Of a stretch of DNA of 64,000 nt, positions 1 to 64,000 are shown piece by piece (position 1 is the first letter of the stretch; each line of letters opens with the position of its first letter). The position numbers and the translations under genes are program-made. The stretch lies in NCBI GenBank assembly GCA_903863255.1, contig CAIPBJ010000091.1, forward strand, positions 1 through 64,000, read 5' to 3'. The stretch is from an uncultured Methylophilaceae bacterium (GTDB lineage: Bacteria > Pseudomonadota > Gammaproteobacteria > Burkholderiales > Methylophilaceae). The notes beneath the pieces are model-generated. The model saw only the letters and a list, made by a program, of their open reading frames with translations. It was not told the origin of the DNA and made no database searches.

Positions 1-262
1 AGGGTTCTATGCTGTTCATAAAGAACGCCCTTTCTTCAACGATCTTGTTAAATTCATGATTTCTGGGCCTGTAATGATTCAGGCATTGGAAGGTGAAAAT
101 GCAGTACTGAAGAATCGTGAGCTCATGGGTGCTACAAATCCAAAGGATGCTGCTCCCGGTACGATTCGTGCGGATTTCGCTGAAAGTATAGATGCAAACG
201 CTGTTCATGGAAGTGATTCATTGGAAAACGCAACGATTGAAATCGCATACTTTTTTGGATGA
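1..262 (+). CDS. ndk: Nucleoside diphosphate kinase, 3' part (5' end outside the window)
   Basis: The reading frame is open from base 2 and ends at TGA 260-262, so only the C-terminal ~86 residues are visible. The enzyme transfers the gamma phosphate from ATP to NDPs through a phosphohistidine in the cytoplasm. Visible family features are the segment [15 protein letters not shown], the ATNP element, GTIRADF, and the catalytic-histidine motif NAVHGSDS near the C-terminus. It ends in a short family-typical tail. It lies 13 bases upstream of rlmN, as in many Beta- and Gammaproteobacteria. An in-frame ATG at 56 is internal and not the start. Confidence 0.95.
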
Positions 263-275
263 TTTGATAAATTAA

Positions 276-1382
276 TTGGATAATCTGCTGAATTTTAATC
301 ACTTTCAACTTGCCGAGTATTTTGAAAGCTTGGGGGAGAGGCCTTTTCGGGCAAAACAATTGATGAGATGGATTCATCGATTTGGGGTGAGCGATTTTGA
401 ACAGATGACGGATATTGCCAAGGATCTGAGGGCAAAATTGAAATTGCAGGCGGAAATTACCCCGCCTGCAATAAAACTTGAACAGATCTCCGATGATGGA
501 ACGCGTAAATGGTTGATTGATGCAGGTAATGATAACGGGATTGAAACTGTATTCATTCCTGAGGAAGACCGCGGAACATTATGCGTTTCTTCTCAGGTCG
601 GTTGCGCACTTGAATGTACTTTTTGTTCAACTGGAAGGCAAGGATTTAATCGTAACCTAAATGTTTCTGAAATAATCGGTCAGTTGTGGGTAGCGAATCA
701 TGCTCTTCGTGAAGACCCTTATTATGGCCAACTCACTAAGGACGATCGGATAATCAGCAACGTTGTCATGATGGGGATGGGTGAACCGCTGGCAAATTAC
801 GATAACGTAGTTACATCAATGCAAATCATGCTTGACGACTCGGCTTACGGATTAAGCAGAAGAAGGGTGACCCTTTCTACAAGTGGCTTGGTTCCTGCGA
901 TGGATAGGCTTAAAGAGGATTGCCCTGTCGCATTGGCTGTGTCTTTACATGCGCCCAATGACGAGTTAAGAGATATTCTTGTGCCTATAAACAGAAAATA
1001 TCCAATCAAAATGCTTATGGAGGCTTGTGAAAGGTATTTGGTTAAGGCCCCACGTGATTTTGTTACTTTTGAATATGTTATGCTGGATGGTGTCAATGAC
1101 ACGATAAGCCATGCAAATCAGGTTCTGGAGATCGTGAAACATTTACCATGTAAATTTAATTTAATCCCTTTTAATCCATTTCCAAATAGCGGTTACCAGG
1201 CATCGAGTCAGGAAAACATAAAGAATTTCCGTGATGTGCTAATGCAGGCAGGGTACGTCGTCACCACAAGAAAAACCAGAGGGGATGATATCGATGCGGC
1301 ATGCGGTCAATTGGCTGGGAATGTGCAAGATAGAACGCGTCGTTCTATTAGAATTAATTCGGTACAGGGAGTAATAACTTGA
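276..1382 (+). CDS. rlmN: Dual-specificity 23S rRNA/tRNA adenine-C2 methyltransferase RlmN
   Basis: A radical-SAM enzyme that makes m2A in 23S rRNA (A2503 in E. coli numbering) and in some tRNAs. The radical-SAM cysteines lie at about residues 110, 114 and 117 (CALECTFC). The two methyl-relay cysteines of the family correspond to C103 (GTLCVSS) and C343 (AACGQLAG); the C103-to-C110 spacing matches E. coli C118 to C125. [13 protein letters not shown] is the SAM-binding GGE-like region. The 368-residue length is normal. The start is TTG 276, because homologues have the N-terminal LLxF..L segment and the next ATG (363) would remove it. The end overlaps the pilW start as TTGA. Confidence 0.95.
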
Positions 1383-2122
1383 AAGTTTGGTTGTCTTTGC
1401 TTTTGATTGGCTTAACTTCCTGTGTCGCTCAGCAGGTATCTCCAATTAGTTCAGAATCGGCCAGGCATGTAAGTGCAAAAGCGCATGCTGAACTCGCTTC
1501 GGAATATCTAAATAGAAAACAAATGGCATTTGCACTGGAGGAGTTCCAGAATGCCGCGACAATCGATCCAACTTATTCTCCAGCTTTTTCAGGCCTGGGT
1601 TTAGTCTATGAATCATTGCAGGAAGATGCCAAAGCAGAAGATAATTTCAAGAAAGCCATCAAGCTCGATCCTGAGAGTTCGGAGTCTCATAATAACTATG
1701 GTTCTTTTCTTTGTTCAAGAAACCGCATAGATGAGTCCATTAATCAGTTTATGCTGGCCCTAAACAATCCTCTTTATGCCACGCCAGCGTTTGCATACCT
1801 TAACGCAGGACTTTGCTCGCTGAAGAAGCCTGACACTCGTAACGCCGAGATTTATCTAAAAAAGGCGCTAGAGATTCAACCGCTCTTGCATCCCGCTGCT
1901 TATTATTTGGCCAAAATCTATCTGGAAAGAAAACAGTATAATTACGCCAATGAAGCGATACAATATTCAATGACAAGTAATCCAGACTCAAAGACGCTGT
2001 GGTTAGGGATAAATATTGCCAGAGGATTGGGTGATAAGAACGCTGAGTCAAGCTATGCTCTGGAACTTAAAGGCAAATACCCTGATTCACCAGAAACGCA
2101 ATTACTATTATCAGGTAAATGA
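1379..2122 (+). CDS. pilW: Type IV pilus biogenesis TPR lipoprotein PilW/PilF
   Basis: A predicted outer-membrane lipoprotein that pilots the PilQ secretin and supports type IV pilus assembly. The N-terminus has a short lipoprotein signal peptide with lipobox LTSC (Cys15). The rest is a series of tetratricopeptide repeats, visible as recurring A..Y..LG..Y and Y..A...F..A..L.P blocks over about residues 35-235. The length of 247 is normal. The start is TTG 1379, overlapping the rlmN stop, and is needed for the signal peptide. Its position between rlmN and rodZ is the standard proteobacterial context. No other pilus gene is visible in the window. Confidence 0.9.
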
Positions 2123-3081
2123 TAATGTCAGAACTAACTGAACATCCTGAAAAGATTATTGAGGCAAACGTAACGCTCAAGCTAGGTGAGTTTTTTACAG
2201 AGGCGAGAGAATCAAAGAATTTAACATTGGAGGATGCCTCAAATAGCCTTCGCCTTAGCGTAAAACAAATCACGGCCCTTGAGACGAACGATTTTTCTAT
2301 CCTTCCCGAACCAATGTTAACAAGAGGGTTTATCCGTAATTACGCAAAATTCCTTGAAATTGATCCTGAGCCATTGCTTCTTGCCTATAGGCATTTTTTC
2401 CCGATTGATGCGCCTCAGTCTATTGTTATTCAATCATCAAATGTAAGTATTGGAAGTGGCAAAAATAGTTTGTGGCTAAAATACATCGTTGCTAGCGTCC
2501 TAATTATTATTATTCTCGCAGGCTGGATACTGTATCGTGATTACATGCCGAATCTTCATTTGAATGAACCTAAACCTGATGCGATTTCTTCAATCAAGCC
2601 GATAAAAAACACGCCAGATGATGATTCGTCCCAGACATCGAATGTCGTTGAGGCCACACACGATGAAATTGCAGCACAAATGAATGACAGCCAAACGGAT
2701 AAAAATTCGAGTCAGACTCAGGTAGTCCCGGTTCCAATTGAGCCTCCGGCTGCAGCGACTGATAAGAAACCTGACATTGTGAAACCTGAGGCGATACATA
2801 AAGAACCGACCGTTCAGGCATCCATGGATTCAGCTCAGCCTTCAGGATCAAAACTAAGATTCTCAGTTTCTGAGAATTCATGGATAAAGGTACAAGACAA
2901 TTCCAACAAGGAGTTACTGAGTAAACTTGAGCCAGCCGGTAGCGAAGAGGAAGTCATAGGCGAGCCCCCCTTTAGAATTGTTATTGGAAATGCGCGTGGA
3001 ACGAAACTTATGTATCAGGACAAGACTGTTGATCTTGCCCCCAGCACGAACAATAACGTTGCACATTTGACTTTGGAATAA
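2119..3081 (+). CDS. rodZ: Cytoskeletal cell-shape protein RodZ
   Basis: A bitopic inner-membrane protein that links MreB filaments to the elongasome. Domain order: N-terminal helix-turn-helix of the HTH_25 type (about residues 20-85, with [11 protein letters not shown] and [14 protein letters not shown]); one membrane segment at about 118-139; a Pro/Ser/Thr-rich linker; and a C-terminal DUF4115-like beta domain from about 245 ([10 protein letters not shown]). ATG 2119 overlaps the pilW stop (ATGA). A second in-frame ATG at 2125 could equally be the start. The order rlmN-pilW-rodZ-ispG-hisS is conserved. Confidence 0.92.
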
Positions 3082-3083
3082 TT

Positions 3084-4367
3084 TTGGCTTGGAATCAGAA
3101 TAAAAATTATCGTTTCTCTCATCAAGTGATGATAGGAAATGTTCCGGTCGGTGGTAATTCACCTATAGTCGTCCAATCCATGACTAATACAGACACGGTT
3201 GACCCTATCGCTACTGTGAATCAGATAGTTGAACTTTGGAGTGCCGGTTCTGAACTTGTGAGGATAACAGTCAATTCTGCTGAAGCTGCTGCTCGAGTGT
3301 CTGAAATCCGTCAACGACTCGATGATATGGGGTGCACAGTCCCTTTGATCGGAGATTTCCATTTCAATGGACACAAACTATTGAAGGCATACCCTGACTG
3401 CGCCAAGTCGCTTGCAAAATACCGCATCAATCCGGGAAACGTCGGTAAGGGTAATAAGCGAGATGATCAATTTTCTTCCATGATTGAGACAGCAATCGAG
3501 TACGACAAACCGGTCAGGATCGGTGTCAATTGGGGCAGCCTAGATCAAGAAAAAATGGCAAGAATGATGGATTCGAATGCTAAGCTGGCTGAACCTTTGA
3601 CCTCTGAGGCGCTCATGCGCGAGGCTCTGATACAATCAGCTTTAGAAAGTGCGGAGCAGGCTGAAGCCTTGGGTTTGGCAAGTAACAAAATCATTATTTC
3701 CTGCAAAGTGAGTGCTGTTCAGGATTTGATAACGGTTTACAGGGATCTTGCCGAGCGATGCCAGTATCCTCTGCATCTTGGCCTAACTGAAGCAGGCATG
3801 GGATCCAAGGGAATTGTCGCTTCAACTGCAGCAATAGCAATCCTTCTGCAGGAGGGTATTGGCGATACCATTAGAATCAGCTTAACACCCGAACCAGGAG
3901 AATCCAGAACAAAGGAAGTGATTGTCGCTCAGGAAATTTTGCAGACGATGGGAATTCGTTCTTTTACGCCACTTGTCACCGCTTGTCCTGGTTGTGGCAG
4001 AACAACTTCAACTTTTTTCCAGGAACTGGCTCAAAACATCCAGAGTTTCTTGAGAGAAAAAATGCCCGTGTGGCGTAGTCTTTATCCAGGTGTAGAATCT
4101 TTAAATGTTGCAGTAATGGGTTGTGTCGTTAATGGCCCAGGCGAATCGAAATTGGCGAATATTGGTATCAGTCTTCCTGGCACAGGTGAGATACCCGTTG
4201 CACCTGTCTTTGTGGATGGTCAAAAAACCGTTACGTTAAAGGGTGACAATATTGCCGAAGAATTTCAAAGGATTGTAGAGGACTATATATATAAGAATTA
4301 CGCAGAGGGTGGAAAACTAAGGTCCGATAAAAAGATCATCCCTGTTACGCCCATATCAATTGATTAA
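3084..4367 (+). CDS. ispG: 4-hydroxy-3-methylbut-2-en-1-yl diphosphate synthase IspG
   Basis: Seventh step of the MEP isoprenoid pathway: reductive conversion of MEcPP to HMBPP by a [4Fe-4S] enzyme. Cluster ligands are visible at C301 and C304 (CPGCGR) and C347 (CVVNGPGE), with the conserved glutamate at E354. The N-terminal barrel carries VQSMTNTDT and GDFHFNG. At 427 residues it is the size of the proteobacterial two-domain form. The start is taken as TTG 3084, two bases after the rodZ stop. An ATG at 3129-3131 would remove the segment just before the conserved GNVPVGG and is less likely. Dxr of the same pathway is at 48592. Confidence 0.93.
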
Positions 4368-4397
4368 CCTAATTTAGTAACGTTCGATATTTATCCC

Positions 4398-5660
4398 ATG
4401 AGTGACAAGTTTCAAAGTATAAAAGGGTTCTACGATATTTTGCCCGATCAAACAGAGGTCTGGCAAAGACTTGAAGATATTTCCCGTAAAGTTCTAAAGC
4501 AATATGGCTACCGAAACATTCGTATGCCAATTGTAGAAAGCACGGATCTTTTTATTCGGAGTGTTGGTGAGCATACTGATATCGTTGAAAAAGAAATGTA
4601 TTCGTGGGTTGATGAGTTAAACGGAGATAAATTGACTTTAAGGCCAGAGGGTACGGCTGGTTGTGTTCGGGCTGTTGTCGAAAATAACCTGACGTATAAC
4701 GGACCTCAAAGACTTTGGTACATGGGGCCTATGTTCAGGCATGAGAATGTTCAGAAGGGACGTCAAAGACAGTTTCATCAAATCGGTGTTGAAGCTTTTG
4801 GCTTCAGTGGCCCTGAAGTGGATGCTGAACAAATCTTAATGCTTTCGCGATTATGGAAATCCCTTGATTTAACGGATGTCGAACTGCAACTGAATTCTAT
4901 CGGAGATTCAGATGAAAGAAATAAATATCGTCAAGAGTTAATTTCCTATTTTGAACAAAATATCGATTCGCTCGACAATGATGCAAAAAGAAGAATTTAT
5001 ACAAATCCGCTGAGAATTCTCGACAGCAAAAACCCAAGCATGCAATCCTTATGCGATAACGCGCCTCGTCTAATTGATAGCCTGGGGACGAGCAGTAGAG
5101 AACATTTTGAAAAGGTTTGTCAGATTTTACAGGACGCCAATGTCCCGTTTAAGTTGAATACACGTCTAGTAAGAGGTCTGGATTACTATAATCGAACTGT
5201 TTTTGAATGGGTCACAACCAGATTAGGCTCTCAAGGAACAATTGCTGGCGGCGGTCGCTACGATGGATTGGTGCAGAGGTTGGGTGGAGAACCAACACCG
5301 GCGTGTGGTTTTGGCATTGGTCTTGAACGAGTTTTTTTGTTGATGCAGGAATACGGTGTGGAGGCCAAAAATACTCCGGATGCCTATTTGGTAAATCTTG
5401 GTGAACTTGCTGAGAGAAAGGCCCCTCTAATTGCCGAAACGTTGCGAAACGAAGGATTGGATGTTGTGATGCATTCCGGTGGAGGTAGCTTCAAATCCCA
5501 AATGAAAAAAGCTGATAGAAGTAATGCACGATTTGCAATAATATTGGGTGACGATGAAGTAACTCTTGACCAGCTTACTTTGAAACCTATGCAGGGCTCT
5601 GGTGAGCAGCTGCATTTAACTATAAACGAAGCTTCTGAACTTCTCAAAAAATCAAGATGA
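4398..5660 (+). CDS. hisS: Histidyl-tRNA synthetase
   Basis: Class II aminoacyl-tRNA synthetase charging tRNA-His. Visible family motifs are the N-terminal IKGFYDILP, class II motif 2 region (GPMFRHENVQKGRQRQFHQ), the HisRS-specific RGLDYYNRTVFE and motif 3 with AGGGRYDGL at about residues 282-290. The C-terminal anticodon-binding domain contains the KSQMKKADRSNA segment. Length 420 is normal. It starts at ATG 4398 after a 30-base spacer from ispG. A paralogue of the catalytic domain, hisZ, lies at 30312. It keeps motifs needed for charging, unlike hisZ. Confidence 0.96.
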   Translation: MSDKFQSIKGFYDILPDQTEVWQRLEDISRKVLKQYGYRNIRMPIVESTDLFIRSVGEHTDIVEKEMYSWVDELNGDKLTLRPEGTAGCVRAVVENNLTYNGPQRLWYMGPMFRHENVQKGRQRQFHQIGVEAFGFSGPEVDAEQILMLSRLWKSLDLTDVELQLNSIGDSDERNKYRQELISYFEQNIDSLDNDAKRRIYTNPLRILDSKNPSMQSLCDNAPRLIDSLGTSSREHFEKVCQILQDANVPFKLNTRLVRGLDYYNRTVFEWVTTRLGSQGTIAGGGRYDGLVQRLGGEPTPACGFGIGLERVFLLMQEYGVEAKNTPDAYLVNLGELAERKAPLIAETLRNEGLDVVMHSGGGSFKSQMKKADRSNARFAIILGDDEVTLDQLTLKPMQGSGEQLHLTINEASELLKKSR

Positions 5661-6493
5661 ATCAATTGTTGAAAGTAAGTGACCTGTCTATTTCCGTGGC
5701 GGCGGAATTAGATAAGCAATTGGTAAAGAATATCTCCTTTTCCCTACAGTCTGGCAAGACGACTTGCATTGTCGGCGAATCGGGTAGCGGAAAGAGTCTG
5801 ACTGCCTTATCCATAATGGGACTGCTCTCCAAGCAGTTGAAAAGGGTAAGTGGGCAAATAGATTTTCAAGGAGAAGATTTAACAAAGCTTGATGGGTTAG
5901 CGTTACAAAAGATTCGAGGTGGACGCATTGGTATGATCTTTCAGGAACCAATGACCTCCTTAAATCCGGTATTGACAATTGGCTACCAAATTGGTGAGAC
6001 GTTGACCCAGCATTTGGGCATGAAGGGAAAGCTGCTTAAGGATAAGGTCGATTTCCTGCTTGAACAGGTTGGGATTCCATCCAATCGAGCCAATAGTTAT
6101 CCGGACGAGCTTTCGGGCGGTCAGAGGCAGCGAGTAATGATAGCCATGAGCATAGCTTGTGAACCCGCGATGCTGATTGCCGATGAACCAACAACAGCTT
6201 TGGATGTTACCGTTCAAGCTCAGATTCTAAAACTTCTACATGAGCTTAAAGGTAGAATGAATATGGCGATGTTGTTCATTACGCATGATTTCGGGGTGGT
6301 ATCCGACATTGCTGACGATGTAGTGGTTATGTTTCGCGGTGAAATTGTTGAATACGGAAAAGTGAATGATGTGCTTGGGAATCCCAGTCATCCTTATACA
6401 AAAGCCTTATTGGCGTGTGTACCTGATGCAGATGGTAAAAAGGCCTTAAAGCCTATTGATTATTCATGGATCAATGAATTTAAGGGAGCTTAA
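5657..6493 (+). CDS. Oligopeptide-type ABC transporter ATPase (DppD/YejF N-half-like)
   Basis: ATP-binding subunit of the peptide/nickel importer family. Walker A is GESGSGKS at residues 40-47, the Q-loop is FQEPMTSLNP, the signature LSGGQRQRV is near 152, and Walker B with catalytic Glu is LIADEPTTALD near 175. The end has NPSHPYTKALLACVP, typical of the oligopeptide transporter C-terminal motif, but the domain is short (278 residues). ATG 5657 overlaps the hisS stop (ATGA). It pairs with the next gene, matching the N- and C-terminal halves of the fused E. coli protein YejF. No permease or binding protein is encoded nearby, so the substrate is unknown. Confidence 0.85.
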   Translation: MNQLLKVSDLSISVAAELDKQLVKNISFSLQSGKTTCIVGESGSGKSLTALSIMGLLSKQLKRVSGQIDFQGEDLTKLDGLALQKIRGGRIGMIFQEPMTSLNPVLTIGYQIGETLTQHLGMKGKLLKDKVDFLLEQVGIPSNRANSYPDELSGGQRQRVMIAMSIACEPAMLIADEPTTALDVTVQAQILKLLHELKGRMNMAMLFITHDFGVVSDIADDVVVMFRGEIVEYGKVNDVLGNPSHPYTKALLACVPDADGKKALKPIDYSWINEFKGA

Positions 6494-6495
6494 AC

Positions 6496-7290
6496 TTGAA
6501 TGAAATTATTTTCAGTGCTGTTAATCTCAACAAAACTTACAAACAGAATGATGGACGTTTTGGAATTAGAGAGATCAAAGCGCTTGAGAATGTCAGTCTT
6601 CATCTTAGGAGCGGATCAACTCTTGCGATAGTAGGGGAATCTGGAAGTGGAAAATCCACTTTGGCTCGTTGTCTGTTACAATTGTTGCCCCTTGATAGCG
6701 GAGTGGTGTATTTCGAAGGAAAAAACCTGATTGGTTTAGATAAAAAGGAATTAAGGCAAATAAGACGGTATCTGCAAATGGTTTTTCAGGATCCTTTTGC
6801 TTCCCTTAATCCAAGACTGAAAGTTGGACAAATAGTGGGTGAAGGACTGGTCATTCATGGATTAGGAAGCGCTTCCGAACAACAGTCAAAAGTAATACGG
6901 ATGTTAGAACGGGTTGGTCTTGAAGAATCGGATATGGAGAAGTATCCACATGAGTTTTCAGGTGGACAAAGGCAGCGGATAGGAATTGCTCGTGCCTTGG
7001 TGTTATCACCTAAGGTTGTAGTTTGCGATGAGCCTGTTTCTGCATTGGATGTTTCGATTCAGGCACAAATTCTTTTGCTTTTGAAAGAATTGCAATCCGA
7101 AATGAATCTCAGCTATCTTTTTATCAGTCATGATTTGCGAGTGGTTAGGCATATTGCGGACGAAGTGGCAGTGATGTTTCAAGGGAAAATTGTAGAACAA
7201 GGGCAAGTGGTGGATATCTACAACAATCCAAACAATGAATATACTAAAAATTTACTTAAAGCAATCCCAGGTAATCGGGTTGCCTATTAA
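6496..7290 (+). CDS. Oligopeptide-type ABC transporter ATPase (DppF/YejF C-half-like)
   Basis: Second ATPase of the pair. It has Walker A GESGSGKST (47-55), Q-loop FQDPFASLNPRL, signature FSGGQRQRIGIARAL at about 155 and Walker B VVVCDEPVSALD at about 174-185. The N-terminal LNKTYK...ALENVSLHL is typical of the DppF/OppF side. The end has NNPNNEYTKNLLKAIP, the short oligopeptide C-terminal motif. The start is TTG 6496, preceded by a good Shine-Dalgarno (AAGGGAGC, 6482-6489); the ATG at 6500 is out of frame. It lies 2 bases after its partner, so the two are very likely co-translated and form a heterodimeric ATPase. Confidence 0.85.
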   Translation: MNEIIFSAVNLNKTYKQNDGRFGIREIKALENVSLHLRSGSTLAIVGESGSGKSTLARCLLQLLPLDSGVVYFEGKNLIGLDKKELRQIRRYLQMVFQDPFASLNPRLKVGQIVGEGLVIHGLGSASEQQSKVIRMLERVGLEESDMEKYPHEFSGGQRQRIGIARALVLSPKVVVCDEPVSALDVSIQAQILLLLKELQSEMNLSYLFISHDLRVVRHIADEVAVMFQGKIVEQGQVVDIYNNPNNEYTKNLLKAIPGNRVAY

Positions 7291-7322
7291 CAATTATTAA
7301 AATTGATTAGTCGGGAATAGAA

Positions 7323-7958
7323 ATGGCATACGATTTAGAAGAGCAGGATCAGTTAGATGCCTTGAAGGCATGGTGGAAAGTCAATAGTTCCAGGGTTACG
7401 ACGGGAATCACTATTCTTTGTGTTGCCTTGATTGGTTTTCAAGGTTGGCAATATTATTTAAATAAGCAATCCTCTCAGGCTTCGACTGAATATGAACTGC
7501 TTCAGAGTTACGATTTAAAAGATCCGAAAAACACTAAGACCATCCTGGCACTTTCTGGCGAGATGATGGATAAACTTTCTTCAACTCCTTACGCTGGAAG
7601 AGCAGCGCTCATTGCAGCAAGGACAAATTATGAGGCTAAGGATAATAAAAGTGCAAAAGCCCAACTGGATTGGGCCTCTAAAAATGCAAAAGAAGATGCC
7701 GTAAAAACGATAGCGCTCCTTCAGCTTGCGTCGATTCAAACAGAAGAAAAAGACTATGACGCTGCCTTAAAGACTTTATCATCCCAGCATGATGAGGCAT
7801 TTGAAGGCCTCTTCCTTGATTTGAAGGGTGATGTATTGCTGGCTCAAGGGAAAAAGCCTGAAGCAAAGCAGGCTTACATGGATGCATTGACGAAGCTTGA
7901 TGCACACGGACCTTATCACCGGTATACCGAACATAAATTAGAAGCGACCGGGAGCTAA
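7323..7958 (+). CDS. yfgM: YfgM-like membrane-anchored TPR protein (ancillary SecYEG/periplasmic chaperone partner)
   Basis: A 211-residue bitopic inner-membrane protein. A short cytoplasmic N-terminus (YDLEEQDQLDALKAWW, typical of the family) is followed by one membrane helix at about residues 25-45 and a periplasmic TPR_21-type helical domain. In E. coli, YfgM associates with SecYEG and PpiD. Its place directly upstream of bamB, between hisS and der, is the conserved context. It starts at ATG 7323 after a 32-base gap from the ABC pair, with GGGAATAG upstream. Confidence 0.9.
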   Translation: MAYDLEEQDQLDALKAWWKVNSSRVTTGITILCVALIGFQGWQYYLNKQSSQASTEYELLQSYDLKDPKNTKTILALSGEMMDKLSSTPYAGRAALIAARTNYEAKDNKSAKAQLDWASKNAKEDAVKTIALLQLASIQTEEKDYDAALKTLSSQHDEAFEGLFLDLKGDVLLAQGKKPEAKQAYMDALTKLDAHGPYHRYTEHKLEATGS

Positions 7959-7960
7959 AC

Positions 7961-9133
7961 TTGCGCATAATTAATGTTCTAGTTTTATCTTTTTTAACGA
8001 TCGTGTTCGCTGGCTGCACAAGCGTCACTGATCTAAAGACGGATATTTCAGAAAGTTTATTCGGAAGGCCCTTGTCTGATCCTCCTTCGCCACTTAATGA
8101 CTTCAAACCAACTGCCAAGGCAAATGTACTGTGGAGTGCCCAATTAGGTGAAAATGGCGACTACGATTTATCCCCTGTTGTAGACAATGGCTCAGTTTAT
8201 GCAGCAAGTTCCGCCGGTGATGTATATAAAATAAACTTAACAAATGGAAAGCAGATCTGGCGCGTTAACGCAGGAGAAACCATATCCGGTGGGGTAGGCG
8301 TTGGGTCTGACCTTGTCTTGGTAGGTTCAACTAGAGGGAATGTCATTGCTTTCGACCTAAATGGCAAAATGCTATGGAAATCCAAAGTAAGCAGTGAAAT
8401 TCTTAGTGCGCCAAAAATTGATTACAGTACCGTAGTCGTTCGTTGCGGCGATAGCAGAATCTATGGATTAAATGCGGCAGATGGATCCCGTAAATGGGTT
8501 TATGAGCGTGAGAATCCCCCTCTTAGTCTCCGAAGCAGTGCCGGAGTTGCACTCGATGGCGGTGCAGCTTACGCAGGTTTTGCCGGTGGAAAGTTAGTTG
8601 CTTTGAGGGTTGATGACGGAAAGGTCATATGGGAGGCATCCGTGGCTCAACCAAAAGGCACCACGGAAATAGAACGAATTGCTGATATCACCAGTTTGCC
8701 TGTAGTAGATGGTTCATTAGTTTATGCCGTAGCTTTTCAGGGTAGGGTCGCTGCCATTGAGCGTTCAACGGGCCATCTTGCCTGGAATCGTGATATATCG
8801 AGTTATACGGGCCTGACATCCGATGCAGCGAAGGTATTTATCTCACATGCAATGAGTGCGGTATATGCCCTGGATTTTGCAACAGGTAAAACTTATTGGC
8901 GTCAGGGTGACCTTAGACATCGTCAGATCACTGCTCCATTAGCTCTTGATAAATATATTGTAATCGGGGATGTTGAAGGTTACGTTCATTTCCTGAATCG
9001 AGAGGATGGTCTCTTCGCGGCTCGCATCCAAGTTGAAGAAAGTCCAGTCATGCCACTTATGACTTCCATTGGATCATCAGGATTGTTGTTACAAACCAGA
9101 AAAGGTGGTTTGTATGCAATCAATGTCAAATAG
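7961..9133 (+). CDS. bamB: Outer-membrane protein assembly lipoprotein BamB
   Basis: A lipoprotein subunit of the BAM complex and an eight-bladed beta-propeller scaffold for BamA. The signal peptide has lipobox FAGC (Cys19). Propeller (PQQ-like) repeats recur as VYAASSAGDVYKINLTNG, VIAFDLNGKMLWKS and IYGLNAADGSRKWVY. The length of 390 is normal. The start is TTG 7961, 2 bases after the yfgM stop, with GGGAG upstream. No ATG lies before the conserved propeller, so TTG must be used to keep the signal peptide. Other BAM genes in the window are bamD (10685) and bamA (51152). Confidence 0.93.
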   Translation: MRIINVLVLSFLTIVFAGCTSVTDLKTDISESLFGRPLSDPPSPLNDFKPTAKANVLWSAQLGENGDYDLSPVVDNGSVYAASSAGDVYKINLTNGKQIWRVNAGETISGGVGVGSDLVLVGSTRGNVIAFDLNGKMLWKSKVSSEILSAPKIDYSTVVVRCGDSRIYGLNAADGSRKWVYERENPPLSLRSSAGVALDGGAAYAGFAGGKLVALRVDDGKVIWEASVAQPKGTTEIERIADITSLPVVDGSLVYAVAFQGRVAAIERSTGHLAWNRDISSYTGLTSDAAKVFISHAMSAVYALDFATGKTYWRQGDLRHRQITAPLALDKYIVIGDVEGYVHFLNREDGLFAARIQVEESPVMPLMTSIGSSGLLLQTRKGGLYAINVK

Positions 9134-9136
9134 TTA

Positions 9137-10642
9137 ATGTTACCTACAATCGTATTAGTCGGTCGCCCAAATGTTGGTAAATCGACCCTTTACAATCGTC
9201 TTACAAAAAGCCGAGATGCCCTTGTGGCTGACATTCCTGGGCTCACTAGAGATCGTCACTACGGAAGAGGGGTAGGAGGGGACAAGCCATATCTGGTTGT
9301 TGATACGGGTGGATTTGAACCATTAGTCGATTCTGGAATATTAAAGGAGATGGCTAGGCAGACATTGATGGCTATTGATGAAGCCGATGTTGTTATATTC
9401 CTTGTCGATGGTCGACAAGGAATAACGCCTCAGGATAAAGTAATCGCCGATCGCTTGCGTAAGAGTCAAAGGCAAGTGCTTCTGGCGGTAAATAAAACAG
9501 AAGGTATGCAAAGGTCATTAGCAAGCGCCGAATTTCACGAGCTTGGCTTAGGTGACCCGTTATCGATTTCCTCAGCTCATGGTGAAGGAGTAAGGGATCT
9601 TATCGCATTGGCTTTAGAGCCTTTTGTTATTAACGAGACGGAACCTAATCATTCTGAAAATGAGAGCCCAAAAATTGCAATCGTTGGGCGTCCCAACGTT
9701 GGAAAATCTACTTTGGTAAATGCGCTTCTCGGTGAAGAGCGCGTCATTGCATTTGATGAGCCCGGCACCACGAGAGACTCTATATACATTGACTTACATC
9801 GAAATGGCAAAAATTACACAATAATCGATACGGCTGGCGTAAGGAAGCGCGGTCGTGTATTTGAAACAGTCGAAAAGTTCTCAGTGATCAAAACGATTCA
9901 ATCAATAGAAGAGGCAAACGTTGCTATATTGGTTGTGGATGCAAAAGAGGGTATTACAGAACAAGATGCACATGTGGCAGCTTACATTCTTGAAAGCGGC
10001 AGGGCATTGGTCGTTGCAATTAATAAATGGGATGGCCTGGATGATGATAAACGTGAATGGATAAAAAAGGAAATCGACCGAAAATTAAAATTCCTGGATT
10101 TCGCTAAATTTCATTATATTTCGGCTTTACGTAAAAAAGGATTGCCGGAATTATTTAATTCAGTTGATGAAGCCTATAAAGCTGCATTTGCAAAGCTATC
10201 TACTCCCCAACTTACCCGTGTATTAAGTGATGCTACATCCCAGCATCAGCCCCCTATAACAAAAGGGATTCGACCTAAACTTCGCTATGCCCACCAGGGT
10301 GGTAGCAATCCACCAATTGTAGTGATACACGGCAATCATATTGAGGGTGTGAGGGATAATTACAAAAGATTTTTGGAGGGGGTGTTTCGCAAGGCATTTC
10401 AATTGGCCGGAACGCCTTTGAGAATCCAATTCAATCAAGGAGATAATCCGTTCTCAGATACCGAGAAGCGTAAGCCAGGAGAAGGTATCGTGAGCATGAG
10501 GCGTCGTAAGACCGCTCAGCGTGCAGAGTTGAAAGCTAGAAAATTATCCGAAACAGACCCTGATTCAAAGGCCAATGTTAGAAACATCAAGCCCAAAAAT
10601 GTAACGAAGTCAGTTACCCAAAAAAGGAGAAAGGCCAGTTAA
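9137..10642 (+). CDS. der: Ribosome-assembly GTPase Der (EngA)
   Basis: A tandem-GTPase-domain protein needed for 50S subunit maturation. The first P-loop is GRPNVGKST (9-17), with DTGG and NKTEGM. The second P-loop GRPNVGKST is near residue 184, with DTAG and NKWDGL. A C-terminal KH-like domain follows. The NKTEGM and HELGLGDP segments in domain 1 resemble betaproteobacterial Der proteins. The protein is 501 residues because of a basic tail from about 470. ATG 9137 lies 3 bases after the bamB stop. It closes the operon; bamD is convergent downstream. Confidence 0.95.
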
Positions 10643-10684
10643 AAACAGGGTAGGTTGTGAATTAACTTCGTAGCTTAATCGTTT

Positions 10685-11485
10685 TTAAAACATATCCCAG
10701 AATTTCCACCAATCCCGGTGTTCTTTTGGAGCGTCGTTACGTAAGAATTTGCTATTTGGATAATTCTTATTCAGTACTCGCAATGTATCCTGTTTTAGAT
10801 CTTCTAACCCTAGTAAATCGTAGGCACTTACCATGATCACCAGTGCCTCTTCAACGCTAGTCGAATTTGGGTAGTTTTCAAGAACATATTTACAACGATT
10901 TACAGCCGCAACATATGCTGTTCTTTTCATGTAGTATCTAGCAACATGAAGTTCATGGCTTGCCAATGTGTCAACGAGATAGGTCATTCTAAGGGTGGCA
11001 TCTTTGACATATCGACTATCTGGATACCTTGTAACGAGCTCTTTGAAAGCAAGAAAGGATGAAGAAAGTGTTTTTGGGTCCCTGTCATCGATATTTTGTT
11101 TTGTTAGTTTTTCGATGATTCCACGCTCGTTAAACGTCGCTAGTCCACGCATGTAATAGGCATAATCTACATTTGGGTGGTTGGGATGCAATTTAATAAA
11201 ACGCTCGGCAGCTGCAAGACATGAAGTTGAGTCACTTCTTTTGTAGTAGGCATAAATTGTTTCTAGCTCTGATTGAGCTGCAAATTTGCCATGAGGATAA
11301 CGCGATTCGATGATCTGGAAATATTTAACGGCCTTTTCATAATCGCCATTTTGCATTCTTTCTTCAGCAGTTGAATAAATGTGTTCTGCAGTCCACCCTT
11401 TCGTTTCATCAATTTCAGTGGGACTGCCAAAAATACTGCAACCAGTGATCCAGAGTATTAAAATTAACGATAAACTATGCTTCAT
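10685..11485 (-). CDS. bamD: Outer-membrane protein assembly lipoprotein BamD
   Basis: An essential BAM lipoprotein made of TPR-like helices (266 residues). From ATG 11485 the N-terminus is a lipoprotein signal with lipobox ITGCS. It is followed by the family's W..E.IYSTAEERMQNGDYEKAVKYF and ESRYPHGKFAAQSELE blocks. The open frame extends 16 codons further upstream to 11533. That extension would bury the signal peptide and overlap rluD, so it is rejected. It is divergent from rluD with only 41 bases between the start codons, so the two promoters must overlap. Convergent with der. Confidence 0.93.
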   Translation of the reverse strand: MKHSLSLILILWITGCSIFGSPTEIDETKGWTAEHIYSTAEERMQNGDYEKAVKYFQIIESRYPHGKFAAQSELETIYAYYKRSDSTSCLAAAERFIKLHPNHPNVDYAYYMRGLATFNERGIIEKLTKQNIDDRDPKTLSSSFLAFKELVTRYPDSRYVKDATLRMTYLVDTLASHELHVARYYMKRTAYVAAVNRCKYVLENYPNSTSVEEALVIMVSAYDLLGLEDLKQDTLRVLNKNYPNSKFLRNDAPKEHRDWWKFWDMF

Positions 11486-11526
11486 TCGAGAGTCCAAATA
11501 AATAAAATTTTTATAGATTATAACTG

Positions 11527-12582
11527 ATGACACAAATCACTCCTATCACTCTCATTATCCCACAAGATTTAGGTGGTATGCGTTTAGATCAAGCATTACA
11601 GAAGTTGATGCCTGAATATTCTAGATCGCGACTTCAATCCTGGATCAAAGACGGCTCAGTTAAGCTTGAAAATCATATCGCTACGCCAAAGACCAAAGTT
11701 TGGGGCGGTGAAAATTTGCAAATAATTATGCAAGCCAATCCTGAGGAGTCTTCTTTCAAGCCCCAGGACATTCCATTGGATATTATCCATGAGGATGATC
11801 AGATTGTGGTGATTAATAAGTCACCAGGGATCGTCGTGCATCCTGCGGCAGGGAATTGGGAAGGGACGATGTTGAATGGTATCTTGTACCATTTTCCTAA
11901 TGCAAAAGACCTTCCCCGTGCTGGGATTGTACATCGTCTAGATAAAGATACGAGCGGATTGATGGTGGTTGCGAAGACGCTATCGGCTCAAACTAGCTTG
12001 GTTAGGCAGCTTCAGGCCAGAACAGTGAAGAGAGAATACCGTGCAATCGTTTGGGGACAAGTCTGGCAAAACGGTACAATCGATCAACCCATTGGCCGCG
12101 ACTCTCGTTCAAGAACAAAAATGGCTGTCAATAGAATGGGTAAGCCAGCAATAACAAGATATGAAGTGTTGGAGCGTTTTGCAGTACATACCTATTTAAG
12201 GTGCAATTTGGAAACGGGTCGAACACACCAGATTCGGGTTCATATGCAGCATCTAAAGGCCCCCTTAGTAGGAGATCCTCTTTACGGAATGAGGGGTATT
12301 ATTCCACTACGCATTATGAATCAGGATTTGGTTGATGCAGTTCAGAATTTCCCCAGGCAGGCTTTACATGCCATTAAATTGGGTTTGATTCATCCAGCTA
12401 CGAATCAACCCATGGAATGGCAAATCGATTTGGCTGATGATATGAAATCGTTATTGGAAGCCATGAGACTGATTCAACCAGAAGATATCGGGGAATCATT
12501 CGATTTTGATTATTCCGAAGGTGTTCCCATCGAATTCGATGATGAAGATTCAGAATTTGATGAAGATGATGAACAAGAATAA
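11527..12582 (+). CDS. rluD: 23S rRNA pseudouridine synthase RluD
   Basis: Makes pseudouridines 1911, 1915 and 1917 in helix 69 of 23S rRNA (E. coli numbering). An N-terminal S4-like RNA-binding domain (about 15-75, RLDQALQKLMPEYSRSRLQSW) is followed by the RluA-family catalytic domain with HRLDKDTSGL. The catalytic Asp is at residue 139, the same number as in E. coli RluD. A long acidic tail, mostly Asp and Glu, closes the 351-residue protein. The bamD-rluD-pgeF arrangement is widely conserved. The last 14 bases overlap the pgeF start. Confidence 0.94.
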   Translation: MTQITPITLIIPQDLGGMRLDQALQKLMPEYSRSRLQSWIKDGSVKLENHIATPKTKVWGGENLQIIMQANPEESSFKPQDIPLDIIHEDDQIVVINKSPGIVVHPAAGNWEGTMLNGILYHFPNAKDLPRAGIVHRLDKDTSGLMVVAKTLSAQTSLVRQLQARTVKREYRAIVWGQVWQNGTIDQPIGRDSRSRTKMAVNRMGKPAITRYEVLERFAVHTYLRCNLETGRTHQIRVHMQHLKAPLVGDPLYGMRGIIPLRIMNQDLVDAVQNFPRQALHAIKLGLIHPATNQPMEWQIDLADDMKSLLEAMRLIQPEDIGESFDFDYSEGVPIEFDDEDSEFDEDDEQE

Positions 12583-13306
12583 TCTGATTTTTCCTTCTTG
12601 GCCTGCGCCAAGATCAATCCATGCCATTCAGACCACACGAAACGGAGGAGTAAGCGATGGGCCTTATGCTAGCTTGAATCTTGCTGGGCATGTTGGCGAT
12701 GCGACTAAAAGTATAAGAATGAACCGTGAAATGTTGAGGTCATTTTTACCAAGTGATCCTGTCTGGTTGAAACAGACTCACAGTTCTATATGTATAAATG
12801 CATTTGAAGCAGGCATTAATGTCGAGGCCGATGCTTCATTTACAAATTCAATGAATGTGGTTTGTGTCGTGATGACGGCGGATTGTCTGCCGGTTTTATT
12901 ATGCAGCCGCTTGGGCAACGAGGTGGCTGCAATTCATGCTGGTTGGAAGGGGCTTTTAAATGGTGTAATCGAGTCTACTATTAATCAAATGCAAACCAAC
13001 CCATCAAATTTGTTAGCTTGGCTTGGACCTGCAATTGGACCTCAATCTTTTGAAGTCGGTAATGATGTTAGGGATGCATACATCGAACTTGATTCGGGCG
13101 CTAAAGCGGCATTTGTTGAATTTTCGGAAAATAAATGGTTGGCTGATCTTTATAAGTTGGCAACGATTCGATTGCGCGCTAAGGGTATTAGCCAGATCTA
13201 TGGGGGTGAATATTGCACGTTTAAAGATAAGGAGCATTTTTTCTCATATAGACGAGAAGGGAATACCGGACGTATGGCAAGTTTGATTTGGATAGGAAAT
13301 GATTGA
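12569..13306 (+). CDS. pgeF: Peptidoglycan editing factor PgeF (YfiH/DUF152 family)
   Basis: Multicopper-oxidase-like fold family acting in peptidoglycan quality control by removing wrongly incorporated amino acids from muropeptides. Seen are TTRNGGVSDGPYASLNL, the metal/active-site histidine in LKQTHSS, TADCLPVLL, and AAIHAGWKGLLNG with the second conserved histidine. The start is placed at ATG 12569, though an adjacent in-frame ATG at 12566 is equally possible. Longer readings back to 12506 lie inside rluD and add non-family sequence. The resulting length of 245 is typical. It is translationally coupled to rluD. Confidence 0.92.
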   Translation: MNKNNLIFPSWPAPRSIHAIQTTRNGGVSDGPYASLNLAGHVGDATKSIRMNREMLRSFLPSDPVWLKQTHSSICINAFEAGINVEADASFTNSMNVVCVVMTADCLPVLLCSRLGNEVAAIHAGWKGLLNGVIESTINQMQTNPSNLLAWLGPAIGPQSFEVGNDVRDAYIELDSGAKAAFVEFSENKWLADLYKLATIRLRAKGISQIYGGEYCTFKDKEHFFSYRREGNTGRMASLIWIGND

Positions 13307-13390
13307 AATATGACTGCCCGTCTGATTTTTAAACTTTTAATATATTCTAGACAATGTCAGAATGCGCGACTCAACAATTAGAGGTTTCCA

Positions 13391-14272
13391 ATGCTTTTAT
13401 TAAAATTTAGTTCACTGACTTGGATTGTGCTTGCCAGTATCCTTGGAGGCGGTCTAAGCGTTACTTGTGCAGCTTTAGTTGCATTAAGTGCCAGAACCTC
13501 CTGGGTGCCAATGCTTATCAGTTATGCAATTGGAGCGCTGTTAGGTGCCGTTTTCCTGGAAATCCTACCTCATGCCTTCCGTGAAGCAACTAATGTTGAA
13601 AGTATCGCCGTGACGATATTGCTGGGTATTTTGCTATTCTTTATTCTAGAAAAGTTGGTGCTTTGGCGGCATTGTCATGGTGATCACTGCGAAGTTCATG
13701 CTCCAAACAACGAAACCGTAACTGATAATAAGTCATCTGAAAAATATAAGGTTGCTGAGAGGAGTGATTTTCCGTCCATTCGGATTCCTGGGAAGAAGTC
13801 TGCATTGAATGATCATGATCATGGACGAAGTGGTTTAATGATTATGATTGGCGATACGTTCCATAATTTTGTGGATGGTATACTGATCGCCGCTGCTTTC
13901 ATGTCAGATATCCAGCTTGGTTTAGTTACAGCGATTGCGATCATTGCGCATGAGATTCCTCAGGAAGTTGGGGATTTCCTAATTTTGTTGCATTCAGGGT
14001 ATTCAAAAAGGCAGGCTATTGTTCTAAATTTGTTAGCCAGTTTGGCAACACTGGCTGGCGGTTTAATGGCATATTTTGCATTAAGAACACTCCAAAATTG
14101 GATACCTAATATCCTTGGCTTAGCTGCAGCTAGTATGATCTACGTTTCAGTAGCAGACCTTATACCTGGACTTCATAAAAGAACTGAGTTATCTGCGACG
14201 GTAAGTCAAGTGATACTAATTGGATTAGGGGTATTATCAATCTGGTTCACTCGCACCATGCTTGGGGAGTAG
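13391..14272 (+). CDS. ZIP-family divalent metal transporter
   Basis: A polytopic inner-membrane protein of 293 residues with about eight hydrophobic segments. The two ZIP metal-site motifs are intact: HNFVDG (H158, N159, D162) in TM4 and HEIPQE (H187, E188, E192) in TM5. A His-rich cytoplasmic loop at about residues 97-107 (HCHGDHCEVH), plus NDHDHG before TM4, probably handles metal. The family moves Zn2+ or Fe2+ into the cytoplasm; the direction and substrate here are not shown. ATG 13391 is preceded by AGAGG. Its 3' end overlaps a small convergent gene by 36 bases. Confidence 0.88.
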   Translation: MLLLKFSSLTWIVLASILGGGLSVTCAALVALSARTSWVPMLISYAIGALLGAVFLEILPHAFREATNVESIAVTILLGILLFFILEKLVLWRHCHGDHCEVHAPNNETVTDNKSSEKYKVAERSDFPSIRIPGKKSALNDHDHGRSGLMIMIGDTFHNFVDGILIAAAFMSDIQLGLVTAIAIIAHEIPQEVGDFLILLHSGYSKRQAIVLNLLASLATLAGGLMAYFALRTLQNWIPNILGLAAASMIYVSVADLIPGLHKRTELSATVSQVILIGLGVLSIWFTRTMLGE

Positions 14273-14440
14273 TTTTTTGTCCTTGTTTCGTTTTCGTTGA
14301 GGTGTTCCAATTAGCCATAGGAATAATCCGCAAGGGAACAAACCAAAAAATACAAATGTAAGTACACTGGCTGTTAAATTAGGTTCAGTAGAAGACATCA
14401 GCAATGTAACGTAGATCCAGGCAATGGCAATAATATACAT
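14237..14440 (-). CDS. Small conserved-looking membrane protein, function unknown
   Basis: A 67-residue protein with two hydrophobic helices (about residues 1-15 and 24-45), then a positively charged tail (GTPQRKRNKDKK). The pattern M(Y)xIAIAW.YVT, then xLTFxFFGLxPxGLxLWLxGTP, resembles small inner-membrane proteins I recall from Betaproteobacteria; this comes from memory, not a search. It fills the gap between the ZIP gene and rimO and is divergent from rimO by 20 bases. Its 3' end overlaps the ZIP gene antisense. The function is unknown. Confidence 0.7.
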   Translation of the reverse strand: MYIIAIAWIYVTLLMSSTEPNLTASVLTFVFFGLFPCGLFLWLIGTPQRKRNKDKKLLPKHGASEPD

Positions 14441-14460
14441 TTTAACTTTTAATCAAGAGT

Positions 14461-15792
14461 ATGAAATTGAAGAAAAAAAATCCTAAAGTAGGTTTCGTTT
14501 CACTGGGGTGTCCTAAAGCGTCTTCTGACGCAGAACGTATTCTCACTCAATTGCGAGCAGAAGGCTATGAGATTTCAAGCTCATACGAAAAATCTGATCT
14601 TGTTGTTGTAAACACCTGTGGTTTTATTGAAAGTGCAGTCGATGAATCGCTTGATGCAATCGGTGAGGCTTTAAACAGAAATGGTAAAGTGATTGTAACG
14701 GGTTGTCTTGGAGCAAAAGGTGAGATTGTTCAAAAGACACACCCTTCAGTTCTTGCTGTTACAGGTCCGCATGCCCTTGATGAAGTAATGTCGGCCATTC
14801 ATGATAATCTCCCCAAACCTCATGATCCTTATACCGACTTGGTTCCCCCTCAGGGCATACGACTGACACCCAAGCACTACGCCTATTTAAAAATATCCGA
14901 AGGATGTAATCACAGATGTAGCTTTTGTATTATTCCCTCTTTAAGAGGGGATTTGGTTAGTCGACCAATTGGAGAGGTTTTGAATGAGGCTGAGACGCTT
15001 GTTAATTCAGGCGTTTCAGAATTGTTAGTAATATCACAGGACACCAGTGCTTATGGTGTGGATATCAAATATCGAACAGGCTTCTGGAACGGGCGTCCTG
15101 TCAAGACGCGAATGACTGAACTTGCGAGCGCATTAGGTGAGCTTGGCATTTGGGTTAGAATGCATTATGTGTATCCTTATCCTCATGTTGACGAGATCAT
15201 ACCATTGATGGCTGATGGGCTAATTCTGCCTTATCTTGACGTACCATTTCAACACGCAAGTCCCGCATTGTTAAAATCGATGAAAAGGCCCGCAAACTCG
15301 GAAAATAATCTTGAGCGAATTAAATCGTGGAGAGAGATCTGTCCCGAGATTACTATTAGAAGTACATTTATAGTGGGTTTTCCTGGAGAGACCGAGCAGA
15401 ATTTCGAAGAGTTGCTTGATTTTATAAGATTGGCTCAATTAGACCGCGTTGGATGCTTTACTTATTCACCCGTTGAAGGTGCAGATGCAAATAATCTACC
15501 TAATCATGTACCGGAGGAGTTAAAAAAAGAGAGGTTGGCTCGATTTATGGAAATTCAAGAGGGTATAAGTGCTGAGAAGCTCAAGAAAAAGATTGGCTCT
15601 ATTGAAACGGTGTTGGTAGACGAAGTTCAAGGTGAACAAGCGATTGCAAGATCCCGCGCAGATGCCCCCGAAATAGATGGGGTCGTATATCTTTCAAATG
15701 CAGAGGGGTTATATGCAGGTGACCTAGTTGAGGTTGAAATCGTAAATTCTGATGGGCATGATTTGTGGGCAGAACCCCCAAGCAGAATCTAA
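14461..15792 (+). CDS. rimO: Ribosomal protein S12 methylthiotransferase RimO
   Basis: A radical-SAM methylthiotransferase that modifies Asp of ribosomal protein S12. The N-terminal UPF0004 domain has cluster cysteines C17, C53 and C82 (LGCPKA, VNTCGF, VTGCLG). The radical-SAM cysteines are C149, C153 and C156 (GCNHRCSFC). A C-terminal TRAM domain starts at about residue 375. The first three positions coincide with those of E. coli RimO. The S12-specific signature [12 protein letters not shown] separates it from MiaB. ATG 14461 follows AGAGT. It ends 4 bases into a convergent small gene. Confidence 0.96.
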
Positions 15793-16112
15793 GCGAACAG
15801 ATCGGAAATCAGGGGAGCTGGACGTTCTATATCGGCTCTTTCTTCAAAACAATCCAGCGTATAAGGGCAACGCATCAGTTTTTGCTTTGATTTCAACTTC
15901 TTATTAGTCAAACTCTCTTTGGCGACGAAGGGAGTCTGGCTTATTCTTATGTAACCGGACACAGTCAATTTATTATTGGTCGTTTCAAAAGTACTGAGCG
16001 GGTTGTCTATGTTTTGAAGTGTAACAATACCTTTATGGACTTTAAGTACGTTATACATGACAAATCTACTTGGAGTCTGCTTGCCGTAAATTTCGCCTTG
16101 TCTGATATCCAT
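15789..16112 (-). CDS. Uncharacterised 107-residue protein
   Basis: I do not recognise this protein. It starts [12 protein letters not shown], has a beta-rich first half ([22 protein letters not shown]), a basic middle ([11 protein letters not shown]) and CPYTLDC near the end. There is no signal peptide or membrane segment. It is probably real: it fills the rimO-tetR gap exactly, has a Shine-Dalgarno AAGGA five bases before ATG 16112, and its stop overlaps the convergent rimO stop by 4 bases. The two cysteines in C-P-Y-T-L-D-C might bind metal or form a disulfide (inference). Confidence 0.65.
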
Positions 16113-16223
16113 AAAATCCTTCAGATATTTACTTAAAAATAACGGGATAAATTATATTTTACAATATATTATATGATTTTATTAAAGTAAAGTACCTTTT
16201 GCCAACTTAAACCTTAATATCAG

Positions 16224-16841
16224 TTAGTTTCTTCTAAGATTGATGTGGGACTGGATAAGTTCTTTGGGGTTTTCGCGGAATTGCATACCTTCAGCGTCTT
16301 TTACCCACATATGTAAGAGTCCGGAAAAGAAAAGATGTGTGTCATAAGCCAAGGCATCTGGACTGGCCGATTTTCTTAGCAGACCCAGTTCTTGGGCTTT
16401 TTCATAAGAGATTCGTATTTTTTCGATAATTCGAGAGCAGTTTAAAATTATTTGCTGCAGAACTTGTGTGAAATCATCAACATATTCACACTTGATCATC
16501 ATGATCTCATAGATTTCCCTTGTCTCTTTATTTTCGCTCAATAATTCAATTGTTCCGCACAAAAAATTCTCAATAGCGGTCAATGGATCCTCTGAACCGT
16601 TTTCAAGAAACGTCTCATCCATCCTGTCAATCAATGGAAGGATGACTCGTTCCCTCATGGCATGAAAGAGTTCGCTCTTGTTTGTAAAATGCCAATAAAC
16701 TGCTCCCCGCGTCACCCCGGCATGGCAGGCGATTTGCTCGAGTGTGGTTCTACTTACGCCCTTAGAAAGAAAAACTTCTCTTGCAGAGTTGATGATTCTT
16801 TCTCTTGTTAATTCAGCGTCTTCCTTACTTTTGCGAACCAT
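16224..16841 (-). CDS. TetR-family repressor of the RND efflux operon (AcrR/TtgR-like)
   Basis: 205 residues. The N-terminal TetR helix-turn-helix covers about 12-58: TRERIINSAREVFLSKG, then SRTTLEQIACHAGVTRGAVYWHF, very close to the AcrR/TtgR consensus. The C-terminal ligand-binding domain resembles TetR_C of the AcrR type (FFSGLLHMWVKD). It is transcribed divergently from acrA with an AcrR-like 24-base operator between them. This supports local repression of both genes, relieved by toxic ligands. The regulatory logic is inferred from context. Confidence 0.9.
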   Translation of the reverse strand: MVRKSKEDAELTRERIINSAREVFLSKGVSRTTLEQIACHAGVTRGAVYWHFTNKSELFHAMRERVILPLIDRMDETFLENGSEDPLTAIENFLCGTIELLSENKETREIYEIMMIKCEYVDDFTQVLQQIILNCSRIIEKIRISYEKAQELGLLRKSASPDALAYDTHLFFSGLLHMWVKDAEGMQFRENPKELIQSHINLRRN

Positions 16842-16869
16842 AAATAGAGTTTTCCAAATAAAAAGTATT

Positions 16870-16893
16870 TACATACATTCTTGATTGTATATA
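16870..16893. promoter_or_regulatory. Predicted TetR/AcrR-type operator
   Basis: A 24-base near-palindrome in the tetR/acrA divergent gap. The left arm TACATACATT and right arm ATTGTATATA (reverse complement TATATACAAT) are separated by CTTG, with 8 of 10 arm positions paired. The E. coli AcrR site is recalled as a 24-base palindrome with arms TACATACATT and AATGTATGTA. The left arm is identical and the right arm differs at two positions. The site covers the probable -35 of acrA. Confidence 0.75.
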
Positions 16894-16913
16894 ATTTATC
16901 ATCTATTTACTAT
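16885..16913 (+). promoter_or_regulatory. Candidate sigma70 promoter of the acrA-acrB-oprM operon
   Basis: -35 TTGTAT (16885-16890), a 17-base spacer and -10 TACTAT (16908-16913), with acrA ATG 42 bases downstream. The -35 lies inside the predicted TetR-family operator, as expected for repression by occlusion. Found by eye only. Confidence 0.5.
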
Positions 16914-16954
16914 CTATGGCAATGTTTGCCGTTTAATCAAACACGGGGTCACGC

Positions 16955-18172
16955 ATGATTTTATTACAAACGCTATTAAAACTGTCTAGTTCACTGATAA
17001 AACATTCATTTCAGTCTGCTTTTATTATGTTGGCGGTTATCAGTTTAGTCTCTTGTAATAAAAACGATACGTCCAATCCCTCTCAATCAATGAAGAGCAT
17101 GGCTGTCCCTGTTACTTTCTTAAAGGTTACTCAGTCTTCTGTTCCCATAAGTGCAGAGGCAGTTGCTCAAACTGAGGGGGCAAAGGAAGTAGAAATTAGA
17201 CCGCGCGTCGGTGGAATTCTAATCAAAAGGCTTTATGAGGAAGGCGCCCCAGTCAAACAAGGGCAAGTCATGTTTTTAATAGATCCTGTACCATACCAAA
17301 TTGCTTTGTCTCAAGCAAAAGCCCAATTGGCTCAGCAAACTGCTCGTGTTGAACAAACTAAACGTGAGGAAGCCAGGCTAAAGCATTTGCTTGATACACA
17401 ATCAGTAAGTCAACGTGAATATGATAATGCGGTATCCGACAGTGCAACTGGAATTGCCTTGCTCCAGGAATCTGAGGCAGCTGTAAAATCTGCAGAGCTG
17501 AATCTCTCCTATACTACCGTTACTGCTCCTGTAAGCGGAATAGCAGGTCGCTTCCAATATTCTGAAGGTGCTCTGGTATCAGCGAACACAAGTCTTCTGA
17601 CTAATATAGTTCAAATTTCACCTATTTGGGTCCGATTCAGTTTTTCAGACAATGACATTGCTCAATTAGGCGGGAATATCAATGAAAAGAACATTAAGGA
17701 AGTTTCTTTGACATTGCCTGATGGAAGCGATTATCAACAAAAAGGCAAGTTGAATTTTGCTGCAAGCCAGATAGACCCGGCTTTGGGAACACTTCAATTA
17801 AGGGCTACGTTTGAAAATAAAGATCATCGGTTGTTACCCGGTCAATTTGTTAGGGCTCATGTTGTCACCGGAATCAAGGACGGGGTATTTATCATCCCGC
17901 AGACAGCGGTTCTCACGAACGATCAGGGTAAATATGTGTTCGTTGTAAATGAAAAGAATGAGGCCACTGTTAAACCGGTTGTGGTTGGCGAATGGGTTGG
18001 CGAAAATTGGGTCATCCTTAAGGGTTTGAATTCGGGTGACAAGGTGATTATTGATAATCTAATAAAATTACATCCGGGTGCAAGTGTCGACCCTCATCCA
18101 TTTAATGTGGTGTCTGACAAATCAAAATCAAGCGACCAGCTAGATTCTAAGCAAGAAAATAACGGTAAGTGA
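16955..18172 (+). CDS. RND efflux periplasmic adaptor lipoprotein (AcrA/MexA family)
   Basis: Membrane-fusion subunit bridging the inner-membrane pump and outer-membrane channel. Lipobox LVSC has Cys at residue 34 after a rather long N-region. The order is beta-barrel/lipoyl half (EIRPRVGGILIKRLYEEGAPVKQGQ), coiled-coil hairpin (QAKAQLAQQTARVEQTKREEARL), second lipoyl half (YTTVTAPVSGIAGR), then beta-barrel and membrane-proximal domains. The length is 405. ATG 16955 is the first start in the tetR-divergent operon. It lies 7 bases upstream of the pump gene. Confidence 0.92.
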   Translation: MILLQTLLKLSSSLIKHSFQSAFIMLAVISLVSCNKNDTSNPSQSMKSMAVPVTFLKVTQSSVPISAEAVAQTEGAKEVEIRPRVGGILIKRLYEEGAPVKQGQVMFLIDPVPYQIALSQAKAQLAQQTARVEQTKREEARLKHLLDTQSVSQREYDNAVSDSATGIALLQESEAAVKSAELNLSYTTVTAPVSGIAGRFQYSEGALVSANTSLLTNIVQISPIWVRFSFSDNDIAQLGGNINEKNIKEVSLTLPDGSDYQQKGKLNFAASQIDPALGTLQLRATFENKDHRLLPGQFVRAHVVTGIKDGVFIIPQTAVLTNDQGKYVFVVNEKNEATVKPVVVGEWVGENWVILKGLNSGDKVIIDNLIKLHPGASVDPHPFNVVSDKSKSSDQLDSKQENNGK

Positions 18173-18179
18173 GAAAAAT

Positions 18180-21100
18180 ATGACTCGTTTTTTTATTACA
18201 AGGCCGATTTTTGCTTCAGTATTGTCAATAATAATCGTACTGGCAGGTTTAGCGGCTGCAATGAAGCTCCCGATAGCACAATACCCTCAGATCGCTCCTC
18301 CAACAGTGCAAATAAGTGCTACATATCCTGGAGCGAGTGCCGAGACCCTTTCAAAAACGGTTGCGGCGCCAATTGAGGAGCAGTTGAGTGGAGTGGAAGG
18401 CCTTCTATATTTCAACTCAAGTTCCGATTCAAGTGGAACATTGACTATTACTGCAACTTTTGAAGTTGGAACAAACATAGATGAGGCTACTTTTAATGTC
18501 AGTAATCGAGTAAATATTGCTTCACCAAGATTGCCAGATGAAGTAAGACGAAACGGTTTAGTTGTAAATAAGGTTTCGAACGACATACTTCTGGTAGTCA
18601 TGCTTACGGATAAATTGCAGAAATACGGAACCCTTTATCTAAGCAATTACGGTACGCTAAATATTTTGGATGAATTGAAGCGGGTAAAAGGGGTAGGTGA
18701 CGCAGCAATTTTCGGCGCCCAAGATTACTCCATGAGAGTGTGGTTGCGTCCGGATCGAATGGCACAGTTAGGTCTAACAACGTCCGATGTTGTTTCCGCT
18801 TTGAACGCGCAGAATGCCCAGTATGCAGCTGGTAAGATTGGACAAGATCCTTCCCCGGATTCACAACAATTGGTCTATACCGTTACAGCGAAGGGACGTT
18901 TGGCAGACCCCGAGCAATTCGGGAATATCATTATGCGGGCCGATGGTCCAAACGGTGTCTTGTATTTGAAAGATATTGCAAGAATCGAACTCGGCTCTCA
19001 GAACTATAATGTCCGTACGGCGTTAGATGGATTGCCTGGCGTTGCAATTCGTATCAACCTTCAAACTGGTGCCAATGCGCTTGATACTGCAAATGGCATT
19101 AAGGAGAAAATGGAAGAACTTAAATCTCGATTCCCTGCAGGGGTGGATTACGAGATTCCATACGATACGAGTGATTTTGTTAAGGCATCGATTTTTGAAG
19201 TAGTTAAAACTTTGGGTGAGGCATTGATTCTTGTTGTTCTCGTAGTGTTTTTATTCTTGCAGAGTTGGAGAGCCACTCTAATACCCTTGATTGCAGTCCC
19301 TATCTCTCTGATAGGATCGTTTGCAGGATTGTGGATGTTTGGTTTTTCAATCAATACATTGACACTTTTTGCTATGGTGCTTGCAATCGGTATCGTTGTA
19401 GACGATGCAATCGTTGTTTTGGAAAACGTCGAAAGATTGATGTCCGTCGAGAAACTATCCCCTATCAATGCAGCGATTAAATCGATGGAGCAAGTATCTG
19501 CCGCAGTGGTTGCTATTGTATTGGTATTGTGTGCGGTTTTCTTGCCCGTTGCCTTCATGGGGGGGATAGCGGGCGAAATGTATCGGCAATTCGCAGTAAC
19601 GGTAGCGGTTGCAGTCGTTATTTCAGGAATCGTGGCCTTAACACTTACTCCAGCCTTATGTGCCATTCTTTTAAAATCAGTTCATGGTGAATCAAAGTTC
19701 TTTAGACCTTTTAATTCAGGATTCGAAAAATTCACTGGCTTATATAGCAGAATAGTTAATCTAACCTTACACCATCGAATAATTGGGTTTGTAGTATTCA
19801 CAGGTGTTTTGGTTATGATAGGGTTCTTGCTAAAGAGCGTACCCGGCAGTTTTGTACCGCCTGAAGATCAAGGTTACGTTGTATCAGCGATAATCATGCC
19901 TGATGGAGCAACATTAAGACGAACAAGCAAAACGACTGAGGCTGTTCGCGCGGCAATTTCAAAAGATCCTGCAGTCGCGCATGAATTTGCAATCAATGGG
20001 TTTGATCTGATTGGAGGGGCGAATAAAACTAATAGTGCAACCTTGTTTGTTCGATTGAAGGATTGGGATAAAAGAAAAACAACGGCAGACGATATTGTAA
20101 AAAAACTGTTTGGAATTGGCATGATGCAGCCAGATGGATTGGCAATAGCATTCAATCCACCGTCAATTCGTGGTTTGGGAAGCTCAGCCGGCTTCGAATT
20201 ATATGTCCAGAGTAAAGCGGATTCTAATCCGCAACATCTATCGGATGTAGTCAATAACTTCATCGATGCTTTAAAGAAAGAACCTCGTCTAACAAGCCTT
20301 AAAACCTTTTTTCGACCTACCGTGCCGCAGTTATTTATTGAGGTTGATGAAGCAAAGGCACTTTCTCTTGGAGTCCCCCTAGCCGATATCTATGCCACGC
20401 TTCAAAGCACAATGGGATCGCTGTATGTTAATGACTTCAATAAATCGGGAAGGACCTATAGGGTTCAAATCCAATCCGAACCGGCTTTTAGGATGAAGCC
20501 GGAAGACTTGGGTAAGGTTTACGTTCGAAGTGCCAAAGGTGTCATGGTTCCATTATCGGCTTTGAGTAAAGTCAGTTTTAACGTTGGGGCAGAGCAGTTG
20601 GAAAGATACAATGGATTATTATCCGCAAAAGTGCTGGGTGAAGGTTCGTCTGGGGTCAGTTCCGGTGAGGCAATAAAAATTGTCGAGAAGATAGCAAATG
20701 AGAACCTGCCTGACGGTTACCAGATTGCCTGGACTGGTCAGGCATACCAGGAGAAAAGGATTGGTTCCGCTGCGATCTTTGCATTAAGCTTTGCACTTAT
20801 CATGGTCTTCTTGATTCTGGCTGCTCAATTTGAAACATGGTCATTGCCTCTTGCCGTGATTATGGCGGTTCCTTTTGCGTTGGGTGGTGCCCTGCTTGCA
20901 GTTATGGTACGTGGCATGCCTAATGATATTTATTTTCAAATAGGTTTAATTACGTTGATTGGACTTTCGGCAAAAAATGCAATCCTGATTGTCGAATTTG
21001 CAACCCAGAAACTAGAGGAAGGGATGCCTATAGCTCAGGCTGCGTTTGAGGCAGCTAAATTACGTTTTAGACCGATTGTCATGACTTCCATGGCTTTTGT

Positions 21101-21305
21101 GTTGGGCATACTGCCCTTGGCTGTCTCGACTGGAGCAGGTGCTGCCGCCAGACGGTCCATGGGAACTGGCGTGTTGGGAGGGATGATTCTTGCAACTTTT
21201 GTAGCAACAATTTTTATTCCGCTATTTTTCACTTGGTTTACAGGAAAACATGTCAGACATTCACATCACATAACGCCTGAAAATGTTGGGAAGGAAGTAC
21301 AGTAA
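18180..21305 (+). CDS. RND efflux inner-membrane pump (AcrB/MexB, HAE1 family)
   Basis: A 1041-residue proton/drug antiporter with 12 membrane segments. It starts MTRFFITRPIFA, typical of HAE1 pumps. The proton-relay aspartates are at D408 and D409 (IGIVVDDAIVVLENVERLM), with the essential lysine at K932 (LSAKNAILIVEFA). The PxDQGxV-like segment SFVPPEDQGY is present. The sequence is intact and full length. Likely substrates are hydrophobic drugs, dyes and detergents; the specificity is not readable. Its stop overlaps the oprM-type gene start by one base (TAATG). Confidence 0.95.
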   Translation: MTRFFITRPIFASVLSIIIVLAGLAAAMKLPIAQYPQIAPPTVQISATYPGASAETLSKTVAAPIEEQLSGVEGLLYFNSSSDSSGTLTITATFEVGTNIDEATFNVSNRVNIASPRLPDEVRRNGLVVNKVSNDILLVVMLTDKLQKYGTLYLSNYGTLNILDELKRVKGVGDAAIFGAQDYSMRVWLRPDRMAQLGLTTSDVVSALNAQNAQYAAGKIGQDPSPDSQQLVYTVTAKGRLADPEQFGNIIMRADGPNGVLYLKDIARIELGSQNYNVRTALDGLPGVAIRINLQTGANALDTANGIKEKMEELKSRFPAGVDYEIPYDTSDFVKASIFEVVKTLGEALILVVLVVFLFLQSWRATLIPLIAVPISLIGSFAGLWMFGFSINTLTLFAMVLAIGIVVDDAIVVLENVERLMSVEKLSPINAAIKSMEQVSAAVVAIVLVLCAVFLPVAFMGGIAGEMYRQFAVTVAVAVVISGIVALTLTPALCAILLKSVHGESKFFRPFNSGFEKFTGLYSRIVNLTLHHRIIGFVVFTGVLVMIGFLLKSVPGSFVPPEDQGYVVSAIIMPDGATLRRTSKTTEAVRAAISKDPAVAHEFAINGFDLIGGANKTNSATLFVRLKDWDKRKTTADDIVKKLFGIGMMQPDGLAIAFNPPSIRGLGSSAGFELYVQSKADSNPQHLSDVVNNFIDALKKEPRLTSLKTFFRPTVPQLFIEVDEAKALSLGVPLADIYATLQSTMGSLYVNDFNKSGRTYRVQIQSEPAFRMKPEDLGKVYVRSAKGVMVPLSALSKVSFNVGAEQLERYNGLLSAKVLGEGSSGVSSGEAIKIVEKIANENLPDGYQIAWTGQAYQEKRIGSAAIFALSFALIMVFLILAAQFETWSLPLAVIMAVPFALGGALLAVMVRGMPNDIYFQIGLITLIGLSAKNAILIVEFATQKLEEGMPIAQAAFEAAKLRFRPIVMTSMAFVLGILPLAVSTGAGAAARRSMGTGVLGGMILATFVATIFIPLFFTWFTGKHVRHSHHITPENVGKEVQ

Positions 21306-22759
21306 TGAAATTGGGTCATTTTATAAAACCGCAATCTATTATTTCTAAACCATTAAGCAGTATGCTGGTACTGGTTTTCTTATCCCTAACCAGTTGTAAA
21401 GCGGTTGGACCTGACTATAAGCGTCCTGAAGCTCAACTGCCAGAAACATTTAAATCAACCAGTTCTGAACTAGCCGATAAGGTTGAAATGAGTGAATGGT
21501 GGAAGTTATTTCAGGATCCTGTACTGAACGATCTGGTTGATCAATCATTGAAGAATAATACAGACATCAAGCAAGCGATCGCTAGAATCGAAGCTTCGGA
21601 TGCTTACCTAAAACAAGTGGGTGCTGCTTTGTATCCTGAAGTTGATCTGTCAGGGGGAGCCAATCGATCAAGGATATCGCAATTGGGTCCAAGATCGATA
21701 GGCACATCCAATCCTGAAAGCGGCGATTACAAAGCATTAATAGGAACTTCATTCGAGCTTGATTTTTGGGGAAAGCTAAGGCGAGCAAAAGAGTCAGCTC
21801 GTGCACAGGCTTTATCTAGCCGGTATGCTAAGAGCATTGTCGATACAACTTTGGAAGGTCTGGTTGCCTCAAATTATATTCAACTTCGAAGCCTGGATGC
21901 TCAGATCAAAGTGTCGAAAGATAATCTGAAAAACAGAGAAGATAACCTGAATCTAACCCAAATCAGGATGGAAGGCGGCATATCTTCTGCGTTGGATGTC
22001 AATCAATCCAAAGTTTCAGTATCTAACCTTGTTGCTTCAATTTCCGATTTAGTAAGACAGCGTGTCATCACGGAAAACCTCTTGGCCCGATTAACAGGTG
22101 ACATGAACCTTAAAATAGAATCCAGTGATTCAGAATCTTTACCGATCGCGCCTACCCCACCGGCGGGGTTGCCATCAAGTTTGCTGGAATCCAGACCAGA
22201 TATCCTTCAAGCAGAAGAAAATATGATAGCTGCTAATGCAAATATTGGCGTGGCTAAAGCAGCACTTTTCCCAACAATCTCTTTAACAGCGAACTACGGT
22301 GGAGAAAGTGCAGCACTTGGAGATATCTTGAAATCAGCTTCAAGATTATGGACCGCTGGTTTGAATCTGGATTTGCCAATATTTGATTCAGGAAGGTTGT
22401 CAGCTCAGGTTGAGCAAGCAAGTTCAATTCAGAAACAAGCGTTGGCAACATATCAAGGTTCGATCCAGACCGCGTTCCAAGAGGTCAATGATGCTTTGGT
22501 TTCAGCTCGTCAGAACGCCGAACGCGAAAATGCTTTAAATAATAGTCAAGAGTCAGCAAAAAAAGCCTTGGAGATTGCCCAGAACAGGTATGTTGCAGGA
22601 TATAACAGTTATTTGGACGTCCTAGATTCGGAGCGAGTCTATAATGATTCCTCCATAGCTTTTATTCAAAGCCGTCAAGCAAGGTTACAAGCTTCAGTTG
22701 ACCTTTTCAAGGCACTTGGTGGCGGCTGGGAGCGAGCTCAATACAGCAATAAGCAATGA
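21305..22759 (+). CDS. RND efflux outer-membrane factor (OprM/NodT family lipoprotein)
   Basis: TolC-like trimeric outer-membrane channel of 484 residues. The signal peptide has lipobox LTSC (Cys31), then AVGPDYKRPEAQLPETF, the standard start of mature OprM/CmeC proteins. Two OEP repeats follow with coiled-coil and ESRPDILQAEENMIAANANIG. The C-terminal repeat includes NRYVAGYNSYLDVLDSER. It completes a three-gene tripartite pump, translationally coupled to the pump gene. The convergent neighbour's stop codon directly abuts its own. Confidence 0.94.
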   Translation: MKLGHFIKPQSIISKPLSSMLVLVFLSLTSCKAVGPDYKRPEAQLPETFKSTSSELADKVEMSEWWKLFQDPVLNDLVDQSLKNNTDIKQAIARIEASDAYLKQVGAALYPEVDLSGGANRSRISQLGPRSIGTSNPESGDYKALIGTSFELDFWGKLRRAKESARAQALSSRYAKSIVDTTLEGLVASNYIQLRSLDAQIKVSKDNLKNREDNLNLTQIRMEGGISSALDVNQSKVSVSNLVASISDLVRQRVITENLLARLTGDMNLKIESSDSESLPIAPTPPAGLPSSLLESRPDILQAEENMIAANANIGVAKAALFPTISLTANYGGESAALGDILKSASRLWTAGLNLDLPIFDSGRLSAQVEQASSIQKQALATYQGSIQTAFQEVNDALVSARQNAERENALNNSQESAKKALEIAQNRYVAGYNSYLDVLDSERVYNDSSIAFIQSRQARLQASVDLFKALGGGWERAQYSNKQ

Positions 22760-24406
22760 TCAGAATTCGCCTTTGAAGGATATTCTCACCCAATCGTCTT
22801 TTGCTTCGGCAGCATTTTCGACACGGATGACAAACTTCTTATCAAGCAGGCTGACTTCGTAAGTCGAATTCTCCCTGAAATTAAATTTTGGCAAGATAAT
22901 CGAGGCCAATTCATTTAAACCTTCTTGAGGTGGGAGATAGATGCCTGAAAATCCAAAATTGGGTTTAATTGAAACACTCTGAGTTACGTTGTCTGGGAGT
23001 TGCTGATCAATCTTGACCATCCTGATCCATTCGGACTTTCTTGATAAAACTTGAATCCCGATATGTTTTTCATTGTTAGGTAATCCAGCAACACTTTTGA
23101 TCACACCTATAACAATATTTTCGTTTTGCTCGAACACGAGACCAACAATCTTATTTGGTTTTGCGACAAATCCATTATCTCTGCTGACCAAGGCCCCATA
23201 ACCCTGAGTACTTTCATCGGTAATTGTCCATTCACCTTCAGTTTTGTAGGGCAATAGTATCGTTTTGCTAAGATTGCTCACTTTGTGTGCAGCAAGTCTT
23301 TCTTCAAATATCTGGGCCTTTTGAGTTTCAAAACTGCTTAACGGACTGCCCTTATAACTGCTGATTTGCTCGCATAGCATTTCAATCCCATATGCGACCT
23401 TGGCCGTTTGTTTGATCTTTTTTCTTGGTTCTTTTCTTCTTTGCCTTTTATACCCAGGTCGCGACCACTCGGTATGTAAATAATTGATCGATTCTTCGAA
23501 TGATGGATCATCACTCAAACTGCCAAGATTGAAGGATGTTAAAGGCTTATTGTTCTTAAGGGCATATAAAATGAGCTCGATCTTGATGGACAGAGAATCA
23601 ATCTCCCAATATCGATGTGTCGGGCTAGGGTGATACCCGCGGATTCTTTTCGCACCGACATCTTTAGATAAGTCTATGAAGAACAAGTGTTTATTTTCAT
23701 CGTAGATCTGAGCAACTTTGATTTTATGAACTAATTTTATTAACAAATCTGAAATCAATTCTATATGTTGCCTATTCATGGATGTTTTATTTAACGAATC
23801 CATCATGCAAGCCTGAACAAAAATGGCACTTAAAGTGGCACTGTCACGGTCGTTATAGATTTGAACGGGTTGATTGACTAAGTTTCGTTGTTCAGCGATA
23901 CCGAATTGATGGTAGATTTGAAGCCAAATAGCACTTGGTGTGGCTAAATGATTGAAATAGCGAAGTTTAAGCATTGCAGCAGCAGCATTAATGCTCCGTC
24001 CTATAATCATCTGCAAATTTTGTCCGTTGATGCTCAGCTTCGAAGAGTCGAAAGTGTTCGCATAAGAATCGATCAGGTTTTGATAGTTAAGAAAAAGCTG
24101 ACGGCAATAATAAAACGCCACTTCATAGAGACGGGACTCGATATTAGGATTTAACTTATCAAATTTTGCATAGTGACTTATGGTGTGTTGTATTCGCTCA
24201 CGGTAGCGTTCATCGATATTGCTAAGTAACTCTAATCTTAGTTCATCCGGAATGGAGGTGTTTGTAGAGAACGTGGAAAGGTACTGCGTGATTTTTTCCA
24301 GGGCTGCCAAGTTGTCAAAATCGTTCAGGCTATCAATACGATCCAAATGTTGATTTATGGATTCCCTAATTGGAATTTTAATCAATTTCTGAATGAAGGA
24401 TTTCAT
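22760..24406 (-). CDS. Uncharacterised 548-residue protein with a PilZ-like C-terminal region
   Basis: Not confidently recognised. There is no signal peptide or clear membrane helix. Residues 1-320 are mostly helical (IRESINQHLDRIDSLNDFDNLAALEKI). A very basic patch follows at about 320-340 (KRQRRKEPRKKIKQTAK), then helical and beta-rich sequence. The last ~150 residues are beta-rich, with GYGALVSRDNGFVAKPNKIVGLV and NIVIGVIKSVAGLPNNEKHIGIQVLS. This resembles PilZ-type c-di-GMP-related proteins of Betaproteobacteria, but the canonical RxxxR and D/NxSxxG motifs are not clear. It is alone on its strand and abuts the efflux operon tail-to-tail. Confidence 0.7.
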   Translation of the reverse strand: MKSFIQKLIKIPIRESINQHLDRIDSLNDFDNLAALEKITQYLSTFSTNTSIPDELRLELLSNIDERYRERIQHTISHYAKFDKLNPNIESRLYEVAFYYCRQLFLNYQNLIDSYANTFDSSKLSINGQNLQMIIGRSINAAAAMLKLRYFNHLATPSAIWLQIYHQFGIAEQRNLVNQPVQIYNDRDSATLSAIFVQACMMDSLNKTSMNRQHIELISDLLIKLVHKIKVAQIYDENKHLFFIDLSKDVGAKRIRGYHPSPTHRYWEIDSLSIKIELILYALKNNKPLTSFNLGSLSDDPSFEESINYLHTEWSRPGYKRQRRKEPRKKIKQTAKVAYGIEMLCEQISSYKGSPLSSFETQKAQIFEERLAAHKVSNLSKTILLPYKTEGEWTITDESTQGYGALVSRDNGFVAKPNKIVGLVFEQNENIVIGVIKSVAGLPNNEKHIGIQVLSRKSEWIRMVKIDQQLPDNVTQSVSIKPNFGFSGIYLPPQEGLNELASIILPKFNFRENSTYEVSLLDKKFVIRVENAAEAKDDWVRISFKGEF

Positions 24407-24551
24407 GAATTGTACAATCCTGGAAAGATGAATCTAACGTTAATTTTTCTACTTCTCGACATAAGTGAATCATGCCCGAATTATGCATGATGTGGAAGAT
24501 GGTATCTAAAGTTTTATTTTAAAACTAAAGGATAACCATATTAATTCACGA

Positions 24552-24821
24552 TTACTTCTTTTTGGATTCACGTATCTTATGGTAAAGGACCAAAGAGCTC
24601 AAAACCATCGTTATGAAATTGGCTAGAATGATCGGAACGTCACCGATAAATAATCCATAGATTAGCCACAGCGTAACACCCGTCGTAAACATTAAATACA
24701 TTGGCAGTGAAATACCCGATAAATCCCTTGTCTTCCATGAGTGGTAAGCTTGTGGAACAAAAGCAGCGGTGGTAAGAAATGCGGCAGCGTAGCCAATAAG
24801 TCCTGTTAATTGGATATTCAT
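24552..24821 (-). CDS. SemiSWEET sugar transporter (MtN3/PQ-loop family)
   Basis: 89 residues with three hydrophobic helices and the PQ motif in helix 1 (FVPQAYHSWKTRDLSGIS). This is the bacterial SemiSWEET pattern: a three-helix unit that dimerises to form a facilitative sugar pore. The family segment SLPMYLMFTTGVTLWLIYG is present. It has its own strand and flanking gaps, so it is probably monocistronic. The substrate is not predictable from sequence. The ATG is at 24821. Confidence 0.88.
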   Translation of the reverse strand: MNIQLTGLIGYAAAFLTTAAFVPQAYHSWKTRDLSGISLPMYLMFTTGVTLWLIYGLFIGDVPIILANFITMVLSSLVLYHKIRESKKK

Positions 24822-24934
24822 AACGTATATTTAATAAATGATTTTAATTATTACACGGGCATTAATCTTCAAGCAATAAGGGTTGGCAATTGCATGTTAA
24901 AATACGGCTTTAACTAGTTTGAACCTAATTTTCA

Positions 24935-26353
24935 ATGACAGTCAGAACACGATTTGCCCCAAGTCCAACTGGATACCTGCACATAGGAGGGGCGCGAACA
25001 GCTTTATTTTCATGGGCTTATGCCAGAAAAAACAAAGGTCAGTTTATTTTACGTATCGAAGATACCGATGTCGCCCGATCGACACCAGAAGCAGTCAAGG
25101 CGATTCTGGATGGAATGAGCTGGTTAGGCTTGGATTGGGATGAGGGGCCTTTTTATCAAATGCAACGGATAGATAGGTACAAGCAAGTCATCCAGAAACT
25201 AATTGATGAAGATAAGGCCTATTATTGTTACTGTTCTAAAGAAGAGTTGGACGACCTCCGAGAAAGGCAGATGAGGCTTGGCCTGAAGCCGAGATATGAT
25301 GGTCGCTGGCGGCCGGAGAAAGGGAAAACGCTACCTGCGCCTCCATCAGGAATTGACCCAGTGGTTAGATTTAAGAATCCAGATAGCGGTTTCGTAGTAT
25401 GGGATGATTTGGTAAAAGGTCAAATCTCCATTTCAAATGAAGAGTTGGATGATTTAATCATAGCAAGAAGTGATGGAACGCCAACCTACAACTTTTGTGT
25501 GGTTGTTGATGATTGGGAGATGGGAATTACCCATGTAATAAGAGGGGATGACCATGTAAATAATACGCCTCGTCAGATAAATATGTTAAAAGCACTTGAT
25601 GCGGAAATTCCATTCTATGCTCATTTATCCATGATTCTTGGAAGTGATGGACAGAAGCTTTCCAAGCGTCACGGTGCGGTTAGCGTGATGCAGTATGATG
25701 ATGATGGTTATTTGCCGGAAGCGTTACTCAATTATTTGGCACGTTTGGGATGGAGTCACGGCGATGAAGAAGTATTTGATATGGAAAAGTTTTCTCATTG
25801 GTTCGATTTTAATTCAATAACTTCTTCTGCGGCACAATTTAATTTAGATAAGTTAAATTGGTTGAATGCTCATTACATTAAGCATGCTGACTTAAGCTTG
25901 TTAGTCAGTAAAATTTCCAAACGGTTAACCTCCCTAAATGTTGATTTGGCGCAAGGTCCTGATCTTCTGAAAGTGATTGAATTGTACAGGGAGCGGAGCA
26001 ATACTCTAAAGGCTCTGGCTGAGAGTATTATTTACTTTTATCAATTGCCGGACATTGATTTGGAATTAGCTGGTAAACATATGACGGAAGATGTATTGCC
26101 GATACTTCGATCTTTTACAGTTAAATTGAATGACGTCGAATGGAAAATTGAGGCCATTCACGATTTGATCCAACAAACTGTATCTGATAATGGTTTAAAA
26201 TTTCCGAAGATTGCCATGCCTTTGCGAATTATGCTCACAGGTGGTGCGCAATCCCCAAGTGTAGACGCCGTTATGGTCTTATTAGGCAAATCGGAGGTTT
26301 TGAGTAGAATCAATAGTTTTCTTGACAAAATTAAGAACAATTTAAATAAATAA
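24935..26353 (+). CDS. gltX: Glutamyl-tRNA synthetase
   Basis: Class I aminoacyl-tRNA synthetase charging tRNA-Glu. The HIGH motif is HIGG (16-19), with the N-terminal RTRFAPSPTGYLHIGGARTA. The KMSKS motif is KLSKR at 241-245 (GQKLSKRHGAVSV). The insertion with CYCSKEELDDLRERQ and YDGRWR is typical of bacterial GluRS. The 472-residue length is normal and includes the C-terminal anticodon-binding helical domain, so it is a full GluRS rather than the shorter Glu-Q-RS. The next gene, hfq, has its own promoter candidate 205 bases downstream. Confidence 0.96.
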   Translation: MTVRTRFAPSPTGYLHIGGARTALFSWAYARKNKGQFILRIEDTDVARSTPEAVKAILDGMSWLGLDWDEGPFYQMQRIDRYKQVIQKLIDEDKAYYCYCSKEELDDLRERQMRLGLKPRYDGRWRPEKGKTLPAPPSGIDPVVRFKNPDSGFVVWDDLVKGQISISNEELDDLIIARSDGTPTYNFCVVVDDWEMGITHVIRGDDHVNNTPRQINMLKALDAEIPFYAHLSMILGSDGQKLSKRHGAVSVMQYDDDGYLPEALLNYLARLGWSHGDEEVFDMEKFSHWFDFNSITSSAAQFNLDKLNWLNAHYIKHADLSLLVSKISKRLTSLNVDLAQGPDLLKVIELYRERSNTLKALAESIIYFYQLPDIDLELAGKHMTEDVLPILRSFTVKLNDVEWKIEAIHDLIQQTVSDNGLKFPKIAMPLRIMLTGGAQSPSVDAVMVLLGKSEVLSRINSFLDKIKNNLNK

Positions 26354-26504
26354 GTGTCCCAGTGTTAGTTGACCGTTAGTGCTTGCATGGTTTGTGCTTA
26401 ATTAATATACGTAAGCGAACCAACTGTTTTGTTTGTTCAAAATTTAAGTGATAACAAAAAATTAAAATTTGACGCTAGCAGGTTACAAGTTTTTCACGTA
26501 CAGT

Positions 26505-26533
26505 TTGCATACTAAAAAAGTAACAACTATATA
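26505..26533 (+). promoter_or_regulatory. Candidate sigma70 promoter of hfq-hflXKC
   Basis: -35 TTGCAT (26505-26510), a 17-base spacer and -10 TATATA (26528-26533), with hfq ATG 26 bases downstream. A strong purine-rich Shine-Dalgarno (AAGGAAAAGAGG) sits in between. The rest of the 205-base gltX-hfq gap shows no gene or convincing hairpin. Found by eye only. Confidence 0.45.
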
Positions 26534-26558
26534 AAATTAAAAGGAAAAGAGGCTTAAA

Positions 26559-26798
26559 ATGAATGCAAAAGGGCAGCTTTTACAAGACCCATTCTTGAAT
26601 GCTTTACGTAAGGAACACGTTCCAGTTTCAATTTATTTGGTGAATGGAATAAAACTGCAGGGGCAGGTAGACTCTTTCGATCAATATGTGATCCTTTTGA
26701 AAAACACCGTTACACAAATGGTTTATAAGCATGCGATATCAACCATTGTTCCAGGTCGAGCTGTATCGATACCGCCAAATAATTTATCTGAAGAGTAA
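26559..26798 (+). CDS. hfq: RNA chaperone Hfq
   Basis: Sm-like hexameric RNA-binding protein that pairs small RNAs with mRNAs. All 79 residues match the family: [31 protein letters not shown] (Sm1, with the proximal-site Q and F) and [12 protein letters not shown] (Sm2, YKHA motif). The C-terminal tail is very short, as is usual in Betaproteobacteria. Start ATG 26559 has a strong Shine-Dalgarno. The hfq-hflX-hflK-hflC order is conserved in Beta- and Gammaproteobacteria. Confidence 0.98.
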
Positions 26799-26808
26799 TT
26801 ATTAAATA

Positions 26809-27936
26809 ATGTTTGATAGGCCCTCAGGTGGAGATGGCTCGATTTTAGTTAGTCTTGATTTTGGTGTGTCAGACTTCGAAGAAAGCGTCCAAGAATTAAA
26901 GCTTTTGGTATCAAGTGCGGGTTTAAGAACACTTCAATCTATTGAAGCTCGTCGTGTTAAGCCTGACGCAAAGTATTTTATTGGGTCAGGAAAAGCTGAA
27001 GAGCTTGTTTCAATAATTAAAGAATTCAATGCCAGTTTAGTCGTATTCAATCATGATTTAAGTTCATCACAACAGAGAAACTTGGAACGCCTGCTTGAAT
27101 GCAGGGTGGTCGACCGTACGGGCTTGATACTTGATATATTCGCGCAAAGAGCTCAAAGTCATGAAGGTAAACTTCAAGTGGAACTTGCCCAGTTGGAACA
27201 TCTGTCTACAAGGCTGGTAAGAGGCTGGACTCACTTGGAGAGACAAAAGGGCGGGATCGGCGTGCGTGGAGGCCCTGGCGAGACCCAATTGGAACTAGAT
27301 AGACGCATGCTTAGAATTCGCGTCAAGCAATTAAAAGAAAAGCTTGATAAGCTAAAACAGCAGCGAAATATGCAAAGGCGTTTGCGTAAGCGCACTTCGA
27401 CTATGTCGGTCTCCTTAGTTGGTTACACAAATGCCGGGAAATCGACATTGTTCAATAGGTTGACTCAATCAGACGTTTATGCGGCAGATAAGCTTTTTGC
27501 AACCCTCGATACGACGTCCCGCAAGGTTTTTTTGCCTGAATCGGGATCAGTGGTGCTTTCTGATACCGTTGGTTTTATAAAACATTTACCTCATTCGCTT
27601 GTGGAAGCTTTTGGTGCCACGCTTGAAGAATCCGTTCAGTCAGATTTGTTGTTGCACGTTGTGAACGTATCCAGCAGCAATCGAGAGGAGCAGATCAATC
27701 AGGTTAACAAGGTACTTTCTGAAATTGGCGCGGAAAATGTCAGGCAAGTTCTGGTGTTGAATCAGATTGACAAGGTTGGAATGCAATCAGGTGTTGAAAG
27801 AGATGAATATGGTAGAATCGTGAAAATAAGAATGTCCGCGAAAACTGGTGATGGTATGGATTTGGTGCGTCAGGCTTTGGTCGAACACAAACAATATATG
27901 TTGGCTTATTCGACCTCCTACGACGCTTATGCCTAG
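26809..27936 (+). CDS. hflX: Ribosome-splitting GTPase HflX
   Basis: 375-residue OBG-type GTPase that binds the 50S subunit and splits stalled ribosomes. The N-terminal HflX domain has KPDAKYFIGSGKAEEL and VFNHDLSSSQQRNLE, followed by RLVRGWTHLERQKGGIGVRGGPGETQLE. The G domain P-loop GYTNAGKST is at about 205-213, with DTVGFIKHLPHSLVEAF and NQIDKV. ATG 26809 is 10 bases after the hfq stop, so the two are co-transcribed. Confidence 0.96.
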   Translation: MFDRPSGGDGSILVSLDFGVSDFEESVQELKLLVSSAGLRTLQSIEARRVKPDAKYFIGSGKAEELVSIIKEFNASLVVFNHDLSSSQQRNLERLLECRVVDRTGLILDIFAQRAQSHEGKLQVELAQLEHLSTRLVRGWTHLERQKGGIGVRGGPGETQLELDRRMLRIRVKQLKEKLDKLKQQRNMQRRLRKRTSTMSVSLVGYTNAGKSTLFNRLTQSDVYAADKLFATLDTTSRKVFLPESGSVVLSDTVGFIKHLPHSLVEAFGATLEESVQSDLLLHVVNVSSSNREEQINQVNKVLSEIGAENVRQVLVLNQIDKVGMQSGVERDEYGRIVKIRMSAKTGDGMDLVRQALVEHKQYMLAYSTSYDAYA

Positions 27937-28005
27937 GGATGTCTCAATAAAATCCATTGAAACTTTAATGGTAACTAATTAATTATATGAAATTCGGAGT
28001 TGTTC

Positions 28006-29208
28006 ATGGGAAATGATCCTGGCTGGGGTAATCGCAATAACGATGGGCCTCCTGATTTGGATGAAATTATGCGGCAGTTAAGTCGTAAACTTAATAACTT
28101 CTTTGGCAAGTCTTCTGATAACAACAATCAAGTCCCGGAACCTGCTTCAAACGGTTTGGCCTTTTTGCCTATAGTCGGTTTGATCGTAATCATTTGGATT
28201 GCTACAGGGTTTTATATTGTAGACCAGGGGTCCAGAGGCGTTGTACTTAGATTCGGACGTCATGTGGAGACAACACTTCCTGGCCCGCGCTGGCATATTC
28301 CCTATCCAATAGAATCCGTTACTGTAGTCAATATGGAACAAGTTCGCACCTTGGAGGTTGGATACAGGTCTTCTGAAGGGGGCGCTGGCAGAAGCAAGGA
28401 GCTTAAAGAGTCGCTAATGTTGACTGATGATGAAAACATTATCGATCTTCAGTTCGCAGTCCAATACAATTTAAAAAACGTTGAAGATGCTCTTTTTAAC
28501 AACCGCGATTCTGAACAGTCTGTTCGTGGAGTTGCTGAGACTGCGGTAAGAGAGATAGTTGGTAAAAGTAAAATGGATTTTGTACTATACGAAGGACGAG
28601 ATGAGATCGCAATTCAAACTAAACAACTTATGCAAAGCATACTCGATCGATACAATTCCGGAATAAGCATAGTCAATGTGACCATGCAAAATATTCAGCC
28701 TCCTGAGCAGGTTCAGGCTGCATTTGATGATGCTGTAAAAGCCGGTCAGGATCTTGAACGCCAAAAGAATGAAGGCCAGGCGTATGCAAATGATGTCATT
28801 CCGAAGGCACGTGGCACTGCTTCTCGTTTGTTAGAAGAGGCTGCTGGATACAAATTGCGAGTGGAGAATGAGGCGACAGGCAATGCCAGTCGTTTTGAGC
28901 AAGTCTTAGCTCAATACCAACATGCTCCTGAAGTCACTCGCCAACGTCTTTATCTTGATACTCAGGAACAAATTTTATCGAGTGTAAGTAAGGTCGTAGT
29001 CGATCAGAAGGGTAACAGCAATTTGTTGTATTTGCCATTAGACAAGCTCATTAATGCTTCAAACCCATCCCCGATAACTTTGAATTCTCAAACTCAGAGC
29101 GTTCCTTCGACTTCCTCAAGCCCTAACCCTGTTTCGAATGATGTGGATGCTGATTCTGCAGCACGTTCGCGTGATGTTTACAGAAACCGCGACAGGGAGA
29201 ACAGATGA
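28006..29208 (+). CDS. hflK: HflK, SPFH-family subunit of the HflKC complex controlling FtsH
   Basis: Bitopic inner-membrane protein of 400 residues. It has a Gly/Asn-rich cytoplasmic start (GNDPGWGNRNNDGPPDL), one membrane helix at about 51-71, then a periplasmic SPFH/prohibitin domain (YIVDQGSRGVVLRFGRHVETTLPGPRWHIPYPIE) and a coiled-coil. Together with HflC it forms a large cage around FtsH. The start is ATG 28006 with CGGAG at 27995-27999. The frame stays open two codons earlier to TTG 28000, but the Shine-Dalgarno spacing favours 28006. Confidence 0.94.
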   Translation: MGNDPGWGNRNNDGPPDLDEIMRQLSRKLNNFFGKSSDNNNQVPEPASNGLAFLPIVGLIVIIWIATGFYIVDQGSRGVVLRFGRHVETTLPGPRWHIPYPIESVTVVNMEQVRTLEVGYRSSEGGAGRSKELKESLMLTDDENIIDLQFAVQYNLKNVEDALFNNRDSEQSVRGVAETAVREIVGKSKMDFVLYEGRDEIAIQTKQLMQSILDRYNSGISIVNVTMQNIQPPEQVQAAFDDAVKAGQDLERQKNEGQAYANDVIPKARGTASRLLEEAAGYKLRVENEATGNASRFEQVLAQYQHAPEVTRQRLYLDTQEQILSSVSKVVVDQKGNSNLLYLPLDKLINASNPSPITLNSQTQSVPSTSSSPNPVSNDVDADSAARSRDVYRNRDRENR

Positions 29209-30092
29209 TGCCAATCCCTATGAAAAATCTTGGAACTATACTTTTGGTGATTATCAGTGTCTTGATCATTACGAGCTATTCAATTTTTACTGTTGATCAA
29301 AGAGAATCAGCAATAGTTTTTAGATTAGGTGAGATTGTTTCTGTCAAAAAAGAACCTGGAATATATTTTAAGGTCCCTTTTGTTGAGAACGTAACCTATT
29401 TTGATAATCGCATATTAACTTTAAGTTCAGCTTACCCAGACAAGTTTATAACCAGTGAAAAGAAAAATGTGCTAGTTGACTCATTTGTAAAATGGCGCAT
29501 ATCCGATCCTGCCAAGTTCTATGTATCTGTGAATGGCGACGAACTGCAGGCGGAGCGAAGGCTATCTCAAACCGTCAATGATGGGCTTCGAGCAGAATTC
29601 GGAAAACGGACAATAAATGATGTCGTTTCGGGTGAGCGGGCTGAGATTATGGAGATACTCCGTCAACGCGCCGATAGGGATTCTCGGCAAATGGGTATTG
29701 ATGTTCTTGATGTAAGGTTAACACGAGTCGATCTCACGCCCGAGGTAAGTGAATCGGTATACCAGAGGATGGAAGCTGAAAGAAAACGAGTCGCGAACGA
29801 ATTACGCTCACAGGGTGCAGGTGCAGCTGAAAAGATACGGGCGGATGCCGATAAACAGCGAGAAATCATAATTGCTGAAGCATTTAGAGAAGCTCAAAAA
29901 ATCAAGGGATCCGGTGATGCAAAAGCCTCAGAGATTTATGCTGATGCATATGGAAAGAACCCTGAATTTTATGCTTTCTATAGAAGCCTAGAAGCCTACC
30001 GAAATAGCTTCAAGAATAAAAGTGATGTATTGATCCTTGACCCGAATTCAGACTTTTTTAAATACATGCGTGGATCGGGCGGGCATAAGTAG
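29205..30092 (+). CDS. hflC: HflC, SPFH-family partner of HflK
   Basis: 295 residues, with an N-terminal membrane helix (about 8-28) and an SPFH domain (YSIFTVDQRESAIVFRLGEIV, then EPGIYFKVPF). The helical C-terminus is rich in Ala and charged residues (REIIIAEAFREAQKIKGSGDAKASEIYADAYGK), as in all HflC proteins. ATG 29205 overlaps the hflK stop (ATGA); a second ATG follows at 29208. It partners HflK around FtsH in the inner membrane. Confidence 0.95.
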   Translation: MMPIPMKNLGTILLVIISVLIITSYSIFTVDQRESAIVFRLGEIVSVKKEPGIYFKVPFVENVTYFDNRILTLSSAYPDKFITSEKKNVLVDSFVKWRISDPAKFYVSVNGDELQAERRLSQTVNDGLRAEFGKRTINDVVSGERAEIMEILRQRADRDSRQMGIDVLDVRLTRVDLTPEVSESVYQRMEAERKRVANELRSQGAGAAEKIRADADKQREIIIAEAFREAQKIKGSGDAKASEIYADAYGKNPEFYAFYRSLEAYRNSFKNKSDVLILDPNSDFFKYMRGSGGHK

Positions 30093-30123
30093 CCTGTAAC
30101 CATTTTTATTTCCAGGAGTGAAT

Positions 30124-30309
30124 TTGGTTACAACTTTTATTGTTTCTATTGGTTTAATGTTGGTGCTTGAGGGAATTATGCCTCTATTGTCACCAAAATC
30201 ATGGAGGCAGACGTTCGAGCGTTTAGTCACGATGACTGATGGACAGTTAAGGTTCATTGGCATGGCTTCAATGTTGTTAGGTCTTTTAATACTTATTTTA
30301 TTTCATTAA
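30124..30309 (+). CDS. DUF2065 small inner-membrane protein
   Basis: 61 residues forming two hydrophobic helices with the family pattern LVLEGIMPLLSPKSWRQTFERL, then TDGQLRFIGMASMLLGLLIL. The start is set at TTG 30124, five bases after AGGAG (30114-30118). A GTG at 30118 overlaps that Shine-Dalgarno and is unlikely. DUF2065 genes lie between hflC and hisZ or purA in many Beta- and Gammaproteobacteria. The function is unknown; context suggests a link to membrane proteolysis. Confidence 0.85.
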   Translation: MVTTFIVSIGLMLVLEGIMPLLSPKSWRQTFERLVTMTDGQLRFIGMASMLLGLLILILFH

Positions 30310-30311
30310 TT

Positions 30312-32823
<2,512 letters not shown>

Positions 32824-32824
32824 A

Positions 32825-33373
32825 TTGAAAAAAAACAACAACAAACGTTTTGCTTGGGCTATAACCGGATCGGGCCATTTTTTAAAGGAATCCATTGAAA
32901 TCATCAACAAGATTGATGATGTCGACTTGTTCCTTAGTAAAGCAGCCTATGAGATTCTTCAGCAGTATGGATATAAGCACGGTATAGGTCGTGTATTCCA
33001 AGATAAGACAGCAAGTTCGGTTCCAGTTGAGCTCTTTTATACTGGATCTTATCACACGCTAGTTGTTGCCCCTGCATCTTCAAATACGGTAGCCAAGATG
33101 GTATGTGGGATATCTGATAATTTGGTAACAAACATTTATGCACAGGCAGGTAAATGTAGGGTGCCTAGTATTGTTTTTGCCTGTGATACCGATCCAGTTG
33201 TTGAGTCAGAAGCACCTCGTGAGAATATTGTAAAAGTCTACCCTCGTAAAATTGATCTTGAAAATATTGAAAAATTAAAAATGTTTGAAGAGACAACCGT
33301 GGTAGCGAATATGCAGTTATTGGAATCCGCAATACAGGCTAGATTAGAGTGTCTGAAAGCCTTCTCTTCTTAA
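32825..33373 (+). CDS. Flavoprotein of the AfpA/DmrB type, probably for tetrahydromethanopterin biosynthesis
   Basis: 182-residue flavoprotein-superfamily protein. Seen are the FMN-binding start WAITGSGHFLKES, VVAPASSNTVAKMVCGISDNLVTNIYAQAGK and the end of the core PSIVFACDTDP. Such proteins occur in archaea and in H4MPT-using methylotrophs, where they are named AfpA or resemble dihydromethanopterin reductase. This assignment is family knowledge plus context. The start is TTG 32825 with GGTAAG just upstream; the open frame reaches back into purA, but that part is not family sequence. Its last 25 bases overlap the next gene. Confidence 0.78.
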   Translation: MKKNNNKRFAWAITGSGHFLKESIEIINKIDDVDLFLSKAAYEILQQYGYKHGIGRVFQDKTASSVPVELFYTGSYHTLVVAPASSNTVAKMVCGISDNLVTNIYAQAGKCRVPSIVFACDTDPVVESEAPRENIVKVYPRKIDLENIEKLKMFEETTVVANMQLLESAIQARLECLKAFSS

Positions 33374-34755
33374 CTGGAAAGCTAGCTGAAAAGAGCTTGC
33401 TTAAAGTTTTGGCTAGTATGGAACCCACTGAGTTTACCTACCGGGTAGAACAAATCGGCATAACCGTAGCGGCACTGATGACTCCAGAAATGATTGCCCG
33501 TAGAGTAAGCGATATCGGAAATGCAGACAAAATAATTGTGCCAGGCTTGTGCAGAGGGGATTTAAGCCTGTTGGAACAAAAATATGGTATTCCTGTATTG
33601 CGGGGTCCGGAAGATTTAAAAGATATTCCACAATTCTTCGGTAAAAAGAAAAGTGATCATGATTTATCCAGATACAGAACTAGAATATTTGCTGAAATCG
33701 TCGATGCGCCATTTCTTCGACCAACGCAAATTTTAGCCAGGTCGGAGTTATTTCGATCACAAGGCGCAAATGTGATTGATTTGGGATGTCTACCCAACAC
33801 ACCATTCCCGCATCTTTCAGAAACCATTCAAACTCTTAAGAAATCAGGATTCAAAGTCAGCGTTGATTCATTAAATGTAGACGAATTGATAGTTGCAGGA
33901 AGTTCAGGAGCTGATTATCTATTGAGCTTGACTGAAAAAACATTGTGGGTGGCTGATGAAGTGCCATCTACGCCAGTACTTATTCCAAGTAAATCTGGCA
34001 ACTTATCCTCTTTGTACCGGGCTATTGATATCATGAAGTCTAAGAGCAAGCAATTTATTGCTGATCCAATCTTAGATCCTATCCCTTTTGGGTTTGTTGA
34101 ATCAATCCACAGATATCGCTGCTTAAGAAAGCGCTATCCAGATGTGGATATAATGATGGGCATTGGAAACATCACTGAGCTTGTGGATGCTGATACGTCT
34201 GGAATCAATGCATTGCTTTTTGGAATGATTGCAGAATTGGATATTGATTTTGTTTTAACCACATCAGTAAGTTCTCATGCCATCAATGCTGTTTCCGAGG
34301 CGGATTTAGCCAGAAGGATGATGTTTGCTGCTAAGGAAGATTCAAGGCTGCCAAGGGATTACAGCAATGGCTTACTTGTTCATCATGACAAACGACCTTT
34401 TCCATACAGTGAAGACGAGATAAAGGATTTTGCTAGTCAAGTCAAAGATCCAAGTTTTCGTATACAAGTAAGCGATAATGGTTTTTACATCTATAACCGG
34501 GATGGGATATCCCATGCAATTGATCCTTTTGAGGTTTACTCGAAATTGGAAGTTGACGATGATGCTTCCCATGCCTTTTATTTAGGCGTTGAATTGGCTC
34601 GAGCCCAAATTGCTTGGCAATTGAAGAAAAGATACACACAGGACGAAGAGTTGACTTGGGGTAGCAGTTCGCCAATACAGGATAAAAACATCCTTAAATC
34701 ACACAGGTCGGCGTCACTAAAAGAAAAAAATCAGAAGGATAATCCGAAGAAATAG
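33349..34755 (+). CDS. DHPS-like DUF6513 protein of the H4MPT/methanofuran cluster
   Basis: 468 residues. It starts SLLFLTGKLAEKSLLKVL, the usual start of this archaeal/methylotroph family. A middle barrel resembles dihydropteroate synthase, with GCLPNTPFPHLSETIQTL, ADPILDPIPFGFVES, PDVDIMMGIGNITELVDADTSG and FVLTTSVSSHA. The C-terminus has SFRIQVSDNGFYIYNRDGISHAIDPFEVYSKL. The family occurs with H4MPT genes and is thought to act in pterin assembly; the exact step is not established by this sequence. GTG 33349 overlaps the flavoprotein gene by 25 bases, so the two are probably translationally coupled. Confidence 0.8.
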   Translation: MSESLLFLTGKLAEKSLLKVLASMEPTEFTYRVEQIGITVAALMTPEMIARRVSDIGNADKIIVPGLCRGDLSLLEQKYGIPVLRGPEDLKDIPQFFGKKKSDHDLSRYRTRIFAEIVDAPFLRPTQILARSELFRSQGANVIDLGCLPNTPFPHLSETIQTLKKSGFKVSVDSLNVDELIVAGSSGADYLLSLTEKTLWVADEVPSTPVLIPSKSGNLSSLYRAIDIMKSKSKQFIADPILDPIPFGFVESIHRYRCLRKRYPDVDIMMGIGNITELVDADTSGINALLFGMIAELDIDFVLTTSVSSHAINAVSEADLARRMMFAAKEDSRLPRDYSNGLLVHHDKRPFPYSEDEIKDFASQVKDPSFRIQVSDNGFYIYNRDGISHAIDPFEVYSKLEVDDDASHAFYLGVELARAQIAWQLKKRYTQDEELTWGSSSPIQDKNILKSHRSASLKEKNQKDNPKK

Positions 34756-34909
34756 ATCGATACAAAAGAGAATAGCGTTCCTGAACGCATGAGGTTACGT
34801 CGAAGTGGAATTCATTAAAAAAACAAAATGATTAGGCTATGCAATTTTTGTAATCTACAACATATAACGGATACACTGAATTCCTAACCATTCATTCAAA
34901 AAATAAGTG

Positions 34910-35509
34910 ATGCATTTAAATAAACAAAAACCTAAGATTTTCGAAACAATCGTGACCACTGTAGATTTGGACGGTCATGCTCATTTGGCACCATTTGGTG
35001 TTCGTGAGCAGGATGATTTGATCTTGATATCGCCCTTCAGGCCATCTGCCAGTCTGGATAACTTTCTATTAACAAAGACGGCAGTAATCAATTTAACTGA
35101 TGATGTAAGGGTTTTTGCAGGTGCTTTAACAGGTCGAAGGGACTGGTCTTTATCAAAGGCAATAAAGGTTAATGGGGTTTTCCTGGATTCGGCTTTGTGT
35201 CATCGTGAGTTGAGTTTGGTTGATCTAAAAGATAATGAAATCAGACCTGAATTTTTATTTAAGGTTGTACATGAGGAAATTCATTCTGCATTCAAAGGAT
35301 TTAATCGAGCTCAAGCTGCTGTAATTGAGCTGTCAGTTTTAGTTAGTCGTCTGAATATATTGCCAATTGAGAAAATCGAAACTGAGATGGATTACCTTAA
35401 AATTGCGATTGAAAAAACGGCAGGTGAACGAGAATACGAGGCATGGACTTGGTTGGTAGAAAAAATTCAGAACCATAAGGCTGAAATTTCAGGAGAAAAT
35501 CAAGCGTGA
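34910..35509 (+). CDS. DUF447 family protein of the H4MPT cluster
   Basis: 199 residues. The N-terminal FETIVTTVDLDGHAHLAPFGVREQDD resembles flavin-reductase-like split-barrel proteins, and the rest matches DUF447 (RPSASLDNFLLTKTAVINLTDDVRVFAGAL; FKGFNRAQAAVIELSVLVSRLNILP). The family is found with H4MPT genes in methanogens and methylotrophs; its role is unknown to me, possibly FMN-linked. The start is ATG 34910 (GTG 34907 also fits); no clear Shine-Dalgarno is present. It lies 154 bases after the DUF6513 gene and overlaps mfnB by 4 bases. Confidence 0.8.
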   Translation: MHLNKQKPKIFETIVTTVDLDGHAHLAPFGVREQDDLILISPFRPSASLDNFLLTKTAVINLTDDVRVFAGALTGRRDWSLSKAIKVNGVFLDSALCHRELSLVDLKDNEIRPEFLFKVVHEEIHSAFKGFNRAQAAVIELSVLVSRLNILPIEKIETEMDYLKIAIEKTAGEREYEAWTWLVEKIQNHKAEISGENQA

Positions 35510-36216
35510 CGAAGTTGTTAGTAAGTGTAATGAATGTGGAGGAAGCGGTTTGCGTTTTAGAGGCTGAGGCCGATATCGTTGACCTGAAAAACCCTATCGG
35601 AGGCGCACTGGGTGCTTTGCCTGCTGATACCGTTCTTGAAATCGTGAATGCAATAAAAGGGAGAAGACAAATCAGCGCAACCATTGGCGATATTCCAATG
35701 ATAGCCAGTGAAATTGTTCATGCGGTTAAAAAAATGGCTGCAGTAGGCGTCGATATCGTAAAAATTGGTTTTTTTGGTCATGAGCGTCACGAAGAATGCA
35801 TCGATGCACTTAAACCCATTATTAATTCAGGTGTGCGCATCGTTGCAGTGCTCTTTTCAGATCAGCATCCTAATTTTGACATCGTGACTCAATTATCTTG
35901 TGCGGGCTTTTACGGCGTCATGCTTGACACCCAGGAAAAAACTAAAGGCCATTTATTGGATCACTTCACATTAATGCAACTTAACGATTTTATTATGTCT
36001 TCCAGGTCTGTTGATTTGAAAGTCGGACTGGCAGGATCTTTAAGGATAGAACATGTTGAGGATTTGGCTGATCTGAATCCAGATTTTCTAGGATTCAGGG
36101 GTGCACTCTGCGAAAAAAACAATCGAATTTTAGACCTTGACACGAATAAGCTAAAAGCGATTAAAGAGGTGTTGCATAAATGCAACAATTCGGTCTTGGA
36201 AGTTGATAGATGCTAA
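35506..36216 (+). CDS. mfnB: (5-formylfuran-3-yl)methyl phosphate synthase (DUF556)
   Basis: Condenses two triose phosphates into the furan precursor of methanofuran (methylofuran in methylotrophs). At 236 residues it has the family start LLVSVMNVEEAVCVLEAEADIVDLKNPIGGALGA. K28 (DLKNP) and K86 (DIVKIGFFG) sit where the Methanocaldococcus enzyme has its two active-site lysines (recalled as 27 and 85). D141 (MLDTQ) is a candidate for the conserved Asp. Start GTG 35506 overlaps the DUF447 stop. Together with the three genes before it, this implies formaldehyde oxidation by the H4MPT pathway. Confidence 0.88.
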   Translation: MTKLLVSVMNVEEAVCVLEAEADIVDLKNPIGGALGALPADTVLEIVNAIKGRRQISATIGDIPMIASEIVHAVKKMAAVGVDIVKIGFFGHERHEECIDALKPIINSGVRIVAVLFSDQHPNFDIVTQLSCAGFYGVMLDTQEKTKGHLLDHFTLMQLNDFIMSSRSVDLKVGLAGSLRIEHVEDLADLNPDFLGFRGALCEKNNRILDLDTNKLKAIKEVLHKCNNSVLEVDRC

Positions 36217-36221
36217 ATCAT

Positions 36222-36245
36222 CGCTCAATCTCGTTGATTTGAGCG
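36222..36245 (+). terminator. Hairpin after mfnB, weak terminator candidate
   Basis: Arms CGCTCAA (36222-36228) and TTGAGCG (36239-36245) pair perfectly; an inner ATC/GAT pairing with a bulge extends the stem. It begins 5 bases after the mfnB stop. No T-run follows, so termination may be partial, or the hairpin may protect the mRNA. The right arm overlaps the ompA -35 by one base. Confidence 0.35.
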
Positions 36246-36262
36246 TGACGATTAAATATACT
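36234..36262 (+). promoter_or_regulatory. Candidate strong sigma70 promoter of the OmpA-family gene
   Basis: -35 TTGATT (36234-36239), exactly 17 bases, -10 TATACT (36257-36262). Start codon 36294 is 31 bases downstream, with AGTAGGGG as Shine-Dalgarno. Together with the terminator at 37447 this makes the OmpA-family gene an independent unit. Found by eye only. Confidence 0.6.
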
Positions 36263-36293
36263 AAGGACTACATAAATAGTAGGGGTTTACCAA

Positions 36294-37427
36294 ATGAATA
36301 AAAGTCTCATTAAATTAGCTTTGCTAAGTTCTTTAGCGGTGGTTTCAGTTAACGCTTCTGCTGAGGATGCGTATACCGGTGCATGGTATGTGTTGCCAGG
36401 TGTAGCAGGCCTTGTCCACACAGATAGTTGGTTGGACGCTGATAAGACTGGGATAGGTGGTTTTCTTAGAGGCGGCAAGGAAATAAGTGAGCATTGGGAT
36501 GTTCAATTTGGTGCCAGTTACGCAGAAGCAGATCAGAATGCGAAAATAGTGGGTCTAACCGGAAAGTACAAGCAAACGCTTTTGGGTGTTGATGCGCTTT
36601 ATATGTTTAGCCGTGATAGTTTCAGGCCTTTTGTTCTTGCCGGTGTCGGTGCAGCTTACAATGACGTTGCGTATTCCTATCCAAATGTAAACATTGATGG
36701 CGGACATACATCATGGATGGCAAACGTTGGTGTTGGCGCTCAATATCTATTTAACGATTCATTGGGTTTGCAAGTTGATTTACGTCAAGTCTTCAGTCGT
36801 GCTGAAGCTAATGCCACGATTCCGGTCAGTGGGCTATCTGCTCATGACAGTTCAACAATTAGTAATACCTATTTAAATGTGGGTGGTATTTTCCGTTTTG
36901 GAGCACCGAAGCCAGTTGCTATTGCAGAACCGATGCCTGAACCAACTCCAGCTCCTGCTCCAGAGCCAGTCGTGGCTCCAGAACCAGCTCCTGCTCCCGC
37001 GCCTGAGCCAGTTGCTGCACCTGAGCCATGCAAGCCAACCTTTGAAACGATTACCGTTTCTGCTCAGAAGCTATTCGGATTCGATAAGGCTCACCTGAAA
37101 GCTGAAGGTAAACAAGAATTGGATGATGCTGCTGAGAAATTGATAGCAAATCCTGATTTGGACATGGTTTTAGTGACTGGTTACACAGATAGAATAGGTG
37201 ATGCAAAGTACAATCTTAAACTTTCTGAGCGCAGAGCTAAGCAAGTTAAGGATTATTTAGTTTCCAAAGGTGTTGATGCTGGCCGCTTAACAGCAGTAGG
37301 CAAAGGTAAAGATGACCCTGTCGTGGAATGTAAGGGTATTAAAGGTAAGAAGTTGATCGAATGTTTGGCTCCGAATAGAAGAGTGACAATAACATCTGAG
37401 AAACAACGCGAAAATGCCTGCCAATAG
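36294..37427 (+). CDS. OmpA-family outer-membrane protein
   Basis: 377 residues: signal peptide cleaved near residue 23 (VNASA), an eight-stranded OmpA-like beta-barrel (about 24-200), a Pro/Ala/Glu-rich linker at about 205-245, then an OmpA_C peptidoglycan-binding domain. That domain has VTGYTDRIGDAKYNLKLSERRAKQVKDYL and APNRRVTIT. The conserved D and R that bind diaminopimelate appear in TDR and NRRV. The ECKGIKGKKLIECL segment holds a probable disulfide pair, typical of beta/gamma OmpA. It has its own promoter and a strong terminator, so it is probably abundant. Confidence 0.92.
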   Translation: MNKSLIKLALLSSLAVVSVNASAEDAYTGAWYVLPGVAGLVHTDSWLDADKTGIGGFLRGGKEISEHWDVQFGASYAEADQNAKIVGLTGKYKQTLLGVDALYMFSRDSFRPFVLAGVGAAYNDVAYSYPNVNIDGGHTSWMANVGVGAQYLFNDSLGLQVDLRQVFSRAEANATIPVSGLSAHDSSTISNTYLNVGGIFRFGAPKPVAIAEPMPEPTPAPAPEPVVAPEPAPAPAPEPVAAPEPCKPTFETITVSAQKLFGFDKAHLKAEGKQELDDAAEKLIANPDLDMVLVTGYTDRIGDAKYNLKLSERRAKQVKDYLVSKGVDAGRLTAVGKGKDDPVVECKGIKGKKLIECLAPNRRVTITSEKQRENACQ

Positions 37428-37446
37428 TATTACTCTGATTTGATTG

Positions 37447-37470
37447 AGCCCCGCATTGCGGGGCTTTTTT
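37447..37470 (+). terminator. Rho-independent terminator of the OmpA-family gene
   Basis: Perfect 8-base stem: AGCCCCGC (37447-37454) and GCGGGGCT (37458-37465), loop ATT, followed by a run of six T. It begins 20 bases after the stop codon. The next gene begins only 16 bases further on. Confidence 0.93.
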
Positions 37471-37486
37471 ATATCTAATAAAACTT

Positions 37487-38824
37487 ATGATTCAATACCA
37501 ATCACAAAATGTGGATCTTATTCTGGAGCCTCGCTGGATAATTCCGGTAGTTCCCGGTAATCAAACGCTTGAGAAATCATCAATAATTGTTAATGAAGGT
37601 AAGATTATCGATATTTTGCCTTCTGATGAGGCCTTACTACGTTATAGGACAAAAGATCACCTTCTTTTAGATGAGCATGTGTTAATACCAGGGTTAATTA
37701 ATCTCCACACCCATGCAGCTATGACTTTAATGCGTGGTATAGCTGACGATATTCCTTTAATGCCCTGGCTTCAAGAACATATCTGGCCAGCAGAAAGAGA
37801 GCTGCTTTCTGAGCGTTTTGTTTATGACGGGACGTTGCTAGCCTGCGCAGAGATGATGGCTGGCGGTGTGACCTGTTTTAATGATATGTATTTTTATCCG
37901 CAATCTGCAGCAGAAGCTTGTGTAAAGATTGGAATGAGAGCCCAGTTGGGACTGGTGGTGCTAGAGTTTCCTACAAGTTACGCGACTGATTCAGACGATT
38001 ACCTTCGTAAGGGATTGGATGTTCGTGATAGCTGGCGTGGAAATGATCTGTTGAGCTTCAGTTTAGCTCCACATGCGCCCTATACGGTTGAGAATCGAAC
38101 ATTTGAAGAAGTGATTAAATTCTCTGAACAACTGAATCTGGGAATACATATTCACTTACATGAAACACTCGAGGAGGTTGCCCAAAGTAAGCTTCGATAT
38201 GGCGTCAGTCCGATAGCTAGATTGGCAAGTCTTGGCGTGCTGGGTCCCAATCTCGTTGCGGCTCATTGTGTCCATCTTCAGAATGAGGATATGGATTTGA
38301 TGAAAGAACACGGATGTCATATCGCTCACTGTCCAACTTCCAATTTGAAGTTGGCTAGCGGAATTGCAGATATTTCAAAGATGGTTAATGTAAATTTGAA
38401 TATTGGTCTTGGAACGGATGGGGCGGCCAGCAACAACCGGCTTGATTTGTTCTCTGAAATGCGAATGGCCGCTCTGCTTGCCAAGGGCGTAAGTTTAAAT
38501 GCTTCGACATTGCCAGCAAATCAGGTATTGGCGATGGGAACGATCAATGCAGCCAAAGCACTTGGATTGGAAGATAAGATTGGCTCAATTGAAATTGGTA
38601 AGTTGGCTGATTTAACGGCAGTTAGAATATCAACCCCTGAATTAATGCCATGTTTCGATCCATTGTCCCATTTGATTTATGTTGCTGAAAGACGTCATGT
38701 TAGCCATGTCTGGGTAAATGGAGAACTTAAGTTTCATGAAGGCGTCTATGCTAATATCGAACCACATGAAGTAAAGGATATATCATCTCAATGGCAATCA
38801 AAACTGAGTCCGTACAAGATATGA
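37487..38824 (+). CDS. mtaD: 5-methylthioadenosine/S-adenosylhomocysteine deaminase-type amidohydrolase (TRZ/ATZ family)
   Basis: 445-residue metal-dependent amidohydrolase. The HxH motif is at H74 and H76 (LINLHTHAAMTLMRG). Further ligands lie in HIHLHETLEEV, AAHCVHL and LGTDGAASNN. The family start LEPRWIIPVVP and end DPLSHLIYVAERRHVSHVWVNGE are present. It deaminates MTA or SAH; a role on guanine or triazines cannot be excluded. The start ATG 37487 lies 16 bases after the terminator hairpin and has no clear Shine-Dalgarno. It overlaps ubiG, a SAH-producing enzyme. Confidence 0.85.
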   Translation: MIQYQSQNVDLILEPRWIIPVVPGNQTLEKSSIIVNEGKIIDILPSDEALLRYRTKDHLLLDEHVLIPGLINLHTHAAMTLMRGIADDIPLMPWLQEHIWPAERELLSERFVYDGTLLACAEMMAGGVTCFNDMYFYPQSAAEACVKIGMRAQLGLVVLEFPTSYATDSDDYLRKGLDVRDSWRGNDLLSFSLAPHAPYTVENRTFEEVIKFSEQLNLGIHIHLHETLEEVAQSKLRYGVSPIARLASLGVLGPNLVAAHCVHLQNEDMDLMKEHGCHIAHCPTSNLKLASGIADISKMVNVNLNIGLGTDGAASNNRLDLFSEMRMAALLAKGVSLNASTLPANQVLAMGTINAAKALGLEDKIGSIEIGKLADLTAVRISTPELMPCFDPLSHLIYVAERRHVSHVWVNGELKFHEGVYANIEPHEVKDISSQWQSKLSPYKI

Positions 38825-39516
38825 ACGTAGATTACAATGAATTGAATAAATTTGCTGAGTTGGCCCATCGCTGGTGGGATAAGAACAGCGAATTCAAACC
38901 GTTGCACGATATCAATCCTCTTCGCTTGGAGTTGATCGATCAAGCTTGCATCTTAAAGGACAAAGAGGTTCTCGATGTCGGATGTGGAGGTGGAATACTT
39001 TCCGAATCCATGAGTGAAAAGGGCGCTAAAGTAACTGGGATTGACCTGGGCGAGAAAGCGCTGAATGTGGCAAGGCTGCATCAGCTTGAAAGTGGTGCGA
39101 ATGTCAAATATAGACTGGTTTCTGTAGAGGATCTAGCTGCGGAAAGACCTGAGTCTTTTGATGTTGTGACGTGCATGGAGATGTTAGAACATGTCCCTGA
39201 TCCATCCTCCGTTGTAAAGGCTTGTTCGCGTTTGGTTAAGCCAGGAGGAATGGTCTTTTTCTCAACAATAAACCGTAATCTCAAGGCTTATCTTCAAGCC
39301 GTTATCGCTGCAGAATATATCTTGAAATTATTGCCTCAGGGTACGCATGAATATGAAAAGTTTATCAAACCCTCACAGATTTCTGCATGGGGCAGGCAAT
39401 CTTCACTCGATTTGGTTGGTACCAAGGGGATGACTTACAATCCATTAACCAAGCGTTATTCCTTAGTAAGCAATATTGATGTAAATTACATCATCTACTT
39501 TAGAAAGTATCAATGA
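38821..39516 (+). CDS. ubiG: Ubiquinone biosynthesis O-methyltransferase UbiG
   Basis: SAM-dependent methyltransferase acting at both O-methylation steps of ubiquinone synthesis. The family start NVDYNELNKFAELAHRWWD is diagnostic. SAM motif I VLDVGCGGGILSE lies at 50-62, with the GVDLG-like GIDLGEKAL and the UbiG-typical MEMLEHVPDP and PGGMVFFSTINRN. The start is ATG 38821, overlapping the mtaD stop (ATGA); the frame extends upstream to 38791 inside mtaD, but those ten residues are not family sequence. The length is 231. Confidence 0.95.
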   Translation: MNVDYNELNKFAELAHRWWDKNSEFKPLHDINPLRLELIDQACILKDKEVLDVGCGGGILSESMSEKGAKVTGIDLGEKALNVARLHQLESGANVKYRLVSVEDLAAERPESFDVVTCMEMLEHVPDPSSVVKACSRLVKPGGMVFFSTINRNLKAYLQAVIAAEYILKLLPQGTHEYEKFIKPSQISAWGRQSSLDLVGTKGMTYNPLTKRYSLVSNIDVNYIIYFRKYQ

Positions 39517-40172
39517 TACTTTTTGATCTCGATGGAACGCTTTTAGATACAGCACCTGATCTCGGTTTGGCGCTCAATATTCAGCTTGCACGCCATGGGT
39601 TTTCAGAACTTGCTCCGGATGTCATTCGCCCCTATGCATCTCATGGTTCAAAAGGCTTATTGAAATTAGGTTTTGGAATCGAATCAGAAGACCCCGGATT
39701 TGATGCTTTAAGGCTTGAATACTTGGATATCTATAATGAAGTCTTTAAGAAATCACCAAAGTTCTTTGAAGGTATGGATGAGGTGCTTGACCGGATTGAA
39801 GAAAATAAAATTTCATGGGGAATTGTAACTAACAAACCAAGGCGTTTTTCACAGCCATTGGTCGAAGCGTTGAACCTCAATACCCGATTCGCTTGTTTAG
39901 TTTGCGGAGATGATGCACAACGACCAAAACCCTTTCCTGACACATTGCTACTAGCCTGTCAGAATGCCTCCGTTAATCCAAGCGAATGTTATTATGTTGG
40001 TGATGCGGAAAGAGATATTCTTGCGGGGGTGTCTGCCGGTATGGAAACAATAGTTGCACTTTACGGATACATCAGCAAAGACGAAAGCCCTTTAAACTGG
40101 GGTGCAAGCTATTTTATAAATTCTCCAAATGAAATATTAAGTATCTTGGGAATTAACGATTCTAATAATTAA
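39513..40172 (+). CDS. gph: Phosphoglycolate phosphatase-like HAD hydrolase
   Basis: 219-residue HAD-superfamily phosphatase. Motif I is LFDLDGTLLDTAPDL with nucleophile D5 and D7; motif II lies in WGIVTNKP; the motif III lysine is in KPFPDTLL; motif IV is YVGDAERDILAG. The IA subfamily helical cap follows motif I. It overlaps ubiG by 4 bases (ATGA), and ubiG-gph pairs are common in Betaproteobacteria. It could act on 2-phosphoglycolate or other sugar phosphates such as MurNAc-6P. It is convergent with glnD. Confidence 0.9.
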   Translation: MILFDLDGTLLDTAPDLGLALNIQLARHGFSELAPDVIRPYASHGSKGLLKLGFGIESEDPGFDALRLEYLDIYNEVFKKSPKFFEGMDEVLDRIEENKISWGIVTNKPRRFSQPLVEALNLNTRFACLVCGDDAQRPKPFPDTLLLACQNASVNPSECYYVGDAERDILAGVSAGMETIVALYGYISKDESPLNWGASYFINSPNEILSILGINDSNN

Positions 40173-40173
40173 A

Positions 40174-42759
40174 TTAGAGAACTTCGTTTAATTCATAAGA
40201 TAATGCCTCGATGGTGTTTTGTGTTAAATCAGCCCCGTTTTTCCCTGAGATCAAAAATGTGTCTTCTGCTCGTTGTCCAAGGGTATTGATCTTTGCGGTT
40301 TGTAAATGAATTTTGTGCTTCAGAAACAATTGAGCCAACGTAGAGAGCAGGCCAGGCCTGTCGCCCGCTACAATATTGAGCGTGTAATTTTTGGTTACAG
40401 GATTATTACTAATGTTGACGGATGCTGCAATGGGCATATGCTTAACCTGGCGACTTAATCTGCCTTTGTAAGGAACGGTAGACATGGTGGGCATTAAAAG
40501 TGCATTTGTTAGTTCGTACTCGATGTAACTTAATAAATCTCTATAACTAACGTTTCTATCATTATGATTGTAAACAAGAAAACTGTCTAATGTGTGACCG
40601 TCGTTCGTGTTGTAAACTTTCGCTTCCAGTATTGTGTAAGCAATACGTTCGAAGAAACTACAGGTTCTTGCAAACAGATCATCCTTTTTATTTTTTGTAA
40701 ATATAAGAACTTGAATGCCGTCGCCCTCAGGACTTAATCTACTTCTAACGATTGGTTTTTCGCTATTTAAATGACTGATAAGCAGCCTGCTATGCCATGC
40801 TATTTCATGTCCTTCGTAACGCAAGAAGTATTCGCGCCCCAGCTTATCCCAAAGTGGCTGGTAGTCCTCTTTCTTGATTCCGTAATAGCCAAGAATATTC
40901 ACTGCCTGCTTTTTCCGAAGAAGCAATTCTGTGTCAGCACCAGTTACATTCCCATTTAATAACCTTCTGGTGGATAAAAATAAATTTTCCAATAATTTGG
41001 ATTTCCATGCATTCCATACTTTTGGGCTTGTGCCGCGAATATCTGCTACGGTTAATAGGTAGAGTGCCGTTAGATGTCGCTCATCCCCCATCAGGCATGC
41101 AAAGTTCTCAATGACTTGAGGGTCTGACAGGTCCGATTTCTGAGCTGTACTAGACATGATCAAGTGCGATTTAACCAACCATGAAACAAGTTCAGTATCT
41201 TCTTTTGATAAACCATGTAGTCTGCAAAACCTGCTGGCATCGGCTGTGCCCAATGAAGAGTGATCACCACCCCTGCCTTTGGCTATGTCATGAAAAAGAG
41301 CTGCTATGTAGAGTAAGTGATGATCATAAAATTCAGAGAACAGCTTGCTGCATAAAGGAAACTCATGAGCGTACTCATTTACTGAGAATCTATGTAAGTT
41401 TCTTAGTACGTTAAGGATGTGCTCATCTACGGTATATACATGAAATAAATCATGCTGCATTTGACCAACGATTCTTCCGAATGCCGGAATATAATTACCT
41501 AATATTCCATATCGATTCATTCGATTCAGGACGGAGTTTACTCGATTGGGCTGCTTCAATATTTTGATGAAAAGTGCTTTGTTCTCTGGTTGGTTTCTGA
41601 ATTCCCCATTGACAAGGTTTTTCACTCTGTAAAGGGTTCTTATAAGCTTAGGACTCATTCCGTTAAGCTCTGGATGCTGCTCCAATAACAGAAAACTTTC
41701 CAATATCGTACTGGGGTTGCGTTGAAGTAATGTGGCAGACTTGGCTGTTAGCAGCCCATTATGCGATTCAAAATGTTGATTGATCGCCTTAGTTTCCTGC
41801 TGTTCAGTATAAATAAGTTCTTTGAGCAGTTGGAGCAGGATCTCATTCATTAATCCTACAAATTTTGCACTTCGATAAAAACCGTGCATAAGTTGTTCAC
41901 TGGCTCTTCTTTGTTTGTTACTTACAAAACCTAAGTCGTTGGCAAGCTCGTTTTGAAAATCAAAAATAAGTCGGTCTTCTCGTCGGTTGGCTAGATAATG
42001 CAGCCTAATTCTAAGCATCTGCAAGTGACGTTCATGCCTGCGAATCTGCTTCATTTCGTTCTGCGTAATTACATCATGCCTGACGAGGGCGTTCCAGTCT
42101 TCGCCTAGCTTTAAGCTTCTTGTAATCCATAAGATATTATGAAGATCACGTAACCCACCTGGACTCTCCTTTATGTTTGGTTCCAGGTTGTAGGCAGTAT
42201 CATTGAAACGAGCATGTCTAAGTTCTTGCTCCCTCATTTTGGCCTGAAAAAAATCACGAATATTAATTATCTTTGAGAACTCTTCTTCAAACTCATGATA
42301 GAGCTGACGGTTTCCAATCAGCCAACGAGATTCAAGCAAGTTGGTCTGAACCGTAACGTCCTTTTGTGCTTCCTCGAGGCATTCCTTCAGATTTCTCACG
42401 CTGTGCCCTATGGCTAAGCCGATGTCCCAAAACACACCAATCATTGACTCAATTTGATTGTTGATTTTTTCATCGGTCTCATCTGGAATCAGAATGAGCA
42501 AATCAACGTCGGAATAAGGAAATAGTTCTTTGCGTCCGTATCCTCCAACCGCAATGAGGCAAACACTGGGATTGATTCCCAATTGTTTCCATAGGTCTTT
42601 CAGAAGGACATCAATGGACTTTGAATGCTTTCTCAGCAATGAAAGGGTATTGCCTGATTTATCAAAACTTGATTTGAGATCTTTTTGCTGCTCCTTTAAC
42701 CAAGTTTTCCAGTATTTGGCCGGTTCTTCTAATTTTGAGTTGTTGATGGCATGTAACAT
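40174..42759 (-). CDS. glnD: [Protein-PII] uridylyltransferase/uridylyl-removing enzyme GlnD
   Basis: Senses glutamine and modifies PII nitrogen-regulatory proteins. Domain order in 861 residues: nucleotidyltransferase with GGYGRKELFPYSDVDLLIL (metal aspartates D84 and D86); the GlnD linker domain (ESPGGLRDLHNILWI); an HD hydrolase domain (LFHDIAKGRGGDHSSLG, about 485-500); and two C-terminal ACT domains, the last with AGDRPGLLSTLAQLFLKHKIHLQTAKI. It is full length and intact. It begins 6 bases after map on the same strand, so the two are probably co-transcribed. Confidence 0.96.
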   Translation of the reverse strand: MLHAINNSKLEEPAKYWKTWLKEQQKDLKSSFDKSGNTLSLLRKHSKSIDVLLKDLWKQLGINPSVCLIAVGGYGRKELFPYSDVDLLILIPDETDEKINNQIESMIGVFWDIGLAIGHSVRNLKECLEEAQKDVTVQTNLLESRWLIGNRQLYHEFEEEFSKIINIRDFFQAKMREQELRHARFNDTAYNLEPNIKESPGGLRDLHNILWITRSLKLGEDWNALVRHDVITQNEMKQIRRHERHLQMLRIRLHYLANRREDRLIFDFQNELANDLGFVSNKQRRASEQLMHGFYRSAKFVGLMNEILLQLLKELIYTEQQETKAINQHFESHNGLLTAKSATLLQRNPSTILESFLLLEQHPELNGMSPKLIRTLYRVKNLVNGEFRNQPENKALFIKILKQPNRVNSVLNRMNRYGILGNYIPAFGRIVGQMQHDLFHVYTVDEHILNVLRNLHRFSVNEYAHEFPLCSKLFSEFYDHHLLYIAALFHDIAKGRGGDHSSLGTADASRFCRLHGLSKEDTELVSWLVKSHLIMSSTAQKSDLSDPQVIENFACLMGDERHLTALYLLTVADIRGTSPKVWNAWKSKLLENLFLSTRRLLNGNVTGADTELLLRKKQAVNILGYYGIKKEDYQPLWDKLGREYFLRYEGHEIAWHSRLLISHLNSEKPIVRSRLSPEGDGIQVLIFTKNKKDDLFARTCSFFERIAYTILEAKVYNTNDGHTLDSFLVYNHNDRNVSYRDLLSYIEYELTNALLMPTMSTVPYKGRLSRQVKHMPIAASVNISNNPVTKNYTLNIVAGDRPGLLSTLAQLFLKHKIHLQTAKINTLGQRAEDTFLISGKNGADLTQNTIEALSYELNEVL

Positions 42760-42765
42760 AATTAA

Positions 42766-43578
42766 CTAGATTTGATTCAGGTTGGAAAATTCTGGAGGCT
42801 GGGGTGTGCCATCTGAAATTGTGAGAACTTCATAACCTATATCAGTAACCAGAACAGTGTGTTCCCACTGAGCGGATAGGCTATGGTCTTTTGTAACGAT
42901 TGTCCAGCCATCTCCCAGCTGTTTTATATGCCTCTTTCCGGCATTAATCATGGGTTCGATCGTGAAGATCATGCCTTTCTGAAGTTTCATCCCGGCGCCA
43001 GCCTTGCCGTAATGTAATACTTGAGGATCCTCATGGAATCGCTTTCCAATGCCATGGCCACAGAACTCCTGAACGACACTAAATCCATTTTTCTCAGCAT
43101 AAGACTGAATGGCTGAACCGATATCACCCAGTGTCGCACCTGGTTTAACCTTTGAAATGCCTAACCACATGCACTGATAGGTAATCTCACATAGACGTTT
43201 AGCCTGAATGGATGGTTCACCCACATAAAACATTCTGCTCGTGTCTCCGTGATAACCGTCCTTAATTACTGTTATGTCAATATTGACGATGTCACCATTC
43301 TTTAGGCTTTTTTCACTTGGAACACCATGGCATATCTGATGATTAATGGAAGTACATATCGATTTAGGGTAAGGAACATGGCCAGGAGGTGCATAATTTA
43401 AAGGTGCAGGAATGGTTTTTTGAACCTTGACCATATAATCATGACAGAGTTTATCCAAATCATTGGTAGTGACTCCTGGTTTTACAAATGGCATGATAAA
43501 ATCCAGCACTTCAGAGGCGAGCTTTCCCGCCACACGCATTTTTTCGATTTCTTCCTGAGTTTTAATTGTCACTGCCAT
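42766..43578 (-). CDS. map: Type I methionine aminopeptidase
   Basis: Removes the initiator methionine from new proteins. The 270 residues have the pita-bread-fold motifs: CHGVPSEKSLKNGDIVNIDI, DGYHGDTSRMFYVG (metal aspartates), EFCGHGIGKRFHEDPQVLHYG (metal His) and FTIEPMINAG and EHTVLVTD (metal glutamates). ATG 43578 has no strong Shine-Dalgarno visible. It is divergent from rpsB, the standard arrangement in Proteobacteria. Confidence 0.96.
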   Translation of the reverse strand: MAVTIKTQEEIEKMRVAGKLASEVLDFIMPFVKPGVTTNDLDKLCHDYMVKVQKTIPAPLNYAPPGHVPYPKSICTSINHQICHGVPSEKSLKNGDIVNIDITVIKDGYHGDTSRMFYVGEPSIQAKRLCEITYQCMWLGISKVKPGATLGDIGSAIQSYAEKNGFSVVQEFCGHGIGKRFHEDPQVLHYGKAGAGMKLQKGMIFTIEPMINAGKRHIKQLGDGWTIVTKDHSLSAQWEHTVLVTDIGYEVLTISDGTPQPPEFSNLNQI

Positions 43579-43779
43579 ATAGTTGATTATGAGCCCTAAA
43601 AGTTAGGTTTCCCTTGAGTTAAGATAGGTGCTTATGGTAGCATAACGCACCCTATTTATTACAAATTGGGTTTCTTAAATAAAACTTATAGCATACGCCC
43701 CGTACAGGGTGTCCATTCTTGAATCAAAAAATGGATGTTGATGGGTGTGTGTAAGCTTTAACCCTTACAGGAGATTTTT
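43579..43779 (+). promoter_or_regulatory. map/rpsB divergent region with rpsB promoter candidate and structured leader
   Basis: This 201-base gap carries an rpsB promoter candidate: TTGAGT (43614-43619), an 18-base spacer and TAGCAT (43638-43643) with extended TGG. Downstream are two hairpins. The first has arms TCCATT (43712-43717) and AATGGA (43730-43735). The second has arms TGTAAG (43750-43755) and CTTACA (43764-43769) and ends at the Shine-Dalgarno AGGAG. A long leader fits the known S2-mediated autoregulation of rpsB in other Proteobacteria; this is inference here. Confidence 0.4.
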
Positions 43780-44529
43780 ATGTCAGTAACCATGCGTCAA
43801 ATGCTTGAGGCGGGTGTTCACTTTGGACACCAGACTCGTTATTGGAATCCCAAAATGGCACCGTATATTTTCGGTGACAGGAACAAGATTCACATTGTTA
43901 ATCTAGAGAAAACATTACCCATGTTTGAGGACGCTCTCAAATATGTGCGTCAATTAGCGGCTAACAAAGGTCGTATCCTTTTTGTAGGGACCAAGCGTCA
44001 AGCCCGTGAAATCATGAAAGAAGAGGCAGTTCGGGCAAATTGTGCCTACGTTAACCATCGTTGGCTTGGCGGCATGTTGACTAATTTTAAGACGGTAAAG
44101 CAATCGATCAAGCGCCTGAATGATTACGAGACAATGCTTCAGGATGGCAGTTTGGAAAAATTTGGAAAAAAAGAAGCTCTGGGCTATAAAAGGGAAGTTG
44201 AGAAACTTTCTCGTTCAATCGGTGGAATTAAGGAAATGGGTGGCCTTCCAGATGCAATTTTCATCGTTGACGTTGGTCACGAAAGTGGTGCCGTAACTGA
44301 GGCCGCTAAGCTCGGTATTCCAGTTATTGGTGTAGTGGACACGAATAATGCGCCCGATGGGATAGCATACATTATTCCTGGTAACGATGACTCAAGCCGT
44401 GCCATTAGGCTTTACGCTCGAGGAATTGCGGACGCAGTTCTCGAGGGACGTAGCAATTCGATTGCTGAAATCGTCAAATCTGCTACTGAAGAAGAGTTCG
44501 TTGAAGTCAGTGAGACTTCGGTAGAATAA
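43780..44529 (+). CDS. rpsB: Ribosomal protein S2
   Basis: 249-residue small-subunit protein. It starts [44 protein letters not shown] and has the conserved [14 protein letters not shown] and [17 protein letters not shown]...PGNDDS. ATG 43780 has AGGAG 6 bases upstream. The rpsB-tsf order with a terminator-like attenuator between them matches E. coli. It starts the large translation/envelope cluster on the plus strand. Confidence 0.98.
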
Positions 44530-44544
44530 ACCCTAAGAAAAAAT

Positions 44545-44566
44545 GGGGCGATAGCCCCTTTTTTTT
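44545..44566 (+). terminator. Rho-independent terminator/attenuator between rpsB and tsf
   Basis: Stem GGGGC (44545-44549) and GCCCC (44554-44558), loop GATA, followed by eight T. The A-run before the stem extends the pairing to the T-run. It begins 15 bases after the rpsB stop. Likely partial, to set the S2:EF-Ts ratio (inference from the E. coli operon). Confidence 0.88.
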
Positions 44567-44631
44567 GTATCTAATTTAATGATTGTTTGTATTTTGCTTA
44601 TCGGCTGAATATATATTTAAGGAGTGGATAA

Positions 44632-45507
44632 ATGGCTGAAATTACCGCAGGTATGGTTAAAGAACTGCGTGAGCGTACTGATGCGCCTATGATGGATTGT
44701 AAAAAGGCTTTAACTGAAGCGGAAGGTGATATGGGCCGTGCTGAAGAGATTCTTCGAGTCCGTTTCGGCAATAAGGCTAGTAAGGCAGCTGGGCGTGTTG
44801 CTGCTGAAGGAACAGTTGGAATCAGCATCAGTGAAGATGGTAAAACTGGCGCAATGATAGAAGTTAATTCAGAAACAGACTTTTGTGCTAAAAATCAGGA
44901 TTTCCTGGACTATGTTCGTGAACTTGCTGTCGTTGTTGCAAAAAGCAACCCAGGCGATATAGCCGCGGTTAACTTGCTTCCAATGGGTTCAGGAACCGCA
45001 GAGGATATGAGAACACAGCTAGTCGGAAAGATTGGCGAAAACATTACTCCCAGACGTTTTGTGCGATTAAACGCTAATGGGAAGCTCTCCAGTTACGTTC
45101 ATGGAAGTAAAATTGGTGTTTTGGTTGATATTGTCGGTGGCGATGAAGCACTCGGCAAAGACATTGCTATGCATATTGCCGCTGCTAAACCAAAGTCACT
45201 CGATGCGACTGGCGTAGATCCTGCTTTGATTGAAGCCGAAAGACGCGTTGCTATTGAGAAGGCAAAAGAAGCAGGTAAACCAGATGCAATGCTAGATAAA
45301 ATAGCTGATGGGACTGTGCAAAAATTTCTCAAGGAAGTTACGCTCTTAAGCCAACCTTTTGTAAAGGATGACAAGGTAACGATTGATCAACTTCTTAAAT
45401 CCAAAGGCGCCTCAATTGCCTCGTTCACTATGTATGTCGTGGGTGAGGGCATCGAGAAGGTCGTGACAGACTTTGCTGCCGAAGTGGCAGCTGCCGCCAA
45501 AGGTTGA
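44632..45507 (+). CDS. tsf: Elongation factor Ts
   Basis: Nucleotide-exchange factor for EF-Tu, 291 residues. The N-terminal UBA-like domain has the signature [23 protein letters not shown]. The core EF-Ts signature is [15 protein letters not shown], with the Asp-Phe pair that inserts into EF-Tu. A second core repeat and the C-terminal module follow. ATG 44632 has AAGGAGTGG upstream. It follows rpsB after a terminator-like hairpin. Confidence 0.97.
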
Positions 45508-45560
45508 TTTTAGTTAAGGATCAAAAGAGCCTTAATTGTCTTAAGTTGTGATATAAAACC

Positions 45561-45586
45561 AATATGCCCTAATCTTAGGGCATATT
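45561..45586. terminator. Perfect 12-base inverted repeat between tsf and pyrH
   Basis: Arms AATATGCCCTAA (45561-45572) and TTAGGGCATATT (45575-45586) are perfectly complementary with only TC between them, so the real loop must open the inner pairs. CTTAAG follows rather than a T-run, so it is not a classical intrinsic terminator. It could act as a processing site, a pause, an mRNA-stabilising stem or a protein operator. A smaller TTAAGG/CCTTAA stem lies just upstream. Confidence 0.5.
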
Positions 45587-45611
45587 CTTAAGTGCCACTA
45601 ATAGGAGTGAT

Positions 45612-46328
45612 ATGCCTTCCCCTGCCTACAAGCGTATTTTGTTGAAACTCTCTGGTGAAGCCCTGATGGGTGACGATAATTACGGCATAAATCGCACAAC
45701 TATAAACCGAATTGTTTCTGAAATTAAGGAAATTGTTGATTTAGGCGTTCAGGTCGCAGTTGTGATTGGCGGTGGCAACATATTTCGAGGCGTTGCGCCC
45801 GCAGCAGAAGGTATGGATAGAGCAACGGCCGATTATATGGGAATGCTTGCTACGGTGATGAATGCTTTAGCCTTGCAAGATGCGATGCGTCATATAGGTT
45901 TAGTTAGTCGTGTTCAATCGGCGCTTAATATTGAACAAGTGGCCGAACCGTATATTCGAGGCAAGGCCATTCGCTATCTCGAAGAGGGTCGAGTTGTAAT
46001 TTTTGGGGCTGGGACAGGTAACCCATTTTTCACAACAGACACCGCAGCAGCGTTGCGTGGAATGGAAATGAATGCTGAAATCGTCTTGAAAGCCACAAAG
46101 GTTGACGGTGTCTACACGGACGATCCCAAGACTAATCCTGATGCCATGCGATATAAATCGCTTAGTTTCGATGAGGCGATTATTAAGAATCTTAAAGTCA
46201 TGGATGCCACGGCTTTAACATTGTGCCGAGATCAAAAGTTACCAATCTCTGTTTTTAGTATTTTTAAACAGGGTGCATTAAAACGAGTCGTAATGGGTGA
46301 GGACGAAGGAACACGCGTGTTGCCTTAA
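45612..46328 (+). CDS. pyrH: Uridylate kinase
   Basis: Hexameric bacterial UMP kinase of the amino-acid-kinase fold, 238 residues. Seen are [28 protein letters not shown], the [24 protein letters not shown] signature and [17 protein letters not shown], ending in [14 protein letters not shown] 45612 has AGGAG upstream (TAATAGGAGTGAT). It is part of the conserved rpsB-tsf-pyrH-frr run and provides UDP for nucleotide and envelope synthesis. Confidence 0.97.
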
Positions 46329-46361
46329 CAGCCCGCAATTACTCTTAGAAATAAGGAGAAA

Positions 46362-46922
46362 ATGATGCTCAATGAAATAAAAAAGAATGCAGAACAAAAA
46401 ATGCATAAATCGATTGAGGCTCTTAAAAGTGATTTAAGTAAAGTCAGGACAGGAAGAGCGCATACAGGCCTTCTCGACCATGTCATGGTGGATTATTATG
46501 GATCCATGGTGGCTATCAATCAAGTTGCTAATATCACTTTGGGGGACGCGAGAACAATTCAGGTTCAGCCTTACGAAAAGAACATGATCTCAAAAGTAGA
46601 GAAAGCTATTCGAGATGCAGACTTAGGTCTAAACCCGGCTACAAACGGAGATCTGATAAGAGTTCCTATGCCGATGTTGACAGAAGAGCGTCGAAGAGAC
46701 CTTATAAAAGTCGTCAGGTCGGAAGCTGAAAATGCTAAAGTTGCAGTAAGAAACGTAAGACGAGATGCCAATGATGCGTTAAAGAAACTGATTAAAGATA
46801 AAGAAATCAGTGAAGATGATGAAAGGCGCATGCAGGATGAGATTCAAAAGCTCACAGATAAAAATGTGGTTGAAATAGAGAAGCTTTTGCAAGTTAAAGA
46901 ATCTGATCTGATGGCGGTCTGA
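46362..46922 (+). CDS. frr: Ribosome recycling factor
   Basis: Splits post-termination ribosomes with EF-G. The 186-residue three-helix-bundle protein has [23 protein letters not shown], the signature [11 protein letters not shown]-like [15 protein letters not shown] and [14 protein letters not shown]. The start is ATG 46362 or the adjacent ATG 46365, after AAGGAG. The 3' gap to uppS contains a weak TTGATT/AATCAA stem without a T-run. In-frame and intact. Confidence 0.97.
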
Positions 46923-46985
46923 GGACGACTGTATCATTCTTATCAAGTTATTTTGATTAAAAATCAATATTATATGGAGTTTTGA

Positions 46986-47735
46986 TTGGCACTTTTCTCT
47001 AGTTCCACTCAGGTCATTCCCAATGAAGCAAAAATTCCACGTCATGTTGCGGTGATTATGGATGGTAATGGGCGTTGGGCGAGAAATCGGTTTTTACCCA
47101 GGGTGGCTGGGCATAAACGTGGGGTTGATACGGTTAGGGAAATGATCAAACATTGCGCGGTTCTCGGAGTTGAGTACTTAACTTTGTTTGCATTTAGTAG
47201 CGAGAATTGGAGAAGACCTCAGGAAGAGGTAAGTTTCCTCATGGGCTTGTTTATGGAGTCTTTGAAAAAGGAAGTTATCAAACTCCATAAGAACAATATT
47301 CGGTTGATCATGATTGGTGATCGTTCTCGTTTTGACTCGTTGTTGTGTAAAGAAATTGATGATGCAGAATTACTCACAAAAGACAACACGGGATTAACAT
47401 TAACGATAGCTGCTAACTATGGCGGAAGGTGGGACATCATTCAGGCTATCAATAACCTCCAAAAGTCACATCCCGAACTATGTGGAAACTTCTCTGAAAG
47501 TCACATTACGCCCTTTCTATCGATGAGTTACGCTCCGGAACCGGATTTGTTTATTAGGACGGGCGGGGAGACAAGAATTAGTAATTTCTTATTATGGCAA
47601 TTAGCTTACACAGAACTGTATTTTACTGAAACATTATGGCCTGATTTTGACGACAAAGCATTTAATCTAGCAATTGAGTCTTATCAAAAAAGAGAACGTC
47701 GTTTCGGTCGAACCAGTGAACAACTTAAAAGTTAA
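46986..47735 (+). CDS. uppS: Undecaprenyl diphosphate synthase (cis-prenyltransferase)
   Basis: Makes C55 undecaprenyl-PP from FPP and IPP for peptidoglycan and O-antigen carriers. The family active-site motif HVAVIMDGNGRWA has D26. Further motifs are LTLFAFSSENWRRP and PEPDLFIRTGGETRISNFLLWQLAYTELYF. The start is TTG 46986 with GGAG six bases upstream (46976-46979). The next ATG lies inside the active-site motif, so TTG must be used. Length 249. Confidence 0.96.
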   Translation: MALFSSSTQVIPNEAKIPRHVAVIMDGNGRWARNRFLPRVAGHKRGVDTVREMIKHCAVLGVEYLTLFAFSSENWRRPQEEVSFLMGLFMESLKKEVIKLHKNNIRLIMIGDRSRFDSLLCKEIDDAELLTKDNTGLTLTIAANYGGRWDIIQAINNLQKSHPELCGNFSESHITPFLSMSYAPEPDLFIRTGGETRISNFLLWQLAYTELYFTETLWPDFDDKAFNLAIESYQKRERRFGRTSEQLKS

Positions 47736-47739
47736 TAGC

Positions 47740-48567
47740 ATGCTTAAAACACGTTTGCTAACTTCACTGATTCTTATAACCATTTTTTTGATTGCTCTGT
47801 TTAATCTTTCCCCTATTCAGTGGGCGATTTTTATGTTGATTATTGTTGTTGCTAGCCTGTGGGAATGGTCTTCAATAGCCAAGTTTAATAAATCTTTTCG
47901 ATATTTATACACGGTTCTAACAGTTTTACTGTGCCTGACAATCGTGTTTTGTGAAAAGCTGAATTTATCCAACCTTCAAAATCAAGCTGTATTCTGGGCA
48001 ATATTGGCCTCCGTCATATTTTGGATTTTGTTTGCTCCAGTATGGCTCTTTTTACGCTTTCCTATAAAAAATCCCATCTTATTGAGTTTTCTGGGCTGGT
48101 TGTTGATCGTTCCCATGTGGTTTGCAATGATGAGTCTAAGGCAAATCAACCCGTGGTTTCTTCTGGCGACCATGGGAACGGTTTGGATCGCTGATACAAC
48201 AGCATATTTCGTCGGTAAGCGATACGGTAAAAATAAGCTGGCTCCTTCCATAAGTCCTGGGAAAACATGGGAAGGCGTCGTGGGAGCATTGATTGCAGTA
48301 TCATGTTACGGTGGATTCCTTTGCTATTTTCTGAGGCTTAATATTTTTATTATCTTAGGTTTGTGGCTTGTTACTATACTAAGCATTATGGGCGACTTGA
48401 TAGAGTCGCTTATTAAAAGGCAAGCTGAAATCAAAGACAGTGGAAATCTGCTTCCGGGTCACGGAGGTATGCTGGACAGGATTGATGGGCTTACTTCTAC
48501 TTTGCCAGTTGTTACTTTTTTCGTCTATTTTCCTGTTTATTATATGAATTGGTTTAATGTTGTATGA
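47740..48567 (+). CDS. cdsA: Phosphatidate cytidylyltransferase
   Basis: Integral inner-membrane enzyme that makes CDP-diacylglycerol from phosphatidate and CTP. About eight hydrophobic segments; the CDS family signature near the end is DLIESLIKRQAEIKDSGNLLPGHGGMLDRIDG (about 215-247). The start is ATG 47740, 4 bases after the uppS stop. The frame stays open to 47674 inside uppS, but the upstream residues are not family sequence. Length 275. The uppS-cdsA-dxr-rseP-bamA order is conserved. Confidence 0.95.
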   Translation: MLKTRLLTSLILITIFLIALFNLSPIQWAIFMLIIVVASLWEWSSIAKFNKSFRYLYTVLTVLLCLTIVFCEKLNLSNLQNQAVFWAILASVIFWILFAPVWLFLRFPIKNPILLSFLGWLLIVPMWFAMMSLRQINPWFLLATMGTVWIADTTAYFVGKRYGKNKLAPSISPGKTWEGVVGALIAVSCYGGFLCYFLRLNIFIILGLWLVTILSIMGDLIESLIKRQAEIKDSGNLLPGHGGMLDRIDGLTSTLPVVTFFVYFPVYYMNWFNVV

Positions 48568-48591
48568 CGTTCAACGGTAGTATTTTTTAAT

Positions 48592-49779
48592 ATGTCCCAA
48601 CATTCAATTACCATTTTAGGTGCGACAGGAACAATTGGTCTTAATACACTCGATGTGATTTCGAGGCACGAAGATAAATTCTCAGTTCATGCCTTAACTG
48701 CAAATTCAAACGCTCAAAAACTTCTTGAGCTTTGCATAAAATTTAAACCAGCTTATGCCGTCTTATTAGATGAAAAGGCATCTAAAGACTTCCAAATAGG
48801 ATTAAAGGACTCTGGATTATCAACAAAATTCATTTTTGGGATAGAAGGTCTTATTCAGGTTGCTTCTGCGCCAGAGGTTGATGTGGTTATGGCCGCCATT
48901 GTCGGGGCGGCCGGATTAAGACCGTCACTAGCAGCCGCGAATGCCGGCAAGAAGATTCTTTTGGCAAATAAGGAAACCCTGGTAATGTCGGGTGGGCTGT
49001 TTATGAACGCTGTTCATCAAGGGGGCGCGACGCTTTTACCAATTGACAGTGAGCATAATGCTATATTCCAAGTAATGCCTTCATTAAATAATGGTAGCCT
49101 TAGTAGTTACGGTATCAGAAGAATATTACTAACTGCTTCTGGAGGCCCATTTAGGAATACGCCCAAAGATGATTTACATGCGGTTACGTTAAGCCAGGCA
49201 TTGAAACATCCAAATTGGGTCATGGGTAAGAAAATTACGATTGACTCTGCAACTCTGATGAACAAGGGACTCGAGGTTATCGAAGCACATTGGTTGTTCA
49301 ACGCCATGCCGGAAGAGATTAAAGTGGTTGTCCATCCTCAAAGTGTCATTCATTCTATGGTCGAATATATCGACGGATCGATATTAGCTCAACTAGGAAA
49401 TCCTGATATGCGAACTCCAATTGCTTATGCACTGGGTTTTCCTGAAAGAATTGAAAGTGGCGTTGGTTCACTTGACCTTTTCGAGATTGCTCGACTTGAT
49501 TTTGAAAAACCGGACATAACAAAATTTCCCTGTTTGAGGTTGGCATATGATGCGTTAAAAATGGGAGGCATAGCACCAGCCGTGCTTAATGCAGCAAATG
49601 AAATCGCGGTAGAAGCATTTATCAATGGTGAGATTGGCTTTATGGATATTCCGAGAGTGATCGAATTCACCCTGGAAGTTACCGGTCATGAAGAAGTCAC
49701 TGGATTGGAAATGCTCCTTGGAACGGATGCTAATGCCAGACAGATTGCAAGGTCCTTGATAGAGAAAATCGAATGCTGA
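48592..49779 (+). CDS. dxr: 1-deoxy-D-xylulose 5-phosphate reductoisomerase
   Basis: Second step of the MEP pathway; makes MEP using NADPH. The nucleotide-binding GATGTIG lies at residues 10-16. The catalytic region is LLPIDSEHNAIFQ, with the metal-binding acids in SEHNA. ASGGPFRN and PNWVMGKKITIDSATLMNKGLE are typical. Length 395. It works with IspG (3084) in the same pathway; undecaprenyl synthesis by UppS consumes the products. Its end overlaps the rseP start by 7 bases. Confidence 0.96.
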   Translation: MSQHSITILGATGTIGLNTLDVISRHEDKFSVHALTANSNAQKLLELCIKFKPAYAVLLDEKASKDFQIGLKDSGLSTKFIFGIEGLIQVASAPEVDVVMAAIVGAAGLRPSLAAANAGKKILLANKETLVMSGGLFMNAVHQGGATLLPIDSEHNAIFQVMPSLNNGSLSSYGIRRILLTASGGPFRNTPKDDLHAVTLSQALKHPNWVMGKKITIDSATLMNKGLEVIEAHWLFNAMPEEIKVVVHPQSVIHSMVEYIDGSILAQLGNPDMRTPIAYALGFPERIESGVGSLDLFEIARLDFEKPDITKFPCLRLAYDALKMGGIAPAVLNAANEIAVEAFINGEIGFMDIPRVIEFTLEVTGHEEVTGLEMLLGTDANARQIARSLIEKIEC

Positions 49780-51146
49780 CATTTTTCTCTTTTTTAACTA
49801 CGTTGGCAGTTCTAATAACTGTTCATGAATTTGGACATTTCCAAGTGGCTAAATGGTGTGGAATTAAGGTGTTAAGATTTTCTATTGGATTTGGTAAGCC
49901 TTTGTTCAAAAGAATGATTGGTAAAGACAAGACCGAATTTGTCATTGCGATTCTTCCATTCGGAGGGTATGTCAAGATGCTTGACGAGCGCGAGATGACA
50001 GATGAAGAAAGAGAGGTTTTAAATCCCTTTGATCTTGAACATGCTTTCAACAGGCAGTCCGTTTGGAAAAGGATGGCTGTCGTTATGGCTGGCCCGATTG
50101 CAAATTTACTGCTTGCAGTCCTATTGTATTGCGCATTATTTATATCAGGAATAACCGGATTAAAGCCAATTCTTGGAGAAGTGGTTGAAGGATCACCGGC
50201 TGCATTAGCAAATTTAAGAAAAGGGGATTCGATTACTAAAGTGGATGGAACGACCGTGCAAACTTGGTCCGATGTGCATTGGATCATGCTTAAAAAGACC
50301 ATGGGTAGTTCTTTTGTTGATATTGAGACGACACATGATGATAAAGAGGTTCATCTGCATCATGTCTTGTTGAATGGTTTAGACAAGAATGATTTGGAAG
50401 GGGATTTTATATCTAAGTTAGGATTTAAACCCTTTCAACCGGAAATGATTGCTAAAGTCGGAGAAGTCGTGTCAGGAAGTGCTGCTGATAAGGCTGGCAT
50501 CAAAATTGGAGACATCATATTGTCTGTAGATGATTTGGCTATAAATCATTGGGAAAATTTTGTTGCTGCGGTCAGACAAAATCCAGGTAAGGATTTAAAT
50601 CTTAAAATTCTCAGAGGGGATTCACAGATCAGTCTGAATATCATTCCTGAATGCACAATAGAAGATGGCAAGAAAGTTGGTCATATAGGTGCAGCTTATC
50701 ATGTCAACGAGTCTGAAATTAATAACATGTTGATAAATATAAAATATGATCCATTATCCGCTTTCAGTAAAGCCATTGAGAAAACTTGGGATACTTCCAT
50801 TTTTAGCTTACAGATGCTAGGTAAAATGCTGATGGGCACGACATCACTTAAGGGGATTAGCGGCCCTGTTACGATAGCAAGTTATGCTGGCCAAAGCGCA
50901 AATTTGGGATTTAAACCCTTTGTTGGGTTCTTGGCTTTGATCAGTATCAGTCTTGGCGTTCTTAATCTGTTACCTGTACCTGTGTTAGATGGAGGACATT
51001 TGTTGTATTATATCGTTGAGATTCTAATGGGGAGGCCCGTTTCTGTAAAAACTATGGAAATAGGGCAGCGTATAGGTTTGACACTGCTGGGTTTCTTGAT
51101 GGTATGTGCACTATATAATGATATTAATAGATTAATAACAGGCTGA
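49773..51146 (+). CDS. rseP: RIP metalloprotease RseP
   Basis: Site-2-type intramembrane zinc protease that cleaves the anti-sigma factor RseA in the sigmaE pathway. HEXXH is at H18, E19, H22 (VHEFGHF). Two PDZ domains follow (about 120-200 and 205-300, with GSPAALANLRKGDSITKVDG and GSAADKAGIKIGDIILSVDD). The third zinc ligand lies in LLPVPVLDGGHLLYY near residue 406. Four membrane segments; 457 residues. ATG 49773 overlaps the dxr end. It lies 5 bases before bamA. Confidence 0.95.
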   Translation: MLTFFSFLTTLAVLITVHEFGHFQVAKWCGIKVLRFSIGFGKPLFKRMIGKDKTEFVIAILPFGGYVKMLDEREMTDEEREVLNPFDLEHAFNRQSVWKRMAVVMAGPIANLLLAVLLYCALFISGITGLKPILGEVVEGSPAALANLRKGDSITKVDGTTVQTWSDVHWIMLKKTMGSSFVDIETTHDDKEVHLHHVLLNGLDKNDLEGDFISKLGFKPFQPEMIAKVGEVVSGSAADKAGIKIGDIILSVDDLAINHWENFVAAVRQNPGKDLNLKILRGDSQISLNIIPECTIEDGKKVGHIGAAYHVNESEINNMLINIKYDPLSAFSKAIEKTWDTSIFSLQMLGKMLMGTTSLKGISGPVTIASYAGQSANLGFKPFVGFLALISISLGVLNLLPVPVLDGGHLLYYIVEILMGRPVSVKTMEIGQRIGLTLLGFLMVCALYNDINRLITG

Positions 51147-51151
51147 GCCTA

Positions 51152-53476
51152 ATGATTTTAAAAAGTAATATTGGCCTAAAGTTAAAGTACATCCCGATGT
51201 TGGTGTTAGGTATGTATGCTACTTCTTCTTTCGCGCTCGAACCATTCGTGGTTAAAGACATAAGGGTCGACGGTATTCAAAGAACCGAAGCCGGTACGGT
51301 ATTCAATTATCTGCCTGTTAAAGTCGGTGAAACAATGGACGATGATAAGGCTACCCAGGCGATCAAAGCCTTGTACGGGACTGGATTCTTTAAAGATGTA
51401 CGAATAGAAGAAGACCAGGGCGTCTTGGTCGTGAGTGTTCAGGAGCGACCTTCGATTGCCCAAATTGATTTTTCAGGTAATAAATCATTTCCAACAGACA
51501 AAATGAAAGAAGGCCTCAAGCAGATTGGATTGTCTGAGGGCATGATTTTCGATAAATCCATGTTGGATCGAGCCGAACAGGAAATCAAGCGTCAGTATCT
51601 AGCCCAGGGTAAATACGGTGCAAATGTGAAAACTTCATTTAGCCCACTTGAAAGAAACAGGGTGACATTAAGATTTGACATCGAGGAGGGGGAGGTTTCA
51701 AAAATCAGAGGGATAAATATTGTTGGAAGTCAATCTTTTCCTAATGAAGAGTTACTTAAACAATTCAAATTATCGACTCCTGACTGGATGAGTTGGTGGA
51801 ATAAAAATGACCAATATTCCAAGCAAAAGTTAACGGCGGACTTAGAGTCACTTCGCTCGTTCTATATGAATAAAGGTTACCTCGAATTTAATATTGATTC
51901 CACGCAAGTTTCTATTACGCCTGACAAGCGTGATATCTACATCACAGTAAACATTACTGAAGGTGAGAAATATAAAGTTAAAGACGTTAAGGTTGCAGGG
52001 GATACGATTATTCCACAAGATGAAGTGAGAAAATTAATCACTGTCCAACCAGGTGAAACATTCAATCGTCAAAAAGTTACCGATTCAAGTAAAGCTGTTG
52101 GCGATCGTTTAGGAAATGACGGATATGCATTTGCAAACGTGAATGCAATCCCTGATGTAGATAAAGATGCTCATACCGTCAGTTTTACCTTTATGGTTGA
52201 CCCTGGCAAGAAAGTTTATATCCGCAGAATAAATATAACTGGTAACACTCATACAAGAGATGAGGTAATACGGCGTGAGATGAGACAGATGGAGTCTGCA
52301 TGGTATGCAGCAGACAAAATTAACAGGTCAAAACAGAGGCTTGAACGCCTATCGTATTTTTCTGACGTTAACGTTGAGACGCCTACTGTACCAGGCACGA
52401 ATGACCAAGTGGATATGAATGTTAATGTTACTGAAAAATCAACAGGCAGCATTATGTTTGGTGCTGGTCTGTCCAGTGCAGAAGGTGTCGTGCTTGGTAT
52501 TACAGTCAATCAAAGCAATTTTCTTGGAACTGGGAATAGTGTTTCAGCTTCTGTAAATACTGGTAAGGTCAACACCGTTTATTCACTTTCGATGACAGAT
52601 CCCTATTTTACTCCTGATGGAATAAGCAGGACATTTAATGTCTATCGCAGGGATGTTGATACTACATATCTCCAAACAGGTACTTATAAAACATCTTCAT
52701 ACGGAGGGGGTGTGAGCTTTGGGATGCCACTTAATGAAAAGGATTCAGTAAGCGCCGGACTATCCTTTGACTATACCAATGTCAACCTTACTTCCTCAAG
52801 TCCAGTAAGCTATAAGCTTTATTGCGGCAGTCTAGATAGCACAGGCTGCAGTAACTATTCTTGGATGCTGAATCTTGGATGGGCACATGATACCCGCGAC
52901 AGTGTCATGTTCCCTAAAAATGGTGTCTACCAGCGTATAAACACAGAAATTGGCCTGCCCGGACTGGATCTGGAATATTACAAAGTTGAATATAAACATT
53001 CTTGGTATAAAGAGCTTAATGATACATTTACGCTCATGTTAAACGGTGAGTTAGGATATGGAAACTCTTATGGAACTAAGGACTATCCGTTCTTTAAGAA
53101 TTTTTATATCGGGGGTGTGAATTCCGTCCGTGGTTATCAGACCAGCTCAATTGGTGAACGCCAAACTGATACAGTAAATGGTTATGATTACTATGTAGGT
53201 GGAACAAAACGTGTTTTAGGTAATGCAGAAATCTATTTCCCCATTCCTGGAATGACAGATTCGAAGCAATTGCGTTTGAGCACGTTTATTGATTCCGGAA
53301 GCGTTTATACTAGTGATCAAAATATAAACCTGGGCGAGTTGCGATATTCAACAGGCCTAGGGTTGAGCTGGTATTCGCCTTTTGGTCCAATCAAACTGGT
53401 TTTTGCTAAGGCACTGAATCCAAAGACAACTGATAAAACTCAGTTTTTACAATTCCAGCTTGGTCAACAGTTTTAA
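51152..53476 (+). CDS. bamA: Outer-membrane protein assembly factor BamA
   Basis: Central BAM component that inserts outer-membrane beta-barrels. Signal peptide to about residue 28 (TSSFA), five POTRA domains (each starting like FVVKDIRVDGIQRTEAGTV), then a 16-strand barrel from about 425. The lid-lock motif appears as VRGYQTSSIG. The protein ends in a C-terminal Phe (FQLGQQF), the beta-signal. Length 774 is normal. It lies directly downstream of rseP and upstream of the skp chaperone gene, the conserved order. Confidence 0.97.
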   Translation: MILKSNIGLKLKYIPMLVLGMYATSSFALEPFVVKDIRVDGIQRTEAGTVFNYLPVKVGETMDDDKATQAIKALYGTGFFKDVRIEEDQGVLVVSVQERPSIAQIDFSGNKSFPTDKMKEGLKQIGLSEGMIFDKSMLDRAEQEIKRQYLAQGKYGANVKTSFSPLERNRVTLRFDIEEGEVSKIRGINIVGSQSFPNEELLKQFKLSTPDWMSWWNKNDQYSKQKLTADLESLRSFYMNKGYLEFNIDSTQVSITPDKRDIYITVNITEGEKYKVKDVKVAGDTIIPQDEVRKLITVQPGETFNRQKVTDSSKAVGDRLGNDGYAFANVNAIPDVDKDAHTVSFTFMVDPGKKVYIRRINITGNTHTRDEVIRREMRQMESAWYAADKINRSKQRLERLSYFSDVNVETPTVPGTNDQVDMNVNVTEKSTGSIMFGAGLSSAEGVVLGITVNQSNFLGTGNSVSASVNTGKVNTVYSLSMTDPYFTPDGISRTFNVYRRDVDTTYLQTGTYKTSSYGGGVSFGMPLNEKDSVSAGLSFDYTNVNLTSSSPVSYKLYCGSLDSTGCSNYSWMLNLGWAHDTRDSVMFPKNGVYQRINTEIGLPGLDLEYYKVEYKHSWYKELNDTFTLMLNGELGYGNSYGTKDYPFFKNFYIGGVNSVRGYQTSSIGERQTDTVNGYDYYVGGTKRVLGNAEIYFPIPGMTDSKQLRLSTFIDSGSVYTSDQNINLGELRYSTGLGLSWYSPFGPIKLVFAKALNPKTTDKTQFLQFQLGQQF

Positions 53477-53513
53477 AATATTTAAGTTTGTAAGTAATGT
53501 TAGGAGATGTTAA

Positions 53514-54017
53514 TTGAATACCCTTTTTAAATTTGTATTGGCAGTTGGTTTTATCCTTTTTTCGGTCAATACAAGTGCGGCAGATGTAAAACTCGGTTAT
53601 GTTCAGGTAGATAAGATTTTGCAAGAAGCTCCTCAGACAGCTGAAAGCGGAAAAAAGCTCGAGAAAGAATTTACTCCTCGAACTCAGGAACTGGATAGGT
53701 TACAAAAACAAATTAAGGATATCCAAGCTTCCCTTGATAAAGACGGATTAACAATGTCTGAATCAGACCGTAAAAATAAGGAACGCGATATGTCAAATCT
53801 CAATGTTGATTTCCAAAGAAAACAAAGAGAATTGCGTGAAGACATAAATATCCGTAAGAATGAAGAACTAGGGATATTACAAGATAAGATTAATAAAGCC
53901 GTCACAGCGGTCTCAGAAGCAGAAGGTTATGATTTAGTTATCTATGGCGGTGTTGCGTATGCCAATAAGAAAGTAGATATAACTGATAAAGTTCTAAAGT
54001 CTCTGGGCAAGAAATAA
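53514..54017 (+). CDS. skp: Periplasmic chaperone Skp/OmpH
   Basis: Small jellyfish-shaped trimeric chaperone that carries unfolded outer-membrane proteins to BAM. Signal peptide to about residue 22 (VNTSA), then VKLGYVQVDKILQEAPQTAESGKKLEKEF, a long charged coiled-coil and the terminal DLVIYGGVAYANKKVDITDKVLKSL typical of OmpH. Start TTG 53514 follows TAGGAG by seven bases. The signal peptide would be lost with any later ATG. Length 167. Confidence 0.93.
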   Translation: MNTLFKFVLAVGFILFSVNTSAADVKLGYVQVDKILQEAPQTAESGKKLEKEFTPRTQELDRLQKQIKDIQASLDKDGLTMSESDRKNKERDMSNLNVDFQRKQRELREDINIRKNEELGILQDKINKAVTAVSEAEGYDLVIYGGVAYANKKVDITDKVLKSLGKK

Positions 54018-54041
54018 TAGATTCAAAGAGTTGACAGGGCA

Positions 54042-55070
54042 ATGAGAATTCGTTATTCCTTAACCAAAATAATCTCATTGCTCGGTGGCGAACTTATTGG
54101 TAACGACGAAGAAATAGATGGTGTTGCATCACTGGCTAATGCGGGCTCTCGAAAGATAAGTTTTTTTGTAGACAACAAGTATTCGGAGTTACTTCAAAGC
54201 ACGAAAGCAAGTGCCATAATAATTGCTCCTGAGAATAGAGATTTGACGTCATTGCCCAGAATAATTAGTGAAAATCCTTATGCGTATTTTGCTAAATTAT
54301 CCGATTTGCTCAATCCCCCAAGAATATATGAGCCAGGTATTGATGGGAGTGCAATAATAGGGGAAACTTCAATCATTCCAAGTAGCTGTACTATTTGTGC
54401 AAATAGCGTGATTGGACAGGATGTAAAGCTAGGTGAAGGGGTGATCATTGGGCCAGGCTGTATAATTGGAGACGATGTTATCATCGGTGAAGGCACAAAT
54501 CTTCAATCAAACGTTGTTATATATGACAAAACAGTTATTGGCAAAAGGTGCAACTTTTCTGCGGGTGTCGTAATCGGTGCCGATGGCTTCGGTTATGCTA
54601 ATGAACATGGCAAGTGGATTAAAATTCCTCAAATTGGACGTGTGATTATCGAAGATGACGTTGATATCGGTGCCAACACGACAGTTGATCGGGGAGCTCT
54701 TGACGATACGATAATTAAGGAAGGCGTGAAGCTGGATAACCTGATCCAAGTCGGCCACAACTGTAAAATTGGCGCCCATACAGTCATTGCGGGATGCGTT
54801 GGGATAGCAGGAAGTACAACTATAGGTAGTAACTGCAGAATTGGTGGTGCTGCGATGATTTTAGGACATTTGAATATAGCCGAAGGAACGACGATATCGC
54901 CTGGAACAATGATTACCAGGACAATAAGTAAATCTCAAACCTATACTTCAATTATGCCTTTCCAGCAACATGACTCTTGGTTAAAAACCGCAGCAACGAT
55001 AAGAAAACTCAATGATATGTCTGAACGAGTAAAACAGTTGGAAATTGAACTTTCAAAACTTAAGTCTTAA
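54042..55070 (+). CDS. lpxD: UDP-3-O-(3-hydroxyacyl)glucosamine N-acyltransferase LpxD
   Basis: Third step of lipid A synthesis, adding the second acyl chain. 342 residues: N-terminal uridine-binding domain ([19 protein letters not shown]), a left-handed beta-helix built of hexapeptide repeats (I/V-G-x-G-x-x), and a C-terminal helix. The active-site histidine is in [46 protein letters not shown] is diagnostic of LpxD. ATG 54042. Its 3' end abuts the fabZ leader. Confidence 0.96.
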
Positions 55071-55095
55071 AAATATAAAGAATAGAGGTACGTCC

Positions 55096-55557
55096 GTGTC
55101 TGATCATGAAATTACGAGTATGGATATTCATGAAATATTAAACCACCTGCCGCATCGATATCCATTTATGCTGGTGGATAGGGTTATTTCATTAGAAGTA
55201 GGTAAGGAGATCGTGGCTGTAAAGAACGTTAGTATGAATGAACCATTTTTCCCTGGTCATTTTCCTTACCATCCAGTCATGCCAGGTGTCCTAATAATAG
55301 AAGCCATGGCCCAGGCGGCTGCAATTCTGTCATTCAAAACTATGGGAACGATGCCATCCGATGATTCGGTTTATTATTTTGCAGGTATTGATAATGCCAG
55401 ATTCAAGAAACCCGTGTCACCAGGTGATCAAATCATCCTAAAAGTTAAGATCGATAGAGTCTTACGTGGCATCTGGAAATACGTAGGTAAAGCATTTGTT
55501 GATGATAATGTTGTTGCTGAAGCAGAAATGATGTGTATCTTGAAAGCAATTGAGTAG
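55096..55557 (+). CDS. fabZ: 3-hydroxyacyl-ACP dehydratase FabZ
   Basis: Hot-dog-fold dehydratase of fatty acid elongation. [13 protein letters not shown] contains the family start. The active site is [26 protein letters not shown] (catalytic His and Glu). Start GTG 55096 has AGAGG seven bases upstream. The frame is open to 55045, inside lpxD, but those residues are not family sequence. An ATG at 55120 is a less likely alternative. Length 153. It competes with LpxA for hydroxyacyl-ACP. Confidence 0.94.
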
Positions 55558-55562
55558 TTTCT

Positions 55563-56345
55563 ATGCCTAGTAATAAGATTCATCCTTCGGCGATTATCGA
55601 TCCAAAAGCCGAATTGGATACGGATGTGGAAGTAGGGCCCTACTCAATTATCAGTAAGGGAGTGAGAATCGGGAGTGGTACCAAAATTGGTCCACATGTA
55701 ACGATTGAAGGACCTACTACCATAGGAAAAGACAATGTCATTTTCCAATATGCATCTCTAGGGGCTGCACCTCAAGACAAAAAATACATGGGTGAGCCAA
55801 CTCAATTAGAAATCGGTGACGGCAATACGATTCGCGAGTTTTGTACTTTTAATAGAGGTACTATCCAGGACAAAGGCATAACTAAGATAGGGAATGACAA
55901 TTGGATCATGGCTTATGTGCATATTGCACATGACTGTGCAGTTGGAAATCATACAATTCTTGCTAACAATTCTTCATTGGCTGGTCACGTCGATATTCAT
56001 GATTATGCGATACTTGGGGGGTTTACCCTTGTCCATCAATATTGCAAAGTAGGCGCCCATGTCATAACTGCTGTTAATACGGTTGTTTTTAAGGATATTC
56101 CTTCCTTTGTAACTGCTGCTGGATACGATGCTAAACCACATGGTATTAACTCTGAGGGGCTCAAACGCAGAGGGTTTACTCCTGAAGTGATACTCCAAAT
56201 CAAAAGGGCATACAAGACCTTATATAGGAACGGCCTTACCTTGGAGGAGGCAAAAAGTGAACTTAAACAGCAAGTAATTAATTGTGCTGAATTGTCGGTC
56301 CTTATTGATTTTTTAAATAATTCAACTCGTGGTATTGTTCGGTAG
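55563..56345 (+). CDS. lpxA: UDP-N-acetylglucosamine acyltransferase LpxA
   Basis: First step of lipid A synthesis. 260-residue hexapeptide-repeat beta-helix: IHPSAIIDPKAELDTDVEVGPYSII, TKIGPHVTIEGPTTIG, and the catalytic His in YVHIAHDCAVGNH. LxA-specific GLKRRGFTPEVILQIKRAYKTLYR lies in the C-terminal helical domain. ATG 55563. It is 6 bases after the fabZ stop and 14 bases before lpxB. Confidence 0.96.
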   Translation: MPSNKIHPSAIIDPKAELDTDVEVGPYSIISKGVRIGSGTKIGPHVTIEGPTTIGKDNVIFQYASLGAAPQDKKYMGEPTQLEIGDGNTIREFCTFNRGTIQDKGITKIGNDNWIMAYVHIAHDCAVGNHTILANNSSLAGHVDIHDYAILGGFTLVHQYCKVGAHVITAVNTVVFKDIPSFVTAAGYDAKPHGINSEGLKRRGFTPEVILQIKRAYKTLYRNGLTLEEAKSELKQQVINCAELSVLIDFLNNSTRGIVR

Positions 56346-56359
56346 AAAGTAATTGATGT

Positions 56360-57514
56360 ATGCCTAGGATTGGCATTGTTGCAGGGGAAGCTTCTGGGGA
56401 TTTGATTGGTAGCCACCTAATTCGGGCATTAAAAAAACATCGCCCTGATTTGGAATTTGTAGGCATTGCCGGTCCAAAAATGATCGCTGAAGGCGCGCAT
56501 TCGCTTTTTCCAATTGAAAAATTATCTGTTCATGGATTTGGTCTAGACGTTCTAAGGGCAATCCCTGAAATCTTAACTATACGGAATCGTCTCAAACACT
56601 ATTTTATTGAAAATCCACCTGATGTATTCATTGGGATTGACGCACCTGATTTTAATTTTTCGTTAGAAAAAAAGATCAAATCTAAAGGTATTCCAACTGT
56701 GCATTATGTTAGCCCATCAATATGGGCTTGGAGGGGAAGTCGAATTGGTAAAATCAGACGTGCTGTTTCCCATATGCTGGTTTTATTTCCATTTGAGCAA
56801 CCTCTTTATAAAAAATTTGGTATCCCAGTAACTTTTGTCGGCCATCCATTGGCCGATCAGTTTCCAATTTCTTCGGATAAACTATCAGCAAGAAAAAGTC
56901 TAAAGCTAAAGAACGATCAAGTTGTTGTAGCAATGCTGCCCGGTAGTCGTTTAAGTGAGGTCAGGAACCTAGCTCAAACTTTAGTCGCCACGGCTAGAAT
57001 TTTAAGTAAAGCAAAAGATAACATAACGTTTTTGGTTCCTTTAATTACTAGGGAAACCAAGGAAATATTTGAGAGCCATATCTATTCCGAACAAAAGGAT
57101 ATCGATGGATCTGAAGACCTTCCGATTCAGATTTTGTTTGGTCATTCACATTTGGCAATGAAAGCTGCCGATGTCGTGATTGTGGCATCAGGTACAGCAA
57201 CCCTTGAGGCTGCCCTGATAAAAAGACCAATGGTTATTACATATAAATTGCCATGGCTTAATTGGCAGATATTAAGGCGGATGAGTTACCTTCCTTATTT
57301 CGGCTTGCCAAATATTCTGGCCGGACGATTTATCGTACCCGAGTTACTCCAAAATCAAGCAACACCGGAGAATCTTGCAAAGACCACTCTGAATATTATC
57401 AATGATGCCGAACGAGTTAATGAAATGATGACTGAATTTAATTCAATTCATTTGTCATTGCAGCAAAACACCGATGATATAGCAGCACAAGCCATCTTAG
57501 GTTTTCTAAAATGA
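56360..57514 (+). CDS. lpxB: Lipid-A-disaccharide synthase LpxB
   Basis: GT19 glycosyltransferase joining UDP-diacylglucosamine and lipid X. 384 residues. Start [25 protein letters not shown] is diagnostic. Further motifs are [66 protein letters not shown] and [24 protein letters not shown] 56360. Its stop overlaps the rnhB start (ATGA). Confidence 0.96.
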
Positions 57515-58080
57515 TTGATTTGGTATGTGGTGTAGATGAGGCAGGTAGAGGTCCTCTTGCTGGATCCGTTTATGCTGCCGCTGTCATTTTAGATATTAAT
57601 CAACCGATCCAGGGCATCACAGACTCTAAGAAGTTGTCTGAATCAAAAAGAGATGCTTTGGCAAAAGAGATAAAGCAAAAGGCTTTAGCGTGGTCAGTAG
57701 CATTCAGTTCGGTTGAGGAAATTGATAGCATGAATATTTTGCAAGCATCCCTGCTCGCTATGGAACGCGCGATCCGGTCTTTGTCGATTCAACCTGATTT
57801 CGTTCAAGTTGATGGGAATAAATGCCCAAAAATTGAAATACCATGTGAAGCTATTATTAAAGGTGATCTGAAGATACAAGCAATCTCGGCGGCCTCAATT
57901 CTTGCAAAAACATCGCGGGATGCTGAACTTTACGAATTGGATAAGCAATATCCTGAATATGGCTTTGCCTTTCATAAAGGATATCCAACTCAATTACATT
58001 TAGAACGTCTAGTTCGTTTTGGCATATCCCCAGTTCACAGATTAAGTTTTCGACCCGTAAAAAATCTAGTCTCCGGCTAA
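57511..58080 (+). CDS. rnhB: Ribonuclease HII
   Basis: Removes ribonucleotides from DNA and degrades RNA-DNA hybrids. 189 residues. The family motif [22 protein letters not shown] carries the catalytic D9 and E10. VDGNKCP holds the next acid, and [36 protein letters not shown] the last. ATG 57511 overlaps lpxB. Its last 15 bases overlap the convergent methyltransferase gene. Confidence 0.95.
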
Positions 58081-58776
58081 CATAAGAAAGACAGTTGGTA
58101 TCTTATGCAGATTCGGTAATATCCCGTTCTTCCACTCACTTATTCTTCTTGTTTTAATATATTCATTTTCAAGACTTACATTACTTGCTATGCACAACCT
58201 AACGTTAGCCGAGCAATTTTGAATAATATCCTCTAACAAGTGCTGATTTCTGTAGGGTGTTTCGATGAAAATCTGTGTTTCTTTAAGGCGCATGGATTCA
58301 GTTTGAATTTCTTTTAACCTATTGATTCTTTCAGACTTGTCTGTAGGTAAATAGCCTAGGAAGGTAAATCGCTGACCATTCAACCCTGATGCCATAAGTG
58401 CCATGATAATTGAGGATGGGCCAACGAGAGGTTTGACTTGTATCCCTTTCTTATGTGCGATTTCAGCAAGCTTTGCTCCTGGGTCAGCAATGCCAGGGCA
58501 ACCCGCCTCAGACATAAGGCCAACGTTTTCACCATTTAGAAGCGGTTCTATCAAACTAGGCAGGTCGAAGTCTTTTGTGTGTTCATTTAATAAATGAAAC
58601 GTTAATTCACGTAACGGTTTATGTGTTTTAATTAAACCTAAAAACCTTCTGGCAGTTTTCTCATTTTCAACTATAAATATAGATAGATTCTGGACGATCG
58701 AAATAACATCCTTAGGCAAAGCTTGATCAATATTATCGTCACCCAATGTTACTGGCACGAAATATAAATTACCCAA
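58066..58776 (-). CDS. RsmI-family SAM-dependent methyltransferase
   Basis: 236 residues of the tetrapyrrole-methylase fold. [22 protein letters not shown] replaces the canonical RsmI start. [18 protein letters not shown] and [29 protein letters not shown] are the family motifs, as is [15 protein letters not shown]. It matches a shorter RsmI-like subfamily I recall beside maf in Betaproteobacteria, rather than true RsmI (about 280-290 residues). Start TTG 58776 lies 5 bases after the DUF4139 stop. A frame extension to 58848 lies inside the DUF4139 gene and is rejected. The target is not proven. Confidence 0.82.
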
Positions 58777-58781
58777 ACTTT

Positions 58782-60230
58782 TCAATTCTTTACCTGCACG
58801 CGGTATATCAGAGTTGTTTTGCCCTCGGAAGGTATATCTATGTTCCAATCAACTGAATTGCTTGAGGTTTTTTGGCTTATGAAGTTTTCTTTTACAATTT
58901 TCCAGTCCCCAGGAATAGGCTCATGTATGTTTACTGTGATGCTTTCTTTCTTGGCGTTCCTTATTGTAACTTCATAAGCACTTTCATAAATATTGGAGAG
59001 TTTGTTCGAAGAGGGGATCTTCTTAAAGTCAGTTTGTTTTTTTTCAGCGGTTATATCAAATGCATCACCAAGTTTGAGTTTAACTGTTTCGTTTTTTGGG
59101 GTGTGACTAATTGAATCTTCCCCGACGAACTCGGCATTGCCTGAATCGTCTTTCTTGTAAACTCGAATGATGCCTTTAGGAAGCGGTAAACCAAGCTTTG
59201 AACTTTCTTTATTATCAAAAATGAGGAAAACACCTATTTTTAATTTTTGCCCCAAATCTCCATAGACTCCTTGATAATAATAATCAGACCCTGTTAATAA
59301 GTATTCTTTCTTCACTGGAATGTCATTAGCACTTAGAAGGGCAACTTGTTTGGTCTGGTTCTCATCAATAGAAGTCGCGTGTTCAAATTTATAAAGATGA
59401 TATTCTAGCAGAGGTTCCTCAGCAGCCTGGGGAGCGATGCTGGCTTCAACAGATTCGGTTCTCAGTGATTTCAAACGCAGGGGGATCTCGTCATTAACAT
59501 GATTAACATCACCTGCAACTAATTGAAGTTTTGCCTTTTTATAACTTGACCCACTTGTATTAGTTAACGTTACCCAGCCCGACAGGTCCAATTTGTTTTC
59601 AGAATTATTGAGCTCAGCAACGTAATCTGCTTTCCAGCTCAATCCTCCTGTCAGATAACTCAGTTCAACGAGTTGATCTTGGGATGACTTATCTTGCAGT
59701 TGCATAACAAGAGTCGGTCTGTCTCGAAGATTGCCAGGTATATTGTCATATGCAATTCTTCCATTCAATCCTGATTCGATCCGGTTGCCAATCTTAATCA
59801 AAAGGCCATTGTTTGTAGATAGTATGGTTGCATCTTCATAAGTTTCTTGTCCGGTAACAGCATTGGTTTTAACTATTTTGACAGTCTTGCCGACATACTT
59901 ATCTAATAAAGTTTGTGGAGAAAGTAAATCAAAATTGAAATTTTGTTCAATGACGCTTAGGCTTCCGGCATTTGACAAGCTTCGTAATATTGCAGTTTCT
60001 GGACGTATTTGAGCACTTACGTCCCTAAATGCTAAAAAATTAATTCCCTGCTTTAGTTTGATTCTTCGTTGATCTTTAATCAATGCCAGATTATCGTTGT
60101 ATATTGTGACGGCAACCTCTTGTTGATCAGATAAAGTACTTAGCGTTTCATCATTGTTCTCAGTTGAAAGCGCATTCATTGGATAAGTCATAAAAGAAAT
60201 CAAAACCAGTATATATATTCTCTTAAACAT
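58782..60230 (-). CDS. DUF4139 domain-containing secreted or membrane-associated protein
   Basis: 482 residues with an N-terminal signal peptide (MFKRIYILVLISFMTYPMNA). Long beta-rich region: QEVAVTIYNDNLALIKDQRRIKLKQGINFLAFRDVSAQIRPETA is the typical DUF4139 start, and LSYLTGGLSWKADYVAELN and LDLSGWVTLTNTSGSSYKKAKLQLVAGDVN the core. The C-terminus resembles a domain with TVNIHEPIPGDWKIVKEN. The function of the family is not known to me. It is placed between the methyltransferase and maf on the same strand. Confidence 0.8.
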   Translation of the reverse strand: MFKRIYILVLISFMTYPMNALSTENNDETLSTLSDQQEVAVTIYNDNLALIKDQRRIKLKQGINFLAFRDVSAQIRPETAILRSLSNAGSLSVIEQNFNFDLLSPQTLLDKYVGKTVKIVKTNAVTGQETYEDATILSTNNGLLIKIGNRIESGLNGRIAYDNIPGNLRDRPTLVMQLQDKSSQDQLVELSYLTGGLSWKADYVAELNNSENKLDLSGWVTLTNTSGSSYKKAKLQLVAGDVNHVNDEIPLRLKSLRTESVEASIAPQAAEEPLLEYHLYKFEHATSIDENQTKQVALLSANDIPVKKEYLLTGSDYYYQGVYGDLGQKLKIGVFLIFDNKESSKLGLPLPKGIIRVYKKDDSGNAEFVGEDSISHTPKNETVKLKLGDAFDITAEKKQTDFKKIPSSNKLSNIYESAYEVTIRNAKKESITVNIHEPIPGDWKIVKENFISQKTSSNSVDWNIDIPSEGKTTLIYRVQVKN

Positions 60231-60268
60231 TACTTCTCCGTCTGACTATAAATTACAAGTTAATGCCG

Positions 60269-60853
60269 TTATATAACTTGAATGCCTTCTTTTTGGAGCA
60301 TGCTTATTAAACTAATTAATGGCAATCCTATCAAAGCGTTGGGATCGTCTCCCTGCATTTTATCTATTAAAGCTATTCCAAGGCCTTCAGATTTAGCACT
60401 TCCTGCACAATTATAAGGTTTTTCAATTGTTAAATAGTTTTGAATTTGTGTATCTGTAAGATCACGAAAATACACTGAATAGGGGACACACTCTTTTTGT
60501 AAATTCTTCGAGTAAGCATTATATAAACAAATCGCACTGTAAAATATAACCTTTCGACCACGTATCATTTGAAGCTGCTTTACTGCATTTTCATGTGTCA
60601 AAGGTTTGCCAATGTGGATTCCATCCATGGTAGCAACCTGGTCGCATCCAATGATCAGTGCATCAGGGTATGATTCTGCAGCTTTTTTTGCTTTTAATAT
60701 TGATAAACGAATAGAAGTTTCTTTTGGAAGTTCATTTGTTAAAGGTGATTCATCAATATCAGGAGAATTCACGATAAACGGTAACCCTAGCCTCAGGAGC
60801 AGTTCTCTTCTATATGGGGAAGATGAGGCTAGGACTATTTTAGTAGGTAACAT
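60269..60853 (-). CDS. maf: Maf-family nucleoside triphosphate pyrophosphatase (YceF-like)
   Basis: 194 residues. Start KIVLASSSPYRRELLLRLGLPF is the Maf signature. IGCDQVATMDGIHIGKP and the YceF-type CAGSAKSEGLGIALIDKMQGDDPNALIGLPL point to the 7-methyl-GTP pyrophosphatase subfamily rather than dTTP/UTP Maf. It hydrolyses modified nucleotides (house-cleaning). The start is ATG 60853; the frame runs to 60883 but the extra ten residues are not family-like. In Betaproteobacteria maf is usually near rpmF and plsX, which are not seen here. Confidence 0.9.
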   Translation of the reverse strand: MLPTKIVLASSSPYRRELLLRLGLPFIVNSPDIDESPLTNELPKETSIRLSILKAKKAAESYPDALIIGCDQVATMDGIHIGKPLTHENAVKQLQMIRGRKVIFYSAICLYNAYSKNLQKECVPYSVYFRDLTDTQIQNYLTIEKPYNCAGSAKSEGLGIALIDKMQGDDPNALIGLPLISLISMLQKEGIQVI

Positions 60854-60939
60854 TTTTTTGAAAACCAGTGATCTTAAGCACAAACGAACTTTGTACCTGG
60901 TATCTCTTTTCTTAAGTCAAGTTATGGTTAGACTTGTTA

Positions 60940-62781
60940 TTATTCTGGCTGAATTTCCAAAAGCGATTCGTCAGGCGTAACACTGTCGCCTTTTTTAACA
61001 TGCACTGCAACAACGATTCCTGTTTTTGGAGCTTGAATTTCATTTTCCATTTTCATTGCTTCAATAACCAGAACAGCGTCACCTGCATTAACCTTATCTC
61101 CAGCTTTAACCTTAACATCCACGATTGTTCCGGGCATTGCAGTCGTCACGCATCCTTCGTGCGTTGGACGAGGCCGTCCACTGGAACCCAAAGTTGAAGT
61201 TGATTTTTTCTTGCTGCTGGCTTTTCCTCCTGAAACTTCAATCTCATTTAAAGTTTCTACGATAACTTCCTCTGCTATTCCATCTACAGATACGTAAAAT
61301 GGCCTTTGTTCTTCTCCAGAATGGCCGCTTCCAGTAAGTTTGATATGGAATGTCTCGCCATGTAAGGTCACTTTAAACTCATTGGGAGCGAAACGTGCAG
61401 CTGAGGTTGCAACGGTTTCTTTAGTAAGTAACGGATCGGGCTTTAAAGTTCCAGCATTACGCTCCTGAAGGAATGTTTTCGCTAAATCGGGGAACATCGC
61501 ATAAGTCAGGACGTCCTCTTCGGATTTTGCGAGTCCTTCAGACTCGAGCCTTAGCTTATCCATTTCATCATCAAGTAAATCTGCAGGTCGACATTCAATC
61601 ACCTCAGCATTACCAACGGCCATATTCTTTATAGAAGGATTCACCGTTCCTGGAGCTTTGCCATATTGACCTAGAAGGTAATTCTTCACCTCATTGGTGA
61701 CGGATTTGTATCGACTTCCAGTCATTACATTCAAAACGGCCTGAGTGCCTACAATCTGCGAAGTAGGGGTCACTAGAGGAGGGAAGCCAAGATCTTCACG
61801 AACTCTGGGAATCTCAGCGAGAACCTCATCCATTCTATTTAGAGCGCCTTGCTCCTTAAGCTGATTGGAAAGATTGGAAATCATGCCTCCAGGGACTTGA
61901 TTGACTAAGACTCTCGTGTCAACTCCAGTAAAATCACTTTCAAACTGCCAGTATTTTCTTCGAACCTCACGGAAATAAGCGGTAATCTCTTGCAAGGCTT
62001 CTAAATTTAAACCCGTTTCATGGCCAGTGCCATGCAAAGCAGCGACCATACTTTCTGTGGTAGGGTGACTCGCGCCTTCAGAGAAAGATGAGTTGCAGGT
62101 ATCTATAATCGTTGCCCCACTTTCTACGCCTTTAAGCATGCACATGCTTGCAAGACCGGATGTGGAGTGGCTGTGTAAATGAATCGGTAGCTTGATCTTA
62201 GATTTTATTGATTTAACCAGTTCACTCGTACTCTTAGGAGTAAGTAATCCGGCCATATCCTTAATCGCAATGGTGTCGGAACCCATGGCTTCTAATTCCT
62301 GAGCAAGTGCAACAAAATAATCAATATCGTGAACAGGACTGGTCGTATAAGAAATGGTGCCTTCAGCATGCTTCTTCACTCGCTTCACGGCTTCAATTGA
62401 AACGCGAAGGTTTCTTAAATCGTTCATCGCATCAAAAATACGAAATACATCAACCCCTGAATCAGCTGATTGTTTTACAAATGCCTTTACTACATCATCA
62501 GAATAATGACGATAACCAAGTAAGTTCTGGCCTCTAAGTAACATTTGAATTCGACTATTTGGCAGTGCTTTGCGTAGTTTCCTTAATCTTTCCCAAGGAT
62601 CCTCTTTCAAATATCTTACGCAGGCATCAAATGTGGCTCCACCCCAGGCCTCAAGAGACCAGAAGTCGATACTATCTAATTTTGAACATATTGGTAACAT
62701 ATCATCGGTACGCATCCTTGTTGCGATTAAAGACTGATGACCATCACGTAATACTAGTTCTGAAACATGTACTTTTGCCAT
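60940..62781 (-). CDS. oadA: Pyruvate carboxylase subunit B (OadA-type carboxyltransferase with biotin domain)
   Basis: 613 residues. The N-terminal carboxyltransferase TIM barrel starts VHVSELVLRDGHQSLIATRMRTDDM (metal-binding Asp and His) and has FDACVRYLKEDPWERLRKLRKALPN. Next is a conserved-carboxylase domain, an Ala/Gly/Ser linker, then a biotinyl domain with VIEAMKMENEI (biotin Lys about 577). Such a protein is either pyruvate carboxylase subunit B or oxaloacetate decarboxylase alpha. The biotin carboxylase subunit immediately upstream, and no sodium-pump beta/gamma genes, favour pyruvate carboxylase. Anaplerotic role. Confidence 0.88.
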   Translation of the reverse strand: MAKVHVSELVLRDGHQSLIATRMRTDDMLPICSKLDSIDFWSLEAWGGATFDACVRYLKEDPWERLRKLRKALPNSRIQMLLRGQNLLGYRHYSDDVVKAFVKQSADSGVDVFRIFDAMNDLRNLRVSIEAVKRVKKHAEGTISYTTSPVHDIDYFVALAQELEAMGSDTIAIKDMAGLLTPKSTSELVKSIKSKIKLPIHLHSHSTSGLASMCMLKGVESGATIIDTCNSSFSEGASHPTTESMVAALHGTGHETGLNLEALQEITAYFREVRRKYWQFESDFTGVDTRVLVNQVPGGMISNLSNQLKEQGALNRMDEVLAEIPRVREDLGFPPLVTPTSQIVGTQAVLNVMTGSRYKSVTNEVKNYLLGQYGKAPGTVNPSIKNMAVGNAEVIECRPADLLDDEMDKLRLESEGLAKSEEDVLTYAMFPDLAKTFLQERNAGTLKPDPLLTKETVATSAARFAPNEFKVTLHGETFHIKLTGSGHSGEEQRPFYVSVDGIAEEVIVETLNEIEVSGGKASSKKKSTSTLGSSGRPRPTHEGCVTTAMPGTIVDVKVKAGDKVNAGDAVLVIEAMKMENEIQAPKTGIVVAVHVKKGDSVTPDESLLEIQPE

Positions 62782-62808
62782 ATAGTTAACTTGATATTAA
62801 GGAAAAAA

Positions 62809-64000
62809 TTATATGCCTTCATGAGCTGCAATTGCAGCCGATATGGCTGCTGCAAATAACTCTGGCGGAAATTCGGTTGCGTAATTATTAAGTTCTGGGT
62901 GCGATTCCACAAAGCTTGTATTGAAAACACCGGATCTGAAATCAGGATGTTTTAAAATTTCTTGATAATAGGGGATCGTAGTTTTTACGCCATAAACCAA
63001 CATGTCACTCAAGGCTCTGCGACCCCGTTCAATTACGCTTTCCCAATCCAGAGCCCAAACCGTAAGTTTAGCGCACATTGAGTCATAATAAGGAGGAATT
63101 ACATATCCGCTGTAAATGGCGGCATCCATTCGAACTCCAGGCCCGCCTGGAGCATAATATCGTGTGATTTTACCGAAGCTTGGCAGAAAATCGTTTTTAG
63201 GGTCTTCTGCATTTATTCTAAACTCCATCGCAAAACCGCGGTAGTTAACTTCGTTTTGTTTGTATTGCAAGGGCAAGCCGTCAGCTATACGAATTTGTTC
63301 TTGAACAATGTCTATCCCGGTAATGGTTTCCGTGACAGTATGTTCCACCTGAAGTCGCGTATTCATTTCCATAAAATAGAAGGTATTGTCTGAATCCAGC
63401 AAGAACTCCACCGTTCCGGCATTTTCATAGCCAACTGCCTTGGCCGCTTTTACTGCTAAATTACCAATGTATTCGCGTTGAGCCTTACTTAATTGAGGCG
63501 ATGGAGCAATTTCAATTAACTTCTGGTTTCTTCTTTGAATAGAACAGTCCCGCTCAAAAAGATGAATGACATTCCCCTGGCTGTCGCCGATGATCTGGAC
63601 TTCGATGTGCCTTGGATTGACAACACACTTTTCAAGGAAAACCTCAGGTTTTCCAAAGGCTTTACTAGCTTCGGAGATTACTCGATCGTAGTTGCCCAAA
63701 AGTTCCTTTTCGTCGTTGCATCGGCGAATGCCACGTCCACCGCCACCATTGGTGGCTTTAAGCATCACAGGGTAACCTATCTTTTTGGCAAGGTGCCTGG
63801 CTTCCTCTACGGTCTCTAGATTTCCTTCACTTCCCGGCGTACATGGAATACCTGCCTTTACCATCGCATTTCTGGCCTGAATTTTATCGCCCATCTGACG
63901 AATGACGTTTGCGTCGGGCCCAATAAACTTTATCCCTCTTCGGGCGCAGATTTCCGCGAGTTCAGGGTTTTCTGATAAGAATCCATATCCTGGATGCAGG
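62809..64000 (-). CDS. pycA: Pyruvate carboxylase subunit A / biotin carboxylase (5' end outside window)
   Basis: The frame is open to the window edge; the visible C-terminal ~395 residues end at the 62809 stop. Seen are the ATP-grasp biotin carboxylase motifs: SENPELAEICARRGIKFIGP, GGGGRGIRRC, FLEKCVVNPRHIEVQI, FERDCSIQRRNQKLIEIAPSP, EMNTRLQVEHTVTE and FAMEFRINAEDP. It carboxylates biotin with bicarbonate and ATP. It could in principle be AccC, but pairing 27 bases before the carboxyltransferase gene favours PycA. ATG 63894 is internal, since the family sequence continues upstream of it. Confidence 0.9.
   Translation of the reverse strand, partial: LHPGYGFLSENPELAEICARRGIKFIGPDANVIRQMGDKIQARNAMVKAGIPCTPGSEGNLETVEEARHLAKKIGYPVMLKATNGGGGRGIRRCNDEKELLGNYDRVISEASKAFGKPEVFLEKCVVNPRHIEVQIIGDSQGNVIHLFERDCSIQRRNQKLIEIAPSPQLSKAQREYIGNLAVKAAKAVGYENAGTVEFLLDSDNTFYFMEMNTRLQVEHTVTETITGIDIVQEQIRIADGLPLQYKQNEVNYRGFAMEFRINAEDPKNDFLPSFGKITRYYAPGGPGVRMDAAIYSGYVIPPYYDSMCAKLTVWALDWESVIERGRRALSDMLVYGVKTTIPYYQEILKHPDFRSGVFNTSFVESHPELNNYATEFPPELFAAAISAAIAAHEGI

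Follow-up and report, generated by a model that had tools for sequence, protein, structure and literature searches.

A four-gene block behind purA in a Methylophilaceae genome, predicted to be a segment of the known H4MPT/methylofuran biosynthesis island

The genome of an uncultured Methylophilaceae bacterium (assembly GCA_903863255.1) carries, behind purA, a block of four genes, afpA/dmrB-orf19-orf20-orf22 (mfnB), which, judging from protein families and gene order, is almost certainly a segment of the proteobacterial island for the biosynthesis of tetrahydromethanopterin (H4MPT) and methylofuran. The block lies in the window analyzed here, i.e., the first 64,000 nucleotides of contig CAIPBJ010000091.1, and is real, correctly read and already known. 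Its features and immediate neighbors are the following:

31501-32823, forward strand: purA, context gene at the end of hflX-hflK-hflC-hisZ-purA (open reading frame; order kept in relatives)
32825-33373, forward strand: afpA/dmrB, flavoprotein gene, TTG start (Pfam Flavoprotein, 7e-22; match to 3WIS/4MWG)
33349-34755, forward strand: orf19, DUF6513/TIGR00284 protein (PF20123, 8e-39; TIGR00284, 8e-61, under its cut-off)
34756-34909, no strand: orf19-orf20 gap of about 150 bases (gap table of relatives; DNA search of the own genome)
34910-35509, forward strand: orf20, predicted DUF447 FMN-binding split-barrel protein (PF04289 and PF20766; structure model; solved DUF447 proteins)
35506-36216, forward strand: mfnB/orf22 (PF04476, 8e-69; match to MJ1099, 4RC1/4U9P)
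36294-37427, forward strand: ompA-like gene, downstream neighbor outside the pathway (open reading frame; order kept in relatives)

All four open reading frames are intact, adjacent and co-directional, the arrangement by which the proteobacterial island is recognized, and their position one base after purA, as described in the first-pass annotation, was recovered at the same coordinates. The possible TTG start of afpA at 32825 is one base past the purA stop at 32823, with a GTG at 32783, within purA, as an alternative; orf20 starts at the ATG at 34910, or possibly at a GTG at 34907. The afpA and orf19 frames overlap by 25 bases (33349-33373) and those of orf20 and mfnB by 4 bases (35506-35509), from which a stepwise or complexed action of the products had been proposed. 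This proposal finds no support, since the overlap lengths vary among relatives, some having 25 bases, others 4 and still others a small gap; the overlaps therefore indicate at most translational coupling and not a complex.

The orf19 and orf20 frames do not overlap and stand about 150 bases apart, a detail absent from the first-pass annotation. In most relatives this junction is a few-base overlap (most often 4 bases) or a short gap, and in a few Methylotenera-type loci a gap of about 60-110 bases. An inserted repeat was ruled out as an explanation, because the gap sequence is single copy and matched itself alone in a DNA search of the genome. At 34775-34788 the gap also includes a small hairpin with a perfect stem, GCGTT-CCTG-AACGC. 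When the block was scanned for promoters and terminators, 5 promoter-like sites were found against a mean of 10.3 in shuffles, hence there is no evidence of an internal promoter.

The families first proposed for the four genes were borne out by profile search, in which every protein scored above the Pfam cut-off of its named family and none was assigned to an unrelated one. MfnB aligns along its full length with MJ1099 (E 1.8e-22 over 219 residues), and in that alignment the DxKNP and LDTxxK stretches both retain their lysines. By homology to this solved enzyme, the product is predicted to be (5-formylfuran-3-yl)methyl phosphate synthase (4-HFC-P synthase; the family of PF04476, 4HFCP_synth), which would make the furan precursor in the first step toward the furan of methylofuran. 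AfpA aligns with the solved Burkholderia DmrB/AfpA (3WIS, 4MWG) across nearly its whole length (residues 6-177, E 8.7e-51), differing from it by ordinary sequence divergence only. AfpA/DmrB is treated as dihydromethanopterin reductase, with the attribution of the Burkholderia DmrB structure (PMC6193120), and the window protein is probably the same enzyme, with a predicted activity of reducing dihydromethanopterin to H4MPT in the last step of H4MPT synthesis.

These four gene families were listed as "orf22, 19, 20, afp" among the H4MPT genes of Methylophilaceae, the same bacterial family, by Beck et al. 2014 (PMC4109929), together with fhcABCD, mptG, mtdB, orfY, mch, orf5, 7, 17, 1, 9 and pabB, whose counterparts here are on another contig of the genome, C77. 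There is no difference in kind between the two sets, and the purA linkage is not described in the portion of that article consulted. The equivalence of orf19 and orf20 with DUF6513 and DUF447 is drawn from matching lists and gene order, not from sequences of the original strains. In addition, Orf22 has been equated with MfnB, Orf21 with MfnE, Orf9 with MfnF, Orf5 with MyfB and OrfY with MyfA (PMC8141765). Compared with its presentation in the first-pass annotation, the finding is therefore less novel, since the block as such and the identity of MfnB were already in the literature.

In Methylosinus trichosporium (PMC3615186) the members of the cluster are the same but the order is orf19-orf20-afpA-orf21-orf22, with orf21 (mfnE) inside the cluster, whereas mfnE is on C77 here. 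On plasmid pAZKH of Azoarcus sp. KH32C (NC_020548; locus L193) the flavoprotein-DUF6513-DUF447-mfnB order is identical, but the block is contiguous with counterparts of mch, orf5, orf7, fae, mfnE, mfnF and orf17, and the island also includes a PQQ methanol/ethanol dehydrogenase. This plasmid, typed as mobilizable, thus carries a contiguous H4MPT/methylofuran island. DUF447 matches were found in 37 plasmid records in all; on pTs485 of Thiodictyon syntrophicum (NZ_CP020372; locus L194) the four-gene block adjoins formate dehydrogenase genes and has an orf19-orf20 gap of about 230 bases, resembling that of the window.

Gene order was compared with that of Methylophilaceae and Methylococcales, as suggested in the first-pass annotation. 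Within the limits of each contig, every one of the 33 named Methylophilaceae loci has the order hflX-hflK-hflC-hisZ-purA-afpA-orf19-orf20-orf22-ompA, and the block order behind purA was also found in 24 of 24 further genomes of the family. Because the order recurs in this way, the four-gene block is not a chance assembly. At all 33 named loci afpA-orf19 is preceded by purA, which is the immediate neighbor in nearly every case (the distance is 827 bases at L143 and 1183 at L128), and the orf20-mfnB pair follows at each of the 30 loci holding both genes. In Methylococcales and in other families of the order, by contrast, the block occurs without purA. The attachment is therefore an old synteny at the family level, and the site behind purA is a family-wide, ordinary feature and not a local oddity, since the block is in the same place in every checked relative that has it. 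In Methylophilaceae, this segment is fixed behind purA and the remaining island (mfnE to fhcC) is elsewhere. By DUF6513 sequence, the nearest named relatives belong to Methylophilaceae (Methylopumilus, Methylotenera, Methylovorus, Methylobacillus and Methylophilus, at 60-71% identity); Methylococcaceae and others come next, at 55-60%. The loci recovered in a contig scan for the block were all from proteobacteria, apart from a few of unclassified bacteria. Among 24 loci of the class with DUF447, mfnB comes directly after in all 24, DUF6513 directly before in 20, and afpA is in reach in 6; the DUF447-mfnB pair can part from afpA-DUF6513 (L152, L029 and L048).

Distribution across genomes ties the two proteins of undefined function to the pathway. 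DUF447 and DUF6513 were detected above cut-off in the same 25 of 185 genomes of the class, and Mch in 25 as well, with the sets differing only by two incomplete genomes (G008 and G070). When only the 162 good genomes are counted, one and the same set of 22 holds DUF447, DUF6513 and Mch; the chance of one such coincidence, if the genomes were drawn independently, is roughly 1e-27 by an arithmetic that ignores shared ancestry. In the sampled class, therefore, both proteins are found only where this cofactor pathway occurs. In the genome set of the family, the only members lacking DUF6513 are four with a size of 1.3-1.4 Mb, in agreement with the published finding that planktonic Methylophilaceae with small genomes have lost the pathway (PMC5020050).

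The absence of H4MPT genes elsewhere in the genome would have argued against the first reading; instead, going by order and profile around mch, C77 carries mfnE, pabB, mfnF, orf17, fae, hxlAB, orf7, orf5/myfB, mch, mtdB, mptG and fhcBADC. Orf17 is HisA/HisF-like, Orf7 CitG-like and Orf5/MyfB a RimK/MptN-like ligase, and the region also encodes an MfnD-like ligase. The second ATP-grasp protein adjoining mch is, by position, probably OrfY/MyfA. The MtdB-like open reading frame, for which there was no NCBIfam hit, was recognized by size and position only. C77 also encodes the ribulose monophosphate (RuMP) genes hxlA and hxlB (hexulose-phosphate synthase and isomerase) and a transaldolase assigned from sequence by eye. 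These findings support the reading that the organism makes H4MPT and methylofuran for formaldehyde oxidation, in which the two cofactors, together with Fae, MtdB, Mch and FhcABCD, would serve the oxidation of formaldehyde to formate. In the methanol-using bacteria of this family the cofactor pair is known to act in formaldehyde detoxification.

XoxF is called core in Methylophilaceae. No XoxF/MxaF-type methanol dehydrogenase was found above cut-off in the genome, which counts against the explanation as regards the source of formaldehyde. Only one long match to the model for PQQ methanol/ethanol dehydrogenases was obtained (contig C27, about 10827-12614; locus L198:811-2598); it scores 434 bits against a cut-off of 480 bits and resembles quinoprotein ethanol dehydrogenases more closely than XoxF. 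The absence of xoxF/mxaF could possibly reflect an assembly gap. The lack of a standard methanol dehydrogenase, together with the loss of the pathway in small-genome members of the family, would fit a block that is a vestige in an organism no longer oxidizing C1 compounds via H4MPT. However, the four block genes are intact, as is the downstream pathway, fae and fhcBADC included, and the RuMP genes are present, which makes a vestige highly improbable.

The fold of Orf19 was modeled with a mean pLDDT of 86 and contains a TIM barrel at residues 108-334. This barrel superimposes on dihydropteroate synthase (DHPS) of S. aureus (1AD1) with Z 21.0 and rmsd 3.0 over 214 residues. The DUF6513 sequence alone gave no significant match in the PDB and the DUF6513 profile only weak DHPS-type matches; hence it was the fold search on the model that settled the predicted fold as a DHPS-related, pterin-binding TIM barrel. 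Orf19 is not a member of the FolP family (PF00809). The genome encodes its own FolP and MetH, and a search of the genome with Pterin_bind (PF00809) at E <= 1 found these two and not the DUF6513 protein. In a by-eye comparison with the own FolP, Orf19 is without the Ser-Arg-Lys and Arg-Val-His motifs, having GxGN and TxVSxH instead, positions that are invariant among 52 homologues; in the same set, the stretches GADVIDxG, VSVDS and DPILDP have aspartates that are fully or almost fully conserved.

DUF6513 is best read as serving a dedicated DHPS-like step of H4MPT synthesis. In this role, Orf19 would probably use a DHPS-like reaction to link the pterin with the ribosyl-aminobenzene that MptG produces. 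Alternatively, Orf19 may bind a pterin without acting as a condensing enzyme, and be nearer in action to methyl-pterin methyltransferases or be a pterin-handling protein. The methyltransferase structure 1F6Y ties with DHPS in the fold search (Z 20.4 vs 21.0), and the invariant GxGN274 resembles, by eye, the Gly-x-Ser-Asn of MetH and not the Ser-Arg-Lys of FolP. Yet, among the organism's own proteins, the DUF6513 profile matches FolP along the barrel (E 3.5e-5) and MetH only poorly (E 0.036), and the H4MPT pathway requires a DHPS-like step for which we know of no other candidate. A non-condensing Orf19 is thus rather unlikely. A literature search on DUF6513 returned no paper.

Orf20 contains both DUF447_N (1e-21) and DUF447_C (3e-18) above their cut-offs, and its model (pLDDT 95) matches the solved DUF447 proteins 3B5M, 2NR4, 2IML and 2PTF, followed by short flavin reductases. 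According to their structure titles, 2NR4, 2IML and 2PTF are FMN-bound. Orf20 is hence modeled as an FMN split barrel, with FMN binding predicted by likeness to solved relatives. Its most likely role, which is offered tentatively, is that of an FMN-dependent reductase in the H4MPT branch, e.g., converting the ribofuranosyl into the ribitol form, a step of H4MPT synthesis that to our knowledge is unassigned.

Two lines of evidence point in different directions on the branch. DUF447 precedes mfnB directly in all 24 loci of the class, in all 30 Methylophilaceae loci with both genes and in 38 of 39 others, and the two genes remain adjacent even at loci where orf19 has a separate position. This tight linkage in bacteria points to the furan branch, in which Orf20 could be, e.g., an FMN enzyme acting on the furan aldehyde made by MfnB; moreover, the transaminase MfnC has no bacterial assignment (PMC8141765). 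In the archaeal control genomes, on the other hand, DUF447 was matched in M. jannaschii, H. volcanii, S. acidocaldarius and M. acetivorans, and MptG in the same four, while Mch was matched in three, and MfnB and DUF6513 in two each. DUF447 thus follows MptG and not MfnB, the latter being unmatched in Haloferax volcanii and Sulfolobus acidocaldarius, which favors the H4MPT branch for Orf20, as a hint and not a proof. On balance, a role in the methylofuran branch appears rather unlikely. No literature placing DUF447 in the H4MPT/methylofuran pathway was found, judged by title or abstract, nor any on MJ0107 and methanopterin, and the consulted portion of the ProPhylo paper does not treat the DUF6513 and DUF447 families.

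Beyond the tentative assignment of Orf20 to the H4MPT branch, a broader and somewhat doubtful proposal pairs DUF447 with MptG in both bacteria and archaea, as the missing FMN-dependent reductase that would take the H4MPT backbone from the ribofuranosyl to the ribitol form; DUF6513 would then be a pterin-joining enzyme of its own, whose site differs from that of FolP. Haloarchaea are held to use folate. If the proposal were true, the haloarchaeal MptG homologue, which has been argued not to make an H4MPT precursor (PMC8305020), might work together with DUF447 in a pathway that is still active. In the Haloferax volcanii control genome, the DUF447, MptG and Mch profiles all match.

For the Methylophilaceae bacterium itself, the analysis confirms that the genome carries the H4MPT/methylofuran formaldehyde route. 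What is added to existing knowledge is a sharper, testable assignment for the DUF6513 and DUF447 proteins, which is a modest question.
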